From positions 124,001 through 188,000 of the forward strand of contig NZ_BSOS01000094.1 of assembly GCF_030160635.1 (NCBI RefSeq): 64,000 nucleotides of DNA. The letters are read 5' to 3'. The DNA is from Acidocella aquatica (lineage in GTDB: Bacteria; Pseudomonadota; Alphaproteobacteria; Acetobacterales; Acetobacteraceae). Shown here one piece after another: positions 1 to 64,000 of this stretch. Position 1 is the first letter of the stretch. Each line of letters opens with the position of its first letter. Below the pieces are notes generated by a model that ran no database searches, had not been told where the DNA came from, and saw nothing but the letters and a program-made list of their open reading frames with translations. The position numbers and the translations under genes are program-made.

Positions 1-132
1 GTCTGAATGGCAGACGCCGCAATAGAGGATCTCGATTTGGACATCGTCGGCGCCAACGTCGCGGCGGTTGAAGGTGAAGGGGGCGAGCGGCGTGGTGGCG
101 CTGGCGGCGGCAAAGCCGGTGCAGGTGAGCAT
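1..132 (-). CDS. Zinc-dependent alcohol dehydrogenase, N-terminal fragment (runs off window)
   Basis: Reading the minus strand from the ATG at 132 gives 44 codons that stay open to the window edge. They end in the motif ILYCGVCHSD, which holds the catalytic-zinc cysteine and following His-Ser-Asp of medium-chain zinc alcohol dehydrogenases of the cinnamyl-alcohol/YahK type. Family members oxidise alcohols or reduce aldehydes with NAD(P). Only the N-terminal part of the GroES-like domain lies in the window, so the Rossmann domain and the cofactor preference cannot be judged. The gene is divergent from ahcY, with about 200 bp between the two starts. Confidence 0.8.
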   Translation of the reverse strand, partial: MLTCTGFAAASATTPLAPFTFNRRDVGADDVQIEILYCGVCHSD

Positions 133-332
133 CGTTTACGTATCCTTAAATTTAAGACCCTATAGGTATGGAGGGGCTGGCCGCTTCGCAATACGCTCCG
201 TGCATGGCGGTGTGACATTTTGGCGTTATAGTATTGCGTCGCAATTTTGGCGGGGCGGTTGGGGCGGCAGTTGGCAGGGCGCGCCCAAAAGAATAAGGGA
301 ACGCGGGAATTGTATTGCGAAGGAGCGAATTT

Positions 333-1640
333 ATGCCGGATGTGAACGTGGCGGCTGATTATAAGGTTAAGGACATCTCCCTGGCGGCCTGGGGCCGCAA
401 GGAGATCGAGATGGCCCAGGACGAAATGCCGGGGCTGATGGCGCTGCGCGCCGAGTTCGGCCGGGACCAGATTTTGAAGGGTGCCCGCATCGTCGGTTGC
501 CTGCACATGACCATCCAGACCGCCGTGCTGATCGAGACGCTGACCGCGCTGGGCGCCTCGGTGCGCTGGTCGTCGTGCAATATTTTCTCGACCCAGGACC
601 AGGCCGCCGCCGCGATCGCCGCGACCGGGGTGCCGGTGTTTGCCTGGAAGGGCATGAGCGAGGAAGAATTCTGGTGGTGCATCGAGCAGACCGTGCGCGG
701 GCCGGACGGTTGGGTGCCGAACATGATCCTCGATGACGGCGGCGATGTCACCAAGCTGATGCACGACAAATACCCGGACATGCTGAACCATGTGAAGGGC
801 ATCTCCGAGGAGACCACCACCGGCGTGCACCGCCTGTGGGAAATGGCCCGCGCGGGCGAGCTGCTGGTTCCGGCCATCAACGTGAACGATTCCGTCACCA
901 AGTCGAAGTTCGACAATCTGTATGGTTGCCGCGAGAGCCTGGTGGATGGCATCCGCCGGGGCACGGATGTGATGATGTCCGGCAAGGTCGCCGTGGTCGC
1001 CGGCTTTGGCGATGTCGGCAAGGGCTCAGCCGCCAGCTTGCGCAACGCCGGTTGCCGCGTGCTTGTCACCGAGATCGACCCGATCTGCGCGTTGCAGGCG
1101 GCGATGGAGGGCTATGAGGTCGTGACCATGGACGACGCCGCCCCGCGCGGCGATATTTTCGTCACCGCCACCGGCAATGTGGACGTGATCACCATCGAGC
1201 ACATGCGCGCCATGAAGCACCGCGCCATCGTGTGCAACATCGGGCATTTTGACAGTGAAATCCAGATTGAGTCGCTGCGGAACCTGAAGTGGGACAATGT
1301 GAAGCCGCAGGTGGACGAGATTGAGTTCCCCGATGGCAAGCGGCTGATCGTGCTCTCCGAGGGGCGGCTGGTGAACCTGGGCAACGCGACGGGGCACCCG
1401 AGCTTCGTGATGTCGGCCAGCTTCACCAACCAGGTGCTGGCGCAGATCGAGCTGTGGACCGCGCCGGCCGGCAAGTATGAGAACAAGGTGTATGTGCTGC
1501 CGCGCCATCTGGACGAAAAGGTCGCGGCGCTGCATCTCGCGAAAGTGGGCGCCAAGTTGACGCAGCTGACCACGAAGCAGGCTGATTATCTGGGCCTGTC
1601 GCAGCAGGGGCCGTTCAAGCACGAGCTGTATCGCTACTGA
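333..1640 (+). CDS. ahcY: S-adenosylhomocysteine hydrolase (adenosylhomocysteinase)
   Basis: Cytosolic NAD-dependent enzyme that splits S-adenosylhomocysteine into homocysteine and adenosine, clearing the product of SAM-dependent methylation and feeding the methionine cycle (metH lies at 46243). The 435-residue product has the N-terminal substrate motifs ([27 protein letters not shown]), the Rossmann NAD motif [10 protein letters not shown] at about residue 225, and the typical C-terminus ending in HELYRY, whose Lys/Tyr reach the NAD site of the partner subunit. The start at 333 is chosen because AAGGAG lies at 320-325; an ATG-like start at 315 would add six residues. The stop overlaps the next start (TGATG). 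Confidence 0.97.
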
Positions 1641-2047
1641 TGTTGATCACCGGCAACATCCTGGTGGCGCTGGGCCTGGCGGCCCTGGTTGGCGGGATGT
1701 TGTTTTTCGGCGCCGTGATGGCGCCGCTGGTGTTCACCAAGCTACCGGCGGAGGCGGCGGGGAATTTTATCCGCGCTGCCTTTCCGTTTTATTATGCGTA
1801 TATCATCGCCGCGTCAGCGCTGGCGGCGGGCGGGTTTTTGTTCCGTGGCGAATATGGCGCGGCCAGCGTGCTGATGGTGGTGATGGCGGTGACGGTATGG
1901 CTGCTGTTCGGCTGGATGCCGCATCTGGAAGCGATGCGCGTGGCGGGGGACACCGCCGGGTTTTCGCGCGGGCACCGGATTTCAGTTTGGGTGAATGGCG
2001 GGCAGTTGCTCACCGCGCTGGCGTTGTTAATCCGCACAGCGGTTTAG
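1640..2047 (+). CDS. DUF4149-like small integral membrane protein
   Basis: 135-residue hydrophobic protein with about four predicted membrane segments (near residues 5-30, 45-68, 72-92 and 115-133). It resembles DUF4149 membrane proteins, with the pattern LVGGMLFFGAVMAPLVF near the N-terminus and a WMPHLEAMR-type loop. The biochemical role of the family is unknown. Its start overlaps the ahcY stop by one base, so the two are probably co-transcribed and translationally coupled. The last 21 bases overlap the 3' end of the convergent glycosyltransferase gene. Confidence 0.65.
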   Translation: MLITGNILVALGLAALVGGMLFFGAVMAPLVFTKLPAEAAGNFIRAAFPFYYAYIIAASALAAGGFLFRGEYGAASVLMVVMAVTVWLLFGWMPHLEAMRVAGDTAGFSRGHRISVWVNGGQLLTALALLIRTAV

Positions 2048-3454
2048 GATTTTTGTCAGCAAGTTTGATGCTGGCGTCTCCGTGAAACATTTTTGTGCCG
2101 CGAAATAGGCTTGCGCCCGCGTGAGCGCGGCGCGGCTGGCGGCGTCCGGGGTGAGGGTGATGAGCGCGATGCTGGGGGTGTGGTTCAGCGCTGGCATCTG
2201 GCCGGGGCGGAGCAGGGCCACGCGAGCGGTATCAGGCAGTTGGCTGATGAACGGGCCGGGGATGCCCACGCCGTCGTTACCAAAGGGCAGCAGAATGAGG
2301 GTGCCGGGCAGCGCCGCCGCTTGATGCGCGGCAAACCCCTGGGGCTGCATGGTGGCGGGGGAAAAGGCGAGGCCGAGAATGGCGCAGAACTCCACCGCAA
2401 GCATGATGATGAGCAGCGGGCGGGGCAGCGCGGCGGCGAGGAGCAGCGCCAGATAGGGCATGGCAAAGGCGAGATAGCGGATTTCGATGGGGGTGTTATT
2501 AAACACGGCGCCCAGTGCCAGCAGGCCAAGCGGCGGGGCGGCGGCTGCCAGCGCCAGGGGCAGGGCGTGGCTGGAGCGTTTGAGCAAGATGCAGGCCAGC
2601 GCGGCCAGAAACAAAACCGCGAGGGCCGCCGCCAGCTCCGGCGCAAAATGTCCGGCATAAAGCGGCAGGCCGCCAAATTGCGCGGCGCCGAAATCCTTGA
2701 CCAGCAGGCGTAGCGCGGGCAGGGGCGAAAACGCGGCAAACTGCCCGGCGCGGGAGCCGTGCTGGGCGGCGAAAAACCATGCATCCGCCAGTAGAAACGG
2801 CGTGAGGCCGCAGGCGGCTGGCAGCAGATGGCGCCGGCGTTCGCGGCCCAGGCAGAGCCAGAGCAGCACCGCGCAGGCGGTGAACACGGCGAGGTAGTTG
2901 GTGAACGCCGCCGCCCCCAGGGCCAAGCCACCGGCCAGGGCGAGGCGGCGCCGGCGCCGCTGCACTGCCAGAAACACCAGGGTGAAGCCAAGCAGATTGA
3001 AAAACTGCGCGAGGGCGAAATTGCGCGCGATGATGCCGGTGTAGGCAAAACCATAGGTGAACAAGGTGAAGCTCAGCGCGGGGAGCAAGGGGATGGCCGC
3101 CAGGGATGCGAACCAGCCGCCGACCGCGAGCGCCGCCAGGGAGAACGCCACCGAGAGCAGGCGCGCGGCGAACCAGGAGGGCCCGGCGATTTGCCGCCAG
3201 GATTCCAGCGCCCAGAAATAAAGCGGTGGATGTACATCGCCCGTGCGCAGGTCATGCGCGATCTGGCTTAATGAGGCGTGGCCGGAGAACAGGCCGCGCA
3301 CGGAACCGGCGGTGAACGCACCTGTGGGCCAGGGGGGGCGGGCGTGCCCGGCGGTGAGGAAGATGGAATAGGCTTCGTCGTATTCAGGGGCGCGGTGCCA
3401 GGCGATGAAACCCAGCAACGCGGCGGCGAACAGCAGGAATCCGGCCAGTTTCAT
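2027..3454 (-). CDS. GT-C fold membrane glycosyltransferase (family 39/ArnT-like)
   Basis: 475-residue polytopic membrane protein with an N-terminal hydrophobic segment followed by EYDEAYS (D26-E27) and, near residue 72, GDVHPPLYFW. That pairing of acidic residues in the first periplasmic loop with DxHPPLY is typical of family 39 and ArnT-like enzymes that use polyprenyl-phosphate sugar donors on the periplasmic side. Many alternating hydrophobic stretches follow, then a soluble C-terminal part after about residue 370. The acceptor (lipid A, protein or cell-surface glycan) cannot be inferred. It lies 44 bp downstream of gpsA on the same strand and may be the last gene of the tsaD-rlmJ-gpsA operon. 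Confidence 0.75.
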   Translation of the reverse strand: MKLAGFLLFAAALLGFIAWHRAPEYDEAYSIFLTAGHARPPWPTGAFTAGSVRGLFSGHASLSQIAHDLRTGDVHPPLYFWALESWRQIAGPSWFAARLLSVAFSLAALAVGGWFASLAAIPLLPALSFTLFTYGFAYTGIIARNFALAQFFNLLGFTLVFLAVQRRRRRLALAGGLALGAAAFTNYLAVFTACAVLLWLCLGRERRRHLLPAACGLTPFLLADAWFFAAQHGSRAGQFAAFSPLPALRLLVKDFGAAQFGGLPLYAGHFAPELAAALAVLFLAALACILLKRSSHALPLALAAAAPPLGLLALGAVFNNTPIEIRYLAFAMPYLALLLAAALPRPLLIIMLAVEFCAILGLAFSPATMQPQGFAAHQAAALPGTLILLPFGNDGVGIPGPFISQLPDTARVALLRPGQMPALNHTPSIALITLTPDAASRAALTRAQAYFAAQKCFTETPASNLLTKILNRCAD

Positions 3455-3498
3455 GCAACCGAAGGTAGTTTATTCCCGGCGCGTTCACAATCTGCGGG

Positions 3499-4452
3499 CT
3501 ATTCGTCCTTCAGCGCCCGGCTCATCAGCTCGGCCATGGTCTCGGCGATGCTGGCGCCGCCGGCCAGGAGTTTTGCGACGGCGGCGGTGATGGGCATGTC
3601 CACCCCGGCGGCGATGGCGCGCGCGAGCAGGGCGGGGGCGGTGGTGATGCCCTCGGTGACGGTGGTGCGTTTGGCGAGAATATCCGCCAGGCGCTCGCCC
3701 TTGCCCAGCGCGAAGCCAAGCGAGAAATTGCGGCTGCCCGCCCCGGTGCAGGTGAGCAGCAGGTCACCCAGGCCGGAGAGGCCGGAGATGGTTTCCGCCT
3801 TGCCGCCCAGGGCACCGGCGAGGCGGGCGATTTCGGCGATGCCGCGGGTGATCAGCGCGGCGCGGGCGTTCTCGCCAAGCCCGGCGCCCATCACCACGCC
3901 CGAGGCAATGGCGATGACATTTTTCGCGGCCCCGCCCAGCGCCGCGCCCAACGCATCGGCGCTGCCATAAAGGCGCAGTGTGCCGGTTTTCAGCGCCGCG
4001 ATCAGCATCGCGCGCAAGGCGGCATCGGGTGTGGCGAGCACGGCGGCGGCGGGGAGCATGGCGGCGATCTCATGCGCGAAATTCGGCCCGGAGAGCATGG
4101 CGGCGGGGCGGTTGGTCACGATTTCGGGCGCGAGCAGCAGGCTGGCGCTCTCCAGCCCCTTGCAGCACAGCACCACCGGCGCGTTGCCCGGCAGGCGGGG
4201 CAGCACTGCGCGCAGGTGCTGCATCGGCACGGCAACCAGATAGATATCCGCATGCGGGATTTGCGCGGTAATATTGAGATTTTCGGGCAGCGTGGCGCTG
4301 GGCAGGCGGGTGTTGTGGCGGGTGACGCGCATGATATCCGCGCGCTCGGCATCGCGCGCCCAGAGCGTAACCTCTTTGCCGGCATGGGCCAGGAGCACAG
4401 CCAGCGCCGTGCCCCAGGCGCCGGCGCCGATTACGGCGATTTGTTCACTCAT
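3499..4452 (-). CDS. gpsA: NAD(P)-dependent glycerol-3-phosphate dehydrogenase
   Basis: Makes sn-glycerol 3-phosphate from dihydroxyacetone phosphate for phospholipid synthesis. The 317 residues start with the dinucleotide-binding motif VIGAGAWGTAL (about 7-17). LSGPNFAHEIA and the catalytic-lysine segment GGAAKNVIAIASG follow, and the C-terminal domain has ARAALITRGIAEIARL. Length matches the family. The first 8 bases overlap the 3' end of rlmJ, so it is translationally coupled within the tsaD-rlmJ-gpsA run. Confidence 0.96.
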   Translation of the reverse strand: MSEQIAVIGAGAWGTALAVLLAHAGKEVTLWARDAERADIMRVTRHNTRLPSATLPENLNITAQIPHADIYLVAVPMQHLRAVLPRLPGNAPVVLCCKGLESASLLLAPEIVTNRPAAMLSGPNFAHEIAAMLPAAAVLATPDAALRAMLIAALKTGTLRLYGSADALGAALGGAAKNVIAIASGVVMGAGLGENARAALITRGIAEIARLAGALGGKAETISGLSGLGDLLLTCTGAGSRNFSLGFALGKGERLADILAKRTTVTEGITTAPALLARAIAAGVDMPITAAVAKLLAGGASIAETMAELMSRALKDE

Positions 4453-5257
4453 CGGTTATTCTCTCAACTCCCGCCGTGCTGCCTGGTTCGCCCAGAATGG
4501 ACTCGAGCGCATGTAATACCGGCAAGGCCGTTTCCGCAAAACCGTAGGGCGGGTTGATGACGAGCAGGCCGCAGCCGTTGAGGCGCGCCGGGTCCAGGGC
4601 TGGGCGGCGGAGAAACTCGGCGGCGATGACATCGCGGACATTGGCCAGTTGCAACGTCTCGAAAAACGCCCGCACCGGGGCGCGGTGCTTGATGGGATAC
4701 CACACCACATACACCCCGGTTTTGAATTTGGCGTAGGCAGTGAGAAGGTTTTTCGCCAGGGTGGCGAATTCGTCCGGGCGCTCGAAGGGTGGGTCGATGA
4801 GGATCAGCCCGCGTTTTTCCGGCGGCGGCAGAAACGCGCGCAGGGCCTCATAGCCGTCGCGCTCATGCACCGCCACGCCGGGGGTGCCTTGGAAATTGCG
4901 GCGCAGCGCGGCGGCGTCCTCGGGGTGCAGCTCGCAGGCGACCAAGCGGTCAGTTGGGCGCAGCAGCGCGGTGGCGATGGCCGGGGAGCCGGGGTAGAGG
5001 CCGAGTTGTTCGATCAGCGCGGTGTAATCCGCCAGCGCCGGGTCGCGCGCGGCGAGGATTTTGCTGATGCCCTCGCGCCATTCGCCGGTTTTCTCGGCCG
5101 GGCCGCTGGAGAGGTCATACCGGCCGATGCCGGCATGGGTGTCGAGCACCAGCAGCGGCTTATCCTTGCGCTGCATCGCGCGCAGCAGCTGGATGAACAG
5201 CGCATGTTTCACGCAATCGGCGAAATTCCCGGCGTGGAAGGCGTGGCGGTAGTTCAT
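4445..5257 (-). CDS. rlmJ: 23S rRNA (adenine(2030)-N6)-methyltransferase RlmJ
   Basis: SAM-dependent methyltransferase expected to modify A2030 of 23S rRNA. The 270-residue protein starts with MNYRHAFHAGNFADCVKHAL, the hallmark N-terminus of the RlmJ/ComJ family. It has LVLDTHAGIGRYDL as the SAM-binding region and LILIDPPFE as the catalytic (D/N)PP(F/Y) motif near residue 150. The start overlaps the tsaD stop by four bases, and the end overlaps the gpsA start by eight. Its insertion between tsaD and gpsA, which are often adjacent in alphaproteobacteria, is a small local variation. Confidence 0.93.
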   Translation of the reverse strand: MNYRHAFHAGNFADCVKHALFIQLLRAMQRKDKPLLVLDTHAGIGRYDLSSGPAEKTGEWREGISKILAARDPALADYTALIEQLGLYPGSPAIATALLRPTDRLVACELHPEDAAALRRNFQGTPGVAVHERDGYEALRAFLPPPEKRGLILIDPPFERPDEFATLAKNLLTAYAKFKTGVYVVWYPIKHRAPVRAFFETLQLANVRDVIAAEFLRRPALDPARLNGCGLLVINPPYGFAETALPVLHALESILGEPGSTAGVERITDE

Positions 5258-6303
5258 CGCACCATATCCCGCGCCAGGTCTTCGAGCGGCCAGCGGGGTT
5301 TGCAGGGGGCGGTGAGCGGGTCGGTCAGCCCGGCGCGCAGGCGCTCAACCCCGGCCCAGGCGACCATTACGGCATTATCGGTGCACAGGCGCAGCGGCGG
5401 CGCGATCAGGGTTTTGCCCTGGGCGGCGCAGAGCGTGTCCAGCCGCGTGCGAATCGCGGTGTTTGCGGCCACGCCTCCGGCGATGATGACGGCGGAGACA
5501 TCCGGGCGGCGCGCGAACGCATTGGCCAGCCGGTCAGCCAGAATATCGGTCACCGCGGCCTGGAAGCTGGCGGCGATGTTGGCGGCAAGCGGGCGGGGCA
5601 GGGCGGTTGTGCCTTGGGCGGCGGCGAGCTGGGCCACGGCGGTCTTCAGCCCTGAGAAGGAGAAGTCGCAACCCGGCCGGTGCAGCAGCGGGCGGGGCAG
5701 GGGGTAGGCGTGTGCATCGCCCTCGCGCGCCAACGCCTCCAGCGCGGGGCCGCCGGGGTAGGGCAGACCGAGCAGCTTCGCGGTTTTATCGAACGCCTCG
5801 CCCACCGCGTCATCCAGCGTGGTGCCGAGTTTGTGATACCGCCCCACGCCTTCCACCACCACGCACTGGCTGTGGCCGCCCGAGAGCAGCAGCAGCAGAT
5901 AGGGAAATTGCGGCTGGGCGGCGCTCAAGCCGGGCAGGCGGGCGGTGAGGGCATGCGCCTCCAGATGGTTGATGGCGATATAGGGCCTGCCCGCCGCGAT
6001 CGCCGCGCCCTTGGCAAAGCCGGTGCCCACCAGCAGCCCGCCGATCAGCCCCGGCCCGGCCGTGGCGGCAATGGCGCCGAGGTTCGCATAGCCAACCCCG
6101 GCCTGGCGCAGCGCCTCGCGCGCCAGCTCCGGCAGCGCCGCCAGATGCGCCCGTGCGGCGATTTCGGGCACCACGCCGCCCCAGGGCGCGTGGTCGGCGA
6201 TCTGGCTCAGCACCAGCTCGGAGAGAATCCGCCCGTCCGCCGCCAGCACCGCGGCGGCGGTTTCATCGCAGGAGCTCTCGATGCCCAATACAATCTGACT
6301 CAT
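5254..6303 (-). CDS. tsaD: tRNA N6-adenosine threonylcarbamoyltransferase TsaD
   Basis: Transfers the threonylcarbamoyl group to A37 of ANN-decoding tRNAs, working with TsaB/TsaE/TsaC, which are not in this window. From the ATG at 6303 the 349-residue protein begins MSQIVLGIESSCDETAAAVL. It contains the metal-binding HLEAHALTARL motif (H113, H117) and the C-terminal CTDNAVMVAWAG motif. A longer in-frame start at 6363 exists but would add 20 non-conserved residues. The gene is divergent from hemC. Confidence 0.97.
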   Translation of the reverse strand: MSQIVLGIESSCDETAAAVLAADGRILSELVLSQIADHAPWGGVVPEIAARAHLAALPELAREALRQAGVGYANLGAIAATAGPGLIGGLLVGTGFAKGAAIAAGRPYIAINHLEAHALTARLPGLSAAQPQFPYLLLLLSGGHSQCVVVEGVGRYHKLGTTLDDAVGEAFDKTAKLLGLPYPGGPALEALAREGDAHAYPLPRPLLHRPGCDFSFSGLKTAVAQLAAAQGTTALPRPLAANIAASFQAAVTDILADRLANAFARRPDVSAVIIAGGVAANTAIRTRLDTLCAAQGKTLIAPPLRLCTDNAVMVAWAGVERLRAGLTDPLTAPCKPRWPLEDLARDMVR

Positions 6304-6368
6304 TGCCACTACTTTTCTTTCCTCGACGCACGCTCTAGACCACGCTCGTGAAAACCGTAACACCCCCC

Positions 6369-7334
6369 ATGAAACCGCACCGCCGGGACCTGCCCCTCAA
6401 AGCCGGCACCCGTGGCTCCCCGCTCGCCCGCGCCCAGACCGCGACATTCCTGGCCCTGCTGCGCCAGTTCTGCCCGGTTCTGCGCGGCATGGAGGTGTTC
6501 GAGGAGCATATCATCGTCACCACGGGCGATGCGGTGCAGCACCGCCCGCTCGCCGAGATTGGTGGAAAAGGATTGTTCGCCAAGGAAATTCATGAGTCGC
6601 TGCAGGAAGGCCGGATTGATTTCGCGGTCCATAGCCTGAAGGATTTGGAGACCACGCTCCCCGAGGGCATCACTTTGGCCTGCACCCTCAAGCGCGAGGA
6701 TGCGCGTGATGTGTTGATTTTGCCGTCCAGCCATGCTGCCGTGGATGCCGCCGACCCCTACGCCGCCCTGCCGCATGGCGCGCGGATCGGCTCGGCCTCG
6801 GTGCGCCGCCAGGCGCAGTTGAAGCATGCGCGGCCGGACCTGGAATTCGCCTTGCTGCGCGGCAATGTCGGCACGCGGCTCTCCAAGGTAGAGAACGGCG
6901 AGTTTGACGCCACCCTGCTGGCCTACGCCGGGCTGCGCCGCCTGGGTCTCGCGGACAAGGCCAGCATCGTGTTGAGCCCTGAACACATGGTCCCCTCCGC
7001 TTGCCAGGGCATCGTCGGCATCACCGTGCGCACCGCCGATACCGAACTGCTCGCGCTGCTCTCGGGCATCGAGGACCCGGAGGCCAAGGCAGTGGCCACC
7101 GCCGAGCGCGCGCTGCTCGATGCGCTGGATGGTTCCTGCCGCACGCCGATTGGCGGCTATGCACGGCTGATTGATGACGCCACCCTGCACATCACCGGGC
7201 TGGTGGCGCGGGCTGATGGCACGTTTTTGCTCAAGCGCAGCGTCACCGGAGCGGTGGCGGATGCCGCGCGGATCGGCCGTGAGCTGGGGCTGGAGTTGAA
7301 GGCGGACAGCCCGTCCGACATCTTCCTGCCGTGA
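6369..7334 (+). CDS. hemC: Hydroxymethylbilane synthase (porphobilinogen deaminase)
   Basis: Third step of tetrapyrrole synthesis: joins four porphobilinogens into hydroxymethylbilane. The 321-residue form begins MKPHRRDLPLKAGTRGSPLA. It carries the cofactor-binding cysteine in DGSCRTPIGGYA (about residue 257 from this start) and HSLKDLETTLPEG for substrate binding. A GTG at 6348 would add seven residues; neither start has a clear Shine-Dalgarno, so the choice is uncertain. The stop overlaps the hemD start by four bases. Confidence 0.95.
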   Translation: MKPHRRDLPLKAGTRGSPLARAQTATFLALLRQFCPVLRGMEVFEEHIIVTTGDAVQHRPLAEIGGKGLFAKEIHESLQEGRIDFAVHSLKDLETTLPEGITLACTLKREDARDVLILPSSHAAVDAADPYAALPHGARIGSASVRRQAQLKHARPDLEFALLRGNVGTRLSKVENGEFDATLLAYAGLRRLGLADKASIVLSPEHMVPSACQGIVGITVRTADTELLALLSGIEDPEAKAVATAERALLDALDGSCRTPIGGYARLIDDATLHITGLVARADGTFLLKRSVTGAVADAARIGRELGLELKADSPSDIFLP

Positions 7335-7999
7335 AAATCCTGGTCACCAGGCCGGAGCCGGGCGCGAGCGCCACGGCGGCGCGGCTGGTGGCCATGGGGC
7401 ATGAGCCGGTGCTGGCGCCGTGCCTGGTGATCGCGCAGCGGCCCGCGCGGCTGCCCGAAAACCCGGCGGCATTGATCATCACCAGCGGCCAGGCGGTGCC
7501 CGCATTGCCGCCAGCGCTGCATAATGTGCCGGTGTTTTGCGTCGGCGACGCCACGGCCGGCAAATTGCGCGCGGCGGGGTTTACCCGTGTGGAGAGCGCC
7601 AGCGGCGACGCGGCGGATTTGCTGCGGTTGATCCGCGAGCGGCATTTGCCGGGGCTGCATGTGCTGGCGGTGGGTGAGCGCCATGGGCAGGCGCTGGCGC
7701 GGCAGTTGCGGGGGGCGGGGTTTGCGGTGGTGCGCCGCACGGTTTATGCGGCCCGGCCGCTGCGCGCGTTGCCCGAGGCCGCGCGCGCCGCGCTGGCGGG
7801 CGGGGAAATTGGCGCGGCGCTGTTTTATTCCGCCGAGTCGGCCCGCGCGTTTATCCGCCTCAATCCGCCGGGGACGGAGACAATCACCGCCTGCGCGCTC
7901 AGCCCGGCGGTGGCCGGCGCGCTGGGTGGCTTGCCCTGGCGCGCAATTCGTGCCGCATTAGCACCTACCGAGGCGGATCTGATGGCATTGTTATCATGA
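7331..7999 (+). CDS. hemD: Uroporphyrinogen-III synthase
   Basis: Closes hydroxymethylbilane to uroporphyrinogen III, the branch point to heme, siroheme and cobalamin. The 222-residue protein starts at a GTG overlapping the hemC stop. It begins MKILVTRPEPGASATAARL and has the two-domain HemD layout, with ALIITSGQAVPAL in the first half and ALFYSAESARAF in the second. HemD sequences are poorly conserved, so position directly after hemC is a large part of the support. The next start overlaps its stop by four bases. Confidence 0.9.
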   Translation: MKILVTRPEPGASATAARLVAMGHEPVLAPCLVIAQRPARLPENPAALIITSGQAVPALPPALHNVPVFCVGDATAGKLRAAGFTRVESASGDAADLLRLIRERHLPGLHVLAVGERHGQALARQLRGAGFAVVRRTVYAARPLRALPEAARAALAGGEIGAALFYSAESARAFIRLNPPGTETITACALSPAVAGALGGLPWRAIRAALAPTEADLMALLS

Positions 8000-8847
8000 G
8001 CGAGACCGAAACCGAGACCGAAACCAAGGGCGAAACCGCGAAACCGGTGGCGCCACCCAGGCCGCGCCGGTCGCTCTGGCCGGTGTTTCTGCTGCTGAGC
8101 TTCGTCATATTGGCGGGCGGCGAGGGGTATTTGTGGAAGTTGCAGCAATCGCTGGCCGGGCAGGGCACGGCGGTTGCCGTGTTACAGGCGCAGGTGGCGG
8201 ATTTGCGCGCGCAGGCGGCACAGGCGCGGCCCGGAGCTGACAGCATCGCCACCCAGGCGGATATTTCGCTGAAATTCGCGACGCTGAGCGCCCAGGTGAA
8301 CGCCATGCAGAGCCAGCTCGCCGCCGACCATGGCACGCTGACGACGCTGCAGGTGAACGCCACCGACCTCACCAAGCTGACCGCGCGCATTGCATTGCTG
8401 AACCAGTTGGAGAGCGCGCGCATGGCGCTGGATAACGGGATGCCTTTGGGCACCATCGCCAACGCGCCGCCCGCGCTGGCGCAGTTCGCCGCCACGCCGC
8501 CGCCCACCGAGGCGGCGCTGCGCCTTGGCTTCCCCGCTGCCGCGGCTGCGGCTGAGGCCGCCAGCATCGCCGGGAACGCGCAGGGCGGATTCTGGGCGCG
8601 GGTGTTGCTGCGGCTGGATAATTTCATCACCATCCGCCAGGGCGCGCATGTGCTCGTTGGCAGCCCGGCCTCCGGCGCGCTGGCCCAGGCCGCCACGCTG
8701 CTGGGTGCTGGCGACCTCGCGGGCGCGGTGGCGCAGGTGGGCACGCTCAGCGAATCGACGCAGCAGGCCATGGGCGGCTGGCTGACCCAGGCAAAGGCCC
8801 TGCTGGCGGCGCGCGCGGCGCTGATCGCCATGGCCGGGCAGGCTTAG
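7996..8847 (+). CDS. Mic60/mitofilin-like inner-membrane protein of the hem cluster
   Basis: 283-residue protein with a short acidic N-terminus of alternating Thr-Glu (MSETETETETKGE), one membrane segment at about residues 30-50, and a coiled-coil-prone stretch at about 60-120 (VAVLQAQVADLRAQAAQA). The C-terminal helical domain resembles the mitofilin signature, with RLDNFITIRQ, LLGAGDLAGAVAQV and WLTQAKALLAARAAL. In alphaproteobacteria the gene between hemD and hemY is the bacterial Mic60 homologue, linked to shaping the inner membrane. This copy looks shorter in the coiled coil than the proteins I know, so function is inferred mostly from position and the C-terminal pattern. Confidence 0.6.
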   Translation: MSETETETETKGETAKPVAPPRPRRSLWPVFLLLSFVILAGGEGYLWKLQQSLAGQGTAVAVLQAQVADLRAQAAQARPGADSIATQADISLKFATLSAQVNAMQSQLAADHGTLTTLQVNATDLTKLTARIALLNQLESARMALDNGMPLGTIANAPPALAQFAATPPPTEAALRLGFPAAAAAAEAASIAGNAQGGFWARVLLRLDNFITIRQGAHVLVGSPASGALAQAATLLGAGDLAGAVAQVGTLSESTQQAMGGWLTQAKALLAARAALIAMAGQA

Positions 8848-8851
8848 GCCC

Positions 8852-10057
8852 ATGCTGCGCGCGGTCAAATTCATCCTCATCGCGGCGGTTGTTCTGCTGC
8901 TGGCATGGTGGATCGGCGGGCTGCCAGGCAGCGTGAGCGCGACCTCCGGCGGCTATACGGTCGAAACCTCGGTCCCCGCCGCGCTTTTGCTGCTGTTCCT
9001 CATCGCCTTGCTGTTCACCGTGCTGCTGCGCGTGGCGGGCGTGCTGCGCCGCGCGCCGGGGGGCTTTAGCGCCTGGCGCGGCGGGCGGCGGCATAGGCTG
9101 GGCGAGGTGGCGGTGCAGCGCGGGCTGGTGGCGCTGGCCGCCGAGGACGCCAAGGCGGCCTGGGCCGAGGCCGGGCGGGCGAAAAAACTGTTGGGCGATA
9201 CGCCGCTGGTGCTGCTGATCACTGCCGAGGCGGCGCGGCTTGCCGGCAAGGCCGCCGAGGCGCAGGCGGCGTTCGCGCAGCTTAGCCAGCATGAGGAAAT
9301 GGGCTTTTTGGGCCATCGCGGCCTGTTGCGGCACCATCTGGAACAAGGCGACCATGAGGCCGCCAAAACCCATGCGGCGGCAGCGGAGACGCGCTACCCC
9401 GGCAGCGCCTGGGTGCGTGCCCAGCGGCTGGAGCTGGCGCTGCGCCAACAGGATTTCAGCGCGGCGCTACGGCTGACGCAGGTGCCCGCCGAGGTGGCGG
9501 CGCTGGCCACGGCGGCGGCGCAGACGAGCACCGGCAAAGGCCAGGCGCTGAGTTTTGCCAAGCAGGCGGTAAAGGCCGATGCCAAACTGGCCCCGGCGGT
9601 GGTGGCGCTGGCGCAGGCGTTGCGCGATGCGGGCAAGCCGCGCGCCGCCAGCAAGGCGCTGCGCGCGGGCTGGGCGGCGGCGCCGAACCCGCTGATCGCG
9701 CAGGCGTATCTGGCGCCGGTGAGCGGGTTGATAGAACAGGTGCAGGCGGCGGCCGAGCTGGCGGCGGAAAAACCCGGCCATGCCGAGTCCGAGCTGTTGC
9801 TGGCGCAGACCTCGCTGCACGCCGCCCTCCCGGCGGAAGCCCGGCGCCACGCGCAGGCGGCGATTGCGGCGGGCGCCACGGATGCGCGCGCGCGCGATGT
9901 GCTGGCCAGCCTGGAGGGCAAACCGCCCAGCGGCGGGGCAAAACCGGCCTGGGTGTGTAGCGCCTGCCATACGCCCCAGGAAAACTGGGCGGCGCTCTGC
10001 CCGGCCTGCCACAAGCCCGGCACGCTGGCATGGCAGACTTCCGCCCCCGCCGCTTGA
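8852..10057 (+). CDS. hemY: HemY-like inner-membrane TPR protein with C-terminal zinc ribbon
   Basis: 401-residue protein with two N-terminal membrane segments (about 4-24 and 43-63), then the HemY_N pattern, then TPR-like helical repeats rich in alanine. Near the C-terminus is a CxxC pair of pairs, CSACHTPQENWAALCPAC, which looks like a rubredoxin-type zinc ribbon such as the one ending LapB. The HemY family sits downstream of hemC/hemD in proteobacteria; its precise role in heme synthesis is unresolved. The 3' end overlaps the next gene by 28 bases. Confidence 0.85.
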   Translation: MLRAVKFILIAAVVLLLAWWIGGLPGSVSATSGGYTVETSVPAALLLLFLIALLFTVLLRVAGVLRRAPGGFSAWRGGRRHRLGEVAVQRGLVALAAEDAKAAWAEAGRAKKLLGDTPLVLLITAEAARLAGKAAEAQAAFAQLSQHEEMGFLGHRGLLRHHLEQGDHEAAKTHAAAAETRYPGSAWVRAQRLELALRQQDFSAALRLTQVPAEVAALATAAAQTSTGKGQALSFAKQAVKADAKLAPAVVALAQALRDAGKPRAASKALRAGWAAAPNPLIAQAYLAPVSGLIEQVQAAAELAAEKPGHAESELLLAQTSLHAALPAEARRHAQAAIAAGATDARARDVLASLEGKPPSGGAKPAWVCSACHTPQENWAALCPACHKPGTLAWQTSAPAA

Positions 10058-11691
10058 GGGCCTGGGCGGCGGCGCTGTTTTTGTCCGCCGCGCCTGCTTT
10101 CGCCCAAACGCCCGCGTTGCCTCAAGAACCGGGCAATTGCGGCACCATCATCATCCCGCCGGGGCTGGGCATTGGGCCGGGGGCGGATATCACCTCGTTC
10201 AACCCGCTGTTCATCACCTCGGCTTATAACGCCGAAGCCGCCGGGCTGATGTTCGAGTCGCTGCTGTGGATCAACCGCTATCACCAGATCGACTGGTCAC
10301 GCAGCATCGCCAGCAGCGTCACCACGCCGGATGCCGGCAAAACCTATGATGTGACAATGCGCCCCTGGCTGTGGTCCGACGGGGTGCCGGTGACAACGAA
10401 GGATGTGCTCTACGCCTTCGACCTTATAAAAGCCTACGGCACCAGCTACGCCGGTTATGGCGCGGGCGGCATGCCAGGTATCATCGCCAGCCTGACGGCC
10501 AGTGACGCCGCGCATTTTCAGGTGGTGCTGCAACACCAGGTCAACCCGGACTGGTTCATCCTCAACGGCTTGTCGCAACTTGCCCCTTTGCCGGCGCACG
10601 CTTGGGAGAAATATAATACCGATCAGATATGGCAGGGCCAGAGCAGCCCGGCGTTTTTTGGCGTGGTGGACGGGCCGCTGTTGTTGAGCGGCTTCACCGT
10701 CGGCGTGGATGCGGCCTTTGTCCCCAACCCGCGCTACGGCGGCGCGCCGATGCATTTCGAGCGCTTCATCATGAAATTCGAGAACGCCGAGGGGCAGGAA
10801 TTGCAGGCGGTGGAATCGGGCGATCTCGATATGAGCAATCTGCCGTTTGATCTGTACGATCAGGCATCGCATCTGCCGGGCGCGCATGTGGTGACCCTGC
10901 CGCCCGCCTATGCATGGCATGAGCTGATTCCGAATTTGGCAAATCCCCGCACCGGATATTTCGCCGACGTGCGGGTCCGCCAGGCGATTGCCGATGCGAT
11001 CAACCAGCAGCAGATCATTAGCCTCGCCATGCATGGCCACGGCCTGCCCGATTACGGCCCGGTGCCGGTGGTGCCGCCCATTTTCCTCTCCCCCGCGGCA
11101 AAGGCCGGGAGCTATCCGGTGGGCTATGACCCCGCGAAGGCGCGCGCGCTACTGGCGGCGGCGGGATATGCGCCGGGGGAGGATGGCATCATGGGCAAAG
11201 GCGGCCAGAGCATCTCCTTCACGCTGGAAATTCCGGCGGGGCAGCCGCTGCGTATTGAAATGGCGGAATCGATGCAGCAGGACCTGCGCGCGGTGGGGAT
11301 TGCGATGCAAATCCGCCAGGTCGAATTCAACAAGATGCTGAGCCAGATGGTGCACGAGCCGCATGCGTGGGAGGCGATTCTGGTCGGGGAAAATCTCGCC
11401 GCCTACCCCTCCGGCGAAGACCTGTTCGTCACCGGCGGATATTTGAACAACAACGGCTACAGCGACAAAAAGATGGACGCGCTGGTGGCGCAAAGCACTG
11501 ACGAGCCGGGCATGGCGGGGCTATATGCCTACCAGGATTATGCCAGCGCGCAGCAGCCGGTGATTTTTCTGCCCAACGAGCAATATTCAGTGCTGGTGCG
11601 CAACGGGCTGCATGGCGTGGGCGATTTCATCAACCCGCTGGGCGCCTGGGCGCCGGAGAAACTCTATTGCACGGCGGCCGCGGCGCCATGA
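10030..11691 (+). CDS. Peptide/dipeptide ABC transporter periplasmic substrate-binding protein
   Basis: 553-residue family-5 solute-binding protein. It has a signal peptide (RRLRAWAAALFLSAAPAFAQ, cleavage near residue 26), DITSFNPLFITSAYN near the start of the mature protein, and VRQAIADAINQQQI in the C-terminal lobe. It should capture oligopeptides or related ligands in the periplasm for the two permeases and the fused ATPase encoded directly downstream. The ATG at 10030 lies inside the end of hemY; there is no in-frame ATG between it and the signal peptide. Ligand specificity cannot be read from sequence. Confidence 0.9.
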   Translation: MADFRPRRLRAWAAALFLSAAPAFAQTPALPQEPGNCGTIIIPPGLGIGPGADITSFNPLFITSAYNAEAAGLMFESLLWINRYHQIDWSRSIASSVTTPDAGKTYDVTMRPWLWSDGVPVTTKDVLYAFDLIKAYGTSYAGYGAGGMPGIIASLTASDAAHFQVVLQHQVNPDWFILNGLSQLAPLPAHAWEKYNTDQIWQGQSSPAFFGVVDGPLLLSGFTVGVDAAFVPNPRYGGAPMHFERFIMKFENAEGQELQAVESGDLDMSNLPFDLYDQASHLPGAHVVTLPPAYAWHELIPNLANPRTGYFADVRVRQAIADAINQQQIISLAMHGHGLPDYGPVPVVPPIFLSPAAKAGSYPVGYDPAKARALLAAAGYAPGEDGIMGKGGQSISFTLEIPAGQPLRIEMAESMQQDLRAVGIAMQIRQVEFNKMLSQMVHEPHAWEAILVGENLAAYPSGEDLFVTGGYLNNNGYSDKKMDALVAQSTDEPGMAGLYAYQDYASAQQPVIFLPNEQYSVLVRNGLHGVGDFINPLGAWAPEKLYCTAAAAP

Positions 11692-12641
11692 TGCGCATGG
11701 TGGCGAGGCGGCTGGCCGCATCGGGGCTTTCCATATTCATTCTGGTGACGCTGGTTTTTTTCATGGCGCATCTCACGCCTGGCGGCCCGGCGTATTCCAT
11801 TCTCGGCCTCAAGGCGAACGCCACCTCCGTCGCGCAGCTCAACGCCCGGCTCGGGCTCAACCAGCCGTTGCTGCAACAATACGGCCTGTGGTGGTGGCAT
11901 CTGGCGCATGGGCGGCTCGGTTATTCCTATCTGCTCAACCGCCCGGTGGGCGCGCTGCTCTGGCGCTATGAGCTCAACACGCTGGTGTTTTACGCCATTG
12001 CCATTTCGCTCAGCACGGGGCTGTCGATTTTGCTGGGGCTGGCGCAGGGCGTGTATTTCGGGCGTTGGCCGGCCCGGCTCATCGGCGCGTTTCAGCTCGG
12101 GTTTTACGCATTGCCGCCGTTTTTCATTGCCGCCATGCTGGTGCTGTGGGCCTGCGTGCGCCACCGCTGGCTGCCCGCCAGCGGCATGGTGGATTTGCGG
12201 CTCGCGCATCCGGGCATCGCCAGCTACGCGGCGCATCTGGTGCTGCCGGTCATCACCGTCACGCTGTTCACCACCGCTTCGCTCTCGCGCTATTTCGGCG
12301 AGGCGGTGCATGAGGAGCTGGGGCGCGACTATGTGCGCACCGCGCGGGCGAAAGGTGTCGGTTTCACCGCCATTCTTTTCACCCATGTGCTGCGCAACGC
12401 GCTGCGCCCGCTGGTCACCATGCTGGGCCTCTCGTTGCCGTATATTTTCACCGGCGGGGTCATCGTGGAGTCGGTGTTCAATTATCCCGGCCTGGGGTGG
12501 CTGATGTGGCGCTCGGCATTGGCGCAGGATTATCCCATTCTTATTGCCATCGTGCTGGTCATCGGCCTGCTCACCGTGCTGGGCAACCTGCTGGCCGATG
12601 TGGTGAACGGATTGCTCGACCCCAGGGCAAGCTATGAGTAG
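11688..12641 (+). CDS. Peptide ABC transporter permease, DppB/OppB type
   Basis: 317-residue inner-membrane permease. It begins with a long hydrophobic helix ending in FFMAHLTPGGP, the DppB-type N-terminus, and has the cytoplasmic EAA-like loop ELGRDYVRTARAKGVG that contacts the ATPase. IFTGGVIVESVFNYPGLG follows. The ATG at 11688 overlaps the substrate-binding protein stop in an ATGA arrangement, which favours it over the longer start at 11667. Confidence 0.93.
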   Translation: MMRMVARRLAASGLSIFILVTLVFFMAHLTPGGPAYSILGLKANATSVAQLNARLGLNQPLLQQYGLWWWHLAHGRLGYSYLLNRPVGALLWRYELNTLVFYAIAISLSTGLSILLGLAQGVYFGRWPARLIGAFQLGFYALPPFFIAAMLVLWACVRHRWLPASGMVDLRLAHPGIASYAAHLVLPVITVTLFTTASLSRYFGEAVHEELGRDYVRTARAKGVGFTAILFTHVLRNALRPLVTMLGLSLPYIFTGGVIVESVFNYPGLGWLMWRSALAQDYPILIAIVLVIGLLTVLGNLLADVVNGLLDPRASYE

Positions 12642-12647
12642 CAAGTT

Positions 12648-13454
12648 ATGAATAATCGCGGCGGGTTGCTCGCAGGGCTGGCGCTGGGCGGGTTGATATT
12701 TTGCCTTGGCTTCATCGCGCCGTTGCTGGTTACGGCGGACCCCTACGCCATCCACCCCGCATACGCGCTGCAACCCCCCAGCCTCATGTTTCCGCTGGGC
12801 ACGGATGAGTTGGGCCGCAACGAATTATGGCTCATTTTATCGGGAAGTTTCGCCACGCTCTCGGTTGCGCTGCCGGCGGCGGCGCTGGCGTTTGCCTCCG
12901 GTGTTGCCTATGGCCTGGCCTGCGGCCTTGCGCCCGCCTGGGTGGACCATGTGCTGATGCGCCTGCTCGATGCCGTGCTGGCGCTGCCCAGCCTGATCGT
13001 GCTGCTGTTTTTCGCGGCGCTGGTGCCGCTTAACAATATCAGCCTCGTCCTGCTGCTCGGCCTCATCTCCTGGCCCGCGCTGGCGCGCCTCGTGCGCAAC
13101 GAGGCGCTCGCCCAGCGCGGACGGGATTTTGTGCTGGCGGCCGAGCAGTCCGGCGCGTCGCGGTTTTATGTCGCGCGCGTGCACCTGCTGCGCGTCATGG
13201 CGCCGGTGCTGGTGGTCAACGGCACCTTCATGGTGGGGGATGCCATTTTCTCCTTGAGCGCGCTCAGCTTTTTGGGTCTTGGCGTGCAGCCGCCGCAAGT
13301 GAGCTGGGGCAGCCTGTTGCAATCCGCGCTGAATATCATCGCGCTGGACCCGTGGTGGCTGATCCTTCCGCCCGGCCTGCTGGTGTTCGCCTCCCTGCTG
13401 GCTGCCTCGCTCACCGGCCAGGGGTTGCTGGCGCGCTGGGGCAATGCGCGATGA
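12648..13454 (+). CDS. Peptide ABC transporter permease, DppC/OppC type
   Basis: 268-residue inner-membrane permease with LGTDELGRNELWLILSGS after the first helix (the DppC-type LGTDxxGRD signature). The loop LAQRGRDFVLAAEQSGAS fits the ATPase-contact motif, and the C-terminal SALSFLGLGVQPPQVSWG is diagnostic. It begins six bases after the stop of the previous permease and pairs with it as the second half of the channel. The N-terminus is somewhat short compared with typical DppC. Confidence 0.93.
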   Translation: MNNRGGLLAGLALGGLIFCLGFIAPLLVTADPYAIHPAYALQPPSLMFPLGTDELGRNELWLILSGSFATLSVALPAAALAFASGVAYGLACGLAPAWVDHVLMRLLDAVLALPSLIVLLFFAALVPLNNISLVLLLGLISWPALARLVRNEALAQRGRDFVLAAEQSGASRFYVARVHLLRVMAPVLVVNGTFMVGDAIFSLSALSFLGLGVQPPQVSWGSLLQSALNIIALDPWWLILPPGLLVFASLLAASLTGQGLLARWGNAR

Positions 13455-15238
13455 ACGCGGTGTTGCGCGTTGAAAATCTTTCCGCCGCCTTGCCGCGTGG
13501 CGGCCGCGATGTGCCGATTGTCGAGGGCTTGAACCTCACCATCAACGCGGGCGAGATGCTGGCGCTGGTGGGTGAGAGCGGCTCGGGCAAGACCATCGCG
13601 GCGCTCTCCATAATGCGCCTGCTGCCTCCCGGCGCCACGCTCACGGGTGGTGTCTGGCTGGGTGGGCAGAACCTCGCGCTACTGCCGGAATCCGCGTTGC
13701 GCCGTGTGCGCGGGCGCGATGCCGGTATGGTCTTCCAGAACCCGCTGGCGGCGCTTAACCCTTCGCGCACAGTGGCGTCGCAGATCGCCGAGGCGTGGCG
13801 CGTGCATAACGGCGGCGGCAAAAACACCGCGCGGGTGCTGGAGCTTCTGGGCGAGGTTGGCATCCCCAATGCGGCGGCGCGGCTGGGGGATTATCCGCAC
13901 CAGTTCTCCGGCGGGCAGCGCCAGCGCGTGATGCTCGCCATGGCGCTCGCCTGCGCGCCCAAATTGCTCATCGCCGACGAACCCACCTCCGGGCTGGACC
14001 CGCTGATCGCCCGCCAGATCATGGAACTCATCGCCCGGCTGCGCCGCGAGCTGAACATGGCGGTGCTCTTCGTCACGCATGATCTCTCGGTGGTGGAGGC
14101 GCATGCTGACGCCGTGCAGATGCTCTATGCCGGAAAATCCGTTGAGTGGGGCAGCGCGAAACAGTTTTTTACACATCCGCGCCACCCCTATAGCGAGGCG
14201 CTGCTGGGCTCCATCGCGCGCGTCGGCCAGGCGCGGCTGCATAATATTCCGGGCAGCCTGCCCGAGCCTGAAGCACGCCCGCCCGGCTGCCGCTTCGCGC
14301 CGCGTTGCGCGCATTGCCAGCCTGATTGCGAGGCGGCGTTTCCCCCGCCCTCGCAATTCGGCGCCACCACCGCCGCCTGTTTTTATCCGCGGCCGGTGCA
14401 GGACCGCCACGCCGGCGTTGAAGCTTTGCCGGTCACCGCGCCGCGCAGATTCATCACGCAGCTACAGGTGCAACACCTCAGCGTGCGCTACGCCGGCAAA
14501 ACCGGCTGGTTCGGGGCCAAGGCCGCGATGCCCGCCTTGCGGGATGCCAGTTTTTCGCTGGGGCGGGGCGAGTGCCTGGGTGTTGTGGGCGAGAGCGGCT
14601 CGGGCAAATCGACACTTGGGCGCGCCATTTTGCAAATGCTGCCCTATGAGGGGCAGGTGCTGCTGGAGGATACGGATTTCGCGGCCTTGCACGGCGCGGC
14701 CCGGTGCGCGCGGCGGCGGCGGTTGCAGCTGGTGTTTCAGGATCCGCGCGAATCCATGAATCCGCGGCTGCGCATTGGCGAGATCATCGCCGAGCCGTTG
14801 CGGCTGCAAGGCCAGCTCCCCCAGGCGGCACTGCGCGAAAAAGTGGAAACCCTGCTGCGCCGTGTCGGCCTGAATGCGCAACTGGCCGGGCTTTTTCCCG
14901 GGACGCTCTCCGGCGGGCAGGCGCAGCGCGTCGCCATCGCCCGCGCGCTGGCGGCCTCCCCCGATATCATCGTGCTGGATGAACCAACCTCGAGCCTGGA
15001 TGTCTCCACCCAGGCCATGCTGCTGAATTTGTTGAAGGATATCGCGTATACGGACGCGCTTTCCTACATTCTTATCAGCCATGACTTCGCGGTGGTGAGC
15101 TATATGGCCGACCGCATCGCGGTGCTGCACGAGGGGCGCATTGTGGAGCTGAACGATACGGCGGCGCTCATTGCCGCACCCCGGCACGCCTACACCGCGG
15201 CGCTTATTGCCGCCGCGCCGCAACCGCGCGGGGTTTAG
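13451..15238 (+). CDS. Fused double ATP-binding protein of peptide ABC transporter (DppD-DppF type)
   Basis: 595-residue protein holding two complete ABC ATPase domains. The first has GESGSGKT (about residue 40), signature FSGGQRQRV and Walker B LLIADEPTSGLD. It is followed by the cysteine-rich oligopeptide-transporter tail CRFAPRCAHCQPDC. The second has GESGSGKS (about residue 380), LSGGQAQRVAIARAL and IIVLDEPTSSLD. The two halves correspond to the DppD and DppF ATPases, usually separate genes. The ATG at 13451 overlaps the permease stop (ATGA). This completes an SBP-permease-permease-ATPase importer operon. Confidence 0.93.
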   Translation: MNAVLRVENLSAALPRGGRDVPIVEGLNLTINAGEMLALVGESGSGKTIAALSIMRLLPPGATLTGGVWLGGQNLALLPESALRRVRGRDAGMVFQNPLAALNPSRTVASQIAEAWRVHNGGGKNTARVLELLGEVGIPNAAARLGDYPHQFSGGQRQRVMLAMALACAPKLLIADEPTSGLDPLIARQIMELIARLRRELNMAVLFVTHDLSVVEAHADAVQMLYAGKSVEWGSAKQFFTHPRHPYSEALLGSIARVGQARLHNIPGSLPEPEARPPGCRFAPRCAHCQPDCEAAFPPPSQFGATTAACFYPRPVQDRHAGVEALPVTAPRRFITQLQVQHLSVRYAGKTGWFGAKAAMPALRDASFSLGRGECLGVVGESGSGKSTLGRAILQMLPYEGQVLLEDTDFAALHGAARCARRRRLQLVFQDPRESMNPRLRIGEIIAEPLRLQGQLPQAALREKVETLLRRVGLNAQLAGLFPGTLSGGQAQRVAIARALAASPDIIVLDEPTSSLDVSTQAMLLNLLKDIAYTDALSYILISHDFAVVSYMADRIAVLHEGRIVELNDTAALIAAPRHAYTAALIAAAPQPRGV

Positions 15239-15248
15239 CCATATTGTT

Positions 15249-16253
15249 CTAAACCCGCGCCGCTTCCGCCTGGCGCAGCAGGCGCAGAAAATTGCCGCCC
15301 CAGATTTTTGCCACGGCGGCCTTGTCATATCCGCGCCGGAACAGCTCCGCGGTGAGGTTGGGCGCCTGCGATGCGTTCATGAAATCGCTCACGCCGCCGC
15401 CGCCGTCAAAATCCGTGCCGATGCCGGTATGCTCGACGCCGATGCGCTGCACCGCGTAGTCGATATGGTCGGCGATATCGGCGACGCTCAGCTCCGCCGC
15501 GCGGGCCTTGGGGCGCAGGAAGTTGGAGACCATCGTTACCTGCACCAGCCCGCCGGTGGCCTTCAGCATGTCAAGTTGCTCGTCGTCGAGGTTGCGCGGG
15601 TGGTCGCACAGCGCGCGCATGCATGAATGTGTCGCCAGCACCGGCACGCGCGAGAGTTGCGCCGCCTGCATCATGCTGGTTTTGGCGGCGTGGGAAACAT
15701 CGATGAGCATGCCAAGCGCGTTCATGCGCGCGATCACCTCGCGGCCAAAAGTGGAGAGGCCGCCGTGTTCCACCGGCGCATCGCCAAGCCTGGGCAGGGG
15801 GATCGCGGCATCGGCGATTTCGTTATGGCCGTTATGGGTGAGGGTGATGTAGCGCACTCCGCGCGCGGCGAAATCGTCGAGCGTGGTGATGTCCTTGCCG
15901 ATCGCGTAACCATTTTCAATCGCCGGGATGATCGCGGTGCGCCCGGCGGCGAAGGCGGCCTCGATTTTATCCGCCGTGGGCGCGAGTACGCCGCCGTGCC
16001 CGTTGGCGGGGGCCATGGCGGCGATGTCGTCCAGCATCGCGCGGGCGCGGGCGTTGGCGGCGAGGTGGCCGGTATCGTCACGCGGGCCCTGCGGCACATA
16101 GGCGACAAAGCAAACCCCGGCGATGCGCCCGGCCTTCAGCTTCGGCAGATCGACGCAGCGCGGCCCGTCCTCGAAAGGGCTGGGGCCGTCGGGCCAGGGA
16201 ATGTCGACATGGGTATCAATGGCCATCAGCCCGTCATGCGGATTTGGAGTCAT
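15249..16253 (-). CDS. Membrane dipeptidase family protein (renal dipeptidase, peptidase M19)
   Basis: 334-residue zinc metallohydrolase of the amidohydrolase superfamily. It has the N-terminal metal-binding DTHVDIPW, TLTHNGHNEIAD in the middle, LIDVSHAAKTSM and PVLATHSCMRALCDHPRN, and a C-terminal GIGTDFDGGGGV. M19 enzymes cleave dipeptides, including D-amino-acid dipeptides, and some act as N-acyl-amino-acid hydrolases. It faces the peptide importer with about 10 bp between the two 3' ends, so the substrates may be linked. Its start overlaps the mutY stop by four bases on the same strand. No export signal is seen. Confidence 0.92.
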   Translation of the reverse strand: MTPNPHDGLMAIDTHVDIPWPDGPSPFEDGPRCVDLPKLKAGRIAGVCFVAYVPQGPRDDTGHLAANARARAMLDDIAAMAPANGHGGVLAPTADKIEAAFAAGRTAIIPAIENGYAIGKDITTLDDFAARGVRYITLTHNGHNEIADAAIPLPRLGDAPVEHGGLSTFGREVIARMNALGMLIDVSHAAKTSMMQAAQLSRVPVLATHSCMRALCDHPRNLDDEQLDMLKATGGLVQVTMVSNFLRPKARAAELSVADIADHIDYAVQRIGVEHTGIGTDFDGGGGVSDFMNASQAPNLTAELFRRGYDKAAVAKIWGGNFLRLLRQAEAARV

Positions 16254-17269
16254 GGCGCATCGTCGAGCGCCAGGCGGCCAGCGTCAAGCGCCTTGCGCAT
16301 GACGCTGGGCAGCGGCGCGGTGGCGGCGGGTGCGCGCAAGGCGCCGCCGGGCAGGGTTTTGCGCCGCGCCGCCAGCACGCTCAGTGTTAGCGAAAAATGC
16401 GTGAACACATGCTCCACCGCCCCGGCATCGCGCCAGCGCGCGGCAACAGGCGGCTCTTCGGGCAGCACCAGCATGCCGCCGAGCAGCCCTTTCGGCGGGC
16501 GGCGCAGCAGCAGCACATCGCCCTGCGCGTCCAGCAGCACATAGGCCGTGCCGGTGCGGTGCGGGCGCGCGGGTTTGGGGCCGCGCACCGGCAGGGCGGC
16601 GGCGATGCCCTGTGCGCGCGCCGCGCAATGACGCTCCCACGGGCAGCGCCCGCAACCGGGGCTTTGCGGCGCGCAGATGGTGGCGCCGAGGTCGAACAGC
16701 GCCTGCGCGAAATCGCCGGGGGCGGCGCGCGCGGCTTTATCCTCCATGAAACATTCCGCTGCCGTGGCGATCGCTTTTTTGCCGCCGGGCAGCGGGGTGG
16801 CGATGGCGAAAATCCGGGCCGCGACTCGCTCGATATTGCCATCCACCGGCAGCGCCGGCAGGCTAAAGGCAATCGCCGCGATGGCGTTGGCCGTGTAAGG
16901 GCCGATGCCGGGCAGCGCGCGCAGCCCCTCGATGCTGCGCGGAAAGCCGCCCAACCCCGCGACGGCCCGCGCGCAGGCGTGCAGATTGCGCGCCCGGGCA
17001 TAATAGCCGAGCCCCGCCCACATCCCGAGCACGCTCTCAACCGGCGCCGCGCTTAATGACTCAACTGTAGGATACGCGGCGAGGAATTTCGCGTAATAGG
17101 GCGCCACGGTGGCAACCACGGTCTGTTGCAGCATGATCTCGGAGAGCCACACGTGATAAGGGTCGGCGGGCGCGCCGGGGGCGGAGCGCCAGGGCAGGTG
17201 CCGCCGGTGGGCGGCATACCATGAGAGGAGTTTTTTGGCCGGTGGCGGAGCGTAGGAAGCGGGTTTCAC
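16250..17269 (-). CDS. mutY: A/G-specific adenine DNA glycosylase MutY
   Basis: Removes adenine mispaired with 8-oxoguanine or guanine in base-excision repair. The 339-residue protein has the catalytic-Glu segment WLSEIMLQQT, the helix-hairpin-helix ALPGIGPYTANAIAAIA and catalytic-Asp segment PVDGNIERVAARI. The [4Fe-4S] loop reads C-x6-C-x2-C-x5-C (CAPQSPGCGRCPWERHC). A C-terminal Nudix-like 8-oxoG recognition domain follows. The start lies inside or very near the 5' end of the divergent DUF721 gene. Confidence 0.96.
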   Translation of the reverse strand: MKPASYAPPPAKKLLSWYAAHRRHLPWRSAPGAPADPYHVWLSEIMLQQTVVATVAPYYAKFLAAYPTVESLSAAPVESVLGMWAGLGYYARARNLHACARAVAGLGGFPRSIEGLRALPGIGPYTANAIAAIAFSLPALPVDGNIERVAARIFAIATPLPGGKKAIATAAECFMEDKAARAAPGDFAQALFDLGATICAPQSPGCGRCPWERHCAARAQGIAAALPVRGPKPARPHRTGTAYVLLDAQGDVLLLRRPPKGLLGGMLVLPEEPPVAARWRDAGAVEHVFTHFSLTLSVLAARRKTLPGGALRAPAATAPLPSVMRKALDAGRLALDDAP

Positions 17270-17721
17270 AAAACCAGGATGTGCCGGTTGAAGAGAAACC
17301 GCGCAACTACTCGCCGCGCGGCATTGCGGCGCTGCTGGCGCCGGTGCTGCGCCCGGCCTTCAAGCGCCGCGCCCCCGCCGCCGCCGCGCTGCTGGTGGAC
17401 TGGCCGCAACTGGCCGGGCCGGAATTGGCAGCGCGCGCCGCCCCGGTGAAATTCGCGGCCGGCACGCTCACCCTGGCCTGCACCGGCCCCACGGCGATGG
17501 AACTGCAGATGGGCAGCGCCCAGATCATCTCCCGGCTTAATCTCTCGCTTGGCCATGCGATGATCGAGCGGCTGCGTTTTGTGCAGCAGGCGCCGGGCGT
17601 GAGCGCCCCCATGCCCAAGGCCATGCCACGCGCCCCCGTGCCCCCGCCGCCGGATCTGCCCGAAGGCCCGCTGGGCGAGGCATTGGCCAAGCTCTACCAG
17701 GGTATTAAGAGCCGCGGCTGA
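17242..17721 (+). CDS. DUF721 domain protein (DciA-like)
   Basis: Small protein with the DUF721 core: VDWPQLAGPELAARAAPVKF, then LACTGPTAMELQMGSAQIISRLN. DUF721 proteins include DciA, a loader or partner of the replicative helicase DnaB in bacteria lacking DnaC, and this copy may do that job. The start is unclear. GTG at 17242 has AGAGGAG 11 bases upstream and is used here; ATG at 17221 and GTG at 17281 are alternatives. With the first two, the 5' end overlaps the divergent mutY start. It lies upstream of dsbA and smc, as in many alphaproteobacteria. Confidence 0.75.
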   Translation: MAERRKRVSQNQDVPVEEKPRNYSPRGIAALLAPVLRPAFKRRAPAAAALLVDWPQLAGPELAARAAPVKFAAGTLTLACTGPTAMELQMGSAQIISRLNLSLGHAMIERLRFVQQAPGVSAPMPKAMPRAPVPPPPDLPEGPLGEALAKLYQGIKSRG

Positions 17722-17776
17722 ATTTACGATTCGACTCATCCGCCTGAATTTGCTTACACTAGATATAGAGGTTAAA

Positions 17777-18499
17777 ATGCTTGCAACACGCCGTAACATA
17801 CTATCCCTAGTGGGTGCTACCGCCGCCGTGTCGGGTGGGGCCGCGCTTTATCTGCACGGCCGCAAACTGCCAGTTGCCCAGGCTGACGCCAGCACCCCTG
17901 CCAGCACACCCGTCGCGGCGCCCGCGGTTGTCCCCGCCATCCCCGCGCCGCCCGCCAATGCGGGCCCCAATTCGCCGTTCGGCCAGCGTTCCATCGGTTC
18001 GCCCACCGCCCCGGTCACGGCGCATGAATATTTCTCGCTCACCTGCACGCATTGCGCGGAATTCGCGACGGTCACCATGCCGCAGGTCAAGCCAAATCTG
18101 GTCGATACCGGCAAATTGCAGATCATCTACCATGACTTCCCGCTGGACCAGGTGGCGCTGATGGCCGCCCAGGTGGCGCGCTATCTGCCGCCGGATGAAT
18201 ATTACCCGTTCATCGAGGCGCTGTTTGCCGCGCAGAACGACTGGGCCTTCCAGCCGAACGAGGATTACCATGCCTCGATCTATAAATATGCGGCCCTGGC
18301 CGGGATGGACCAGACAACTTTTAATGCCGCTTTGGCCGACGACAAGCTGAAGGCCTTCATCCTGCAGGGCCAGCAGGAGGCCGAGGCGCTCGACCATATC
18401 GACGCCACCCCGACCTTCATCATCAACGGCAGAATGTACCCCGGCGCGATGGCGTATGACGATTTCGCCGCCGCCGTGGCCAAAGCCGCCGCCGGATAA
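17777..18499 (+). CDS. DsbA family thiol:disulfide oxidoreductase with Tat-like signal
   Basis: 240-residue exported thioredoxin-fold protein. The N-terminus MLATRRNILSLVG carries a twin-arginine motif before a hydrophobic stretch, so export by Tat is likely. A Pro/Ala-rich linker (about 35-62) precedes the catalytic CTHC (C90-C93), and the cis-proline segment is DATPTFIINGRMYPG. Family members form or shuffle disulfides in periplasmic proteins. AGAGG lies six bases before the ATG at 17777. It sits 14 bp upstream of smc, a linkage seen in other alphaproteobacteria. Confidence 0.9.
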   Translation: MLATRRNILSLVGATAAVSGGAALYLHGRKLPVAQADASTPASTPVAAPAVVPAIPAPPANAGPNSPFGQRSIGSPTAPVTAHEYFSLTCTHCAEFATVTMPQVKPNLVDTGKLQIIYHDFPLDQVALMAAQVARYLPPDEYYPFIEALFAAQNDWAFQPNEDYHASIYKYAALAGMDQTTFNAALADDKLKAFILQGQQEAEALDHIDATPTFIINGRMYPGAMAYDDFAAAVAKAAAG

Positions 18500-18513
18500 G
18501 AGGAGCGTCCACC

Positions 18514-21500
18514 GTGCCAGCACGTTTCGCCCGACTGCGCATCGCCGGTTTTAAAAGCTTCGCGGACGCCACCACGGTGGAGATCCTGCCGGGGCTGACC
18601 GGCGTGATCGGACCGAACGGCTGCGGCAAGTCCAATGTTGTCGAGGCGTTGCGCTGGGCGATGGGCGAGGCCAACGCCCGCAACATGCGCGGCACGGAAA
18701 TGGAGGACGTGATTTTTGCCGGCACCGCCGGGCGGGCCTCGCGCAATCTGGCGGAAGTCACGCTGACCCTGGAGGAGACCCTCGGCCTCGCGCCGCCGCC
18801 CTTCCACGAGGCGGCAGATCTGGAAATTTCCCGCAAGATCGAGCGCGGCTCGGGCAGCTCCTACCGGGTGAACGGCAAGGAAGCCCGCGCCCGCGATGTG
18901 CAGACGCTGTTCGCCGACCTTGCCTCGGGCGCGCGCGCCTCGGCGATGATCAGCCAGGGGCGGGTGGGCGCACTGGTGAATGCGCGGCCGGAGGAGCGCC
19001 GGGCCTTGCTGGAGGAGGCCGCCGGCATCACCGGCCTGCATGCCCGCCGCCATGAGGCGGAGCTGAAACTCAAGGCCGCGGAGCAGAACCTCGCGCGCGC
19101 CGATGATCTGAAAGGCCAGATCGAGGCGCGGTTGGGGGAGCTGAAGAAACAGGCCCGTCAGGCCACGCGCTACCGCAACCTGTCGGGCAATATCCGCGCG
19201 GCGGAGGCGGAGCTGCTGGCGATCCAGCGGGCCATGGCCGTGCTGGCGCGCGACGCCGCGCGGGAGGCCTTCGCCTTGGCTGAAACAAGCGTGACCCAGG
19301 CGACCATCGCCGCCGAACAGGCCGCCACCCACGCCGCCGAGACCGAGGCCGCGCTGCCGGAACTGCGCGTGGCCGAGGCCGAGTCGCGCACCACGCTGGA
19401 GCGTGCGCGTATCGCGGCCGAGCAATCCTCCGAGGTGGAAAGCCGCGCCCGCGCCGCGCTGAATGAGGCGCGCACGCGGCTGGAGGCGCTGACCCGCGAC
19501 CACGGCCACGCAACCCGGCTGGTGGCTGACGCCCAGGCCGCGCGCACCCGGCTGGAGGAGGAACAAACCCGCCTGCTGGCGGAGGTCGTCTCCGCCCCCG
19601 CCGCGCTGGAGGCGGCTGGCCGTGCCGAGGATGCCGCGTTGGAGGCGATGCGCGCCGCCGAGGCCGCCGCGACCCGGGCCACCGAGGAGGCTGCGCGCAT
19701 CGCCGCCGAGGGCGAGGCCGCCCGCCGCGCCCTGGCCGAGGCTGACCAGCGCGCCCGCCGCGCCGCCACCCGCGCCGCCGAGGCGCTGGCCGAATATAAT
19801 AAAATCGCCGCCAGCGTGATCGCGCCCGAGCGAGTCGCCGCCGCCGAGGCTGAGCGCGATGCGGCCGAGGCGGCGCTGCTGGCCGCGCGTGAGGCGGTAA
19901 CCGCCGCCGAGGCCGCCCGCGCGCAGGCCGAAGCCGAAGCCGCCGCCGCCCGCACCGCCGCCGAGAGCGCCCTGGCTGCCGCCCGCGCCGAGGCCGCCGC
20001 GGCGGAATCGGCGGCGCATAAAATCATCACCGAGTTTGACGCGCTGACGGCTTTGCTGGCGCAGAAATTCGGCCGCGACTCGGCGCCGATTCTCGACCAG
20101 ATCACGGTCCCCCCCGGGTTGGAAGCCGCATTGGGCGCCGCGCTGCGCGAGGAGCTTTCAGCCAGCGCTGATGAACACGCCGCGCGCCACTGGCGCAAGC
20201 TTCCGCCGCTCGAACTCTCCGTCGTGCCGCTGAAGACCTTCGCCAATCTGGTGCAGGGCCCGGCGGCGCTCACCCGCGCGCTGTCGCATATCCTGCTGCT
20301 GCCCGAGGGGGCGGATGGCGATCTGCACCAGGGCAACCTCAACGCCGGGCAGATCCTTGTCTCGCGTGAGGGCGCGGTGTGGCGCTGGGATGGTTATACC
20401 GTGCGCGCGGGCGCCGCCTCGGAGGCGGCGGTGCGGCTTAAGCAGCGCAACCGGCTGGCCGAGCTGGAGCGCGAGCGCGCCGCCACGCGCGAGGCCGCCA
20501 ACCAGGCCCGCGAGGCGCGCGCCGCCGCCGAAGCCGCCGAGCGTGCCGCCCGCGCCGCCGAGACCACCGTGCGCGATAGCCGCCGCGCCGCCGAGACCGC
20601 CGCCCGCGAGGCCCGCCGCGCCGCGGAACAGCGGTTTGATCGTGCGCGTTCCGAAGCCATCCGCCTGACCGCCGAGGCGGAGCGCGCCGGCGCCCGGGAG
20701 GCCAGCGCGCGCACCACCCGCGACCAGCTCGCGCATGAAGCCGCCGAGGCTGACGCCGCCCTGACGCAGGTGAAGGCCAATGCCGCGCAACTGCCCGATG
20801 TAAACATGGCCCGCGCCGCCGTTGAGGCCGCCCGCGCCGCGCTGACCCGGGCTCGCCAGGCCGAATCCGCCGCCCGGCAGAGTTTTGAGGCCCTGCGCGC
20901 GGCTGATTCCGCCCGCACCCGCCGCCTGGAGACCCTGGCCAATGAGATGGCCGGGTGGAACGAGCGCGGGATCGACGCTGCCGACCGGCTGACCGATCTC
21001 GCCGCCCGGCATGATGAAGCCGCCGCCGCCATCGCGGCGCTTGAGGCTGCCCCGGAACAGGCCGCCGCCGCGCGGCGCGAGGCGCTGGAGGGCCTGACCA
21101 CCGCCGAGACCGTCCATCGCCGCGCCGCTGAGACGCTGCACAACGCGCAACGCGCGGCCGACTCCGCCGCCCGCGCCGCCCGCGCCGCCGAGGGCGCGCT
21201 TAGCGCCGCGCGCGAGGCCCGCGCCCGCGAAGAAGGCAACATCACCGCCGCCAACCATGCCTGGGGCACGGTCGCCGAGCGCATATTGGAACGTCTGGGC
21301 GCCAACCCGGCCCTGCCTGATCCGCCGGCGGAGCTGACCGCCGAGGCTGAGGACAAGGCCCGCAGGCGCTGGGAGCGCCTCACGCGCGAGCGCGAGGAGG
21401 TTGGCCCGGTCAACCTGCGCGCGGAAATCGAGGTTGCCGAGGCGGAGGAGGCCATCGCCACCATCGAGCGCGAGCGCGGCGAGATCACCACCGCCATCGC

Positions 21501-22044
21501 CAAGCTGCGCGGCTCCATCGGCCATCTCAACCGCGAGGGCCGCGAGCGGCTTTCAACCGTGTTCAACGAGGTGGACCGCCATTTCCAGATGTTGTTCTCG
21601 CGCATGTTCGGCGGCGGCAAGGCGCATCTGGCGCTGGTCGGCTCGGATGACCCGCTGGAAGCCGGGCTGGAAATTTACGCCCAGCCGCCGGGCAAAAAAC
21701 TCAGCACGCTCTCGCTGCTCTCGGGCGGCGAGCAGGCCCTCACCGCGCTCTCGCTCATCTTCGCGGTGTTCAAATGCAATCCCGCGCCGATCTCGGTGCT
21801 CGACGAGGTGGACGCCCCGCTGGATGATGCCAATGTGGAGCGTTTCTGCAATCTGCTCGAAGACATGGTGCGCGAAACGGGCACCCGCTTCCTGGTGGTG
21901 ACGCATCATCATCTCACCATGGCGCGGATGGACCGGCTCTACGGCGTGACCATGCAGGAGCGCGGCATTTCCCGCCTGCTGTCGGTCGATTTCTCGAGAG
22001 CGGTGGAAATGGTGGACCCCGGGCAGGCGCTGGCGGCGGAATAA
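18514..22044 (+). CDS. smc: Chromosome partition protein SMC
   Basis: 1176-residue structural-maintenance-of-chromosomes ATPase that organises and helps segregate the chromosome with ScpA/ScpB (not in this window). It has Walker A GPNGCGKSN at about 33-41, a long coiled coil, a hinge around residues 500-640 and a second coiled coil. The C-terminal head has LSLLSGGEQALTALSL at about 1068 and Walker B ISVLDEVDAPLDDAN near 1090. The coiled coils are extraordinarily rich in alanine, arginine and glutamate, which creates long antisense reading frames. GTG start at 18514 with AAGAGGAG upstream. Confidence 0.97.
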   Translation: MPARFARLRIAGFKSFADATTVEILPGLTGVIGPNGCGKSNVVEALRWAMGEANARNMRGTEMEDVIFAGTAGRASRNLAEVTLTLEETLGLAPPPFHEAADLEISRKIERGSGSSYRVNGKEARARDVQTLFADLASGARASAMISQGRVGALVNARPEERRALLEEAAGITGLHARRHEAELKLKAAEQNLARADDLKGQIEARLGELKKQARQATRYRNLSGNIRAAEAELLAIQRAMAVLARDAAREAFALAETSVTQATIAAEQAATHAAETEAALPELRVAEAESRTTLERARIAAEQSSEVESRARAALNEARTRLEALTRDHGHATRLVADAQAARTRLEEEQTRLLAEVVSAPAALEAAGRAEDAALEAMRAAEAAATRATEEAARIAAEGEAARRALAEADQRARRAATRAAEALAEYNKIAASVIAPERVAAAEAERDAAEAALLAAREAVTAAEAARAQAEAEAAAARTAAESALAAARAEAAAAESAAHKIITEFDALTALLAQKFGRDSAPILDQITVPPGLEAALGAALREELSASADEHAARHWRKLPPLELSVVPLKTFANLVQGPAALTRALSHILLLPEGADGDLHQGNLNAGQILVSREGAVWRWDGYTVRAGAASEAAVRLKQRNRLAELERERAATREAANQAREARAAAEAAERAARAAETTVRDSRRAAETAAREARRAAEQRFDRARSEAIRLTAEAERAGAREASARTTRDQLAHEAAEADAALTQVKANAAQLPDVNMARAAVEAARAALTRARQAESAARQSFEALRAADSARTRRLETLANEMAGWNERGIDAADRLTDLAARHDEAAAAIAALEAAPEQAAAARREALEGLTTAETVHRRAAETLHNAQRAADSAARAARAAEGALSAAREARAREEGNITAANHAWGTVAERILERLGANPALPDPPAELTAEAEDKARRRWERLTREREEVGPVNLRAEIEVAEAEEAIATIERERGEITTAIAKLRGSIGHLNREGRERLSTVFNEVDRHFQMLFSRMFGGGKAHLALVGSDDPLEAGLEIYAQPPGKKLSTLSLLSGGEQALTALSLIFAVFKCNPAPISVLDEVDAPLDDANVERFCNLLEDMVRETGTRFLVVTHHHLTMARMDRLYGVTMQERGISRLLSVDFSRAVEMVDPGQALAAE

Positions 22045-22111
22045 GACCGGGGATGCGGGCTGGCTATGACGATTTTCTGAAAAGCCAACAAAGACTTCAG
22101 GGAAACAGACA

Positions 22112-22873
22112 ATGCCGCAGATCGAAGTCTACACGAAGTTTAAAATCCATGACGGCAGGCTGGAGACTTTCAAGAATACGGTGGAACAGCTGGCCGCCCT
22201 TGGCCGGAACGCCGGGGCGGGGCTGCTGCGTTATGACTGGTTTCTCGATGATGCGCGCGGCGAGTGCATCGCCATGGAAGTGCATGCCGATGAGGCGGCG
22301 ATGGATGCGCATAATCTGAACGCCGAGGCGGGGCTGATGCGGTTGCGGGAGTTTTCCTACCGCGCGGTTGAGATGCTGGTTGACGCGGCGCCGGATGCTG
22401 ATCTGGTTCCAGGCGGCGGGACAAGATTGTTTCGTTTCGCGGCCGGTCTGGGGGCAGGCTCGGCGGCGGCGCGGTTCAGCCCGGCAGGGGGGCGGGGCGA
22501 GACGAAGCATATAGAGATTTACACCAGATTTTTCATCAACCCGGGCAGTTTTGAAGCGTTCAGGGCGGATGCGGCGGCGCTGCTGCAAGCGGTTAAGGAC
22601 AAAGATACGGGAACCGTGCGCTACGATTGGTTTTATGATGCCGGGGAGAGCGAGTGCCTGGCGCTGGATACCTACGATGATGCGGCCGCGATGTTCGCGC
22701 ATATGGCAAACTGCCACGATGCGCATGAGCGCTTGCTTGCGAATGCGACGATGGTGACGGAGTTTCTGGGCGCGCTGCCTGAGGAAGCGATGGCGGCGGT
22801 GAGCAAATACGACCCTTATATCCTGCCGTTTTTTGCGGGGCTGAAGCCGTATTCACAAGGAGGATTCGGCTAG
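22112..22873 (+). CDS. Protein with two tandem ABM-like (antibiotic biosynthesis monooxygenase fold) domains
   Basis: 253-residue protein made of two similar halves. The first (about 3-95) starts IEVYTKFKIHDGRLETFK and contains LLRYDWFLDDARGECIAMEV. The second (about 131-225) starts IEIYTRFFINPGSFEAFR and contains TVRYDWFYDAGESECLALDT. The order of conserved blocks suggests an alpha/beta-barrel ABM-type fold, a family of small monooxygenases, heme-degrading enzymes and proteins of unknown role that normally dimerise; fusing two copies would make a built-in dimer. No heme ligand or substrate can be assigned. It starts 67 bp after smc, and GGGAAAC lies just upstream of the ATG. Confidence 0.6.
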   Translation: MPQIEVYTKFKIHDGRLETFKNTVEQLAALGRNAGAGLLRYDWFLDDARGECIAMEVHADEAAMDAHNLNAEAGLMRLREFSYRAVEMLVDAAPDADLVPGGGTRLFRFAAGLGAGSAAARFSPAGGRGETKHIEIYTRFFINPGSFEAFRADAAALLQAVKDKDTGTVRYDWFYDAGESECLALDTYDDAAAMFAHMANCHDAHERLLANATMVTEFLGALPEEAMAAVSKYDPYILPFFAGLKPYSQGGFG

Positions 22874-22877
22874 CCTG

Positions 22878-22973
22878 ATCGCTTTAAGCGCGATCGCGCT
22901 CTAGCTATTTTTCTGAGGGCGATTCACGCTTTCGGCTCGCTCGGTTGAGCGAACCTCAAACGATCGCACTCTA
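22878..22973. repeat. Pair of CGATCGC-containing intergenic repeats
   Basis: The stretch CGATCGCGCTCTA at 22891-22903 recurs as CGATCGCACTCTA at 22961-22973 (12 of 13 identical). The first copy is preceded by CGCTTTAAG and contains the palindrome GCGCGATCGCGC. A related element, CGATCGCGTTTAAGCG, occurs at 45854-45869 in opposite orientation. Elements of this type are dispersed between genes in many alphaproteobacterial genomes. The second copy covers the stop codon of the exporter remnant. Confidence 0.4.
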
Positions 22974-23530
22974 AACCGAGCGCTTGCGGAACAGCCAGCC
23001 CGCCGCAACCAGACTGATGGCCGCGAGGATTGCCATGGCGGTGAACTGTGGCAGCAGCGTGGTGAGGCTGGGGTTTTCGAGGAAGCTGTCCCGGATGACC
23101 ACCAGCGCGTGGCCGGATGCGGCCCAGTTCGGTCTCGGGCAAATAGGCGCGCACCCAGAGCGGGTTGGTGAGCGCGATGACATAAACCGGTGCCTGCGGC
23201 GCGGTCATGTCGCTTGGTTCCTGGATGCGCTCCTCGACGATGCCATCGCCGGAGCGTAGAGTTTGGTGTCATTATACGCCTGCGCGGCCAGGGCATCGGC
23301 AAAGCGGCCCTCATCGAGGTTGGCGAGCAGCTCGCCCTTGGGGGCCGCGTCACCCTCCTGCAGCAACATCTGGCTGATGCGCCCCGAATCGTAAAACGCG
23401 GCGTTGACCTCACGGATATCGACATTGCCATAAAGCGTGAGGCGGTTCGCGCTGGGTGCCGCGCGTCAGTGCAGATGGAGCACCGCGCCGGCCGCCGCCA
23501 GAACCAATTTTTTACGTTTGTGTGCCATGA
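22971..23530 (-). pseudogene. Remnant of a HlyD-type membrane-fusion gene joined to the tail of an ABC-2 permease
   Basis: On the minus strand, MAHKRKKLVLAAAGAVL starts at 23528 but meets a stop after 20 codons. The same frame continues with recognisable HlyD sequence (LTLYGNVDIREVNAAFYDSG, LLANLDEGRFADAL), lacks the coiled-coil hairpin, then shifts frame at about 23250 (YNDTKLYAP into DGIVEERI). It continues APVYVIALTNPLWVRAYLPE to about 23120. There the sequence switches frame again into SLTTLLPQFTAMAILAAISL and ends VAAGWLFRKRSV with a stop at 22971, which reads as the C-terminus of a YbhR-like ABC-2 permease. An exporter operon (HlyD, ATPase, permeases) has apparently been deleted down to its two ends. 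Confidence 0.75.
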
Positions 23531-23581
23531 AATTGCTCGTTCCAGCGTCAGCGCCGTGTGAGAGTGTTAAAACTCGAAAAT

Positions 23582-23843
23582 TTATGAGGAAAGCCGCTTC
23601 GAGATATTTTCAACCTTTGGCAGGCTCTCAGCATGCACAACTTTACCGTCAACAACAATTCTGGGAGGGGAGGCGATGCCGATCGCGGCATAGCTTGAAC
23701 CAAGTGGCTTCCGGGGAACCCGGGGCGGTTCCGGCGGATATCCGGCGTTCGCCGGATAGGTTTGGCGTGTCGATGATTTGGCCGTCCCGACGCGAGAGGC
23801 GGCCACAAGCCGTGGGGATAATATTGAAAATTTCAATTTTCAT
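23582..23843 (-). pseudogene. Possible remnant of a small thioredoxin-like (Thioredoxin_3 type) gene
   Basis: One minus-strand frame begins MKIEIFNIIPTACG at 23843. A different frame ends with GIASPPRIVVDGKVVHAESL and KVENISKRLSS at 23582. The tail resembles the end of small thioredoxin-fold proteins (typically GVxSTPALVVDGKVV). The CxxC active site is not readable, and the head and tail are in different frames, so if real it is a broken gene. It lies beside the exporter remnant, in a stretch with no intact gene. The call rests on about 30 residues and is tentative. Confidence 0.3.
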
Positions 23844-23855
23844 AAGGGGCTTGGC

Positions 23856-23930
23856 TGGTAGCGGCGGAAGGATTTGAACCTCCGACCAAGGGATTATGAT
23901 TCCCCTGCTCTACCACTGAGCTACGCCGCC
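23856..23930 (-). tRNA. tRNA-Met (CAT), elongator type
   Basis: The minus strand folds as a standard cloverleaf. The acceptor stem GGCGGCG pairs with CGCCGCT, followed by A73 and an encoded CCA. The D arm is AGCTCAGTGGTAGAGC. The anticodon stem GGGGA/TCCCT encloses the loop ATCATAA with anticodon CAT (plus-strand 23896-23898), and the T loop is GTTCAAATC. The G1-U72 pair argues against initiator tRNA. The acceptor and loop pattern match alphaproteobacterial elongator Met better than tRNA-Ile2. Confidence 0.9.
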
Positions 23931-24045
23931 ATGCAGTGAAGCAGCGGGGTAATGCGGCGGCGATCAGAAGTCAATGCGGATAAAAAACCGCGTTTTGCGG
24001 TGTGCCGCTTGCGCTGTAGAAGATGGAAATTCCTGGGGAGTGGTA

Positions 24046-24642
24046 ATGGATACATCGATGCGCCTGATTCTTGCCAGCGGTTCACCGGCGCGGCAGGCAA
24101 TGTTGCGTCAGGCCGGGCTGATCTGCCGGGCGGTGAAGCCGGATGTTGACGAATCCGCGGTGAAGCGGGGGTTTGTGGGCGAGGTGCCGGCGCTGGCTTT
24201 GACCCTGGCCGCCGCCAAGGCCATGCGGGTGGCGCAGGATGAGCCGGGGGCGCTGGTGATCGGTGCTGACCAGGTGCTGGTCTGCGAGGGAGAGATATTC
24301 GCCAAGCCGGGTGATATGGCCGATGCGGCGGCGCAACTGCGGCGCTTGCGCGGGCGGACGCATACGCTGGTGACGGCGGTTTGCGTGTGCCAGGGCGCGG
24401 GGATGGTGTGGTCGGATGTGGCGCAGGCGCGGCTGAGCATGCGGGCAATTTCGGATGAATTCATCGCGGGGTATCTGCGGGCCGAAGGCGAGGCGGTGCT
24501 GGGCTGCGTGGGTGTTTACCGGCTCGAAGGGCTGGGGGCGCAGTTGTTTTCCGCCATCGAGGGGGATTTTTTCACGATTCTGGGGTTGAACCTGTTGCCT
24601 TTGCTCGGGTTTTTGCGCGAGGCGGGGGCGATTCGGGCGTAG
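24046..24642 (+). CDS. maf: Maf-like nucleoside triphosphate pyrophosphatase
   Basis: 198-residue Maf/HAM1-fold protein that hydrolyses non-canonical nucleoside triphosphates to monophosphates. It shows the N-terminal LILASGSPARQAML, the basic/acidic KPDVDESAV, LVIGADQVLVCEG and a C-terminal half with VYRLEGLGAQLFSAIEGDFF. Which Maf subgroup it belongs to (dTTP/UTP or m7GTP type) is not decided here. The ATG at 24046 has GGGGAG nearby; longer in-frame starts lack conservation. Its last 71 bases overlap the convergent xre gene. Confidence 0.92.
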   Translation: MDTSMRLILASGSPARQAMLRQAGLICRAVKPDVDESAVKRGFVGEVPALALTLAAAKAMRVAQDEPGALVIGADQVLVCEGEIFAKPGDMADAAAQLRRLRGRTHTLVTAVCVCQGAGMVWSDVAQARLSMRAISDEFIAGYLRAEGEAVLGCVGVYRLEGLGAQLFSAIEGDFFTILGLNLLPLLGFLREAGAIRA

Positions 24643-25000
24643 CCGCCTGGGCGGCGTCCAGGAGCTTGTGCATGGCGGTGACGGTTTGCGGGTCCAGGTT
24701 GCGCAAGGTCCGGGCGATGCGGTTGCCGAGCGCGGTTTGCTCGGGGGTCAGCCCGGCGGTGTGGAGTTTCAGGCGCGGGCGGGAGAGTTTGGCGAGGGCT
24801 TTCAGCTCGTCAGCGTCGTCCCAGATGAGGCCGAGGTAGGAACATATCTGGTGGATCAGCCCGGCGCTTGGCGCGCCGCGCCGGCCGTGTTCCAGCGCGG
24901 AGAGGTAGGCGGGGGAGACTTCCAGGGCGGCGGCCATGTCGCGTTGCAGGATGCCGCGTTCGGTGCGCAGGACGCGGAGTTTTTCGCCAAAGGGGGTCAT
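24572..25000 (-). CDS. XRE-family helix-turn-helix transcriptional regulator
   Basis: 142-residue protein with an N-terminal XRE/Cro HTH: MTPFGEKLRVLRTERGILQR, DMAAALEVSPAYLSALEHG as helix-turn-helix, then CSYLGLIWDDADELKALA. The C-terminal half (from about 85) is basic and low-complexity (ESPPPRAKTRAKATG). It is the last gene of a tight minus-strand run lutB-lutC-smr-xre, overlapping smr by four bases. The 3' end overlaps the end of maf by 71 bases. Confidence 0.88.
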   Translation of the reverse strand: MTPFGEKLRVLRTERGILQRDMAAALEVSPAYLSALEHGRRGAPSAGLIHQICSYLGLIWDDADELKALAKLSRPRLKLHTAGLTPEQTALGNRIARTLRNLDPQTVTAMHKLLDAAQAATPESPPPRAKTRAKATGSTPES

Positions 25001-25509
25001 GCGCGCAGGCGCCGGAGCAGGATGCGCACCGAGCCGGTGTTGGCGGCGTGCGGGTGGGCGATGGCCAGGATGAGCGGACGCAGCGAGGGGGCGTTGAGCC
25101 AGTGTGGCAGCTCGCGCGAGAGGATTTCGCCCTTGCCGGTGATGATCTCGATGCAGCGGAGCTGGCTGGAATAGGAGCGCTCGATGAAATGGATGACCGC
25201 GTGATGCGCGCGCGCGGCGGTGTGGCCGTGCAGGTCCAGCCGTTGGGCGGCGCGGATTTTGCCGGTGGCGAATTTTTTCCAGGTGGATTTGTCGAGGCCG
25301 GTGGGGGTGGTGTCCAGGCTGATATAGGGGGCGTGGCCGGCCGGGGGGCGCGGTTTGGCGGGCGGCGGGTCTGGCGCGGGGGCGGTTTGGGCTGAGGGTT
25401 CGGGCTCCACGGGCAGGCGGGTTTTGCCGGGCATGAGGCGCGAGAGCGTCTGGCTATAGGCCGCCCAGAGCTTCAGGTCAGCTGTGGAGAGCGCTTTAGC
25501 CCTGGCCAT
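24997..25509 (-). CDS. Smr/MutS2-domain protein
   Basis: 170-residue protein with a disordered, Pro/Ala-rich N-terminal half (about 25-75) and a C-terminal Smr domain. The domain core is RLDLHGHTAARAHHAVIHFI (DLHG motif) followed by IEIITGKGEILSRELPHWL (the TGKG motif). Smr domains are DNA- or RNA-nicking nucleases; free-standing ones have been tied to mRNA cleavage on stalled ribosomes or to DNA repair. It overlaps lutC by 14 bases and xre by four, so all are probably one transcript. Confidence 0.9.
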   Translation of the reverse strand: MARAKALSTADLKLWAAYSQTLSRLMPGKTRLPVEPEPSAQTAPAPDPPPAKPRPPAGHAPYISLDTTPTGLDKSTWKKFATGKIRAAQRLDLHGHTAARAHHAVIHFIERSYSSQLRCIEIITGKGEILSRELPHWLNAPSLRPLILAIAHPHAANTGSVRILLRRLRA

Positions 25510-26161
25510 CGAGGATCAGGATATGCAGGCGGCGCGGGCCGTGGGCGCCGAGTTCCAGGGTTTGCTCGATGTCGGCCGAGCGCGAGGGGCCGGTGATGAG
25601 CATGACGTTGCGGGGGAGAGGGTTTTCGGCGCGCAGGAGGTCGAAGGCATCTTCATAGCTTGCGGTGATGCGCGCGGCGGGGAGCAGGACGATCGAATTG
25701 TCAGGCAGGATGTTGTTGGTGGTGGGCGTTTGCGGGCCGGAGGGCAGGAGCAGGGTGCCGGTTTCGGCGATGCCGGCAAAGGCGAGGGTGAGGCAGGTGG
25801 GGTCCGTGGGTAGGGCCGTGCCGAAGCGAATTCGCAGGGAGGGGATGTTGAACGGGATGGATTGTAGCGACGGATGCCCAGAAATGGTGAGGGTGGGCGG
25901 CAGGTGCAGCCGGGCCAGGTAGGAGGCGATGGCGGTGGGGATTTCCGCCGGGGCGGCGAGCCGTTGCACGGTGGCGAACTCACGTTCGGCATATGTGGTG
26001 AACAGGGCAATGCGGTCCGCGAGGCTCAACTGACCGCGCGCGGGGATGGGGCCGCGCGGATGGGCTTTCAGGCGGCCGGTAAGCATGGCCTGTTGGTCAG
26101 TGGGCAGCGGGCCGCGTTTGAGGCCGCGCTGGATGGCGGCGATGATGGCGTTGCGGCTCAC
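25496..26161 (-). CDS. lutC: LUD-domain protein, lactate utilization protein C-like
   Basis: 221-residue LutC/YkgG-type LUD domain protein. It has TLAFAGIAETGTLLLPSG, the hallmark central motif, a PDNSIVLLPAARI segment and the C-terminal GPSRSADIEQTLELGAHGPR. In LutABC systems this subunit works with the iron-sulfur subunit LutB and with LutA to oxidise L-lactate at the membrane. It overlaps lutB by four bases. No LutA gene is visible next to it, so the partner must be encoded elsewhere or the pair has another role. Confidence 0.92.
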   Translation of the reverse strand: MSRNAIIAAIQRGLKRGPLPTDQQAMLTGRLKAHPRGPIPARGQLSLADRIALFTTYAEREFATVQRLAAPAEIPTAIASYLARLHLPPTLTISGHPSLQSIPFNIPSLRIRFGTALPTDPTCLTLAFAGIAETGTLLLPSGPQTPTTNNILPDNSIVLLPAARITASYEDAFDLLRAENPLPRNVMLITGPSRSADIEQTLELGAHGPRRLHILILDGQG

Positions 26162-27585
26162 TGGCTGCGGGCCTTTTGGCGGGCGGCGTAATGCGCGAAA
26201 AATGTGTCGCCCTCGGGGGCGGGGAAGTCGCGGGTTTTGGTCCAGGCGCCGGCGAAGGGGAGCCAGGCGAAGCGGCCTTGTTTGCGCCCCATGAAGCCAA
26301 GGCCAAGGGCGGCGGCGCGGGTGGCGGCGCGGTAGAGCGCGGGGCGTTTGGCGAACCAGGCCCAGATGGCCAGGCCGTAGCGCTGGGCGGGCGGGGAGAG
26401 ATGGCGCTCGAACTCACGCTCGCGCCAATGGCGCATGAGGTTGGGCAGGGGGATTTTGACCGGGCAGACGCTCTCGCATTTGCCGCAGAAGGTGCTGGCA
26501 TTCGGCAGGTTCCCGGCGGCCTCGATGCCGGAGAGCATGGGGGTGAGCACCGCGCCCATGGGGCCAGGGTAGATGGAGCCGTAGGCGTGGCCGCCGATGG
26601 CGCCGTAGACCGGGCAGTGGTTCATGCAGGCGGCGCAGCGGATGCAGCGCAGCATGTCCTGAAATTCGGTGCCGGCCATGGCGGAGCGGCCGTTGTCCAG
26701 CAACACGACGTGGTATTCCTGCGGGCCGTCGGTGTCCGCGGCGCGGCGGGGGCCGGTGGAGAAGGTAGTGTAGACCGACATCTCCTGCCCGGTGGCGGAG
26801 CGGGCGAGGACGCGCAGCAGGGTCAGCGTGTCCTCGATGGTGGGGACCACCTTCTCGATGCTGGTGACCACGATATGCACGCGCGGCAGGGTTTGGGTGA
26901 GGTCGCCGTTGCCTTCGTTGGTGACGATGACGCTGGTGCCGCTCTCGGCGATGAGGAAATTGGCGCCGGTGATGCCGGCATCGGCGGCGAGGAATTTTTC
27001 ACGCAATTTGCCGCGCGCCTCGGTGAGGAGATCCCGGCGCTCCCGGAAGACACGATCCGCCGGGAGGTCAGCATGGGATTTGCGGAAACTTTCCTCCCAA
27101 TCCTCGCGGTTGAGGTGGAAGGCGGGGGCGATGATGTGGCTGGGAGTCTCGCCGCGCAGTTGCAGGATGTATTCGCCGAGGTCGGTCTCGACCGGGGTGA
27201 TGCCGTTGGCTTCAAGGAAGGGGTTGAGGGCGATTTCCTCGGTGACCATGGATTTTCCCTTGGTCACGGTTCTAACACCGGCGGCGCGGCAGATTTTTAG
27301 AACCGCGGCGCGGGCATCCTGCGCGGTTGAGCACCAGTGGACGGTGCCGCCAGCAGCCTCCACCGCCGCCGCATAGGTTTCCAGATAGAAATCCAGATGG
27401 GCGATGGTGTGGTCCTTGATGTTTTTGGCGGCCTCGCGCAGCGCCTCGAACTCGGGCAGGAGATCTATCGCGGCTTGGCGCTTTTTGGCGAAATGGGGCT
27501 TCGCGCGGGCCAGCGCGCGCTGCAGCCCGGCGTTGCCGATCGCGCTTGTGGCGTTCTCCTTAAAGGCCGCGAGGCTCTGCAACAT
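26158..27585 (-). CDS. lutB: Iron-sulfur lactate utilization protein B (LutB/LldF)
   Basis: 475-residue protein with an N-terminal LUD domain (GVRTVTKGKSMVTEEIALN, ITGANFLIAESGTSVIVTNE). It is followed by two ferredoxin-type [4Fe-4S] motifs, CIRCAACMNHCPVYG and CGKCESVCPVKIPL, and a C-terminal DUF3390-like tail. It carries electrons in lactate oxidation. The ATG at 27585 is preceded by GGAGA six bases upstream; a GTG at 27591 is the longer alternative. Confidence 0.94.
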   Translation of the reverse strand: MLQSLAAFKENATSAIGNAGLQRALARAKPHFAKKRQAAIDLLPEFEALREAAKNIKDHTIAHLDFYLETYAAAVEAAGGTVHWCSTAQDARAAVLKICRAAGVRTVTKGKSMVTEEIALNPFLEANGITPVETDLGEYILQLRGETPSHIIAPAFHLNREDWEESFRKSHADLPADRVFRERRDLLTEARGKLREKFLAADAGITGANFLIAESGTSVIVTNEGNGDLTQTLPRVHIVVTSIEKVVPTIEDTLTLLRVLARSATGQEMSVYTTFSTGPRRAADTDGPQEYHVVLLDNGRSAMAGTEFQDMLRCIRCAACMNHCPVYGAIGGHAYGSIYPGPMGAVLTPMLSGIEAAGNLPNASTFCGKCESVCPVKIPLPNLMRHWREREFERHLSPPAQRYGLAIWAWFAKRPALYRAATRAAALGLGFMGRKQGRFAWLPFAGAWTKTRDFPAPEGDTFFAHYAARQKARSQ

Positions 27586-27615
27586 CAACACTCTCCATTG
27601 GGTGCCGATATTGAG

Positions 27616-28446
27616 TCAGATTGCTTCGTGGGTCCAGATGGTGAAGCTCTCCAGCGTGTTGGGGCCGAAGGTGGTGGAGATGGCGACGTCGGTGGCGTCA
27701 CGCCCGTGGGCGATGAGCACGCGGCCCTGGCGCGGCTTGTTGTTGCGTGGGTCGAACATGTGCCAGGCGCCGCCCAGATAGGCTTCGAACCAGCCGGCGA
27801 AGTCGCCCGCGGAATAGGGTGGCGGCTCGCCGATGTCGCTCAGATAGCCGGTGCAGTAGCGCGCGGGGATATTGAGGCAGCGGCAGAAGGTGAGGGCTAG
27901 GTGGGCATAGTCGCGGCAGACGCCGGTGCCCTCGTTATAGGCTTGCAGGGCGGTGCGGGTGGCGCGGGCCTTCATGTAGTCGAATTTGATATGGTGATGC
28001 ACGAAATCGCACACCGCCTGCACGCGTGCCCAGCCGGGAGGGGTGGCGCCAAAGAGCTTCCAGGCGGTCTCGGTCAGCTCGTCCGTTTCGCAATAGCGGC
28101 TGCCGAGCAGGAACATGAGGGTTTCGTCCGGCAGGTCCTGCACCGCGTGTTGCGCGGCATGCGGGAAGATTGGGTCTGGTAGACCGGAATCGGCCACCGT
28201 TCCGGCACTGGCGATGCGCACACGCCCGGCGGGGGCGACCAGGCGGGTGCACCAGTTGCCGAAGCTGTCCCGGTATGAGGTGCGGGGCACGCTTGGGGTG
28301 ATGGTCATGACGTCGGGCACCAGAATGTCCGGGGCGCGGGTGTAATGGACGCCCAGGAGCATGACCATCGGAGTCGGCTGCGGGAATTGGTAGATGAGTT
28401 CGTAGCCGACGGCGATTTTCAAATGCTTAGCCCCTTCCAGCCGCAT
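27616..28446 (-). CDS. Transglutaminase-like superfamily protein
   Basis: 276-residue cytosolic protein with an N-terminal beta-rich domain, then a transglutaminase/cysteine-protease core. The nucleophile segment is EGTGVCRDYAHLALTFCR (Cys near residue 163) and continues NIPARYCTGYL. The Asp segment is GGAWHMFDPRNN. Between them, where the catalytic His normally sits (HAWVE pattern), the sequence reads DFAGWFEAYL, so the His appears missing. As I recall, a whole subfamily shares this change. The ATG at 28446 is chosen by homology to the family start. It lies 30 bp upstream of lutB on the same strand. Confidence 0.85.
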   Translation of the reverse strand: MRLEGAKHLKIAVGYELIYQFPQPTPMVMLLGVHYTRAPDILVPDVMTITPSVPRTSYRDSFGNWCTRLVAPAGRVRIASAGTVADSGLPDPIFPHAAQHAVQDLPDETLMFLLGSRYCETDELTETAWKLFGATPPGWARVQAVCDFVHHHIKFDYMKARATRTALQAYNEGTGVCRDYAHLALTFCRCLNIPARYCTGYLSDIGEPPPYSAGDFAGWFEAYLGGAWHMFDPRNNKPRQGRVLIAHGRDATDVAISTTFGPNTLESFTIWTHEAI

Positions 28447-28495
28447 TGGCTGCCTGATTGTCTTACAGCAAAGCGGCGGGGGCGATACGGATATT

Positions 28496-28699
28496 TTACC
28501 CTTGGGGCGGCAGTTTGAAAAATGCCTCGGCGGCGTTGCGGTGGGCCTGTTTGGCGGCAATGGCCCCTTTCACGCGGGCGATCTCGGCGTTCAGGATGCC
28601 GATATAGGCTTCCAGCTCATCGACCCCGAGCATGTCCAGCACCGGGGGGACCAGTAGTTTTTTTGACGGGCGGGGGAGGTCTTCTTCAGGATTTGTCAT
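28496..28699 (-). CDS. DUF1192 family small protein
   Basis: 67-residue protein from the ATG at 28699 (79 residues if the start at 28735 is used). The core VLDMLGVDELEAYIGILNAE followed by IARVKGAIAAKQAHRNAAE forms one or two amphipathic helices and matches DUF1192, a small alphaproteobacterial family of unknown function. Neither start has a clear Shine-Dalgarno. It is divergent from trcR. Confidence 0.75.
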   Translation of the reverse strand: MTNPEEDLPRPSKKLLVPPVLDMLGVDELEAYIGILNAEIARVKGAIAAKQAHRNAAEAFFKLPPQG

Positions 28700-28741
28700 A
28701 AAACGATCTTGACCGATGGGTAGCGCGGGTTCCATACCCCG

Positions 28742-28758
28742 CGCAAGGTTAACTTGCG
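28742..28758. promoter_or_regulatory. Perfect dyad between DUF1192 and trcR (candidate operator)
   Basis: CGCAAG at 28742-28747 and CTTGCG at 28753-28758 form a perfect 6-5-6 inverted repeat around GTTAA in the divergent intergenic region. The position, about 70 bp upstream of trcR, is suitable for an operator, but no known factor is matched. Confidence 0.3.
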
Positions 28759-28825
28759 AACAGCAAGAGAACAGTTGTGTCCGTTCCAGGCCTGCCGGCC
28801 TGCGGCGTTAAAAGGTATTTGAATC

Positions 28826-29401
28826 ATGTCCCTACCCCTGATGCCCAAAGCTACCGCAGTTTGGTTGATTGACAAGACGGCGCTGACCTTCGAGCAGATC
28901 GCCGATTTCTGTGGCATGCATCCGCTTGAGATCCAGGCGATCGCCGATGGCGAGGTGGCGCAAGGAATCAACGGCTATGATCCGGTGGCCAACAAGCAGG
29001 TTGCGGCTGAGGATATTGCGCGCTGCGAGAAAAACCCGGCGCTGCGGCTCAAATTGCTGGCGGCGGCTGACCCGCACCCCAAAAAGGGCAAAGGCGGGCG
29101 CTATACCCCCGTGGCCAAGCGTAACGACCGCCCGGATGCGATTGCATACCTGCTGCGCAACTACCCGCATCTGACCGATGCGCAGGTGATAAAGCTGCTC
29201 GGGACGACGAAAGACACCATCCACAAAATCCGCGACCGTTCGCACTGGAACAGCGGCAATATCAAGCCGCGCGACCCGGTGATTCTGGGGCTGTGCAAGC
29301 AGTCTGACCTGAATGATGCCGTGGCTGCGGCAAATGAGCGGCTGACCCGTGAGGGGCAGACCCCGCCGCCGCCGCCGATGCCTTCAACCGAAGCGGCTTA
29401 A
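28826..29401 (+). CDS. trcR: Cell-cycle transcriptional regulator TrcR (DUF1013)
   Basis: 191-residue DUF1013 protein, a family almost confined to alphaproteobacteria and named TrcR for a role in cell-cycle transcription. Seen here: MPKATAVWLIDKTALTFEQI, DFCGMHPLEIQAIADGE, NDRPDAIAYLLRNYPHL and LLGTTKDTIHKIRDRSHWNS, two helix-turn-helix-like segments. The C-terminal 20 residues are proline-rich. A strong intrinsic terminator follows 16 bases after the stop. Confidence 0.92.
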   Translation: MSLPLMPKATAVWLIDKTALTFEQIADFCGMHPLEIQAIADGEVAQGINGYDPVANKQVAAEDIARCEKNPALRLKLLAAADPHPKKGKGGRYTPVAKRNDRPDAIAYLLRNYPHLTDAQVIKLLGTTKDTIHKIRDRSHWNSGNIKPRDPVILGLCKQSDLNDAVAAANERLTREGQTPPPPPMPSTEAA

Positions 29402-29416
29402 AACCGCGCCAACGGA

Positions 29417-29449
29417 AATAAGGCGGCACGCGGGCCGCCTTATTTTTTT
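29417..29449 (+). terminator. Intrinsic terminator after trcR
   Basis: AATAAGGCGGC at 29417-29427 pairs with GCCGCCTTATT at 29434-29444 around a six-base loop, and the stem runs into a seven-T tract. The stem is AT-rich at its base on both sides, so it may also end transcription of the convergent DUF465 gene. Confidence 0.85.
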
Positions 29450-29465
29450 GTGAAATTTCTGTGGG

Positions 29466-29633
29466 TTATTGCGTCTTTAGACGCTCGATTTGTTCCTTTA
29501 GCCGCAATTTCTCGACCTTCATGCGGGCCAGCACCGAATTATCCGGGCCTGGACGGCTGTCTTCGGCGGCAATCTTGGTTTCCAGATTGGCGTGCCGCCC
29601 TTTCAAGGCGTCGAGATGCGATTTCAGGTTCAT
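29466..29633 (-). CDS. DUF465 (YdcH-like) small protein
   Basis: 55-residue protein starting MNLKSHLDALKGRHANLETK and ending VEKLRLKEQIERLKTQ, a single helical hairpin or coiled coil typical of DUF465/YdcH. Function unknown. The start at 29633 is fixed by AGGAGG on the minus strand at 29639-29644. A paralogue with the same architecture is divergent from it at 29793. Confidence 0.85.
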   Translation of the reverse strand: MNLKSHLDALKGRHANLETKIAAEDSRPGPDNSVLARMKVEKLRLKEQIERLKTQ

Positions 29634-29792
29634 AGTGCCTCCTAAATAGGTTGCGATAGCAAAACCGGAGCCGCCCATCCGGGTGGGCGCCGGGAAGGTC
29701 AGGCTAATCCCGTTGCCACGGAATTGTCATCTAAAATGTTGGCAAAATTTTCCGGTTTCCGGTTTCCGAAAATCCCTCTATTGCTCCCTCCC

Positions 29793-29996
29793 ATGTTGAC
29801 AGACAAAGACAATCTGCTTCGCCGGCTGCATGCTCTGCGTAGTGAACACCGGGATTTGGACACCGTGATCGCCCGTGTCACCGAACAGGGGCCGCTCGAC
29901 CAACTACAGGTGCAGCGGCTGAAGAAGCGCAAGCTGGGGCTGAAGGATGAGATTTCACGGCTGGAGAGCCGGTTGATCCCGGACCGCACGGCATGA
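29793..29996 (+). CDS. DUF465 (YdcH-like) small protein, second copy
   Basis: 67-residue coiled-coil protein: [20 protein letters not shown], then [19 protein letters not shown] and [19 protein letters not shown]. It belongs to the same DUF465 family as the divergent gene at 29466. The ATG at 29793 is preferred because the family begins there; a start at 29724 would add 23 residues. The stop overlaps the purE start by four bases, so it is likely co-transcribed with purEK. Confidence 0.8.
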
Positions 29997-30478
29997 GCCA
30001 AGCTTTGGTGGGGATTATTATGGGCAGCAAATCTGACTGGCCCGTGATGCAGCATGCGGCCGAGATGCTGGAGCGGCTGGGGGTGGCCTATGAAGCCAGG
30101 GTGGTATCGGCGCATCGCACGCCCAAGCGGCTGTATGATTATGCCACCAGCGCGCAGGCGCGGGGGCTGAAGGTGATTATCGCGGGGGCCGGTGGGGCGG
30201 CGCATCTGCCCGGTATGGCGGCATCGATGACCATTTTGCCCGTGCTGGGGGTGCCGGTGGCGGCCACGGCGTTGCAGGGGCAGGACGCGCTGCTGAGCAT
30301 CGTGCAGATGCCGGGAGGGATTCCTGTGGGGACGCTCGCGATCGGCAAGCCGGGAGCGATTAACGCCGGGCTGCTGGCGGCGTCGATATTGGCGCTCTCC
30401 GACCCTGAATTAAGCGCGCGGGTGGCGGCGTTGCGGGCGGAGCAGACGGCTGGCGTGCCGGAGTCCCCCCTGGAATGA
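29993..30478 (+). CDS. purE: N5-carboxyaminoimidazole ribonucleotide mutase
   Basis: Purine biosynthesis enzyme that converts N5-CAIR to CAIR. The 161 residues show [13 protein letters not shown] for phosphate binding, the catalytic [26 protein letters not shown] and [20 protein letters not shown]. Length fits class I PurE. It overlaps both neighbours by four bases. Confidence 0.97.
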
Positions 30479-31593
30479 GTCTGGCTCCAGGGGCGGTGAT
30501 CGGGATTATCGGCGGCGGGCAGCTTGGGCGGATGTCGGCCATGGCGGCGGCGCGGCTGGGGTATCTGACACATATATTCTCGCCCGAGGTGTTTGGGCCG
30601 GCGGCGCAGGTGGCGGCCTACAATACCGTCGCGGATTATACCGACCAGGCGGCGCTGCGGCGGTTTGCCGAGGCCGTGGATGTGGTGACGTTCGAATTCG
30701 AGAATATTCCGGCGGAGAGTCTGGCGCTGTTGGCGAGCCTGAAGCCGGTGCGCCCGGGGCCGGAGATTTTGGCGGTCAGCCAGGACCGGCTGCTGGAGAA
30801 GCGGTTTTTGAACGATGCCGGGATTGCGACGGCGCCCTGGGTGGCGGTGCATGATGAGGCGGCGCTGGCGGCGGCGGTGGCCGAGCTGGGGCTGCCCGCG
30901 GTGCTGAAGACGACGCGGCTGGGCTATGACGGCAAGGGGCAGGCGATGTTGCGCGCGCCCGAGGATTTGGCGGCGGCGTTTGCGGCGTTGGCGCCAAAGC
31001 CACTGGTGCTGGAGGGGTTTGTCGACTTTGCGGCGGAAATTTCCGTGATGGTGGCGCGCGGGGTTGATGGCGAGGCGGTGGCGTTTGATGCCGTGGAGAA
31101 TAAGCACAAACACCATATTCTGGACCTGACCTACGCCCCGGCGCCGCTGCCGCTGGACCTGCTGGAAGAGGCGGGAGCGATTGCGCGCACGGTGGCGGAG
31201 AGGCTGGAACTGGTCGGGTTGCTGGGCGTGGAGATGTTCGTGACCTCAACCGGGGGGCTGCTGGTGAACGAGATCGCGCCGCGGCCGCATAATTCCGGGC
31301 ATTGGACGATTGATGCCTGCGGGTGCAGCCAGTTTGAGATGCATATCCGCGCGGTGGCCGGGCTGCCGCTGCCCCCGGCGGTGCGGCATTCCGATGCGGT
31401 GATGAAGAATCTGGTGGGGCCGGAGGATATGGCGCTGTGGCCGGCGATTTTGGCGGCGCCGGGGTTGATTGCGCACCATTACGGCAAGACCGAAGCGCGG
31501 CCGGGGCGGAAAATGGGGCATTTTACCCGGTTGTTTCCCAAGGGCGGGTTGCCGGGGGCGTTTGGGATCGAGGATGCGATCAGGGTGGGGTAA
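30475..31593 (+). CDS. purK: N5-carboxyaminoimidazole ribonucleotide synthase
   Basis: ATP-grasp enzyme that carboxylates AIR to N5-CAIR, the substrate of PurE. The 372-residue protein begins with the dinucleotide-like [20 protein letters not shown]. It has [12 protein letters not shown] in the ATP-grasp domain and the magnesium/ATP segment [18 protein letters not shown]. It overlaps the purE stop by four bases and ends 16 bp before the convergent glycosyltransferase gene. Confidence 0.97.
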
Positions 31594-31609
31594 GTGCCCT
31601 CTGCTGGCT

Positions 31610-32626
31610 TTATGTAGACCCCCTTGTTGGCACCAGATTATCCATGAAGCGCTGCGTGCAGGCGGACCAGGAGTAGGTTTCGGCGTGCGGGCGGCAGGCG
31701 GTGCGGTCGATTGTCAAAGCGTCGAGCGCCGCTATTTGTAAGTCTTCGTTGAGCGCGCCGACCGGGAGTTTGGATTCACCCAGAATGTCCATGGGGCCGG
31801 TGACGGGGTAGGCGGCGACGGGCAGGCCGCAGGCGAGGGCCTCGAGCACGACGAGGCCAAAAGTGTCGGTTTTCGAGGGGAAGACAAAAACATCGGCGCC
31901 AGCATAGGCGGCAGCGAGTTCGGCGCCGTGACGCGCCCCGGCGAAATGCGCGTTGGGGTAATCGCGCTCCAGGGCTTTGCGTTGCGGGCCGTCTCCGACG
32001 ATGAGTTTGGTGCCGGGAAGCGTAAGGTCCAGAAAGGCGGGCAGGTTTTTTTCTATCGCGACACGGCCGACATAGGCGAAGATCGGGCGCGGAAGATTCC
32101 AGTTTTCCTTTGGTTCTGGGCGAAACATTTCCAAATCAACGCCGCGTGACCAGGAGCGGACGTCCCGGAAGCCGCGGGCGGTGAGTTCGTCGCGCAGCGA
32201 TTGTGTGGCGACCATGACGCCGGCGCTTGCGCCATGGAACCAGCGCAGCCATGCGTAGGTGAGCGATAGCGGCATATTGATGCGCGCTTGCAGGTATTCG
32301 GCAAAGCGTGTGTGAAAGGCCGTGGTAAAAGCGATTTTGCGGCGCCGCGCATAGGCCCGGGCGGCCATGCCGAGAGGACCTTCAGTGGCGATATGCAGCG
32401 CGTCCGGCGCAAAATCATCAATCAGTTTCGCCAGTTTCCGGCGAGGAAAAAGGGCGAGGCGGATTTCCGGGTAGGATGGCATCGGCACTGAGCGGAATTG
32501 ATCCGGCCCGATGATTTCGACAACCTTGCCCATCGCGCGCATTTCCTCCGCGATCATGCGCAAGGTGCGGACCACACCGTTGACCTGCGGTTCCCATGCG
32601 TCGGAGACGATGAGAATGCGGCTCAG
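31610..32626 (-). CDS. Family 4 (GT-B) glycosyltransferase, probable CTG start
   Basis: About 338-residue GT-B enzyme with the conserved N-terminus SRILIVSDAWEPQVNGVVRT, an FHTRFAEYLQAR loop, FAYVGRVAIEKNL in the hinge, and the donor-binding E-x7-E segment SKTDTFGLVVLEALACGLPV. It probably transfers a sugar to a lipid acceptor. The first ATG/GTG/TTG in frame (GTG, 32575) would cut off the conserved first strand. The only in-frame initiator at the expected place is CTG at 32626, so a CTG start coupled to the upstream stop (32649) is inferred. It is probably co-transcribed with the phosphoesterase upstream. Confidence 0.82.
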   Translation of the reverse strand: MSRILIVSDAWEPQVNGVVRTLRMIAEEMRAMGKVVEIIGPDQFRSVPMPSYPEIRLALFPRRKLAKLIDDFAPDALHIATEGPLGMAARAYARRRKIAFTTAFHTRFAEYLQARINMPLSLTYAWLRWFHGASAGVMVATQSLRDELTARGFRDVRSWSRGVDLEMFRPEPKENWNLPRPIFAYVGRVAIEKNLPAFLDLTLPGTKLIVGDGPQRKALERDYPNAHFAGARHGAELAAAYAGADVFVFPSKTDTFGLVVLEALACGLPVAAYPVTGPMDILGESKLPVGALNEDLQIAALDALTIDRTACRPHAETYSWSACTQRFMDNLVPTRGST

Positions 32627-32648
32627 CCCTGGAAACGCGAGCAGCGGT

Positions 32649-33557
32649 TCAGACCCCGGCAGAGAGGGCGCGCGTGGATTCAGGCGCGCGCTGCATGGAG
32701 GCGATTTCCGTGGCGAAGTTTTCCATCACCGCCGCTTTGGAGGCGCTGACTTTGGCGTTGCCGCTGCTGAGTAGCGAGAGCTTGTTGCGGGCCACCCAGT
32801 CGACCAGTTCGAGCTTGCCGTCGCGGTGTTCCACTAATGCCGTGCAGCTTTCCACCCAGTCGCCGTCGTTAAGGTACATGATGCCGTTGACCATGCGCAT
32901 TTCGGCATGGTGGATGTGGCCGCAGACCACACCGTCAAACCCGCGGCTGCGGGCATCATCGGCGAGCGCGCCCTCGAAACGGTCAATGGCTTTGACGGCT
33001 TCCTTAACCTGCAATTTGAGCCAGGCCGAGAGTGACCAGTATGGATAGCCAAGTTTTATGCGAATGTTATTGAAATAACGGTTGATGCCGAGGGCGACCG
33101 TGTAGGCCCAGTCACCCAATAAGGCGAGAATTCTGGCATGGCGGACCACGGAGTCGAAGGCATCGCCATGGGTGATGAGGAGGCGTTTGCCGTCGGCGGT
33201 GGTGTGCTCGGCTTCCATCTGCATTTTTACGCCGCAAACTTCCACACCAAGGGGAATGTATTTGCGCATCATCTCGTCATGGTTGCCGGGGATGTAGATG
33301 ACATTCGTGCCATTGCGCGCCGCGCGAAGAACAAGGCGCAGGACTTCGTCGTGATGGTGATCCCAGAACCAGGAGCGGCGCAGGCGCCAGCCGTCGATGA
33401 TGTCACCCACGAGAAACAGGTTTTCGCATGTTACTGACTTAAGGAAATCAGCAAGAAATTCAGCACGGCAACCGCGGGTGCCGAGATGAGTATCGGAGAT
33501 GAAAACACTGCGATACGGGGTTGTATTCACATGGCGGGCGGGCGCTGTTGCGTTCAT
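32649..33557 (-). CDS. LpxH-like calcineurin-family phosphoesterase (UDP-2,3-diacylglucosamine diphosphatase-like)
   Basis: 302-residue metallophosphoesterase with all family motifs: SVFISDTHLGTRG, FLVGDIIDGWRL, YIPGNHDEMM, LITHGDAFDS and GVVCGHIHHAE. The spacing and WFWDHHHDEVLRL match the COG2908 branch annotated as UDP-2,3-diacylglucosamine pyrophosphohydrolase. The pairing with a glycosyltransferase suggests envelope lipid metabolism, but the substrate is unproved. The ATG at 33557 is used; a longer frame to 33635 is not conserved. Confidence 0.85.
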   Translation of the reverse strand: MNATAPARHVNTTPYRSVFISDTHLGTRGCRAEFLADFLKSVTCENLFLVGDIIDGWRLRRSWFWDHHHDEVLRLVLRAARNGTNVIYIPGNHDEMMRKYIPLGVEVCGVKMQMEAEHTTADGKRLLITHGDAFDSVVRHARILALLGDWAYTVALGINRYFNNIRIKLGYPYWSLSAWLKLQVKEAVKAIDRFEGALADDARSRGFDGVVCGHIHHAEMRMVNGIMYLNDGDWVESCTALVEHRDGKLELVDWVARNKLSLLSSGNAKVSASKAAVMENFATEIASMQRAPESTRALSAGV

Positions 33558-33660
33558 GCTTGAGGCAATAGGCTGGGAGCGCGTGTCGTAAACAGTGAAG
33601 ATTCCGTGACTCTGGCAGGAGATTTTTAAAAACAAGGTATCATTGTATTGTCACTGTATG

Positions 33661-33674
33661 GTCATTCCAATGAC
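33661..33674. promoter_or_regulatory. Perfect dyad upstream of the lipid kinase (candidate operator)
   Basis: GTCATT and AATGAC form a perfect inverted repeat around CC in the 168-bp space between the divergent phosphoesterase and lipid-kinase genes, about 50 bp before the kinase start. No known regulator is assigned. Confidence 0.25.
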
Positions 33675-33725
33675 ACATGAGCGCGGCAAAAGGAGAGTTT
33701 ACTCTGATCTGCCGGGAATTTTGCG

Positions 33726-34598
33726 ATGTTGGTTATTTTCAATCCGGTAGCAGGCCGCAGGCGGGCGGCGGCCTTGTGGCATGTGCTGGATCTGTTGGTC
33801 GAGAACGGGGTTATGGTGGAAGTCGCCGAGACCCAGCATGCCGGGCATGCAACCGCGCTGGCCCGCGCGGCGGCCTGTGAGGGGCGTGCCATGGTTGTGG
33901 CGGCGGGGGGGGATGGCACCATCGCGGAGGTGGCGAACGGGCTGCTGGGCAGCCATACGGCGCTGGGGGTCATCCCACTTGGCACCGCCAACGTGCTGGC
34001 CAAGGAGTACGCTCTTTCCACCGCCCCGCGCGCGATTGCCAATGCTCTGGCCTACCGGCGTACCCGGCTGCTTTGGCCGGGTGTGGCCAGGATTGCGGGA
34101 CACGACCATGTGTTTGTGCAGATGGTCGGGCTGGGGTTTGACGGCGCGGTGGTGCAGGGGCTGCAACCCATGCTTAAGCGCGCCATCGGCCGGGGCGCGT
34201 ATGTGTGGCAGTCGCTCTGGGAGTCGGTGGCTTACGGCTTCCCCAAAGTGCGCCTGAGCGTCGATGGCAAGGATTACGAGGCGGCCAGCGTGGTGGTGAC
34301 CAAGGGGCGGCTTTATGGCGGGCCTTATCTGCTGGCGCCGAATGCCGCTTCCACGGCACCCGGCTTTCAGGTCGCTCTGTTTGAAAATCCGGGAACCTTC
34401 GCGGCACTGCTGGCAGGCGCGGCGCTGCCTTTGGGCTTGCTGCCGCGCTGCCCTGGGGTGCGGGTGATCGCGGGGAGCCATATTGATTTTTCGCCCGCGA
34501 ACGGGCCGATCATGGCACAATCCGATGGGGATGCCCTGGAGGGCACGCCGGTCTGCGTGGCGGATGCCGGTTGCCCAATTTCGTTGATTGTGGGGTAG
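33726..34598 (+). CDS. Diacylglycerol kinase-family lipid kinase (YegS/DgkB-like)
   Basis: 290-residue protein with the DAGK catalytic fold: MLVIFNPVAGRRRAAALW, HAGHATALARAAACEG, then the nucleotide-binding VVAAGGDGTIAEVANGL and GVIPLGTANVLAKEY. The C-terminal beta-domain has GGPYLLAPNA. It should phosphorylate diacylglycerol, ceramide or a related lipid at the membrane face. It is divergent from the LpxH-like/glycosyltransferase pair, so the three may serve one lipid pathway. Confidence 0.9.
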   Translation: MLVIFNPVAGRRRAAALWHVLDLLVENGVMVEVAETQHAGHATALARAAACEGRAMVVAAGGDGTIAEVANGLLGSHTALGVIPLGTANVLAKEYALSTAPRAIANALAYRRTRLLWPGVARIAGHDHVFVQMVGLGFDGAVVQGLQPMLKRAIGRGAYVWQSLWESVAYGFPKVRLSVDGKDYEAASVVVTKGRLYGGPYLLAPNAASTAPGFQVALFENPGTFAALLAGAALPLGLLPRCPGVRVIAGSHIDFSPANGPIMAQSDGDALEGTPVCVADAGCPISLIVG

Positions 34599-34659
34599 GG
34601 CTTGAGGCTGTCCCGGTGAAGGGATAAGGGGGGGACGCAAATTCACGGAGCCAAAAGAT

Positions 34660-35640
34660 ATGAAAACCCCCGTTCGCGTTGCCGTTACCGGTGCTGCCGG
34701 TCAGATTGGTTATGCTATCCTGTTCCGCATCGCCAACGGCGATCTTCTTGGGAAGGACCAGCCTGTTATCCTGCACCTGCTCGACCTGCCGGTGGCGCAG
34801 AAGGCGTTGAACGGCGTGATTATGGAACTGAAGGACTGCGCCTTCCCGCTTTTGGCTGGTGTGGTGCCGAGCGATGACCCGAATGTGGCGTTCAAGGATA
34901 TTGATATTGCCATTCTCATTGGCTCGCGCCCGCGCGGCCCGGGCATGGAGCGCCGCGACCTGCTGGCCGCCAATGCCGAGATCTTCAAGGTGCAGGGCAA
35001 GGCGCTGAACGATTTCGCCAAGCGCACCGTTAAAGTGCTGGTCGTGGGCAACCCGGCCAATACCAACGCTTATATCGCCATGAAATCGGCGCCGGACCTG
35101 CCCAAGAGCGCGTTCACCGCGATGTTGCGGCTGGACCATAACCGTGCGGTCTCGATGCTGGCGGAAAAGGCCGGGGTTGAGGTTGCGGATATCGAGAAAG
35201 TCGCGGTGTGGGGCAACCATTCGCCCACCATGTACGCCGATTACCGCTTCGCCGCGGTGGGGGGCGAGTCGCTCGCCGCCAAGATCAACGATGAGACCTG
35301 GTATCGTGAGACCTATCTCAGCGCTGTCGGCAAGCGTGGCGCCGCCATTATCGAGGCGCGCGGTCTCTCCTCCGCCGCTTCCGCCGCCAATGCCGCGATC
35401 GACCATGTGCGCGACTGGGTGCTGGGCACCAACGGCAAATGGGTCTCCATGGGCATTCCTTCCGACGGCTCCTACGGCGTGCCGGAAGATGTGATGTTCG
35501 GCGTGCCCGTTGTTTGCGAAGGCGGCGTATATAAGCGCGTCGAAGGGCTGCCGGTTGACGAGTTCTCCAAGGGGCGCATTCAGCACACGCTAAACGAGCT
35601 GCTTGAGGAGCGTGAAGCGGTGGCTTCGCTGCTCAGCTAA
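34660..35640 (+). CDS. mdh: NAD-dependent malate dehydrogenase (cytosolic-type)
   Basis: Interconverts malate and oxaloacetate in the TCA cycle. The 326-residue enzyme begins with [20 protein letters not shown] and has [18 protein letters not shown] as the active-site loop. [25 protein letters not shown] and the catalytic-His segment [13 protein letters not shown] follow. The GAAGQIG motif and loop place it in the cytosolic/Thermus-type branch rather than the LDH-like MDH common in rhizobia. An intrinsic terminator follows. Confidence 0.97.
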
Positions 35641-35663
35641 GCCACCGCGGCAATGAAGTGAGT

Positions 35664-35700
35664 AAAAAAGGCCAGGAGATCAACATCCTGGCCTTTTTTT
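35664..35700 (+). terminator. Intrinsic terminator after mdh
   Basis: AAAAAAGGCCAGGA pairs with TCCTGGCC followed by seven Ts (35694-35700), a classic hairpin with T tract. It separates mdh from the hydrogenase-4-like operon, which therefore needs its own promoter in 35701-35771. Confidence 0.85.
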
Positions 35701-35771
35701 AATGGGCCCGCGCCGCCTGATGTGCGGGTATGCGCCTTCCGGCGCGGGGGTGGGTTTGCTAAGGCATTGGT

Positions 35772-37436
35772 GTGGGTGATTCCGTTGCTTTGATGTTTGG
35801 TCTGCCAGGGCAGGGGATGCATCTGCGTCTTGACGCCTTATCAGTGCTGTTTTTGTGCATTCTGCTGCCCCAGATCGTTGCCAGCGCGCTGGCGGAGCGG
35901 CGCGGGCCGGTCACCTTCTGGGTTTTTGCCGCCGCCATGGTGCTGACCCTTCTGGCGGGTGATGCGTTCACACTGATTTTTGGCTTTGAGCTGATGAGCG
36001 CAGCCTCATGGCTGCTGGTATTGCGCGGCGATGCCAGGCCGGCGACGCTTTATGCCGGAATTGCGATGTTTTCCGCCGCATGCCTGATCCCGGCGGTGTT
36101 CCTGCCTGCGAGTTCGCTGGCGTTTATGCTGGTGTTGCTGGGGGCTGGCGCCAAGGCGGGTCTGGCACCTTTGCATTCATGGCTGCCGCGCGCGCATCCG
36201 GCGCCGCCTGCCGGGGTTTCCGCTTTGATGTCCGGCGGCATGGTGAAGGTCTCGCTTTATATCCTGATTCGCTATGGTTTTATTGAGTTCGGCGCGGCGG
36301 CGCAGCCCTGGTGGGGTTCCGTACTGATTGTCGCCGGGGCGGCTTCAGTGTTGATCGGCGCGTTGCGGGCCATGCTGGAGGTTGAGCTGAAGACCATGCT
36401 GGCCTGCTCGACGGTTGAGCATGTTGGGTTGATCGCGGTTGGCCTGGGGATCGCGCTGCGGGCGAAGGCGATGGGGAATCTGGATCTGGCGTCACTCGCG
36501 CTGCAGGGCGCTTTGCTTTGCGCGGTGGCGCATGGGTTGTTCAAGCCAATGCTGTTCCTGGGGGCTGGCGCGGTGAAAAATGCGACCGGGACGACCTCAT
36601 TGGATTGGTTGGGCGGGCTGATGCGTGGCATGCCCCGGCTGGGTATGCTGATGCTGGTGGGCGCCGCCGGGATGGCGGCGCTGCCGCTCGGGCCTGGTTT
36701 CGCCCCCGAATTTTTATTGCTGCATGCCGTGATTCGCGCGGCGGGTACGGGGGGGATTTTGGCGCGAATCGGCTTTACCGCCTTGCTGGCAGGGCTTGGT
36801 TTAAGTGCCGCCCTGGCGCTGGGCGCCGTGGTGCGGCTGATCGGCATAGGATTTTTGGGGCGGCCGCGCAGCCTGCATGCGGCCGCGGCTGAGGATGCGA
36901 AACGCGGCACGCTGGCCGGTATGGGGCTGTTGGCGGTACTTTGCGTGCCGGTGGCGTTGCTGCCGGGCGTTGTTCTGGGCATGCTCGAGCCGGTTATTGC
37001 GTTGTTGGCGCCCAACTCCGCCCCGGCGCCACTGAGTTATGCCCCTCTGTCCCTGGGTATTTTATTTGCCCTGACCGCGGGGGCGGCCGTTTTGGGTTTG
37101 CGCCGGTTTGCCGTGAGGGGCACGCGCGAGGTTGCGGCCTGGACGGGTGGATTTGGCAGCCCGCCGGCGTGGCTTCCGTTTGGTGATCCTCTGACGCAGC
37201 CCAGCGCCACCGGGTTTGCCGAGCCTGTCCGCCGCGCCATCGCGCGAGGGTTGCTGGCGCCAAAGGGGGTGGACCCGGCGGAGGCTTATCTGTTGTTGCC
37301 GCTGTCGAAGGTCAGTCTGCGGCTGACGCGGGTGGCCGAGCATATCCGCCGTTCCACCATGCGCCAGCGTCTGGCGTTTGTATTTGGCGCGCTGGTCATG
37401 TTCCTGCTGGCCCTTGGGCTTGGGGAAGGCGGGTGA
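35772..37436 (+). CDS. HyfB-like proton-conducting membrane subunit (complex I NuoL/M/N-type antiporter)
   Basis: 554-residue polytopic membrane protein, first gene of the hydrogenase-4-like operon. It has the antiporter-family core GFELMSAASWLLVLRG, KAGLAPLHSWLPRAHPAPPA (with the conserved lysine and HxWLPxAHP) and SALMSGGMVKVSLYILIRYG. Family members move protons in complex I and group 4 membrane-bound hydrogenases. GTG at 35772 has AAGG seven bases upstream; ATG at 35793 is an alternative. The next start overlaps its stop by four bases. Confidence 0.88.
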   Translation: MGDSVALMFGLPGQGMHLRLDALSVLFLCILLPQIVASALAERRGPVTFWVFAAAMVLTLLAGDAFTLIFGFELMSAASWLLVLRGDARPATLYAGIAMFSAACLIPAVFLPASSLAFMLVLLGAGAKAGLAPLHSWLPRAHPAPPAGVSALMSGGMVKVSLYILIRYGFIEFGAAAQPWWGSVLIVAGAASVLIGALRAMLEVELKTMLACSTVEHVGLIAVGLGIALRAKAMGNLDLASLALQGALLCAVAHGLFKPMLFLGAGAVKNATGTTSLDWLGGLMRGMPRLGMLMLVGAAGMAALPLGPGFAPEFLLLHAVIRAAGTGGILARIGFTALLAGLGLSAALALGAVVRLIGIGFLGRPRSLHAAAAEDAKRGTLAGMGLLAVLCVPVALLPGVVLGMLEPVIALLAPNSAPAPLSYAPLSLGILFALTAGAAVLGLRRFAVRGTREVAAWTGGFGSPPAWLPFGDPLTQPSATGFAEPVRRAIARGLLAPKGVDPAEAYLLLPLSKVSLRLTRVAEHIRRSTMRQRLAFVFGALVMFLLALGLGEGG

Positions 37437-38398
37437 TGGTCTTGTTCTTTCTCCGCCTGGTGGCGAGCTTGGCGCATATCGCCCTGGTGTTTGCCTTGGC
37501 GCCGCTGCTGCTGGGGCTGGTGACGAAACTGCGGGCGCGCTTATTGGGGCGCCGGGGGCCGCCGCTGCTGCAGCCATACCGCAACCTGCGCCGGCTGCTG
37601 CATAAAACCACGCTGGTGCCAGATACCGCGACCGACCTCTATCCCATCTGGCCGTTTGTAAGTTTTACGGCGATTGCCGTGGCAGCCATGCTGGTGCCGG
37701 GGTTTTGTCTGGGTCTGTTAACCTCCGATCTCAGTGATTTTATTACATTGGTTGGCCTGCTGGCGCTGGCGCGCGGGGCGGCCATGCTGGCGGGGTTGGA
37801 GTCGGGCTTTGGCTTCGGCGGGGCGGCTGCGGCGCGCGAGGCGCTCTTCAGCGTGTTCGCCGAGGCGGCTTTGCTGGTTGTTCTGGTTAGTTTCGTCCTG
37901 ATTGCTCATTCCCCGACGGTGGATGGAATCGCGGCGGCGTTCCGCACGGGGCATATCGGCATTTCGGTCTCGCTGGGGTTTGCACTGGCAGCCATGCTCG
38001 CCGTGGCTCTGACCGAAACGGGGCGTATTCCGACGGACAATCCCTCCGGGCATCTGGAACTCGCCATGGTGCATGAGGCGATGCTGCTGGAATATTCCGG
38101 GCGGTTTCTGTTGTTGTTCGAGTATGCGGCGATGCTGCGGCTGATGGTATGGATGTGTTTGATCGGCACGGTGTTTTTCCCCTTCGGCATGGCGCGCGCG
38201 GGTGAAATTCTCTCCTGGCCGGGCGGGCTGGTGCTGTGGGCGGGGAAACTGGGCGTGATGGCGGTGGCGCTCTCGTTGTTCGAGATTGGTACCGCGAAGA
38301 TGCGGGTCTTCCGGGTGCCGGAGTTTCTGGGTGTGGCCATGCTGCTTGGCGTGCTCGCGGGTGTGTTTCTCTTCGTTGCGGCCAGGATCGGCGCATGA
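37433..38398 (+). CDS. HyfC-like membrane subunit (NuoH/complex I subunit 1 family)
   Basis: 321-residue membrane protein of the NuoH/HyfC family that anchors the peripheral arm of complex I-like enzymes. Visible motifs: PLLLGLVTKLRARLLGRRGP and PLLQPYRNLRRLLHK at the first cytoplasmic loop, and TGRIPTDNPSGHLELAMVHE, the diagnostic acidic loop that forms part of the quinone or proton entry in complex I. It overlaps both HyfB and HyfE genes by four bases. Confidence 0.92.
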   Translation: MMVLFFLRLVASLAHIALVFALAPLLLGLVTKLRARLLGRRGPPLLQPYRNLRRLLHKTTLVPDTATDLYPIWPFVSFTAIAVAAMLVPGFCLGLLTSDLSDFITLVGLLALARGAAMLAGLESGFGFGGAAAAREALFSVFAEAALLVVLVSFVLIAHSPTVDGIAAAFRTGHIGISVSLGFALAAMLAVALTETGRIPTDNPSGHLELAMVHEAMLLEYSGRFLLLFEYAAMLRLMVWMCLIGTVFFPFGMARAGEILSWPGGLVLWAGKLGVMAVALSLFEIGTAKMRVFRVPEFLGVAMLLGVLAGVFLFVAARIGA

Positions 38399-39054
38399 AC
38401 CTGGTTTATCCGCTGGCGCATCTGATGGGCGGGGTGATCCTGCTTTGCGCGTTCTCGATGCTCTCTCAGCGCCGCCTGGCGGCGATGATCACGCTGTATC
38501 AGGTGCAGGCACTCACGCTTTCGGCCGCGGCCTTCTGGCAGGGATTCGCGCAAGGGGCGGGGGATCTCTACCTCACCGGCCTCATCACGCTGGCCATCAA
38601 GGGGATTTTGCTGCCCATGGGCATGCGTCAGATCGTGCAGCGCTTTAACATGGTCCGCGCCGTGGAAACCACCATGCCGGTCGGGCTTTCGATGATCCTG
38701 GGGGTCGGGCTGATCGGCATCGCGGTGCTGGTGGTGTTGCCCACCACGGTTAGCGCGGTCTCCCTCACGCGCGAGGATCTGGCGATTTCGCTCTCGGTCG
38801 TGCTGCTTGGCCTGCTGGTAATGACGCTGCGGCGCCATGCCATTGCGCAGGTGATTGGTTTTCTTTCCACCGAGAATGGGCTGGTGCTGGCGGCCACGGG
38901 TATGCCGGGGATGCCTTTTGTCGCCGAACTTTCGGTGGCGCTGCTGGTGTTGCTGGCATTTCTTGTCATCGGCGTGTTTCTGTTCCGCATTCGTGAGCAT
39001 TTTGACACGCTGGATTTGGTGGGGATTGAGGAAATCGAGAGGCGCGGGCGATGA
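38395..39054 (+). CDS. HyfE-like membrane subunit (hydrogenase-4 component E, NuoK-related)
   Basis: 219-residue membrane protein starting MNLVYPLAHLMGGVILLCAF. The NuoK-like features are QVQALTLSAAAFWQG and LITLAIKGILLPMGMRQIV, and later FLSTENGLVLAATGMPGMPF with the conserved glutamate in a membrane helix. HyfE proteins carry the NuoK domain plus extra helices. The ATG at 38395 overlaps the HyfC stop, and the stop overlaps the HyfF start. Confidence 0.9.
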   Translation: MNLVYPLAHLMGGVILLCAFSMLSQRRLAAMITLYQVQALTLSAAAFWQGFAQGAGDLYLTGLITLAIKGILLPMGMRQIVQRFNMVRAVETTMPVGLSMILGVGLIGIAVLVVLPTTVSAVSLTREDLAISLSVVLLGLLVMTLRRHAIAQVIGFLSTENGLVLAATGMPGMPFVAELSVALLVLLAFLVIGVFLFRIREHFDTLDLVGIEEIERRGR

Positions 39055-40505
39055 ATCTTTGTTTGCCCGCGGTGTTTTTGCCGTTGCTCGCGGCGCCGGC
39101 GATGGGCGTGTTTGGCACGCGCGCGCAGGGGGCGGTCGCGAATCTGGTGCTGAACGTCATCGTGTTTGGCTTTACCATCGCCGTGTTTTTCGGGCCTGGG
39201 AGCGGGCTGATCCATGCCGATGGCCTGGGGATGATCTTTGGCGTTCTGACCAGTTTTGTCAGCCTCATGACAGCGCTCAGCAATCTTAGCTTTGTGTGGG
39301 GTGGCAACGAGGTGCTGAGCCTGCGCCGCTGGCGGGTGTATCACGCCATGTGTCAGGTGGTCCTGGGGAGCACGCTGCTGGGGCTTTACGCCGATAACAT
39401 CGGGTTGCTCTGGGTGGCGGTGGAAGGGGCGACGATTGCCGCGACGCTGGGGGTAAGCCTGCCGCGCACGGCCTCGGCGCTGGAGGCCGCGTGGAAATAT
39501 TTCATCCTCGGCGGCGTGGGCATCGCGCTGGCGCTGTTTGGGACCATGCTGGTGTATCTGGCGGCGCAGCCGGCACTTGGGCCTGGGCTGCCGGCCATGA
39601 GTTTTGCGGCACTTACGGAGCACGCCAGCAAATTGGATGGTTCGCTGCTGACGCTGGCATTTGTATTTCTGCTGTTTGGCTATGGCACCAAGGCGGCGCT
39701 TGTGCCGCTGCATGGCTGGCTGCCAGATGCCTATGCTGAAGGGCCGATACCGCTGACCACCGCGCTCAGCACCTTGATGTTGAATGTCGCGCTGATCGCG
39801 ATTTTACGATACCGGCATTTGATGCAGGCGAATTTTGCCGGTGGCGGCGGGGCGTTGCAGCCGGGGGTGTTTTTGCTCACGCTGGGGTTGGCCTCTTTGC
39901 TGCTCACCGCCTTTTCGCTCTCGCGGCGGCGCGATGCACGGCGGTTTTTTGGTTTCTCCTCCGTTGAGCATTCCGGCATTGCGGTGTTCGCTTTTGGCAT
40001 TGGTGGTGCGGCGGCGATTTTTGGCGGGCTGTTGCATATGCTGGTGCATACGCTGGTGAAATCGGCCCTCTTTCAGGCGTTGATGCGCGGCGCGGCACTG
40101 CGCGGCTCGGCGGCGCCGGGCAATTATGGTTTTTCGCATCTGCGCGGCATGGTCCACAGCAACAAATATACCGGCTGGCTGCTTGGTGCCTGCGTATTTG
40201 CGCTGACGGGCCTGCCACCTTCCGGCCTGTTCGCCAGCGAGTTCATCATTATCAGCCAGACCATACAGCGCGATCCCTATGTGTCGCTGCCGCTCGGCCT
40301 GGGGCTGGTGTTATGTGCCGTGGCGATTATCCGCAATATCGGCCCGCTGGTGTTTGGTCATGCACCGCCGCATACCAAGCATCAGAAAGCCGGGATTGGC
40401 ATCAACCTGGTTGGGCTGCAGCTTGTGCTGGCCTTTATGGTTGCTTTTGCGATGCCTTGGTTCCTGTTGCATTCGCTTTCCTCCGTCGCGGCGGCGCTGC
40501 AATGA
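39051..40505 (+). CDS. HyfF-like proton-conducting membrane subunit (NuoM/L type)
   Basis: 484-residue second antiporter-like subunit. It has NIGLLWVAVEGATIAATLGV (conserved helix-5 glutamate), FGYGTKAALVPLHGWLPDAY (conserved lysine in TKAALVPLH), EGPIPLTTALSTLMLNVALI, and SSVEHSGIAVFAFGIGG. It differs clearly from the HyfB-like protein, so the complex carries two distinct antiporter modules. Overlaps both neighbours by four bases. Confidence 0.92.
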   Translation: MNLCLPAVFLPLLAAPAMGVFGTRAQGAVANLVLNVIVFGFTIAVFFGPGSGLIHADGLGMIFGVLTSFVSLMTALSNLSFVWGGNEVLSLRRWRVYHAMCQVVLGSTLLGLYADNIGLLWVAVEGATIAATLGVSLPRTASALEAAWKYFILGGVGIALALFGTMLVYLAAQPALGPGLPAMSFAALTEHASKLDGSLLTLAFVFLLFGYGTKAALVPLHGWLPDAYAEGPIPLTTALSTLMLNVALIAILRYRHLMQANFAGGGGALQPGVFLLTLGLASLLLTAFSLSRRRDARRFFGFSSVEHSGIAVFAFGIGGAAAIFGGLLHMLVHTLVKSALFQALMRGAALRGSAAPGNYGFSHLRGMVHSNKYTGWLLGACVFALTGLPPSGLFASEFIIISQTIQRDPYVSLPLGLGLVLCAVAIIRNIGPLVFGHAPPHTKHQKAGIGINLVGLQLVLAFMVAFAMPWFLLHSLSSVAAALQ

Positions 40506-41869
40506 AGCTGCTTTCATCGGAAGACTGGCAAGCCTATCCGGGTAAATTCATCGCCCTGTGGACGGATGCGCATTATGCCTACGCGCTCTATCAACCAGCC
40601 GAGCTGGTGGCGACGCTGCTGGTGAATGGCGCTTATCCGGCGCTGAGCCACAAAGGGGCTGGCTGGTTTCAGCGCCTGGCGCATGACAGCAATGGTCATA
40701 CCGCAATCGGAGCCACCGATACGCGCCCCGCCATCGAACATTTCCGCAGCTCGGACGGCACGGCATCATGGCCGGAGTTTTCCAGCCCCAGCGGAGAGGG
40801 GATCCACCAGGTTGCCGTGGGGCCGATCCATGCCGCGATTATCGAGCCGGGGCATTTCCGCTTCTCGCTGCGCGGTGAGGAGGTTTTGAAACTTGAAGCG
40901 CGGCTGGGTTATTCCCACAAGGGCACATTGGCGCTGATCCGCGGCAAATCACCGCGTCTGGCGGCGCGCTTCGCCGCGCGTGTTTCGGGCGATGCAACGG
41001 TTGCTCATGGCATTGCATTCGCGCATGCGGCCGAGGCGGCGCTGGGTGTTACACCGCCGGAGCGGGCTGTTTATCTGCGTGCGATCATGGCGGAGTTGGA
41101 GCGCCTGGCCAACCACGGCAGCGATATTGGCGCCATTGCGGGGGATGCGGGATTTTCGTTCCTCGATGCGCGTTTTGCCTGGCACCGTGAAACCCTGTGC
41201 GAGGCCGCCAAGGCGGCGTTTGGCCATCGGTTGATGATGGACATGGTGATCCCCGGTGGCGTCGCGGGGGATATTTTATTGGGCGGCATGGCGGCAATTC
41301 TTGCGGCCTTGCTGGCATTGGAAAGCGAACTTCCCGGCTTGACGCGGGTGTTCGAGGATTATGCCAGTTTGCAGGACCGGCTTGTGGGAACCGGCATTGT
41401 TCCGCCTCAACTGGCGCAGGCCTATGCCGCAGGCGGGTTCACCGGGCGGGCATCCGGCCAGAACCATGATGCACGGGTTTCGCCGGGTTATGCGCCCTAT
41501 GAGCATTTCGGTCTGGAGGTTCCGGTTGAGCAAGATGGGGATGTGGCGGCGCGCATTCGTATCCGGCTGGCCGAAATCATCGAGAGCATCCGCTTTATCC
41601 GTGATATGCTGACAAATTTGCCAGATACCGCCATTGTGATTGCCCCGCCTTCGGGCAGCGGCAGCGGGGTTGGCGTGGCGGAGAGTTTCAGGGGGCCCGT
41701 GTGGCACTGGCTGCGTATCGAGTCAGGCACCATCGCCGATGTGTTCATCGCCGATGCCAGCACGCTGCAATGGCCGCTGGTCGAATTCGCGGCCACGACC
41801 GCGATTCTCGCGGATTTCCCGCTTATCAACAAATCCATCAACGCCTCCTACTCGGGAGTGGATCTGTAA
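40502..41869 (+). CDS. HyfG-like large subunit lacking all four NiFe-ligand cysteines (NuoCD-related)
   Basis: 455-residue fusion of an N-terminal 30-kDa (NuoC-like) domain (about 1-105) and a hydrogenase large-subunit/NuoD-like domain starting VAVGPIHAAIIEPGHFRFSL. Real NiFe enzymes have RVCGIC-type and DPCxxC-type motifs. Here the first site reads ARVSGDATVAHG (S162, A165) and the C-terminus reads INASYSGVDL (S449, G452). One cysteine remains in the whole protein (ETLCEAA), elsewhere. It therefore cannot bind a NiFe cluster, and a quinone-type or other site is more likely. The ATG at 40502 overlaps the HyfF stop. Confidence 0.88.
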   Translation: MKLLSSEDWQAYPGKFIALWTDAHYAYALYQPAELVATLLVNGAYPALSHKGAGWFQRLAHDSNGHTAIGATDTRPAIEHFRSSDGTASWPEFSSPSGEGIHQVAVGPIHAAIIEPGHFRFSLRGEEVLKLEARLGYSHKGTLALIRGKSPRLAARFAARVSGDATVAHGIAFAHAAEAALGVTPPERAVYLRAIMAELERLANHGSDIGAIAGDAGFSFLDARFAWHRETLCEAAKAAFGHRLMMDMVIPGGVAGDILLGGMAAILAALLALESELPGLTRVFEDYASLQDRLVGTGIVPPQLAQAYAAGGFTGRASGQNHDARVSPGYAPYEHFGLEVPVEQDGDVAARIRIRLAEIIESIRFIRDMLTNLPDTAIVIAPPSGSGSGVGVAESFRGPVWHWLRIESGTIADVFIADASTLQWPLVEFAATTAILADFPLINKSINASYSGVDL

Positions 41870-42411
41870 TGGTCTGGAAAACCCTCGCCCGGCACTTCAT
41901 CTCCCACCCGGCCCCGCCGTGCAAAGCCAATGACGCAGCCGTGGCGGCGCTACGCCAGCGCCTTGCCGCCGCGGGACATAAGAAGCTTGGCCGGAGTCTG
42001 GCCATCCGCCATGTCGCCGCCGGAAGCTGCAATGGCTGTGAGCTGGAGTTGCGGGCGACGCAAAATCTTGTCTATGACCTGACGCAATATGGGCTGAGCT
42101 TTACGCCCAGCCCGCGCCACGCGGATATATTGCTGATCACCGGTGTCGCGGGGGGGAATATGCTCACCGCCGTGCGTCAGGCGCGCGAGGCGATGCCGGA
42201 GCCGGTGCTCGTTATTGCCGTGGGTGATTGCGCGGTGGATGGCGGGGTTTTTAAAGGCTCGCCAGCCATTACCGGTGGGGCGGATTCAATTTTGCAGGTC
42301 GATCTGGTGGTCGCCGGCTGCCCGCCAGCCCCGGCGCAGATCATTGAGGGATTGCTGGCTCTGCTTGAAGTCAACGACACCGCCCCAAGGCCGGTGAGGG
42401 TGCCAAGGTAG
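41869..42411 (+). CDS. HyfI-like small iron-sulfur subunit (NuoB family)
   Basis: 180-residue NuoB/HycG-family protein that carries the [4Fe-4S] cluster next to the active site. The four ligands are visible: GSCNGCELELRA (C54, C57), VIAVGDCAVDGG (C121) and VVAGCPPAPAQI (C151). An N-terminal basic extension of about 45 residues precedes them. The cluster site is intact although the partner large subunit has lost its metal ligands. It is the last gene of the operon, with its start overlapping the previous stop by one base. No ferredoxin-like HyfH/HycF subunit follows. Confidence 0.9.
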   Translation: MVWKTLARHFISHPAPPCKANDAAVAALRQRLAAAGHKKLGRSLAIRHVAAGSCNGCELELRATQNLVYDLTQYGLSFTPSPRHADILLITGVAGGNMLTAVRQAREAMPEPVLVIAVGDCAVDGGVFKGSPAITGGADSILQVDLVVAGCPPAPAQIIEGLLALLEVNDTAPRPVRVPR

Positions 42412-42440
42412 AAACCAGGGGGCAGCGCGCCCCCTGGTTT
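42412..42440. terminator. Bidirectional terminator between the hydrogenase-4-like operon and ppa
   Basis: AAACCAGGGGGC at 42412-42423 pairs with GCCCCCTGGTTT at 42429-42440 around AGCGC. It begins at the stop codon of the small subunit and ends 15 bp before the end of the convergent ppa gene. T-rich flanks on both strands fit use in both directions. Confidence 0.75.
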
Positions 42441-42455
42441 GGTTTGGGGCTGTGG

Positions 42456-42980
42456 TTATTTGGCCGCGCGGGCCAGGCTCGCGGAGATGGCGGCTTCGGC
42501 GGCGGCGCGGTCGGCCCAGCCGGTGATTTTGACCCATTTGCCTTTTTCGAGATCTTTGTAATGCTCAAAGAAGTGCTTGATGGCGTCGCGGGTGATGGCG
42601 GGAAGCTGGGCCACCTCGGTGATGTCGGTATATTGGGGGTGCACCTTGTCATGCGGCACGCAGACGATTTTTTCGTCCATGCCGGCTTCGTCTTCCATCT
42701 GCAGCAGCCCGATCGGCCGGGCGCGTACCACGGCGCCGGGAACGACGGCGGTGGGCAGCAGCACCAGCGCGTCGGCCGGGTCGCCGTCATCGGCCAGCGT
42801 GCCGGGGATGAAGCCGTAGGCGGCGGGGTAGGTCATGGGGGTGAAGACCACGCGGTCAACGATCAAAGCGCCGCTTTCCTTGTCGATCTCATACTTCACG
42901 CCCGAGCCGGCGGGGATTTCCACCACGATGTTGATGTCGCGCGGTACGTCTTTACCGGCCGATAGTTTGCTCACGTCCAT
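42456..42980 (-). CDS. ppa: Inorganic pyrophosphatase (family I)
   Basis: Soluble 174-residue enzyme that hydrolyses pyrophosphate released by biosynthesis. It has IVVEIPAGSGVKYEIDKESG, AAYGFIPGTLADDGDPADAL (the D-x-D-P-x-D metal motif) and EHYKDLEKGKWVKITGW. The ATG at 42980 has GGGAG about ten bases upstream; an in-frame TTG at 42986 is less likely. A tRNA gene lies on the other strand 95 bp away. Confidence 0.96.
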   Translation of the reverse strand: MDVSKLSAGKDVPRDINIVVEIPAGSGVKYEIDKESGALIVDRVVFTPMTYPAAYGFIPGTLADDGDPADALVLLPTAVVPGAVVRARPIGLLQMEDEAGMDEKIVCVPHDKVHPQYTDITEVAQLPAITRDAIKHFFEHYKDLEKGKWVKITGWADRAAAEAAISASLARAAK

Positions 42981-43075
42981 GGTCAAAAACTCCCTGTTGA
43001 ATTCCTGGGGCGCTATAACCCGCCGGGGCCTATCTTGCCAACGCGGCTTGCCCCGCTATGTTGCGGCAGCTTTAG

Positions 43076-43151
43076 GCGCCGGTAGCTCAACGGTTAGAGC
43101 GGACCGCTCATAACGGTTTGGTTGCGGGTTCGATTCCTGCCCGGCGCACCA
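43076..43151 (+). tRNA. tRNA with CAT anticodon, probably tRNA-Ile2 (lysidine type) or a Met tRNA
   Basis: Acceptor stem GCGCCGG pairs perfectly with CCGGCGC, with A73 and encoded CCA. The D arm is AGCTCAACGGTTAGAGC. Anticodon stem GACCG/CGGTT encloses CTCATAA with anticodon CAT at 43109-43111. The T arm is GCGGGTTCGATTCCTGC. The tRNA at 23856 looks like the elongator Met species, and this one has a different acceptor stem and loop. It may therefore be the AUA-decoding tRNA-Ile whose C34 is changed to lysidine by TilS; sequence alone does not settle this. Confidence 0.9.
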
Positions 43152-43263
43152 GCGGCCCCCAGGGGGCGGGCCTGAAAAACCATATGCGCTGATAACGTGG
43201 GGCAGTTGCCGCTCTCCGCCGCCGCCCCTATACCGTGGCCAACCGTTTCAAAGGGTAAGTGCT

Positions 43264-44943
43264 ATGGCCAGCTATCAGTATGTCTATGTCATGAAGGATC
43301 TCACCAAAGCCTATCCGGGCGGGCGGGAGGTATTCAAGGGCATTACACTTTCATTCCTGCCGGGGGTGAAAATCGGCGTGCTGGGTGTGAATGGCGCGGG
43401 TAAATCAACGCTGCTGAAGATTATCGCGGGTATCGAGAAAGAGTATGGCGGCGAGGCCTGGGCCGCCGAGGGCGCGCGGGTTGGGTATCTATCGCAGGAG
43501 CCGCATCTCGATCCGACGAAAAATGTTGGTGAGAATGTCGCGGAGGCGTTTGCCGAGCTGCGCGGCGCGCTGGCCCGTTTCAACGCCATCTCGGACGAAT
43601 TCGCTGAACCGATGGATGACGCGAAGATGGACGCGCTGCTCGCCGAACAGGCGACCTTGCAGGAAAAAATCGACGCGGAGGATGGCTGGGACCTTGACCG
43701 GCGCATTGAGATCGCGCTCGACGCGCTGCGCTGCCCGCCGCCTGATGCGCCTGTCGGCCCGCTTTCCGGCGGAGAACGCCGCCGCGTCGCATTGTGCCGC
43801 CTGCTGTTGGAAAAGCCTGACCTGCTGCTGCTCGATGAGCCGACAAACCATCTTGACGCTGAATCGGTCGCCTGGCTGGAGCGCACGTTGCAGAATTACG
43901 CCGGCACCGTGATTCTGGTGACCCATGATCGTTATTTCCTGGACAATGTGACCAACTGGATTCTGGAAATCGAGCGTGGCCGTGGCTACCCCTATGAGGG
44001 CAATTACTCCTCCTGGCTGGAGCAGAAGCGTAAACGTCTGGCCCAGGAAGAGAAGGAGGAATCCTCCCGCCAGCGCGCCCTGGCCGAGGAACAGGAATGG
44101 ATTTCCTCCTCGCCAAAGGCCCGGCAGACCAAGTCGCGCGCGCGTATCCAGCGTTATGAGGAATTGTTGGCGAAATCTCAGGAGCTGGTTGGCGGCGTTG
44201 CTGAAATCGTCATCCCCCCCGGCCCGCGCCTTGGCGGCACGGTCATTGAGGCAATTGATCTGTGTAAGGGCTTTGGTGACCGCGAGCTGATCGAGGGGCT
44301 TAACTTCAAACTTCCCCCGGGCGGCATTGTCGGCGTGATCGGCCCCAACGGCGCGGGTAAAACCACGCTGTTCAAGATGATCACCGGGTTCGACAAGCCG
44401 GATTCCGGGGCTTTGAAAATCGGCGAGACCGTGAAACTTGGCTATGTTGACCAGTCCCGCGACTCGCTGGACCCGGATAAAAACGTTTGGGAGGAAATCT
44501 CGGGCGGCACGGATGTGATCCATCTGGGCAAGCGCACCGTTGCCTCGCGCGCTTATGTGGGGGCGTTTAATTTCAAAGGCTCGGACCAGCAGAAGAAGGT
44601 GGGTATTCTCTCCGGCGGTGAGCGCAACCGGGTGCATCTGGCGAAGATGCTGAAGACCGAAGCCAATGTCATCCTGCTCGATGAGCCGACCAACGATCTG
44701 GACGTGGACACCTTGCGCGCGCTCGAAGAGGCGTTGATGGAATTTCCCGGCTGCGCTGTTATCATCTCGCATGACCGTTGGTTCCTTGACCGTTTGGCCA
44801 CGCATATCCTGGCGTTCGAGGGTGATTCGCATGTCGAGTGGTTCGAGGGCAACTTCCAGGCCTATGAGGAGGACAAGCGCCGCCGCCTGGGGCAGGATGC
44901 CGCCGAACCTCACCGTATCAAGTACCGGCCGCTGACCCGGTAG
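43264..44943 (+). CDS. ettA: Energy-dependent translational throttle protein EttA (ABC-F)
   Basis: 559-residue soluble ABC-F ATPase that binds the ribosomal E site and gates entry to elongation according to the ADP/ATP ratio. It has two ATPase domains. The first shows Walker A GVNGAGKST at about 41, LSGGERRRVALCRLLL and LLLDEPTNHLD. The second shows GPNGAGKTT at about 360, LSGGERNRVHLAKML and ILLDEPTNDLD. A linker carries the charged EttA arm. MASYQYVYVMKDLTKAYPGG is a typical EttA N-terminus. Confidence 0.97.
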   Translation: MASYQYVYVMKDLTKAYPGGREVFKGITLSFLPGVKIGVLGVNGAGKSTLLKIIAGIEKEYGGEAWAAEGARVGYLSQEPHLDPTKNVGENVAEAFAELRGALARFNAISDEFAEPMDDAKMDALLAEQATLQEKIDAEDGWDLDRRIEIALDALRCPPPDAPVGPLSGGERRRVALCRLLLEKPDLLLLDEPTNHLDAESVAWLERTLQNYAGTVILVTHDRYFLDNVTNWILEIERGRGYPYEGNYSSWLEQKRKRLAQEEKEESSRQRALAEEQEWISSSPKARQTKSRARIQRYEELLAKSQELVGGVAEIVIPPGPRLGGTVIEAIDLCKGFGDRELIEGLNFKLPPGGIVGVIGPNGAGKTTLFKMITGFDKPDSGALKIGETVKLGYVDQSRDSLDPDKNVWEEISGGTDVIHLGKRTVASRAYVGAFNFKGSDQQKKVGILSGGERNRVHLAKMLKTEANVILLDEPTNDLDVDTLRALEEALMEFPGCAVIISHDRWFLDRLATHILAFEGDSHVEWFEGNFQAYEEDKRRRLGQDAAEPHRIKYRPLTR

Positions 44944-44989
44944 CCCCAACGGCATTGCGCATGGGTGCGAGCCAGCAAAGCCCGTTGGC

Positions 44990-45514
44990 ATGACCGCGTT
45001 ATCGGCTTGGTCCATGGTGACGGGGCGTTTGCGCATGGCGCCGGTTGGATATTGGGACTTACGGGATCTGGTCGCTTTGAAGGGTGATCCGCGGGCGTTT
45101 GCGCAGATGCTGGGTGGGGTGAGGGCCCCGGTTCAGGTTGCCGAGGAGCTGGCGCAGGACATTCAGGACTGGGGCCGGTTTGGCTACGGCATGTGGAGCG
45201 TCCGTGGGCTGCGGGGTAAGTTTTTAGGCTTGACGGGGCTGATGCACCGGCCAGATGGCCGTGGCGTGGCGTTGCGGTTTGCCTTCTGGCCTGAGGTCCG
45301 CGGTGTTGGCCTGGCGAGTGAGGCCGCGGGCATGGCGCTGAATTACGCGCATGGCACGGCGGGGTTGAGCAAAGTGATCGCCGTGGCCCGGGAGGATAAT
45401 TTTGCTTCCCGGATGGTGTTGGGTTCGATCGGCATGGCCGAGGTGGACCGTTTTAGCCGTGACGGCATTATACGTCTTGTTTACCAGTCTGTTCGTGGCC
45501 CATCCGCTGGGTGA
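44990..45514 (+). CDS. GNAT family N-acetyltransferase (RimJ/RimL-like)
   Basis: 174-residue protein of the Acetyltransf_3 type: TGRLRMAPVGYWDLRDLVAL at the start, RFAFWPEVRGVGLASEAAGM as the acetyl-CoA pyrophosphate loop (RGxGLASEA variant), and KVIAVAREDNFASRMVLGSI. Such proteins acetylate N-terminal amines of proteins or small molecules; the substrate is unknown. A shorter start (ATG at 45014) is possible. It lies 46 bp after ettA on the same strand. Confidence 0.85.
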   Translation: MTALSAWSMVTGRLRMAPVGYWDLRDLVALKGDPRAFAQMLGGVRAPVQVAEELAQDIQDWGRFGYGMWSVRGLRGKFLGLTGLMHRPDGRGVALRFAFWPEVRGVGLASEAAGMALNYAHGTAGLSKVIAVAREDNFASRMVLGSIGMAEVDRFSRDGIIRLVYQSVRGPSAG

Positions 45515-45562
45515 AATCTCCGTCATTCACGTTTTTTTGCCTTGCGTGGCGGTGGGATTGGT

Positions 45563-45853
45563 ATGTTTAGTTACTTTGTGACACGAGCTGAACACAGAGC
45601 CATAATCGAGTTCATCGGGCGCGCCCTTGAGGGCGATCAGCCGCCTATGGACGTCGAGGCCGATGCGATTATCAGGGCTTTATTCAAACGTAATCCGGAT
45701 GCGGCGTACCGGGTGACGATGATGGCGATGGCATTGTCGGCGCTGCCGGAGGCTGTGCAACCGGCTAGACGGCACCATCATAAGGGGTGGCTGGCGGCGT
45801 TGTTCGAGAGGCGGGAGGCGGATCGCCCGCGGCGGGAGCCGGCAATTTCCTAA
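45563..45853 (+). CDS. Hypothetical small protein, weakly DUF2076-like
   Basis: 96-residue protein from the ATG at 45563 (GGTGGGA about seven bases upstream). The stretch VEADAIIRALFKRNPDAAYR resembles the region after the N-terminus of DUF2076 proteins, but the rest is too short and lacks their glycine-rich middle and tail. The C-terminal third is basic (ARRHHHKGWLAALFERREAD). Not recognised with confidence. A CGATCGC-type repeat begins right after the stop. Confidence 0.5.
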   Translation: MFSYFVTRAEHRAIIEFIGRALEGDQPPMDVEADAIIRALFKRNPDAAYRVTMMAMALSALPEAVQPARRHHHKGWLAALFERREADRPRREPAIS

Positions 45854-45869
45854 CGATCGCGTTTAAGCG
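45854..45869. repeat. CGATCGC-type intergenic repeat, third copy
   Basis: CGATCGCGTTTAAGCG lies between two converging genes. Its reverse complement resembles CGCTTTAAGCGCGATCG at 22882-22898, differing by a short indel and a substitution. Confidence 0.35.
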
Positions 45870-46204
45870 TTTTCCAAACTGTAGCGCGCACGGCTGACGG
45901 CATCGCCTGTCAGGGCTTCGCGTGCCGCGGCCTCTCCGGCAGGGGAGGCCAGTATGGTCAGCCGCTTGAAATAGGGAGCTTTTCCGGTTGCCCGGTCGCG
46001 AAATAGCTGCCCCAGCGCCGTGGCGATGGGGCCGCGCGGCTGACAGCAGAAGCAGCCCGGAAAATGCCCGGGTTTGGCCAAGGCGAAGCGAATAACATAG
46101 CCTTGTTTTGGCGGCTCCAGGCCTTCTTCCAGCAGCACGGCATCCATGGCGCCGGGGGCGGCCCCGAATAAAACCTGAATTCGCGTATCATTTGCATTGC
46201 CCAT
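45863..46204 (-). CDS. Short CobW/COG0523-like protein lacking a P-loop
   Basis: 113-residue protein. The middle, PGHFPGCFCCQPRGPIATAL, then FKRLTILASPAGEAAAREAL and VSRARYSLE, follows the same order as the GCxCC metal-binding motif and downstream segment of COG0523 (CobW/ZNG/YjiA) GTPase metallochaperones (GCICCxxRGDL... RVVIETSG... RYRLD). The N-terminus RIQVLFGAAPGAMDAVLLEE sits where the Walker A (TGFLGxGKTT) should be but lacks GKT, so nucleotide binding is unlikely. It is divergent from metH with 38 bp between starts. Family assignment is inference from motif order. Confidence 0.5.
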   Translation of the reverse strand: MGNANDTRIQVLFGAAPGAMDAVLLEEGLEPPKQGYVIRFALAKPGHFPGCFCCQPRGPIATALGQLFRDRATGKAPYFKRLTILASPAGEAAAREALTGDAVSRARYSLENA

Positions 46205-46242
46205 TCTCTGGACTTGGGGGCAATCCGGTGTATCTGACAAGC

Positions 46243-49200
46243 ATGTCCAGACCAAATATATTAGAAGCCCTTTCCCGCAATGTCCTGCTCTGCGATGGCG
46301 GCATGGGGTCGCGCGTGCAGGCGCTCACCCTTGATGTTGAAAAAGACTACTGGGACAAGGAGAACTGCACCGAGGTGCTCAACCTTTCCCGGCCGGACCT
46401 CGTGCGCGATATCCATCGCGGTTATTTTGAGGCTGGGTCTGACATGGTGCAGACCAACAGCTTTGGCGGCTCGCCGATCACCCTGGGTGAGTTCGAGCTT
46501 GAGGACCGTGCTTTCGAGATCAACAAGATCGCCGGTGAGCTGGCGCGCGAGGCGGCGGAGAGCTTTGCCGACGGGCGTACCCGCTATGTGGTGGGCAGCA
46601 TCGGGCCGGGAACCAAGCTGCCGAGCCTGGGCAATATTGCCTACGACCCGCTGGAAGAGGCGCTGTTTGTGCAATCCCAGGGGCTGCTCGCCGGCGGGGT
46701 GGATACGATTTTGATCGAGACCTGTCAGGATACCTTGCAGATCAAAGCCGCCGTGAATGGCGCCAAGCGTGCGCGGGCGGCTGCGGGTTCCAGCGTTCCG
46801 ATATTCGTGCAGGTGACCGTGGAGACCACGGGGACGCTGCTGGTGGGACCCGATATTGCCGCCGCCGCCACGGTCATCAACGCGTTGGATGTGCCCCTGA
46901 TGGGGTTGAACTGCGCCACCGGGCCGCAGGAAATGGCCGAACATGTCCGCTATCTGAGCCAGAACTGGCCAGGGCTGATTTCTGTGCAGCCGAATGCCGG
47001 CCTGCCGGAATTGGTGGACGGCAAGACACATTACCCGCTGGCTGCTCAGGAGATGGCAAGCTGGGTGGAGCGGTTTGTTGTTGAGGACGGGGTTAATTTG
47101 ATCGGCGGCTGCTGCGGCACAAGCATCCCGCATATTCAAGCGCTGGATGCGATGCTCCGGCGCTTGGGTCATCCGCGCCCCGCGCCGGTGGCGCGTAAAT
47201 ATTTCTGGGTGCCTTCGGTTGCCAGCCTGTACGGCGCTGTGCCGCTGCGTCAGGAAAACAGCTATTTTTCGATAGGCGAGCGTTGCAACGCCAATGGCTC
47301 TAAAAAATGGCGTGAGTTGCAGGAGGCTGGCGATTGGGACGGCTGCGTGGCGATGGGCCGCGAGCAGGTGGCCGAAGCCTCCAACGCGCTGGACATCTGC
47401 ACGGCCTTTGTCGGCCGTAATGAGACTTTCGAGATGAACCAGGTGATCACGCGGTTCACCTCCTCGGTGAATGCGCCCTTGGTCATTGATTCGACCGAGA
47501 CGCCCGTGATCGAGGCGGCGCTGAAGCTGCATGGCGGCAAGCCGATCATCAATTCGATTAACTTCGAGGATGGCGAAGGCCACGCCACGGAGCGGTTGAA
47601 GCTGGCGAAGAAATTCGGCGCGGCGGTGATTGCGCTGACCATCGATGAGGTGGGCATGGCGAAGTCGCCTGAGGACAAACTGCGGATTGCCGCGCGCCTG
47701 GTCGATTTTGCGTGCAATAAATTCGGCCTGCCGCAGAGTGATCTGCTGATCGACCCGCTGACATTCACAATCGCCACCGGCAATGAGGACGACCGCAAAC
47801 TGGGGCAATGGACGCTGGAGGGAATCAAGATGATCCGTGATGCGTTCCCGGACATTCAGATTATTCTCGGTCTCTCCAATATTTCCTTCGGGCTGAATCC
47901 GGCGGCGCGCGCGGTTTTGAATTCCGTGTTTCTCGATCATGCCGTGCGCGCGGGGATGACCGGTGCGATTGTGCATGTGTCGAAAATCCGCCCGTTGCAC
48001 CTGATCGCGGCGGAGGAAGTGAAGGTTTGTGAGGACCTGATTTTTGATCGCCGCGCCGAGGGGTATGACCCGCTGCAAAAGCTTCTGGAAATTTTCGCCG
48101 ACCGGAAAGCGGCTGACGCCACCAAAAAGAAACGTGCGGAGACGGTGGAAGGGCGGTTGAAGGACCGCATTGTGGACGGCGACCGCAAGGGGCTGACAGA
48201 TGAGCTGGACGAGGCGCTGAAGACCAACAAGCCGCTGGATATAATCAACAATATCCTGCTTGACGGGATGAAGGTGGTTGGCGAGTTGTTCGGCGCGGGC
48301 AAGATGCAGTTGCCGTTCGTGCTGCAATCCGCGGAGACGATGAAGGCCGCAGTAGCCTATCTGGAACCGATGATGGAGCGCGTCGCCGGCGAGGAACGCG
48401 GTATTATGGTGCTCGCCACAGTGAAGGGCGATGTGCATGATATCGGCAAAAACCTCGTGGATATTATTCTGACCAATAATGGCTACAAGGTTATCAACCT
48501 TGGCATTAAGGTGCCTTTGGCGGATATGGTGGTGGCGGCGAAAGAGCACAGGGCGCATGCGATCGGCATGTCCGGGTTGCTGGTGAAATCCACAGTGGTG
48601 ATGCGTGAGAACCTTGAGGAAATGTCGCGCCAGGGATTGGAGATTCCGGTGATGCTGGGCGGCGCGGCGCTGACGCGCAACTATGTGGAAGATGATTGCG
48701 TGGCGGCCTATGCCTCAGGCCGGGTTGCTTATGCCCGCGATGCCTTCGATGGGCTGCATCTGATGGATAAAGTGACCGGCAATGATTTTGATAATTATCT
48801 TGCTGTTATCCAGTCGAAACGCAAAGGCAAGGCCCGCAACACCAAGCGCAAGCTGGGTGAGGCGGATGCGGCGGCTTTTGCGCCGGTGGATGTTAAAACC
48901 GTGCAGGCCCGCCGCCGCCGCCTGACGCAGGGCGAGCCTGTGATTACCCCCCCATTCTGGGGGAGCAAGATCATCGAGGCGGCACCAAAAGCGATTGTGC
49001 CGTTCATCAATGAGCGCTCGCTGTTTCAGTTTCAGTGGGGCTTCCGTAAGCAGGGCAAAACCCTTGAAGAATTCCTGGCTTGGGCGCGGCAGGAACTGCG
49101 CCCGGTGATGAAGCGTATGCTTGACCTGTGCGAGGCGGACCAGATTTTGAAGCCACAATCGGCCTATGGCTATTGGAAGGCCGCGGGTCAGGGGAACGAT

Positions 49201-49728
49201 CTGATCTTGTTCGCCGAGGATGGCCGGACAGAGGTGGCGCGCTTCGCTCTACCGCGTCAGCCGAAGGAGGATGGTGAATGCATCGCCGATTTCTTCCGCG
49301 ATGTGGATGATGAAATACGTGATGTCATCGGCTTGCAGGTTGTCACGGTTGGCCAGCGTGCCTCGGAAGTGGCGCGCGAATGGTTTGAGAGCAATCGCTA
49401 CCAGGATTATTTATATTTGCACGGTATCTCGGTCGAGATGGCGGAAGCTCTGGCTGAATATACGCATAAGCGTATCCGCGCCGAGCTTGGCTTTGCGGCA
49501 GAGGATGACCGGGACATGGAGAAGCTGCTGCAGCAATCTTATCGCGGTTCGCGTTACTCGTTTGGGTATCCGGCCTGCCCGAAACTTGAGGATCAGGAAC
49601 AGTTGCTGCGTCTGCTGGACGCGGATCGGATCGGCGTTTCGCTGTCGGATGAATATCAGCTGCATCCCGAACAATCGACAAGTGCAATTGTTGTTTTGAA
49701 TTCACACGCGAAATATTTCTCGGTGTGA
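46243..49728 (+). CDS. metH: Cobalamin-dependent methionine synthase MetH
   Basis: 1161-residue cytosolic enzyme that moves a methyl group from methyl-tetrahydrofolate through cobalamin to homocysteine. All four modules are present: homocysteine domain (DGGMGSRVQ near the start; zinc cysteines in GLNCATGP near 223 and GGCCGT near 288), pterin domain (SIGERCNANGSKKW), cobalamin domain (KGDVHDIGKNLVDI near 729 with the cobalt-ligand His), and SAM reactivation domain (YRGSRYSFGYPACPKLEDQ). The start at 46243 matches the family; a frame open to 46108 overlaps the divergent gene. No cobalamin or SAM riboswitch fits the 38-bp upstream gap. Confidence 0.97.
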   Translation: MSRPNILEALSRNVLLCDGGMGSRVQALTLDVEKDYWDKENCTEVLNLSRPDLVRDIHRGYFEAGSDMVQTNSFGGSPITLGEFELEDRAFEINKIAGELAREAAESFADGRTRYVVGSIGPGTKLPSLGNIAYDPLEEALFVQSQGLLAGGVDTILIETCQDTLQIKAAVNGAKRARAAAGSSVPIFVQVTVETTGTLLVGPDIAAAATVINALDVPLMGLNCATGPQEMAEHVRYLSQNWPGLISVQPNAGLPELVDGKTHYPLAAQEMASWVERFVVEDGVNLIGGCCGTSIPHIQALDAMLRRLGHPRPAPVARKYFWVPSVASLYGAVPLRQENSYFSIGERCNANGSKKWRELQEAGDWDGCVAMGREQVAEASNALDICTAFVGRNETFEMNQVITRFTSSVNAPLVIDSTETPVIEAALKLHGGKPIINSINFEDGEGHATERLKLAKKFGAAVIALTIDEVGMAKSPEDKLRIAARLVDFACNKFGLPQSDLLIDPLTFTIATGNEDDRKLGQWTLEGIKMIRDAFPDIQIILGLSNISFGLNPAARAVLNSVFLDHAVRAGMTGAIVHVSKIRPLHLIAAEEVKVCEDLIFDRRAEGYDPLQKLLEIFADRKAADATKKKRAETVEGRLKDRIVDGDRKGLTDELDEALKTNKPLDIINNILLDGMKVVGELFGAGKMQLPFVLQSAETMKAAVAYLEPMMERVAGEERGIMVLATVKGDVHDIGKNLVDIILTNNGYKVINLGIKVPLADMVVAAKEHRAHAIGMSGLLVKSTVVMRENLEEMSRQGLEIPVMLGGAALTRNYVEDDCVAAYASGRVAYARDAFDGLHLMDKVTGNDFDNYLAVIQSKRKGKARNTKRKLGEADAAAFAPVDVKTVQARRRRLTQGEPVITPPFWGSKIIEAAPKAIVPFINERSLFQFQWGFRKQGKTLEEFLAWARQELRPVMKRMLDLCEADQILKPQSAYGYWKAAGQGNDLILFAEDGRTEVARFALPRQPKEDGECIADFFRDVDDEIRDVIGLQVVTVGQRASEVAREWFESNRYQDYLYLHGISVEMAEALAEYTHKRIRAELGFAAEDDRDMEKLLQQSYRGSRYSFGYPACPKLEDQEQLLRLLDADRIGVSLSDEYQLHPEQSTSAIVVLNSHAKYFSV

Positions 49729-49762
49729 GTATGTGGGGTTTCTCCCAGCGGTGACAAAAACA

Positions 49763-49810
49763 AGGGCTGCATCAGGGGGGCATTGCCGATGTTCCCCCGG
49801 ATGCAGCCCT
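49763..49810. terminator. Terminator hairpin between metH and the pst genes
   Basis: AGGGCTGCATC at 49763-49773 pairs with GATGCAGCCCT at 49800-49810, extended by GGGGG/CCCCC inside. On the minus strand it is followed by TTGTTTTTG, so it should end the pst transcript; on the plus strand the T tract is poor but the hairpin may still stop metH readthrough. Confidence 0.8.
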
Positions 49811-49826
49811 CTCGTGGCGCTTGATT

Positions 49827-50699
49827 TTAGACGAGCTTGGTGCGGCGCACCAGCAAGCGCACCCCGACATTAATGGCCAGCACCACGAGCATGACGAGGA
49901 GGGCCGCGGCGAAAGCCAGGGCATGGGACTGTGCATCCGGCTGGTCGATAAAGGTCCAGATCACATAGGTGAGGTAGCTGACGGGCTCGTGGGTAAATCT
50001 GCCGTGCCAAACAAAATTAGTCCAACCGGCGGTGTAGATGAGCGGCGCAGTTTCACCCACGGAGATGGCTAGTGCCAGCAGCGCGCCGGTTACGACGCCG
50101 GAAGCGGCTCCCGGCAGAATGATTTTGAAGACCACGGTGGGTTCCGAGGCGCCGAGCGCGAAGCCGGCCTCGCGCATGGTGTTCGGCACCTGCTGGAGGG
50201 CGAGTTCAGTAATGCGGGCGAGATAGGGGACGATCAGAATTGCGATGGTGATAGCGGCGGCGAGCAGAGAAAACCCCCAGCCAAGCGCGATAACGAAGAC
50301 GATGTATGAAAAATACCCGAGCACGATCGAAGGCGTACCGGTTAGAACATCCGAGAGGAAGCGGATGGTGCTGCCAAGTTTATTTTTACCGTATTCGGAA
50401 AGGTGGATGCCGGCACCGACGCCGATGGGCACGGCAATGACCATCGCACAGATCGTGATGAGGATGGTGCCCTCAATTGCGTTTAGCAGGCCGCCGCCTG
50501 CGCCCTTTGTCGAGGTAGTGAATAGCTTAAGTGAAAAGGCGGAAAAACCGTTGTAAGCAACGACACCGACGATATCGATCAGCGGGGCGATGACCAGCAA
50601 CAGGGCAATGCCACAGGCCACCCAGCCAATGTTGCCGGTGATGACCCGCCGGATTTCCTGCGTCGAGCGCTGGGGGGGGCTATTTGCGGTTGCGGACAT
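49827..50699 (-). CDS. pstA: Phosphate ABC transporter permease PstA
   Basis: 290-residue inner-membrane permease. It has a conserved STKGAGGGLLNAIEGTILIT block, LTGTPSIVLGYFSY, and the ATPase-contact loop VPNTMREAGFALGASEPTVV. LLALAISVGETAPLIYTAGW near the C-terminus is the PstA hallmark. The ATG at 50699 has GGGAG upstream and overlaps the end of pstC by 20 bases. No pstB or phoU follows; the operon ends in the terminator at 49763-49810. Confidence 0.95.
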   Translation of the reverse strand: MSATANSPPQRSTQEIRRVITGNIGWVACGIALLLVIAPLIDIVGVVAYNGFSAFSLKLFTTSTKGAGGGLLNAIEGTILITICAMVIAVPIGVGAGIHLSEYGKNKLGSTIRFLSDVLTGTPSIVLGYFSYIVFVIALGWGFSLLAAAITIAILIVPYLARITELALQQVPNTMREAGFALGASEPTVVFKIILPGAASGVVTGALLALAISVGETAPLIYTAGWTNFVWHGRFTHEPVSYLTYVIWTFIDQPDAQSHALAFAAALLVMLVVLAINVGVRLLVRRTKLV

Positions 50700-51603
50700 T
50701 GAGCGCTCCCGAGGCAAGTAGTTTGGCGGCGGCATTAACTGCCAGGGTGATGACGAAGAGCACGAGGGCGACCTCAGACAAGGCGCGGACGGACATGTTT
50801 GTCGGGTCGGCCTGGGCGCTGTCTAACTGGCTGACGACGAACGAGGCGATGGTGGAGATGGGGGAGAACAGTGAGTCGGGAAGGATGTTAATACCACCAC
50901 CTGACACCATGAGTACGGCCATGGTTTCACCCAGTGCGCGGCCAAGTGCCAGCACGATTCCGCCAACCAGTGTGGTGCGGACCATGGGCATCATGGCTTT
51001 CGCGACGACCTCGAAATGTGTCGCCCCCAGGGCGAAGGCAGATTCACGATTTTCACGAGGTACTTGCATCAGTGCGTCAAGCAGGGTGGATGCGATGATT
51101 GGTGTAATCATAAGCGCGAGGACGATGCTGGCGGCGAGCAGGCCATAGCCGTTGCCCGTCGGGCTGAGATAATGGCTGATGAAGGGGACAAGCACGGCGA
51201 TGCCCCAAAGGCCGAACACGACCGAGGGGATGACGGCAATCAGTTCCACCAGCAGCGAGAGTATGGGGCGGATTTTTGGCGATACGGCCTCGGCCAGGAA
51301 AATCGCGGCACCGACGGAAAGCGGTACGGCGATGAGGATGGCGATGGTAGATGACGCCAGAGTGCCAGCAATAAAAACCCAGATTCCATAATTGGCGCCA
51401 CTTGGTACCGAGATGCCGTTGACGGTGACCGGATCGTCGTAGAGGTCGCCCAGATTCCAGTTGATGTCGGTGATGAAATGCAGACCGTTGAAGAGTATTG
51501 CCTGGCCTGAATAGATCACCAAAAACAAAACGACCGCGCAAAGCGCGGCTGGGATAAAAAGGCTTAGAGTCAGTACCGAGAGACGAAAGGGCCGGATTGT
51601 CAT
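50680..51603 (-). CDS. pstC: Phosphate ABC transporter permease PstC
   Basis: 307-residue inner-membrane permease and partner of PstA. It has LYDDPVTVNGISVPSGANYG in the large periplasmic loop, GTLASSTIAILIAVPLSVGA and ELIAVIPSVVFGLWGIAVLV. The ATPase-contact loop is QVPRENRESAFALGATHFEV, and ALGRALGETMAVLMVSGGG is characteristic. It lies 65 bp after pstS, with a strong hairpin in the gap. Confidence 0.95.
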   Translation of the reverse strand: MTIRPFRLSVLTLSLFIPAALCAVVLFLVIYSGQAILFNGLHFITDINWNLGDLYDDPVTVNGISVPSGANYGIWVFIAGTLASSTIAILIAVPLSVGAAIFLAEAVSPKIRPILSLLVELIAVIPSVVFGLWGIAVLVPFISHYLSPTGNGYGLLAASIVLALMITPIIASTLLDALMQVPRENRESAFALGATHFEVVAKAMMPMVRTTLVGGIVLALGRALGETMAVLMVSGGGINILPDSLFSPISTIASFVVSQLDSAQADPTNMSVRALSEVALVLFVITLAVNAAAKLLASGALNVRNRK

Positions 51604-51628
51604 GGTCCACCGTTCAATTGAAGTAGAA

Positions 51629-51654
51629 CCCCTTCCGGCGCTAACCGGAAGGGG
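51629..51654 (-). promoter_or_regulatory. Strong hairpin between pstS and pstC
   Basis: CCCCTTCCGG at 51629-51638 pairs perfectly with CCGGAAGGGG at 51645-51654 around a six-base loop. There is no T tract after it on the minus strand. It is likely a processing or stability hairpin, or a leaky terminator, that leaves more pstS than pstCA message, as is common for binding-protein genes. Confidence 0.55.
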
Positions 51655-51668
51655 GAAGTCAGGACTGC

Positions 51669-52730
51669 TTACTGGATTTTATTGATCTGAGCAGCAGAAA
51701 GAGCCTGCACTGTAGCGGGCAGCGGCAGGAAGTGAACCTGCTTCAGGTAGCTCTGATCATTACCTTCGGTAATGGCCCAGGATAGGAACGTCCGGATAGC
51801 TTCGGCGACAGCCGGTGCTTTCTGGCTGCTGTTAACGATCGCGTATTCATAGATGACGATCGGGTAGGCATTGGCGCCGGCGGAATAGACGATGCTGACC
51901 CGCTCGTCGGCCGGGGTGGAGTTGGCGACGCTGCTCGCGGCTTCGCTAATGGTGTCCTCGGTCGGCAGCACATAGTTGCCAGCCTTGTTTTTCAATTCGG
52001 CGGCGCCGAGGCCGGCCTTCGCGGCCTGATCGGCGAAGGAGACGCCGATATAGGCAATGGAGTACGGGTTGGCGGCGGCGGCGGTTACCATGCCGGAGTT
52101 GCCGTTGGCGCCGATCCCACCAGAAACAGCCGGCCAGGAGACGGCAGTGCCGAACTTGATCGTGCTACCCCAGCCAGCATCGGAGGCGGAGAGATACTGC
52201 GTGAAGATGAAGGTATCGCCCGAACCATCCAGACGGTGGACAGGGATGATCACATGACCAGGAAGGTTAACGCCGGGGTTCGCCGCGGCAATCGCCGGAT
52301 CGTTCCACTGGGTGATCTTGCCTTCATAGATGCCGGCCAGGATCGGGCCTGACAGCTTCAGGTTGGTGATGCCCGGCAGGTTGTAGTTAATGGCCTGGCT
52401 GGAAATCGCGAGGGGAATGCTCAGCATGGTCGGGTTTTTCTTGACCACGGTATCCGAGAGATACGCGTCCGACGCACCGATGTTGATCAGTCCTTTGATC
52501 GACTGGGCGATACCGGCCCCGGAGCCGGTCGATGTAGTCGTAATGTCGGCGCTGGGGTGATCCGCCGTGTAGCCTGCTACCCAAAGGTTAAACAGCGGGT
52601 ATAGCAGACTGGAGCCGCTTTCAACCAGCGGGACGTCCACCTGAGCGTGGGCTTGGCCGGTAAAGCCAGCGAGGCTGGCGATCGCCAGCGCGGCAACGCC
52701 AGTACGGCGGAGTGTGGTGCTAAATTTCAC
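51669..52730 (-). CDS. pstS: Phosphate ABC transporter periplasmic binding protein PstS
   Basis: 353-residue exported protein. It has a signal peptide (TGVAALAIASLAGFTGQAHA) and LVESGSSLLYPLFNLWVAGY for phosphate binding. ITTTSTGSGAGIAQSIKGLI and PVHRLDGSGDTFIFTQYLS follow, all typical PstS motifs. The GTG at 52730 has AAGGA eight bases upstream; the longer frame to 52859 precedes the signal peptide with unrelated sequence. First gene of pstS-pstC-pstA. Confidence 0.94.
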   Translation of the reverse strand: MKFSTTLRRTGVAALAIASLAGFTGQAHAQVDVPLVESGSSLLYPLFNLWVAGYTADHPSADITTTSTGSGAGIAQSIKGLINIGASDAYLSDTVVKKNPTMLSIPLAISSQAINYNLPGITNLKLSGPILAGIYEGKITQWNDPAIAAANPGVNLPGHVIIPVHRLDGSGDTFIFTQYLSASDAGWGSTIKFGTAVSWPAVSGGIGANGNSGMVTAAAANPYSIAYIGVSFADQAAKAGLGAAELKNKAGNYVLPTEDTISEAASSVANSTPADERVSIVYSAGANAYPIVIYEYAIVNSSQKAPAVAEAIRTFLSWAITEGNDQSYLKQVHFLPLPATVQALSAAQINKIQ

Positions 52731-52842
52731 GTGCGCGTTCCTTATATGATGTCCCTGAGTGGAGAACCCTGTCAGATAGCGGGATCTCCCCGCATGGTCC
52801 TGGCAATAATTGAACAATGTGACAATGGCGACGGGGTTTCGG

Positions 52843-52858
52843 TTGCAGTTCTGTGACA
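52843..52858 (-). promoter_or_regulatory. Candidate Pho box upstream of pstS
   Basis: On the minus strand TGTCA, six bases, then TGCAA gives two half-sites with the 11-base spacing of PhoB boxes (consensus TGTCA N6 TGTCA), about 110 bp before the pstS start. The second half-site is imperfect, so this is a suggestion supported mainly by the gene it precedes. Confidence 0.35.
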
Positions 52859-52916
52859 TTTGGATGGCGATAGGAATTTTTTGGGGGAAATATGACAGAG
52901 ATAATACAAATTGGCG

Positions 52917-53573
52917 TTAGCGTAGATGCTCGGCGAAAAAGGCAAGGCTGCGGAGTTCGGCCAGTTCGCAATCCTTTTGGGTGTAGCTTGGTCGTGCCTC
53001 ACAACCGAACCCGTGTTGCGCGCCGGGATACACGAAGACTTCCACCTCCGGCCGGGCGGTTCTGATCGCGTCCACATCGGAGAGGGGGATGCCCTTGTCT
53101 TCCGCGCCGAAATGCAGTTGCACCGGGCAGTTTGGCTTAAGCTCTCTCTGTGCGGCGATGCCGCTGCCATACCAGCCGATAGCTGCCTTGAAAGCATGGC
53201 TCTTCGTAGCGCCCATCCAGGCCAGTGAACCGCCCCAGCAATAGCCGATAACGCCTACGGGTTTGCCGCCAAAGGCAGCGGCAGTGGCCAGAATATCCGC
53301 CAGCACGGCGGCCTCTGGGATTTTGCCCCGGAGTTCGACGCCTTTTTTCATGTCCTCGGGCTCGTAGCCCAGTTCCACCCCGCGTTCGACACGGTCAAAC
53401 AGTGCCGGGGATAGGACGCGGTAGCCATACCCGGCCAGGCGTTCCGAAACTGAACGCATATGCGCGTTCACGCCGAAAATCTCCTGAAGCACGATCAGGC
53501 CGCGCGGTGCGTTCACATTGCCGGCTTCGAAAAGGGCAAACTCGTGCCCATCAGCGGCGGTCAGTTTCAGCAT
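52917..53573 (-). CDS. Dienelactone hydrolase family protein
   Basis: 218-residue alpha/beta hydrolase with the cysteine nucleophile of dienelactone hydrolases in VIGYCWGGSLAW, the acid in LHFGAEDKGIPLS and the histidine in YPGAQHGFGCEARPSYT. Characteristic N-terminal GLIVLQEIFGVNAHMRSVSE. Family members open dienelactones in chloroaromatic breakdown, but most chromosomal copies have unknown substrates. No catabolic genes are nearby. Confidence 0.92.
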   Translation of the reverse strand: MLKLTAADGHEFALFEAGNVNAPRGLIVLQEIFGVNAHMRSVSERLAGYGYRVLSPALFDRVERGVELGYEPEDMKKGVELRGKIPEAAVLADILATAAAFGGKPVGVIGYCWGGSLAWMGATKSHAFKAAIGWYGSGIAAQRELKPNCPVQLHFGAEDKGIPLSDVDAIRTARPEVEVFVYPGAQHGFGCEARPSYTQKDCELAELRSLAFFAEHLR

Positions 53574-53596
53574 GGACGACTCCTGCGATTAATAAG

Positions 53597-54076
53597 TTAA
53601 GGCTGCGCCAGATGCGCAAAATCCCTTGCCAGGATTTCATAGATCGTGCGTTTGAAGGCGACTGCATAGCCGGGCAGTTCGGCCAGTGCCACCCATTTCC
53701 AGGCGTCGAATTCAGGGTGGGCATGGGCATCCAGCCTAACATCGGCGTCCTGCCCCAGAAATTTCAGCGCGAACCATTTCTGGCTTTGCCCGCGATAGCG
53801 GCCCTGCCAGGTTTTACGTTGCAGATTTCTGGGAAAGTCATATTGCAGCCAATCTGGATGCTCGGCGAGAATTTCGGCATCTGCCGTGCCGATTTCCTCC
53901 AGAAGCTCCCGCAAAACCGCCGTCCGCGGGTCTTCCCCTTCATCAATGCCGCCTTGCGGCAACTGCCATGCGGCATCTGCCACACCAGCGCGCCGGCCAA
54001 CCAGCACCCGGCCATCCGGCCCGAACAACACCGCACCTACGTTCATCCGGTACGGTAGAGACATCCAATCGGTCAT
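53597..54076 (-). CDS. rppH: RNA pyrophosphohydrolase RppH (Nudix)
   Basis: 159-residue Nudix enzyme that removes pyrophosphate from the 5' end of mRNA or degrades dinucleoside polyphosphates. It begins LPYRMNVGAVLFGPDGRVLV. The Nudix box is complete: GGIDEGEDPRTAVLRELLEE then IG. KTWQGRYRGQSQKWFALKFL is the RppH/IalA signature. The ATG at 54076 is chosen by homology; the frame is open further into ctpA. It is last in the gpmI-envC-ctpA-rppH run. Confidence 0.93.
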   Translation of the reverse strand: MTDWMSLPYRMNVGAVLFGPDGRVLVGRRAGVADAAWQLPQGGIDEGEDPRTAVLRELLEEIGTADAEILAEHPDWLQYDFPRNLQRKTWQGRYRGQSQKWFALKFLGQDADVRLDAHAHPEFDAWKWVALAELPGYAVAFKRTIYEILARDFAHLAQP

Positions 54077-54092
54077 GGTTGATAAGGTCAGT

Positions 54093-55466
54093 TCAGTTGG
54101 CGGCGGTTGTTGTCTTGGGGGCTGACATTGCTGCAATCAGCTTGAGGCCCATTTGCAGCTGAAAATCAGTGGCTGGGTTGGCTGGGTCGAAAGCTGGCCA
54201 GGTGGCTGGCGGTTTATCGGGGATTGTGCTGGCGATGGCTGGCAGCGGCGGCGCGGGCGGCAGAGGTGTCGCCGACTGCCGGGTCGGGTTCGAGAAGGAG
54301 TTGAGCAGGTCAGTTTCACGTAGCTGGGCAAAAGCGTCTTCGGGCGTGCGGGTGTCTGAGACGGTGATATCCGGGGTAACGCCGAAACCCTGAATGGATT
54401 TGCCCGAAGGGGTGAAATAGAGCGCGGTGGTGAGACGCAGAGCGCCCTCGTTATCAATCGGCATGATGGTTTGCACGGAACCCTTGCCGAAGGTCTTGGT
54501 GCCCAGGACCAGGGCCCGGCGGTTTTGTTGCAGGGCAGCGGTTACAATTTCGGCAGCGGAGGCAGTGCCGGCGTTGGTGAGGATCACGATGGGGGCGCCG
54601 TTCGTGATATCGCCCTGCTGGGCGTACCAGACAGCATCATCCTGGGAGTGGCGGCCGTGGGTTGAGACAATTTCCCCGGAGTTGAGGAAGTCGTCACCGA
54701 CGGCAACGGCCTGATCGAGCAAACCGCCGGGATTGTCGCGCATATCCAGGATATAGCCGTGGATGTTGCCGTTGGCTTGTTTTTCAAGCGTTTTAACGGC
54801 GGCCTGAATATGCGGGTCGGCGTTTTCATCAAAGCTGTCGAGCCGGATGTAGCCTATCTCGCCCGCGGGCGTTGAGAAGAGCCGGTCCTTCACATCCTGG
54901 ATTTTGATGATTTCACGCGTGAGGGTGACATGCACGGGTGTGCTGACTCCATTGCGCTTGAGCGTGAGTGTGATCTGGGTTCCCGGCGGGCCGCGCATTT
55001 TGCTGACGGCGTCGTCAAGGCCGAGGCCGTCAGTTGAGTGGCCGTTAATTTCAACGATGATGTCGCCGGGTTTGATGCCGGCGCGCGCGCCTGGCGTGTC
55101 ATCAATCGGGGAGATGACTTTGAGCAGGCCGCTGGCCTGGGTGACCTCAAGCCCGAGTCCGCCGAACTGGCCGGTGGTCTGTACCTGCATGTCGGAATAT
55201 TGCTGCTTATTCATGTAGCTGGAATGCGGATCCAGCCCTGCAAGCATGCCGTTGACGGCGTTGTAGATCAGTTTGTCCGACGGTGGATCGACGACATAAT
55301 TTTCCTTAACCTGCGTCAGGATGTCGCCGAACAGGGAAAGCTGCTGGTAGGTGCTATCCTCGGAGGTGCTTTGGCCCATGGCGTGGTGCAGCGGCTGCGC
55401 CACTGTGCCGATGGCAAGGCCCGCTATGAATATCCCGCTCAGCATTAATCCGCTACGCAAACGCAT
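54093..55466 (-). CDS. ctpA: C-terminal processing peptidase CtpA (S41 family)
   Basis: 457-residue exported serine protease. It has an N-terminal membrane or signal segment, then MLAGLDPHSSYMNKQQYSDM. The PDZ domain (about 90-170) includes IDDTPGARAGIKPGDIIVEI. The catalytic serine lies in NAGTASAAEIVTAALQ, with the lysine in GTKTFGKGSVQTI. It trims periplasmic proteins; in alphaproteobacteria Ctp proteins often regulate murein hydrolases, which fits its place next to envC. A Pro/Ala-rich C-terminal tail follows about residue 385. Confidence 0.95.
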   Translation of the reverse strand: MRLRSGLMLSGIFIAGLAIGTVAQPLHHAMGQSTSEDSTYQQLSLFGDILTQVKENYVVDPPSDKLIYNAVNGMLAGLDPHSSYMNKQQYSDMQVQTTGQFGGLGLEVTQASGLLKVISPIDDTPGARAGIKPGDIIVEINGHSTDGLGLDDAVSKMRGPPGTQITLTLKRNGVSTPVHVTLTREIIKIQDVKDRLFSTPAGEIGYIRLDSFDENADPHIQAAVKTLEKQANGNIHGYILDMRDNPGGLLDQAVAVGDDFLNSGEIVSTHGRHSQDDAVWYAQQGDITNGAPIVILTNAGTASAAEIVTAALQQNRRALVLGTKTFGKGSVQTIMPIDNEGALRLTTALYFTPSGKSIQGFGVTPDITVSDTRTPEDAFAQLRETDLLNSFSNPTRQSATPLPPAPPLPAIASTIPDKPPATWPAFDPANPATDFQLQMGLKLIAAMSAPKTTTAAN

Positions 55467-55531
55467 ACGATATTTTCCTTAAAACGAAAGCAGAATACTC
55501 CGCCTGGACATTAGATAGCATACTCTGGGGA

Positions 55532-56656
55532 TTATCCAGACCCGTTCCCTGAAAGCCAGGCGGCTGGATTCACCGGCGTGCCGTTTTGCCTTAATTCTAT
55601 GTATAGAATTGGCTGACGCGTGGGGTTGGCGGGGTCGTAGCCAAGCATGGAGCCGACCGGCTGGCCGTGCGTGAGGTGCTGACCTGTCGCGACATCCAGA
55701 TGGTCCATACCAGCCAAAACGACACTGTTGCCGCCGCCGCAATTGGCAATGAGCATGAGGCCATATGCTGGGAAAGGCCCGGCGAATAAAACCGTGCCGC
55801 CGCAGGGGGTGGTAACGCGCGCGCCGGGGGCGGCATCATAGCTGATGCCGGTGGCGGGGCCGGCAGGGGTGGGGGCGCCAAAGGCCTGCGCAATATGCCC
55901 CGCGACAGGAGCGCCGCCTGCACCGGCGCGGAGGTTTTCCGGGGCTGCGGTATTCGTCATCAGGCTGGCGACCGCCGCGGCGATGCTCTTTAATTTGCGT
56001 TCCGCGGCAAGCCGCGCCTCGGTTGCTTTTGCCACGGTGTCGGCATCGGCCATTTCAGCGGCCTTGGCGGAATTAATCTGTGCGCTAAGCGCGGCTTCGG
56101 CGTTTTGCTGAGAGCTGACGGCGGCGCTCAACCGAGCCTGGGAGGCTTGGGCCTGAGACAGCAGGCTCGCCAGTTTGCTGGTTTGCTCCCTCACGTCCTC
56201 CGCCTGTGCCGCGATGGCGGCAGCCACGCCTTGCATAATGGCTATGCCGCGCACGGCATCCTGTGGGGATTGCGGCGCCGCGAGCATAGTGGCCGCGGGC
56301 TGGGCTTCAAGGCGTTGCATGGCCGGGAGAAGCTTTGCCAATGCACTCTGGGCGGCAACAAGGCGCTGGCCGGTGGCGGCCTGTGCAGCCTGGAGGGCGG
56401 CGAGTTGTTGCGCGTCCTGGCTGGTCTGGCTCTCCAGTTGGCGGAGCGCGGCGGCGGCGGCCACCTGCTGCTGGGCGAGCAAGGCAGCTTTGGCCGTATC
56501 CGCCTGTTCCTGCGTGCGCGCGGCTCGTTCAGCCGCGCGTTTGGCGTCCAGCGCGGCGCGCGCGCTTTTTACCTGCCCGCTCTGATCAGCCTGCCCCGCG
56601 AGGGTGAGGGCGGGGCAAAGCGCGGCCAGCAGGCAAAGAGCGGCGAGGCGTTTCAA
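55532..56656 (-). CDS. EnvC-like murein hydrolase activator (coiled coil plus M23/LytM domain)
   Basis: 374-residue exported protein with a signal peptide (MKRLAALCLLAALCPALTLA), about 200 residues of alanine-rich coiled coil, and a C-terminal LytM fold (GARVTTPCGGTVLFAGPFPA, then GQHLTHGQPVGSM and PILYIELRQNGTPVNPAAWL). The zinc-binding HxH/HxxxD pattern of active M23 peptidases is not seen (IANCGGGNSVVLAGMDHL), as in EnvC, which activates amidases rather than cutting peptidoglycan itself. The start overlaps the gpmI stop by four bases. Confidence 0.88.
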   Translation of the reverse strand: MKRLAALCLLAALCPALTLAGQADQSGQVKSARAALDAKRAAERAARTQEQADTAKAALLAQQQVAAAAALRQLESQTSQDAQQLAALQAAQAATGQRLVAAQSALAKLLPAMQRLEAQPAATMLAAPQSPQDAVRGIAIMQGVAAAIAAQAEDVREQTSKLASLLSQAQASQARLSAAVSSQQNAEAALSAQINSAKAAEMADADTVAKATEARLAAERKLKSIAAAVASLMTNTAAPENLRAGAGGAPVAGHIAQAFGAPTPAGPATGISYDAAPGARVTTPCGGTVLFAGPFPAYGLMLIANCGGGNSVVLAGMDHLDVATGQHLTHGQPVGSMLGYDPANPTRQPILYIELRQNGTPVNPAAWLSGNGSG

Positions 56657-58167
56657 CTGATCAGCGATTTACCGGTCATCAGCGCCGGCTGTTCGATCCC
56701 GAGCAAAGCCAGGAGCGTGGGCGCGATGTCAGCCAGGATACCGTCATGCAGTTTGGCTCCTGCGGGCGCGCCCGCGCACAAAACCGGCACCGGGTTTGTG
56801 GTGTGCGCGGTGTGCGGGCCGTGGGTTTCCGGGTCATACATCATTTCGCAATTGCCGTGGTCGGCGGTGACCAGCAAGGCGCCGCCCTGGGCGGCGATGG
56901 CGTCCGCGATGGCGCCCAGCCCGGCATCCACGGCTTCCACGGCCTTGATCGCGGCGCTGAGGATGCCGCTATGGCCGACCATGTCCGGGTTGGCGAAGTT
57001 AAGCACTATGAGATCGTATTTGCGCTCCCCGATCGCGGCGACAGCCTTGGCGGCAAGTTCGGCGGCTGACATTTCCGGCTGCAGGTCGTAGGTGGCGACC
57101 TTGGGGGAGGGAACCATGATGCGGTCTTCGCCAGGGTAGGGCTCCTCCCGGCCGCCGTTGAAGAAGTAGGTGACGTGAGGGTATTTTTCCGTCTCGGCCA
57201 TGCGGATCTGCTTCAGGCCTTTCTTCGAGACGATTTCGCCGAGCAGGTCGTCCATTCGTTCGGGCGAAAAGAGCGTCTGCATGAAAGGCGCCAGCGCGTC
57301 GCTATAGGCGGTCATGCCGGTAGCGGCGCTGAGTTTTGGCGCGGTTGTGGGGAAGCTGTTGAAGGAGGGGTCCAGCAGCGCGGTCAGGATTTCCCGTACG
57401 CGGTCAGCCCGGAAATTGAAGCAGAGGACACCATCGCCCTCCTTCATGCCCGCATAGGCGCCGATGCTGGCCGGAAGCAGGAATTCATCGGTCAGGTTGG
57501 CGGCATAGCTGGCTTTTACAGCCTCGCCAGCGGTTGCGAAATGTTCGCCTTTGGCGGAAACGATGAGATCATAGGCGCGCTGTACGCGCTCCCAGCGTTT
57601 GTCGCGGTCCATGGCATAATAGCGGCCGCAGATGGTGCCGATATGCGCGTGGCCCGCGATGGCGGCTTCGAACGCCGCGAGATAGCCCGCACCGGATTGC
57701 GGCGGGGTGTCGCGTCCATCCATCCATGCGTGGATTGTGACAGGGATGCCCGCGCCGTGCAGGATTTTGGCCAGGGCCACGGCCTGGTCCTGGTGCGAAT
57801 GCACGCCGCCGGGGGAGAGCAGGCCCATTAGATGCGCGGTGCCGCCGGTTTGCTTCAGTGTTGCGATGAACGCCAGCAGCGCCGGGTTTTTCGCCAGTGA
57901 GCCGTCGGCGATGGCTGTGTCGATGCGCGGAAGTTCCTGCATCACCACGCGCCCGGCGCCGATGTTCAGGTGCCCAACCTCGGAATTGCCCATCTGGCCT
58001 TCGGGCAGGCCAACGGCGAGGCCGCTGGTGCGCAGAAAGGCATGCGGTGAGTTTGCCCACAGGCGATCAAAATTAGGCAGTTTTGCCTGCGCGACGGCGT
58101 TGTTTTCCGGGCTATCGTTCCAGCCGAAACCGTCCAGGATGACGAGTGCTACGGGTTTGGTGGTCAT
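56653..58167 (-). CDS. gpmI: 2,3-bisphosphoglycerate-independent phosphoglycerate mutase
   Basis: 504-residue manganese-dependent glycolytic enzyme of the alkaline phosphatase superfamily. It has VALVILDGFGWNDSPENNAV at the start, the phosphoserine in EGQMGNSEVGHLNIGAGR, YAMDRDKRWERVQRAYD, FFNGGREEPYPGEDRIMVPS and the metal motifs NFANPDMVGHSG and VTADHGNCEMM. Length is typical. First of a tight run with envC and ctpA. Confidence 0.97.
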   Translation of the reverse strand: MTTKPVALVILDGFGWNDSPENNAVAQAKLPNFDRLWANSPHAFLRTSGLAVGLPEGQMGNSEVGHLNIGAGRVVMQELPRIDTAIADGSLAKNPALLAFIATLKQTGGTAHLMGLLSPGGVHSHQDQAVALAKILHGAGIPVTIHAWMDGRDTPPQSGAGYLAAFEAAIAGHAHIGTICGRYYAMDRDKRWERVQRAYDLIVSAKGEHFATAGEAVKASYAANLTDEFLLPASIGAYAGMKEGDGVLCFNFRADRVREILTALLDPSFNSFPTTAPKLSAATGMTAYSDALAPFMQTLFSPERMDDLLGEIVSKKGLKQIRMAETEKYPHVTYFFNGGREEPYPGEDRIMVPSPKVATYDLQPEMSAAELAAKAVAAIGERKYDLIVLNFANPDMVGHSGILSAAIKAVEAVDAGLGAIADAIAAQGGALLVTADHGNCEMMYDPETHGPHTAHTTNPVPVLCAGAPAGAKLHDGILADIAPTLLALLGIEQPALMTGKSLIS

Positions 58168-58252
58168 GGCAGATCCTCAAATGACGCGATATGGTTGGTA
58201 TCATTAGGCAATCCGCCCTCGCTTTACCAAGGGGGGAACGCATTTTACAGGC

Positions 58253-58711
58253 TCAGGGCCGCCCCGCGCGGTGATAGGGGTGGCCAGCATTGATCATCTG
58301 CGCGCGGTAGAGCTGTTCGGCCAGCATGGGGCGGACCAGCATATGTGGCCAGGTGAGTTTGCCCAGGCTGAGCTTGGCCCCGGCGCGGGTAATAACAGCG
58401 GCGTCCAGCCCTTCCGCGCCACCGATGACAAAGGCCAGCTTTTTGCTTTGCTCCGTCCATTTGGCGAGAAGTTTGGCCAGCTCAGGGCTGTCCGGCGCCG
58501 CGCCGCCAGCGTCCAGCGCGATGACGAATTCATCGGATTTGATGGCGCTCAGGATGGCTAAGGCTTCCCGGCGCTTAATTTCTGCCGGGTTGCCGTAACC
58601 ATCCTGAAATTCCACCAGGCTGAGCGTTGGTTTTATGCGCGCGGCATAGCGGCGCAGCAGCTCGGATTCGGGTGTGCTGGCGCTGGACCTGCCGATGGCG
58701 ATCAGCCGCAA
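58253..58711 (-). CDS. rlmH: 23S rRNA (pseudouridine(1915)-N3)-methyltransferase RlmH
   Basis: 152-residue SPOUT methyltransferase of the RlmH family: EFVIALDAGGAAPDSPELAK, KLAFVIGGAEGLDAAVITRA in the SAM-binding knot, and WPHMLVRPMLAEQLYRAQMI at the C-terminus. It modifies pseudouridine 1915 of 23S rRNA. It starts immediately after the rsfS stop, an arrangement conserved widely in bacteria. Confidence 0.96.
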   Translation of the reverse strand: MRLIAIGRSSASTPESELLRRYAARIKPTLSLVEFQDGYGNPAEIKRREALAILSAIKSDEFVIALDAGGAAPDSPELAKLLAKWTEQSKKLAFVIGGAEGLDAAVITRAGAKLSLGKLTWPHMLVRPMLAEQLYRAQMINAGHPYHRAGRP

Positions 58712-59242
58712 TCAGGCCTCCGGTTCGCCGCCGGTCTCGTCCAACTCTGAGCTCCACATTTTCTCCAGGGCATAGAGCGTGCGTGATTCCGGCTTGAAGA
58801 GGTGGACGATGATGTCCCCAGCGTCGATCAGCACCCAATCAGTGCCTCCGGCACCTTCCATACGGGTTTTTTTGAAGCCTGATTCCACCAGTTTCTCGTT
58901 CAGATGTGTCGCCATGGCGGATATCTGCCGGTCGGCGAGGCCAGTGGCGATGACCATGCGGTCAGCAAAACTGGCGCGGCCGGCGAGGTCGATGGCGACC
59001 ACATCCTCGGCCTTATCGTCTTCCAGGCTACTGATGATGACCGCCTGCATGCGGTCCAGCTCAGGGCCAGATACCTTGGGCTCGGCCTTTTTACGGCGCG
59101 GACCGGCGATGCTGGCTTTTTTGCGCGGTGTGCCGGGCATGGCGGGCAGGGCTTCAGCCGGGGCGGATTTGGGGGTGCGCTTGCGCGGGGCGGCGGCGGT
59201 GGTGCCGCGGGGGGCCGGCTTGCGTGCGGGTGGGCGGACTAT
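58712..59242 (-). CDS. rsfS: Ribosomal silencing factor RsfS, with uncertain (possibly ATA) start
   Basis: Binds ribosomal protein L14 and blocks subunit joining when nutrients are scarce. The conserved domain covers SSLEDDKAEDVVAIDLAGRA, FADRMVIATGLADRQISAMA, GTDWVLIDAGDIIVHLFKPE and YALEKMWS. The first ATG (59140) gives 142 residues. The frame stays open upstream for 34 more codons encoding a basic Pro/Lys/Arg/Ala-rich extension. There AAGGAG (plus-strand 59250-59255) sits seven bases before an ATA at 59242 that overlaps the nadD stop. The outer start is shown; the ATG at 59140 is the conservative choice. Confidence 0.85.
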   Translation of the reverse strand: MVRPPARKPAPRGTTAAAPRKRTPKSAPAEALPAMPGTPRKKASIAGPRRKKAEPKVSGPELDRMQAVIISSLEDDKAEDVVAIDLAGRASFADRMVIATGLADRQISAMATHLNEKLVESGFKKTRMEGAGGTDWVLIDAGDIIVHLFKPESRTLYALEKMWSSELDETGGEPEA

Positions 59243-59814
59243 GGCAATGCTCCTTCAATCGTATTTCGCAGGGCGGTGGCGGAAGCGGGGTGTTCCTTGA
59301 CCGGGAGCAGAATCCAAGAGGGTGCCGCTGCCGAAGCCAGACATAGACCAGAGCGCGCCGGAAGGCGACCTTTCTTGAATCGTGCCGCCGCCTGGCTGGC
59401 CAGGGCGCCCCGGGTGGCGCCGGGCCGGGGCACGACCAGCATGGGCATGGCATGGATAATGCGCAGCCAGTTTCCCCAGCGTGGCAGTTGCCGCAGGTTA
59501 TCTGCGCCCATCAACCAGACGAATTTCACATTTGGAAAGCGGCGCGTAATTTCCTTCATGGTATCGGCGGTATACCGCGTGCCCATAAGCTGTTCGATGC
59601 CGGTGGCGATGATCCGCCGCCCGTCGGCAAGGCGCTGCGCGGTGGCCAGGCGGGACGCGAACGGCGCCATGCCGCGCTTGGGCTTTAGTGGATTGCCGGG
59701 AGAGACCATGAGCCAGAGCTGGTCCAGGCCGAGGTGGATCATGGCTTGGCGGGCGACGTGCAGATGCCCCTCATGCGCCGGGTTGAACGAGCCGCCGAGC
59801 AGGCCGACGCGCAA
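59239..59814 (-). CDS. nadD: Nicotinate-nucleotide adenylyltransferase NadD
   Basis: 191-residue nucleotidyltransferase for NAD synthesis, joining nicotinate mononucleotide and ATP. It has VGLLGGSFNPAHEGHLHVAR (the GGSFxPxHxGH nucleotide motif), WLMVSPGNPLKP, FVWLMGADNLRQLPRWGNWL and SATALRNTIEGALP at the end (the S-x-T-x-x-R motif). The TTG at 59814 gives the expected N-terminus; the frame is open further upstream into proA, so the start is approximate. The proA stop lies 27 bases upstream. Confidence 0.92.
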   Translation of the reverse strand: MRVGLLGGSFNPAHEGHLHVARQAMIHLGLDQLWLMVSPGNPLKPKRGMAPFASRLATAQRLADGRRIIATGIEQLMGTRYTADTMKEITRRFPNVKFVWLMGADNLRQLPRWGNWLRIIHAMPMLVVPRPGATRGALASQAAARFKKGRLPARSGLCLASAAAPSWILLPVKEHPASATALRNTIEGALP

Positions 59815-59840
59815 GGCGTAGCGGTGGCCGAACCGCGGGA

Positions 59841-61103
59841 TCAGGCGCGCACCTGGCCGTTGCCGCGAACCACATAGCGGAAGGTGGTAAGCTGCTCGGG
59901 CCCGACCGGGCCGCGCGCATGGATACGCCCGGTGGCGATGCCGATTTCCGCGCCGAAGCCGAACTCTCCACCATCGCAGAACTGGGTGGAGGCGTTCCAG
60001 AGGCTGACCGCGCTGCTGACATTCTTCAGGAAATATTCCGCCGCCGCGCTGTCTTGGGTGATGATGGCATCGGTATGTTCGCTGCCGTGCTGGGTGATGT
60101 GCGCGAGGGCAGCCTCCACGCCGCCGACGATTTTGATGTTCAGGATGGCGTCGAGCCATTCGGTGTCAAAATCATGAGGGGTGGCGGCTTGGAGCGATGT
60201 GACAATGGCGCGGGCTTTTTCATCGGCGCGGAAGCTGCAGCCAAGGGCCGCCAGATCGGCGGTGAGCAGAGGCAGCAGGGCAGGGGCGATGGCGGCGTCC
60301 AGAAGCAGTGTTTCGGTGGCGCCGCAGATGCCGGTGCGGCGCATTTTGGCGTTGGCCAGGATTTTGCGCGCCATGTCAAAATCAGCCGCGGCGTGGATAT
60401 AGGTGTGGTTGAGGCCCTCGGCATGGGCGAGAACCGGCACCCGTGCGTCGCGCTGCACGCGCTCGACCAGAGATTTGCCGCCGCGCGGGATGATGAGGTC
60501 GATAAAGCCGGAAGCGGCGAGCATGGCGGCGACGAATTCGCGGTCCGTGCTGGGCGCGATCTGCACACAATCCTCGGGCAGGCCGGCGGCGCGCAGGCCG
60601 GTTGCGATGGCGGCATGGATGGCGCCGGCGGAATGGAAGCTCTCCGACCCGCCGCGAAGCAAAATGGCGTTGCCGGATTTGAGCGCGATGGCGGCGGCAT
60701 CCGCGCCGACATTCGGGCGGCTCTCATAGATCATGCCCAACACACCCAGCGGCTGGGCGATCCGGCTGATGACCAGGCCGTTCGGGCGGGTCCATTGCGC
60801 CAGGGTGCGGGCAAGCGGGTCTGGCAGGGCGGCAACCTCTTCCAGCCCGCGCGCCATCGCCTCCACCCGGGCCGGGTTGAGCATCAGGCGGTCGCCAAAG
60901 GCGGCGGTACCTGCAAAACTCTGCATGTCGCGGCTGTTGGCCTGGAGGATTTGTGGCGCGGCGGCGCGCAGGGCGGCGGCGGCGGCGCTCAGGGCCTGGT
61001 TGCGCGCCTGCGCATCCGCGCGGGCGAGGACGGCTGCGGCGGCACGGGCTTTGGCCCCGAGGTGAGACATCGTTTGCGTAAAAATATCGGCTTTGGCGTT
61101 CAT
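59841..61103 (-). CDS. proA: Gamma-glutamyl phosphate reductase
   Basis: NADPH-dependent second step of proline synthesis from glutamate. The 420-residue aldehyde-dehydrogenase-type enzyme has GVLGMIYESRPNVGADAAAI and LKSGNAILLRGGSESFHSA. LIIPRGGKSLVERVQRDARV and the catalytic cysteine in RRTGICGATETLL complete the pattern. First gene of the proA-nadD-rsfS-rlmH run on the minus strand. A proB partner is not in the window. Confidence 0.96.
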   Translation of the reverse strand: MNAKADIFTQTMSHLGAKARAAAAVLARADAQARNQALSAAAAALRAAAPQILQANSRDMQSFAGTAAFGDRLMLNPARVEAMARGLEEVAALPDPLARTLAQWTRPNGLVISRIAQPLGVLGMIYESRPNVGADAAAIALKSGNAILLRGGSESFHSAGAIHAAIATGLRAAGLPEDCVQIAPSTDREFVAAMLAASGFIDLIIPRGGKSLVERVQRDARVPVLAHAEGLNHTYIHAAADFDMARKILANAKMRRTGICGATETLLLDAAIAPALLPLLTADLAALGCSFRADEKARAIVTSLQAATPHDFDTEWLDAILNIKIVGGVEAALAHITQHGSEHTDAIITQDSAAAEYFLKNVSSAVSLWNASTQFCDGGEFGFGAEIGIATGRIHARGPVGPEQLTTFRYVVRGNGQVRA

Positions 61104-61163
61104 GCGCTGTATCGTTGCCTAGTCCTGGCGGGAAGATCAACTGCGCGCTAACCTTGGCGGGAC

Positions 61164-62162
61164 ATGCCAGACCTCCTCGATTCGCTGATGCCCGATATGC
61201 ATGCCCTTGCGGGGCCGGTGTTGCGTACCTCGCGCCTCGCCCTGCGGCCCTTGCTGGCTGAGGATGCGGCCGTGTTCCACCGGTTGATCAATGATTGGGA
61301 GATTTGCAGGCGCTTGCCTGACGCTCCGTTTCCGTATTCCGCCACGCTCGCCACGGCCTGGATCGCGGCGGCCGCCGCCGACAGGCTGGCTGGCAGAGCC
61401 GAGCAATTCGCGCTGGTGGATGCGGCGACGGGGGAAATAATCGGTTGTGCGGGATTGCGCATGGCCAAAGGCCACAAATCAGCTGATTTGGGTTATTGGC
61501 TGGGCCGCGCCTTCTGGGGGCAAGGGTATGGGGTGGAGGCCGCCCGCCGGTTGGTGGAATGGGCATTCGCCGCCTTTCCGATCACGCGGCTCACTGCTAC
61601 GGTGGCGGCGGATAACGATGCCTCGGCCGCACTGCTGCAGCGGGTGGGGTTTTTACCGTCCGGCAAGGGGTCGCAGATTTTTATGTGCCGGCCCGGCCAA
61701 AAACTACCCGTCAAACATTTCACGCTGGAGCGCGAGGTGCCGGTGGTGGCCGTGCCACGGAAAAATGCCGTGCTGCTCGTCGTTGCCGTGGCGTTGATTG
61801 ATGCGCAGGGTAAAATTCTGCTCGCACGCCGCCCCGAAGGCAAAAAGATGGCGGGTATGTGGGAGTTCCCGGGCGGCAAGGTTGAAACCGGGGAAACCCC
61901 GGAAGCCGCACTGGTACGCGAGCTGCACGAGGAGTTGGGGGTTGAGGTTGCCGCGGGCGATCTGGCGCCTTTTGTGTTTGCCTCGCACCCTTATGAGAGT
62001 TTTCATCTACTGATGCCGGTGTTTTTGTGCCGCCGCTGGAAGGGGAAGCCGGCGCCGAAAGAAGGCCAGGCCCTGGCCTGGGTGGCGCCGGATCGCTTGG
62101 TGGAATACCCTATGCCACCGGCCGACCGGCCATTGATCCCCATGCTGAGAGATTTTTTATGA
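61164..62162 (+). CDS. Fusion of a GNAT acetyltransferase with a MutT-type Nudix hydrolase
   Basis: 332-residue two-domain protein. Residues about 20-178 are a RimJ/RimL-like GNAT domain (TSRLALRPLLAEDAAVFHRL, LGRAFWGQGYGVEAARRLVE for acetyl-CoA, ATVAADNDASAALLQRVGFL). Residues about 200-332 are a MutT/8-oxo-dGTPase-like Nudix domain with box GGKVETGETPEAALVRELHE then ELG and a C-terminal ALAWVAPDRLVEYPMPPADR. MutT removes oxidised dGTP; what the acetyltransferase adds is unknown. No stop or frameshift separates the domains. The stop overlaps the next start. Confidence 0.9.
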   Translation: MPDLLDSLMPDMHALAGPVLRTSRLALRPLLAEDAAVFHRLINDWEICRRLPDAPFPYSATLATAWIAAAAADRLAGRAEQFALVDAATGEIIGCAGLRMAKGHKSADLGYWLGRAFWGQGYGVEAARRLVEWAFAAFPITRLTATVAADNDASAALLQRVGFLPSGKGSQIFMCRPGQKLPVKHFTLEREVPVVAVPRKNAVLLVVAVALIDAQGKILLARRPEGKKMAGMWEFPGGKVETGETPEAALVRELHEELGVEVAAGDLAPFVFASHPYESFHLLMPVFLCRRWKGKPAPKEGQALAWVAPDRLVEYPMPPADRPLIPMLRDFL

Positions 62163-62911
62163 ACAATCCGACGGCCGCCATTCTAATCATCGGCAATGAA
62201 ATCCTCTCCGGGCGCACGCAGGATGAGAATGTGCGCTTCATCGCCAGACGGCTCGCGCAACTGGGTATAAAACTTGAAGAAGTCAGGGTAATCCCTGATG
62301 TTCCGGCCCGGATCATTGGTGCGGTGAATGAGTTGCGCGCTGCTTATGATGTTTTGTTCACCACCGGCGGCATCGGCCCGACGCATGACGATATCACCAG
62401 CGAATGCATCGCCGCCGCCTTCGGCCTGCCGTGGGAGCCGCATGCCCCGACCTTCGAGCTGATGCAGGAGCGCATGGGCGAGAAGTTCAACGCGGCGCGC
62501 CAGCGCATGGCAACCATGCCGCGCGGCGCCAAGCCCATCGCCAATTCCGTGTCGCTGGCGCCCGGATTCACGATCGGCAATGTGCATGTCATGGCCGGGG
62601 TGCCAAGGATCATGCAGGCCATGATGCTGGCGCTGGAGCACGAACTGCCGCGTGGGGTGCCAATCGAGATGCGCACCGTCCACGCCATGGGCGTGATGGA
62701 AGGCAGCATCGCCGCGGCGCTTTCGGAAATTCAGGAGCGCTTTCCGGCCGTCGACATTGGCAGCTATCCGTTCCGCCGGGAGGCCGGCTGGGGGGTCGCG
62801 ATTGTCGCCAAGGGTACGGATGTGGCGGAACTGGAGGAAGTCATCGCGCAGGCGACCGATTTGCTGGCGGCACAAAATACCGCGCCGGTTCAGGGAGAAC
62901 CGGCGGCATAG
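62159..62911 (+). CDS. CinA/MoaB-type molybdopterin-binding domain protein
   Basis: 250-residue protein of the COG1058 type: AAILIIGNEILSGRTQDENV, AAYDVLFTTGGIGPTHDDIT (the TTGGxGPTxDD motif) and FTIGNVHVMAGVPRIMQAMM. It matches the N-terminal domain of CinA, which in characterised proteins acts as an ADP-ribose or FAD pyrophosphatase; the C-terminal deamidase domain of full CinA is absent. The ATG at 62159 overlaps the GNAT-Nudix stop by four bases, so the two nucleotide-cleaning enzymes are likely co-expressed. Confidence 0.9.
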   Translation: MNNPTAAILIIGNEILSGRTQDENVRFIARRLAQLGIKLEEVRVIPDVPARIIGAVNELRAAYDVLFTTGGIGPTHDDITSECIAAAFGLPWEPHAPTFELMQERMGEKFNAARQRMATMPRGAKPIANSVSLAPGFTIGNVHVMAGVPRIMQAMMLALEHELPRGVPIEMRTVHAMGVMEGSIAAALSEIQERFPAVDIGSYPFRREAGWGVAIVAKGTDVAELEEVIAQATDLLAAQNTAPVQGEPAA

Positions 62912-62921
62912 TCCCAGCGGC

Positions 62922-64000
62922 TCAGGCGTCCATCTTAAGCGCGGCCAGGAAGGCGCTCTGCGGAATTTCCACCTTGCCGAACTGACGCATGCGTTTTTTG
63001 CCTTCTTTCTGCTTGTCCAGCAATTTGCGTTTCCGGCTGATATCACCGCCGTAGCATTTTGCGGTTACATCCTTTGACATGGCCGAGATCGTCTCGCGCG
63101 CGATGACCCGGCTGCCAATGGCGGCCTGAATGGCGATTTTAAACAGCTGCTTGGGAATCAGCTCTTTCAGCTTGGCGCAAATGGAGCGGCCGCGGGCCTC
63201 AGCCTGGGAACGGTGCGCGATGAAGGAGAGCGCATCCACCGGCTCCTGGTTCACCAATATGGAGATTTTAACGAGATCGGCCTCGGCGTAGTCTTCAAGC
63301 TGGTAATCGAAGCTGGCGTAGCCACGGCTGATGGATTTCAGGCGGTCGTAGAAATCAAACACCACCTCGTTCAGTGGCAGCCGGTACACCGCCATGGCGC
63401 GGTTGCCCACATAGGTCAGGTCTACCTGCTGGCCACGGCGTTCGTTGCACAGGGTCAGCACGGAGCCCAGGTAATCGTCTGGAACCATGATCGTGGCCTT
63501 GATCCAGGGTTCCTCGATGTGGTCGATCACGCTGCCATCGGGCATGTCGGAGGGGTTGTGCAGCTCCTCCATCTCGCCGTTGGTCTTGAAGATTTTATAC
63601 ACCACGGAGGGCGCGGTCGCGATCAGGTTGAGGTCGAACTCGCGGCTCAGCCGTTCCTGGATGATTTCCAGATGCAGCAGGCCAAGGAAGCCGCAGCGGT
63701 AGCCAAAGCCGAGTGCCGCCGAGGTTTCAGCCTCGTAGTGGAAGCTGGCGTCGTTCAGGCGCAGCTTGCCCAGCGAGTCGCGCAGTTTTTCGAAATCATC
63801 GGCATCCACCGGGAACAGCCCGCACCAGACCACCGGGATCGATGGTTTGAAGCCGGGCAGCGCCTCGGCCACCGGGTTGCGGTCGTCGGTGATGGTGTCT
63901 CCCACCTTGCAATCCGCCACGGTTTTGATCGCGGCGGTGATGTAGCCCATCTCGCCTGGCCCCAGGCTTTCCACGGCGCGCATTTTCGGCGTGAAGACGC
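62922..64000 (-). CDS. lepA: Elongation factor 4 (LepA), C-terminal part (runs off window)
   Basis: Back-translocating ribosomal GTPase, or ribosome biogenesis factor. The frame is open to the window edge, so the N-terminal GTPase domain lies outside. Visible: [20 protein letters not shown] and [11 protein letters not shown] from domain [42 protein letters not shown] from domain III, and the LepA-specific C-terminus [20 protein letters not shown] then [19 protein letters not shown]. The apparent start at 63983 is an internal methionine. Confidence 0.97.

Follow-up and report, generated by a model that had tools for sequence, protein, structure and literature searches.

The operon at positions 35772-42411 of the window, by which we mean the whole 64,000-nucleotide stretch of Acidocella aquatica DNA analysed here, belongs by its large-subunit phylogeny to the Hyq family, known from Azorhizobium caulinodans (hyqRBCEFGI), and is not an unnamed relative of the Ehr complexes. 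We read its product as a single Hyq/Ehr-family membrane complex, a minimal six-subunit complex I core that would act as an ion-pumping oxidoreductase with the HyfI cluster feeding HyfG; we give this reading about an even chance. The first-pass annotation called the operon 'not a hydrogenase', and judged by sequence this holds: a [NiFe] hydrogenase identity is rejected, with the nickel ligands, the C-terminal tail of the large subunit and, genome-wide, HypD all missing. The annotation 'hydrogenase 4' is widespread, yet the NiFe ligand set is missing in all 157 unique large subunits, and the sole experimentally studied member that we found, A. caulinodans Hyq, has been published as a hydrogenase that recycles H2. 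The window variant, which has neither nickel ligands nor the alternative cysteines, would separate the hydrogenase and non-hydrogenase hypotheses in a simple test.

The first-pass layout of six overlapping plus-strand genes, HyfB-C-E-F-G-I, between two hairpins is confirmed by ORF coordinates, Pfam and NCBIfam matches and folding:

about 35664-35699, strand not given: terminator hairpin in the gap that separates the operon from a malate-dehydrogenase-like ORF (stem of 14 bp, loop of 8 nt, T run; MFE -22.2, z -6.86)
35772-37436, plus strand: hyfB (hyqB-like), antiporter-type subunit of 554 aa (Pfam Proton_antipo_M, 1.3e-34)
37433-38398, plus strand: hyfC, NuoH-like membrane subunit (Pfam NADHdh, 1.1e-26)
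38395-39054, plus strand: hyfE, small membrane subunit (NCBIfam hydrogenase 4 membrane subunit, 3.6e-17, under cut-off)
39051-40505, plus strand: hyfF, second antiporter-type subunit (Pfam Proton_antipo_M, 7.8e-36)
40502-41869, plus strand: hyfG (hyqG-like), large subunit of 455 aa (Pfam Complex1_49kDa and NiFeSe_Hases; phmmer)
41869-42411, plus strand: hyfI (hyqI-like), small subunit (Pfam Oxidored_q6, 3.7e-29; solved match 6cfw_J, 3.1e-31)
42412-42440, strand not given: hairpin 3' of the operon, before a converging pyrophosphatase-like ORF (12 bp; MFE -24.1, z -2.9 on the plus and -3.4 on the minus strand)

Each gene overlaps the next, the start codons of hyfE, hyfG and hyfI having been read by hand from the translations. 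Pfam support above cut-off was obtained for five of the six genes, the exception being HyfE with no Pfam match at all; the NCBIfam matches listed for the six proteins all lie below the curated cut-offs. Both hairpins fold better than shuffled sequence. A simple terminator scan returned 14 sites against 13.7 expected, and the first hairpin is missing from its list. Neither the NADH module NuoEFG with NuoI (ORFs, Pfam) nor a polyferredoxin-type subunit of the HyfA/HyfH kind is present among the six operon genes.

The case against a NiFe site rests on HyfG. The four nickel-ligand columns hold S162, A165, S449 and G452, and the 455-residue protein has a single cysteine. The two regions that take the place of the CxxC motifs are:

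40979-41008, plus strand: HyfG R160-V-S-G-D-A-T-V-A-H169, in the place of the first CxxC (C replaced by S162 and by A165)
41828-41866, plus strand: HyfG N443-K-S-I-N-A-S-Y-S-G-V-D-L455, in the place of the second CxxC (C replaced by S449 and by G452)

By column reading, D164 in the first of these is invariant in the family. HyfG stops three residues past the last ligand column, so that the tail cut by the maturation protease is gone; this tail is 34-35 residues long in three untrimmed hydrogenase references, while two further references were trimmed at the profile edge, show three residues and are uninformative on its length. All four nickel-ligand cysteines are found in 5/5 hydrogenases and none at any of the four columns in the 32 canonical rows, every one of which has serine at the first column, glycine at the fourth and its end three residues later. 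Among the 157 unique HyfG rows the first column is serine in 156 and the fourth glycine in 157.

What replaces the metal site is best read, partly by inference, as a third kind of pocket, unlike that of a hydrogenase or of NuoD. The solved structure that best matches HyfG is the E. coli FHL subunit HycE (7z0s_E, 3.4e-39, phmmer), and the putative pocket has E115, H118, R120 and R397 in common with hydrogenases, gains D164 and N447, and shows neither the tyrosine nor the histidine of NuoD. Conservation is near complete in the canonical rows: 31/32 for E115 and 32/32 each for D164, R397 and N447. An ungapped alignment with Thermus Nqo4 places G163 opposite the Nqo4 tyrosine and I114 opposite the second histidine, Nqo4/NuoD positions which we take to be the residues holding the ubiquinone head group. 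The AF2 model of HyfG averages a pLDDT of 74, and its residues 78-140 and 433-455 score under 50, so the pocket is read from sequence. Sprecher et al. state that elements of the quinone cavity are conserved; contrary to that statement, the two head-group residues of the cavity are replaced in window HyfG.

In the large-subunit tree, window HyfG and A. caulinodans HyqG, the latter located by a published primer, fall in one Hyq clade of 52 rows (100/100), and the five four-cysteine proteins form a separate group (95/97); the large subunit is thus not placed among the NiFe enzymes used in the tree. The tree and the named relatives also point to a probable host in Acetobacteraceae. The first-pass reading of an Ehr-type complex stands as to the kinship with group 4 hydrogenases and complex I, the missing NiFe site and the likeness to Ehr; the family, though, already had the name Hyq and published mutant phenotypes. 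The gene set is stable. We examined 67 stretches, namely 66 named loci of over 9 kb and the window, and 60 of them carry all six genes in the order B-C-E-F-G-I on one strand; six of the other seven are cut by a contig end and begin partway through the operon, and L082 has no detectable HyfB. With E. coli HyfA, HyfD and HyfH as queries, none was the best match of any ORF in the 67 stretches.

Flank clustering yielded one recurrent neighbour, a small HTH gene (HTH_3, cluster 12) found in 25/67 stretches and lying directly before hyfB in 23 of the 30 listed cluster members. A gene of this hyqR kind precedes hyqB in A. caulinodans and in four of the five plasmid loci read. With tblastn at 1e-3 neither the window nor any of 40 loci from its family yielded a match, so hyqR is not shared by the clade as a whole. 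A further cluster, also in 25 stretches, is the shadow of hyfC on the antisense strand, and the next-commonest neighbours, an ABC transporter ATPase (8/67) and a DctM transporter (7/67), vary in position. We therefore reject a partner gene from the neighbourhood, the HTH gene being the only recurrent one and the rest rarer or a shadow; the survey gave no electron donor or acceptor, which supports the earlier description of the donor as unknown.

HypD, the hyp gene searched for, has no match across the 4.03 Mb assembly, in agreement with the first-pass remark that no hyp genes lie nearby, and the sole PF00374 match is HyfG itself. HypD scores above cut-off in 11/40 canonical and 0/12 divergent carriers. 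The window's genome has no nifH. A tie between the operon and nitrogen fixation was considered and rejected: nifH is above cut-off in 7/50 canonical carriers, one of them the purposely chosen A. caulinodans, vs 2/18 non-carriers, a sample too uneven for a difference.

The cluster cysteines of HyfI (C54, C57, C121 and C151, hand-counted on the translation) are invariant in 7/7 aligned rows. HyfB keeps the channel residues E73, K128, K159 and E313 (hand-counted; columns against E. coli NuoM/NuoL/NuoN) and HyfF its E, K, N and E, all eight in total; among 12 canonical rows these positions are kept in 12, 12, 11 and 11 for HyfB and in 12, 12, 12 and 11 for HyfF. Invariant charged positions are kept at 17/18 in HyfC, 11/12 in HyfE and 10/15 in HyfB, E. 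coli HyfB likewise having 10. Window HyfB is short, 554 aa vs about 670 in most relatives: it lacks the N-terminal 50-60 residues or so, about 20 internal residues and some shorter stretches, and when matched to E. coli HyfB the local HyfB beats that of the window in 55/60 stretches. This shortening, together with the 10/15 charged positions, counts against our main reading.

If the complex is an ion-pumping oxidoreductase, a soluble carrier of single electrons, resembling ferredoxin or flavodoxin, would dock on HyfI; no HyfA/HyfH subunit is present. By way of the single 4Fe-4S cluster of HyfI, electrons would reach the cavity of HyfG that once housed the NiFe site. A small substrate taking two electrons, most probably a quinone, might be reduced there or, in the backward direction, oxidised. 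This substrate step is a guess, since the only recurrent neighbour is an HTH gene that the window lacks. The passage of protons through HyfC-E-F-B would then be linked to charge movement at HyfG/HyfC.

The published work on A. caulinodans offers another account, in which Hyq truly both oxidises and evolves H2 at a site unlike the usual NiFe one, perhaps bound by different cysteines, and the complex trades electrons with the quinone pool. There hyq was published as an H2-recycling endo-hydrogenase, the authors later doubting the Ni,Fe site. A hyq deletion mutant grows about a fifth more slowly as a diazotroph, and its H2 evolution is altered: at 20 µM O2 it rises from 12 to 175 units (from 16 to 540 without hup), and below 1 µM O2 without hup it drops from 61,000 to 14,000. 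The first-pass annotation had counted operon-dependent H2 against its own reading, and this ortholog supplies such a case; under the ion-pumping reading these phenotypes need extra assumptions. The operon also needs NifA, and HyqG Cys 258, 491 and 497 were called completely conserved across eight genera (Sprecher 2012); we find all three in 70/77 named unique rows and in 112/157 overall. Window HyfG, however, has none of the three, with A, I and A in their places, and in its family, with 24 unique canonical rows, five rows lack all three and four have them all. HypD is below cut-off or absent in 29/40 canonical carriers, few carriers have nifH, and the growth defect of the deletion is not cured by added H2. 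A nifK hup hyq strain is missing from Table 2 and the strain table of the paper; the H2 evolved by the nifK hup strain was therefore ascribed to Hyq through its NifA dependence. We regard H2 chemistry as unlikely for the window's complex: given the lack of nifH, HypD and the conserved HyqG cysteines, the hydrogenase view of Hyq does not, on these sequence features, carry over to this genome.

The uncured diazotrophic defect and the nif regulation of A. caulinodans hyq, along with the retained pump residues and the single cluster site, would also suit a pump run in reverse, in which pmf would drive quinol electrons up to ferredoxin or flavodoxin for nitrogenase or other low-potential reactions. 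This too seems quite unlikely: with nifH absent from the window's genome and from most carriers examined, serving nitrogenase could be no more than one among the uses of a general device, and the published H2 data are left unexplained. It is very improbable that in the window's genus the operon is a decaying relic. The N-terminal helices of HyfB and the cysteines of HyfG are gone, and the two other genomes read from the genus have a HyfB just as short (3/3 with the window), but the reading frames are open, the channel residues are kept and dN/dS is below 0.4 for all scored operon genes in the genus, at 0.15-0.23 for the genome pair G000/G068 and 0.29-0.39 for G068/G879 (HyfE left out throughout).

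Some relatives appear also to lack the residues needed for proton pumping. Within the family, a sister branch found in small genomes retains the gene set under purifying selection, and no alignable member has a canonical channel residue in HyfB or HyfF, most channel columns being gaps: at the four sites 2, 5, 4 and 21 of 29 divergent HyfB rows align, none canonical, with one K to R and one E to R, and 2, 4, 1 and 8 of 28 HyfF rows, again none canonical, with two E to D. Loss of HyfI in some of these genomes was considered and rejected, the gene being found in 12/12 tested, in seven of them away from the operon. We put slightly less than an even chance on a further step in this acetic-acid-bacteria-like branch: its genes would be kept by selection, but the channels would have lost their charge and the NiFe site and Hyq pocket would both have disappeared, with the HyfI cluster remaining. 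The complex would then descend from the complex I/hydrogenase superfamily without pumping, and the window's genus, with trimmed HyfB and a HyfG that lacks the cysteines, would represent an early degree of loss. Such a descendant might be a quinone-linked oxidoreductase independent of pmf, or else a redox sensor. Among the papers listed on acetic acid bacteria, no title or abstract opening names this complex, and we did not find the non-pumping step in the literature searched. If true, the emptied-channel branch would give the complex I superfamily a natural series of pumping loss, helping to assign parts to redox work vs coupling.

Several known systems serve as points of comparison for the window's complex. 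In the MBS/Mbx sulfur reductases catalysis takes place at the proximal cluster, which faces an open cavity. Complex I (NuoB, CD, H, L/M/N) is alike in the HyfG fold by Foldseek on the AF2 model, in the HyfI cluster site and in the channel residues of HyfB and HyfF; an ordinary copy of complex I is rejected, for the window's operon has no NADH module, NuoI or NuoD quinone Tyr/His and its large subunit lies in a separate clade. E. coli hydrogenase-4 (Hyf) and FHL-1 (Hyc) have subunit families and order in common with the window and supply the best solved match, HycE, but they possess the four nickel-ligand cysteines, the C-terminal tail, HyfA, HyfD and HyfH, and the window has none of these. The Ehr (Ech-hydrogenase-related) complexes of Geobacter, Nitrospira and Margulisbacteria, reported to be of unknown function, combine a group-4-like large subunit without nickel ligands with integral membrane antiporter subunits, as in the window; this likeness is set by excerpts of the published descriptions. 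Hyq of A. caulinodans stands closest. The window differs from it in having no hyqR-like upstream gene, a shorter HyfB, none of the three HyqG cysteines and, in its genome, no nifH or HypD. The same six structural genes occur in the same order, HyqG is 44% identical to window HyfG over 461 columns with common SGD..GxDL signatures and no CxxC, and the four cysteines reported for HyqI match those of window HyfI.

By sequence, HyfG is not a NiFe enzyme, in agreement with the first-pass annotation: compared with HycE, RVCGIC has become RVSGDA and DPCYSC has become NASYSG. We aligned the four Ni-ligand Cys columns (C1–C4) of 71 rows: five hydrogenases, three NuoD, 32 canonical rows (members of the Hyq family like the window), 29 divergent rows (a sister branch in small genomes of the same bacterial family) and two others. 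All four ligand Cys are present in 5/5 hydrogenases and none in 32/32 canonical rows, all of which have Ser at C1 and Gly at C4 and end three residues past C4; one of the 29 divergent rows has Cys at C2, and none has it at the other ligand columns. A wider set, from which we had first taken out duplicates, divergent rows, rows that do not span the sites and rows with <36% identity to HyqG (the Hyq large subunit of Azorhizobium caulinodans), holds 157 unique rows, HyqG included; here Cys stands at C1 in one row and at C2 in another. In four public plasmid records (H1, H8, H20 and H24) the Cys-less large subunit is named 'nickel-dependent hydrogenase large subunit' or 'hydrogenase expression protein HypE'.

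No hyp genes lie near the operon, and a search of the whole genome found no HypD; nor does the genome encode a PF00374 protein other than HyfG. HypD scores above cut-off in 11/40 canonical carriers and in 0/12 divergent ones; it is present in G879, a carrier from the same genus as the window.

The six genes lie exactly where they had been placed, in a part of contig C94 of the 4.03 Mb assembly:

35772–42411, plus strand: six overlapping genes, HyfB, HyfC, HyfE, HyfF, HyfG and HyfI

HyfB and HyfF carry the Pfam domain Proton_antipo_M, HyfC carries NADHdh, HyfG Complex1_49kDa and NiFeSe_Hases, and HyfI Oxidored_q6; HyfE is assigned through an NCBIfam match below the cut-off. Hairpins are indeed found on both sides (z −6.9 for the first; −2.9 and −3.4, by strand, for the second). 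Read from their translations, the ORF before the first hairpin is malate-dehydrogenase-like and the converging ORF after the second pyrophosphatase-like. Elsewhere the genome encodes two more NuoD-type proteins (L001 and L002, on contigs C12 and C7), one in a 407-aa open frame and the other in a 635-aa frame; the protein in the 635-aa frame groups with E. coli NuoCD. In addition to the Hyq complex, then, there are probably two versions of complex I.

While the initial observation was correct and its reading mostly so, the family already had a name. Ng et al. 2009 (PMC2650096; companion paper, PMC2930871) present hyqRBCEFGI of A. caulinodans as an endo-hydrogenase of the group-4 Ni,Fe type. Sprecher et al. 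2012 (PMC3357923) report H2 measurements and concede that both CxxC motifs are missing from HyqG of eight genera. The published Hyq-Prox primer, searched in 391 genomes of one family, matched one. All six genes are present at that locus, and its HyqG, 504 residues long, has Cys at 258, 270, 355, 491 and 497; the length and three Cys agree with Sprecher et al. 2012 (PMC3357923). Window HyfG is 44% identical to this HyqG. The large-subunit tree sets the window apart from the hydrogenases (95/97), in a Hyq clade with HyqG (100/100); it was bootstrapped on 58 of 72 rows, the 14 excluded ones including long branches and two NuoD rows. The same picture emerges from a quick tree of 71 rows; long branches at the outgroup, flagged by the program, leave the root unsure. 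Two large subunits with further pocket changes, L234 (G842) and L237 (G058), fall outside both main groups, and none of HyfB, HyfC, HyfE and HyfF could be detected around the former.

The order B-C-E-F-G-I, with all six genes on one strand, is found in 60 of 67 stretches (the window and 66 named loci over 9 kb, from a list of the best 80 among 580 stretches that were confirmed); of the remaining seven, six start inside the operon and the other, L082, gave no HyfB. Among the matches listed are Roseomonas, Bradyrhizobium, Rhodopseudomonas, Azospirillum, Mesorhizobium and plasmid pRL11 of Rhizobium johnstonii 3841. At E ≤ 1e-34, own genome counted, 35/385 sampled genomes of the class and 73/398 of the phylum match, the weakest (28–30% identity) probably being hydrogenases; G816 (L170) is the one of these that was checked. 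An HTH gene resembling hyqR stands before hyfB in A. caulinodans, 4/5 plasmid loci and at least 23/67 stretches, but the window and 40 loci of its family gave no match to it. In Rhizobium, Bradyrhizobium, Methylovirgula and A. caulinodans (L173, L174, L175, L177, L239) this small gene, matching hyqR, lies immediately 5′ of hyfB; in Methylovirgula the operon has a second ATP synthase cluster on one side and fae on the other.

Can the published hydrogenase view be carried over to the window? According to Sprecher et al. 2012 (PMC3357923), A. caulinodans with hyq deleted evolves more H2 at 20 μM O2 and less in microaerobic culture; some link to H2 therefore exists in that organism. Several points speak against a transfer to the window. 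At the three HyqG Cys positions window HyfG has A, I and A; all three Cys are kept in 4/24 unique canonical rows of the window's family and 112/157 overall. The window genome has no nifH above cut-off, which is reached in 7/50 canonical carriers, 0/12 divergent carriers and 2/18 non-carriers; carrier G440 has a partial match below it. Since window HyfG lacks the three Cys and its genome nifH, and the strain table of Sprecher et al. 2012 (PMC3357923) lists no nifK hup hyq strain, the H2 effects in A. caulinodans are possibly indirect.

In the HyfG pocket, R160, S162, D164, E394, R397, D418, D438, S445, N447, G452 and D454 are invariant in the 32 canonical rows, and E115, H118 and R120 are kept in 31/32; these last three and R397 are common to 5/5 hydrogenases, and D164 and N447 stand in place of hydrogenase Ile and Asp. 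Gly163 and Ile114 align with a Tyr and a His of Thermus Nqo4, residues that hold ubiquinone. The antiporter-type subunits HyfB and HyfF both retain the glutamate/lysine set of NuoM/NuoL/NuoN, residues with channel roles. Positions invariant and charged in relatives are kept in 17/18 cases in HyfC, 11/12 in HyfE, 12/13 in HyfF and 10/15 in HyfB. The retained residues fit a working pump that carries out some redox reaction.

The divergent branch was examined at 29 loci (L167–L169, L207–L232), all in genomes of 1.9–4.0 Mb, whose carriers we infer from family and genome size to be acetic acid bacteria. It forms one clade (support 98 for 29 rows in the 71-row quick tree; 100/96 for the 19 rows kept in the 58-row tree). 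A profile of diverged members (E ≤ 1e-30) finds a HyfG homologue in 123/150 sampled family genomes. Among the loci read are two true hydrogenases, L235 and L236: their group-4 large subunits carry the full set of four Ni-ligand Cys, and they come from two genomes of the window's family, one only 1.9 Mb. By position, HyfB-like and HyfC ORFs are kept in 29/29 divergent loci, HyfF-like in 28/29 and HyfE-like in 21/29, with profile–profile probabilities against the canonical subunits of 99.6% (HyfB), 99.8% (HyfC), 96.2% (HyfF) and 81.3% (HyfE). HyfI is present in 12/12 genomes tested (11 divergent, one intermediate), far from the operon in seven, and its four Cys are kept in 6/6 divergent rows aligned.

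What this branch has lost, where its sequences can be aligned, is charge. Each canonical subunit has many charged columns that are conserved; of such columns the divergent proteins show two in HyfB, none in HyfC, one in HyfE and none in HyfF, in alignments that are poor in places. In the clearest case, HyfB of G001 keeps 51/80 invariant uncharged positions and 3/15 charged ones, as compared with 25/80 and 11/15 in E. coli NuoM; milder cases are G071 (44 and 7) and G840 (41 and 6). At the four channel sites no canonical residue occurs among the aligned divergent ones: HyfB of G001 has L, I, A, A, while in G840 HyfB has A, R, I, R and HyfF has S, P, A, L. Some charge is left, as R in G840 HyfB and as D at the last HyfF site in two genomes. 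Most other divergent members, whose sites cannot be aligned, have likely lost the channel residues too. In seven divergent pairs dN/dS is <1 in all scored comparisons (simple NG86, several saturated values being unscored), from 0.045–0.104 in G870/G054 up to 0.69 in G042/G862, and the genes are therefore maintained.

New here are the test of the published hydrogenase view on the window variant and the branch with emptied channels; neither was found in print in searches of one open-access library, several of which covered the best-ranked matches. Among solved structures, the nearest by sequence is E. coli FHL HycE for HyfG (7z0s_E, 3.4e-39) and MBH MbhJ for HyfI (6cfw_J, 3.1e-31); a Foldseek search with HyfG as modelled by AlphaFold2 (mean pLDDT 74) likewise puts 7z0s_E at the top, ahead of complex I chains.
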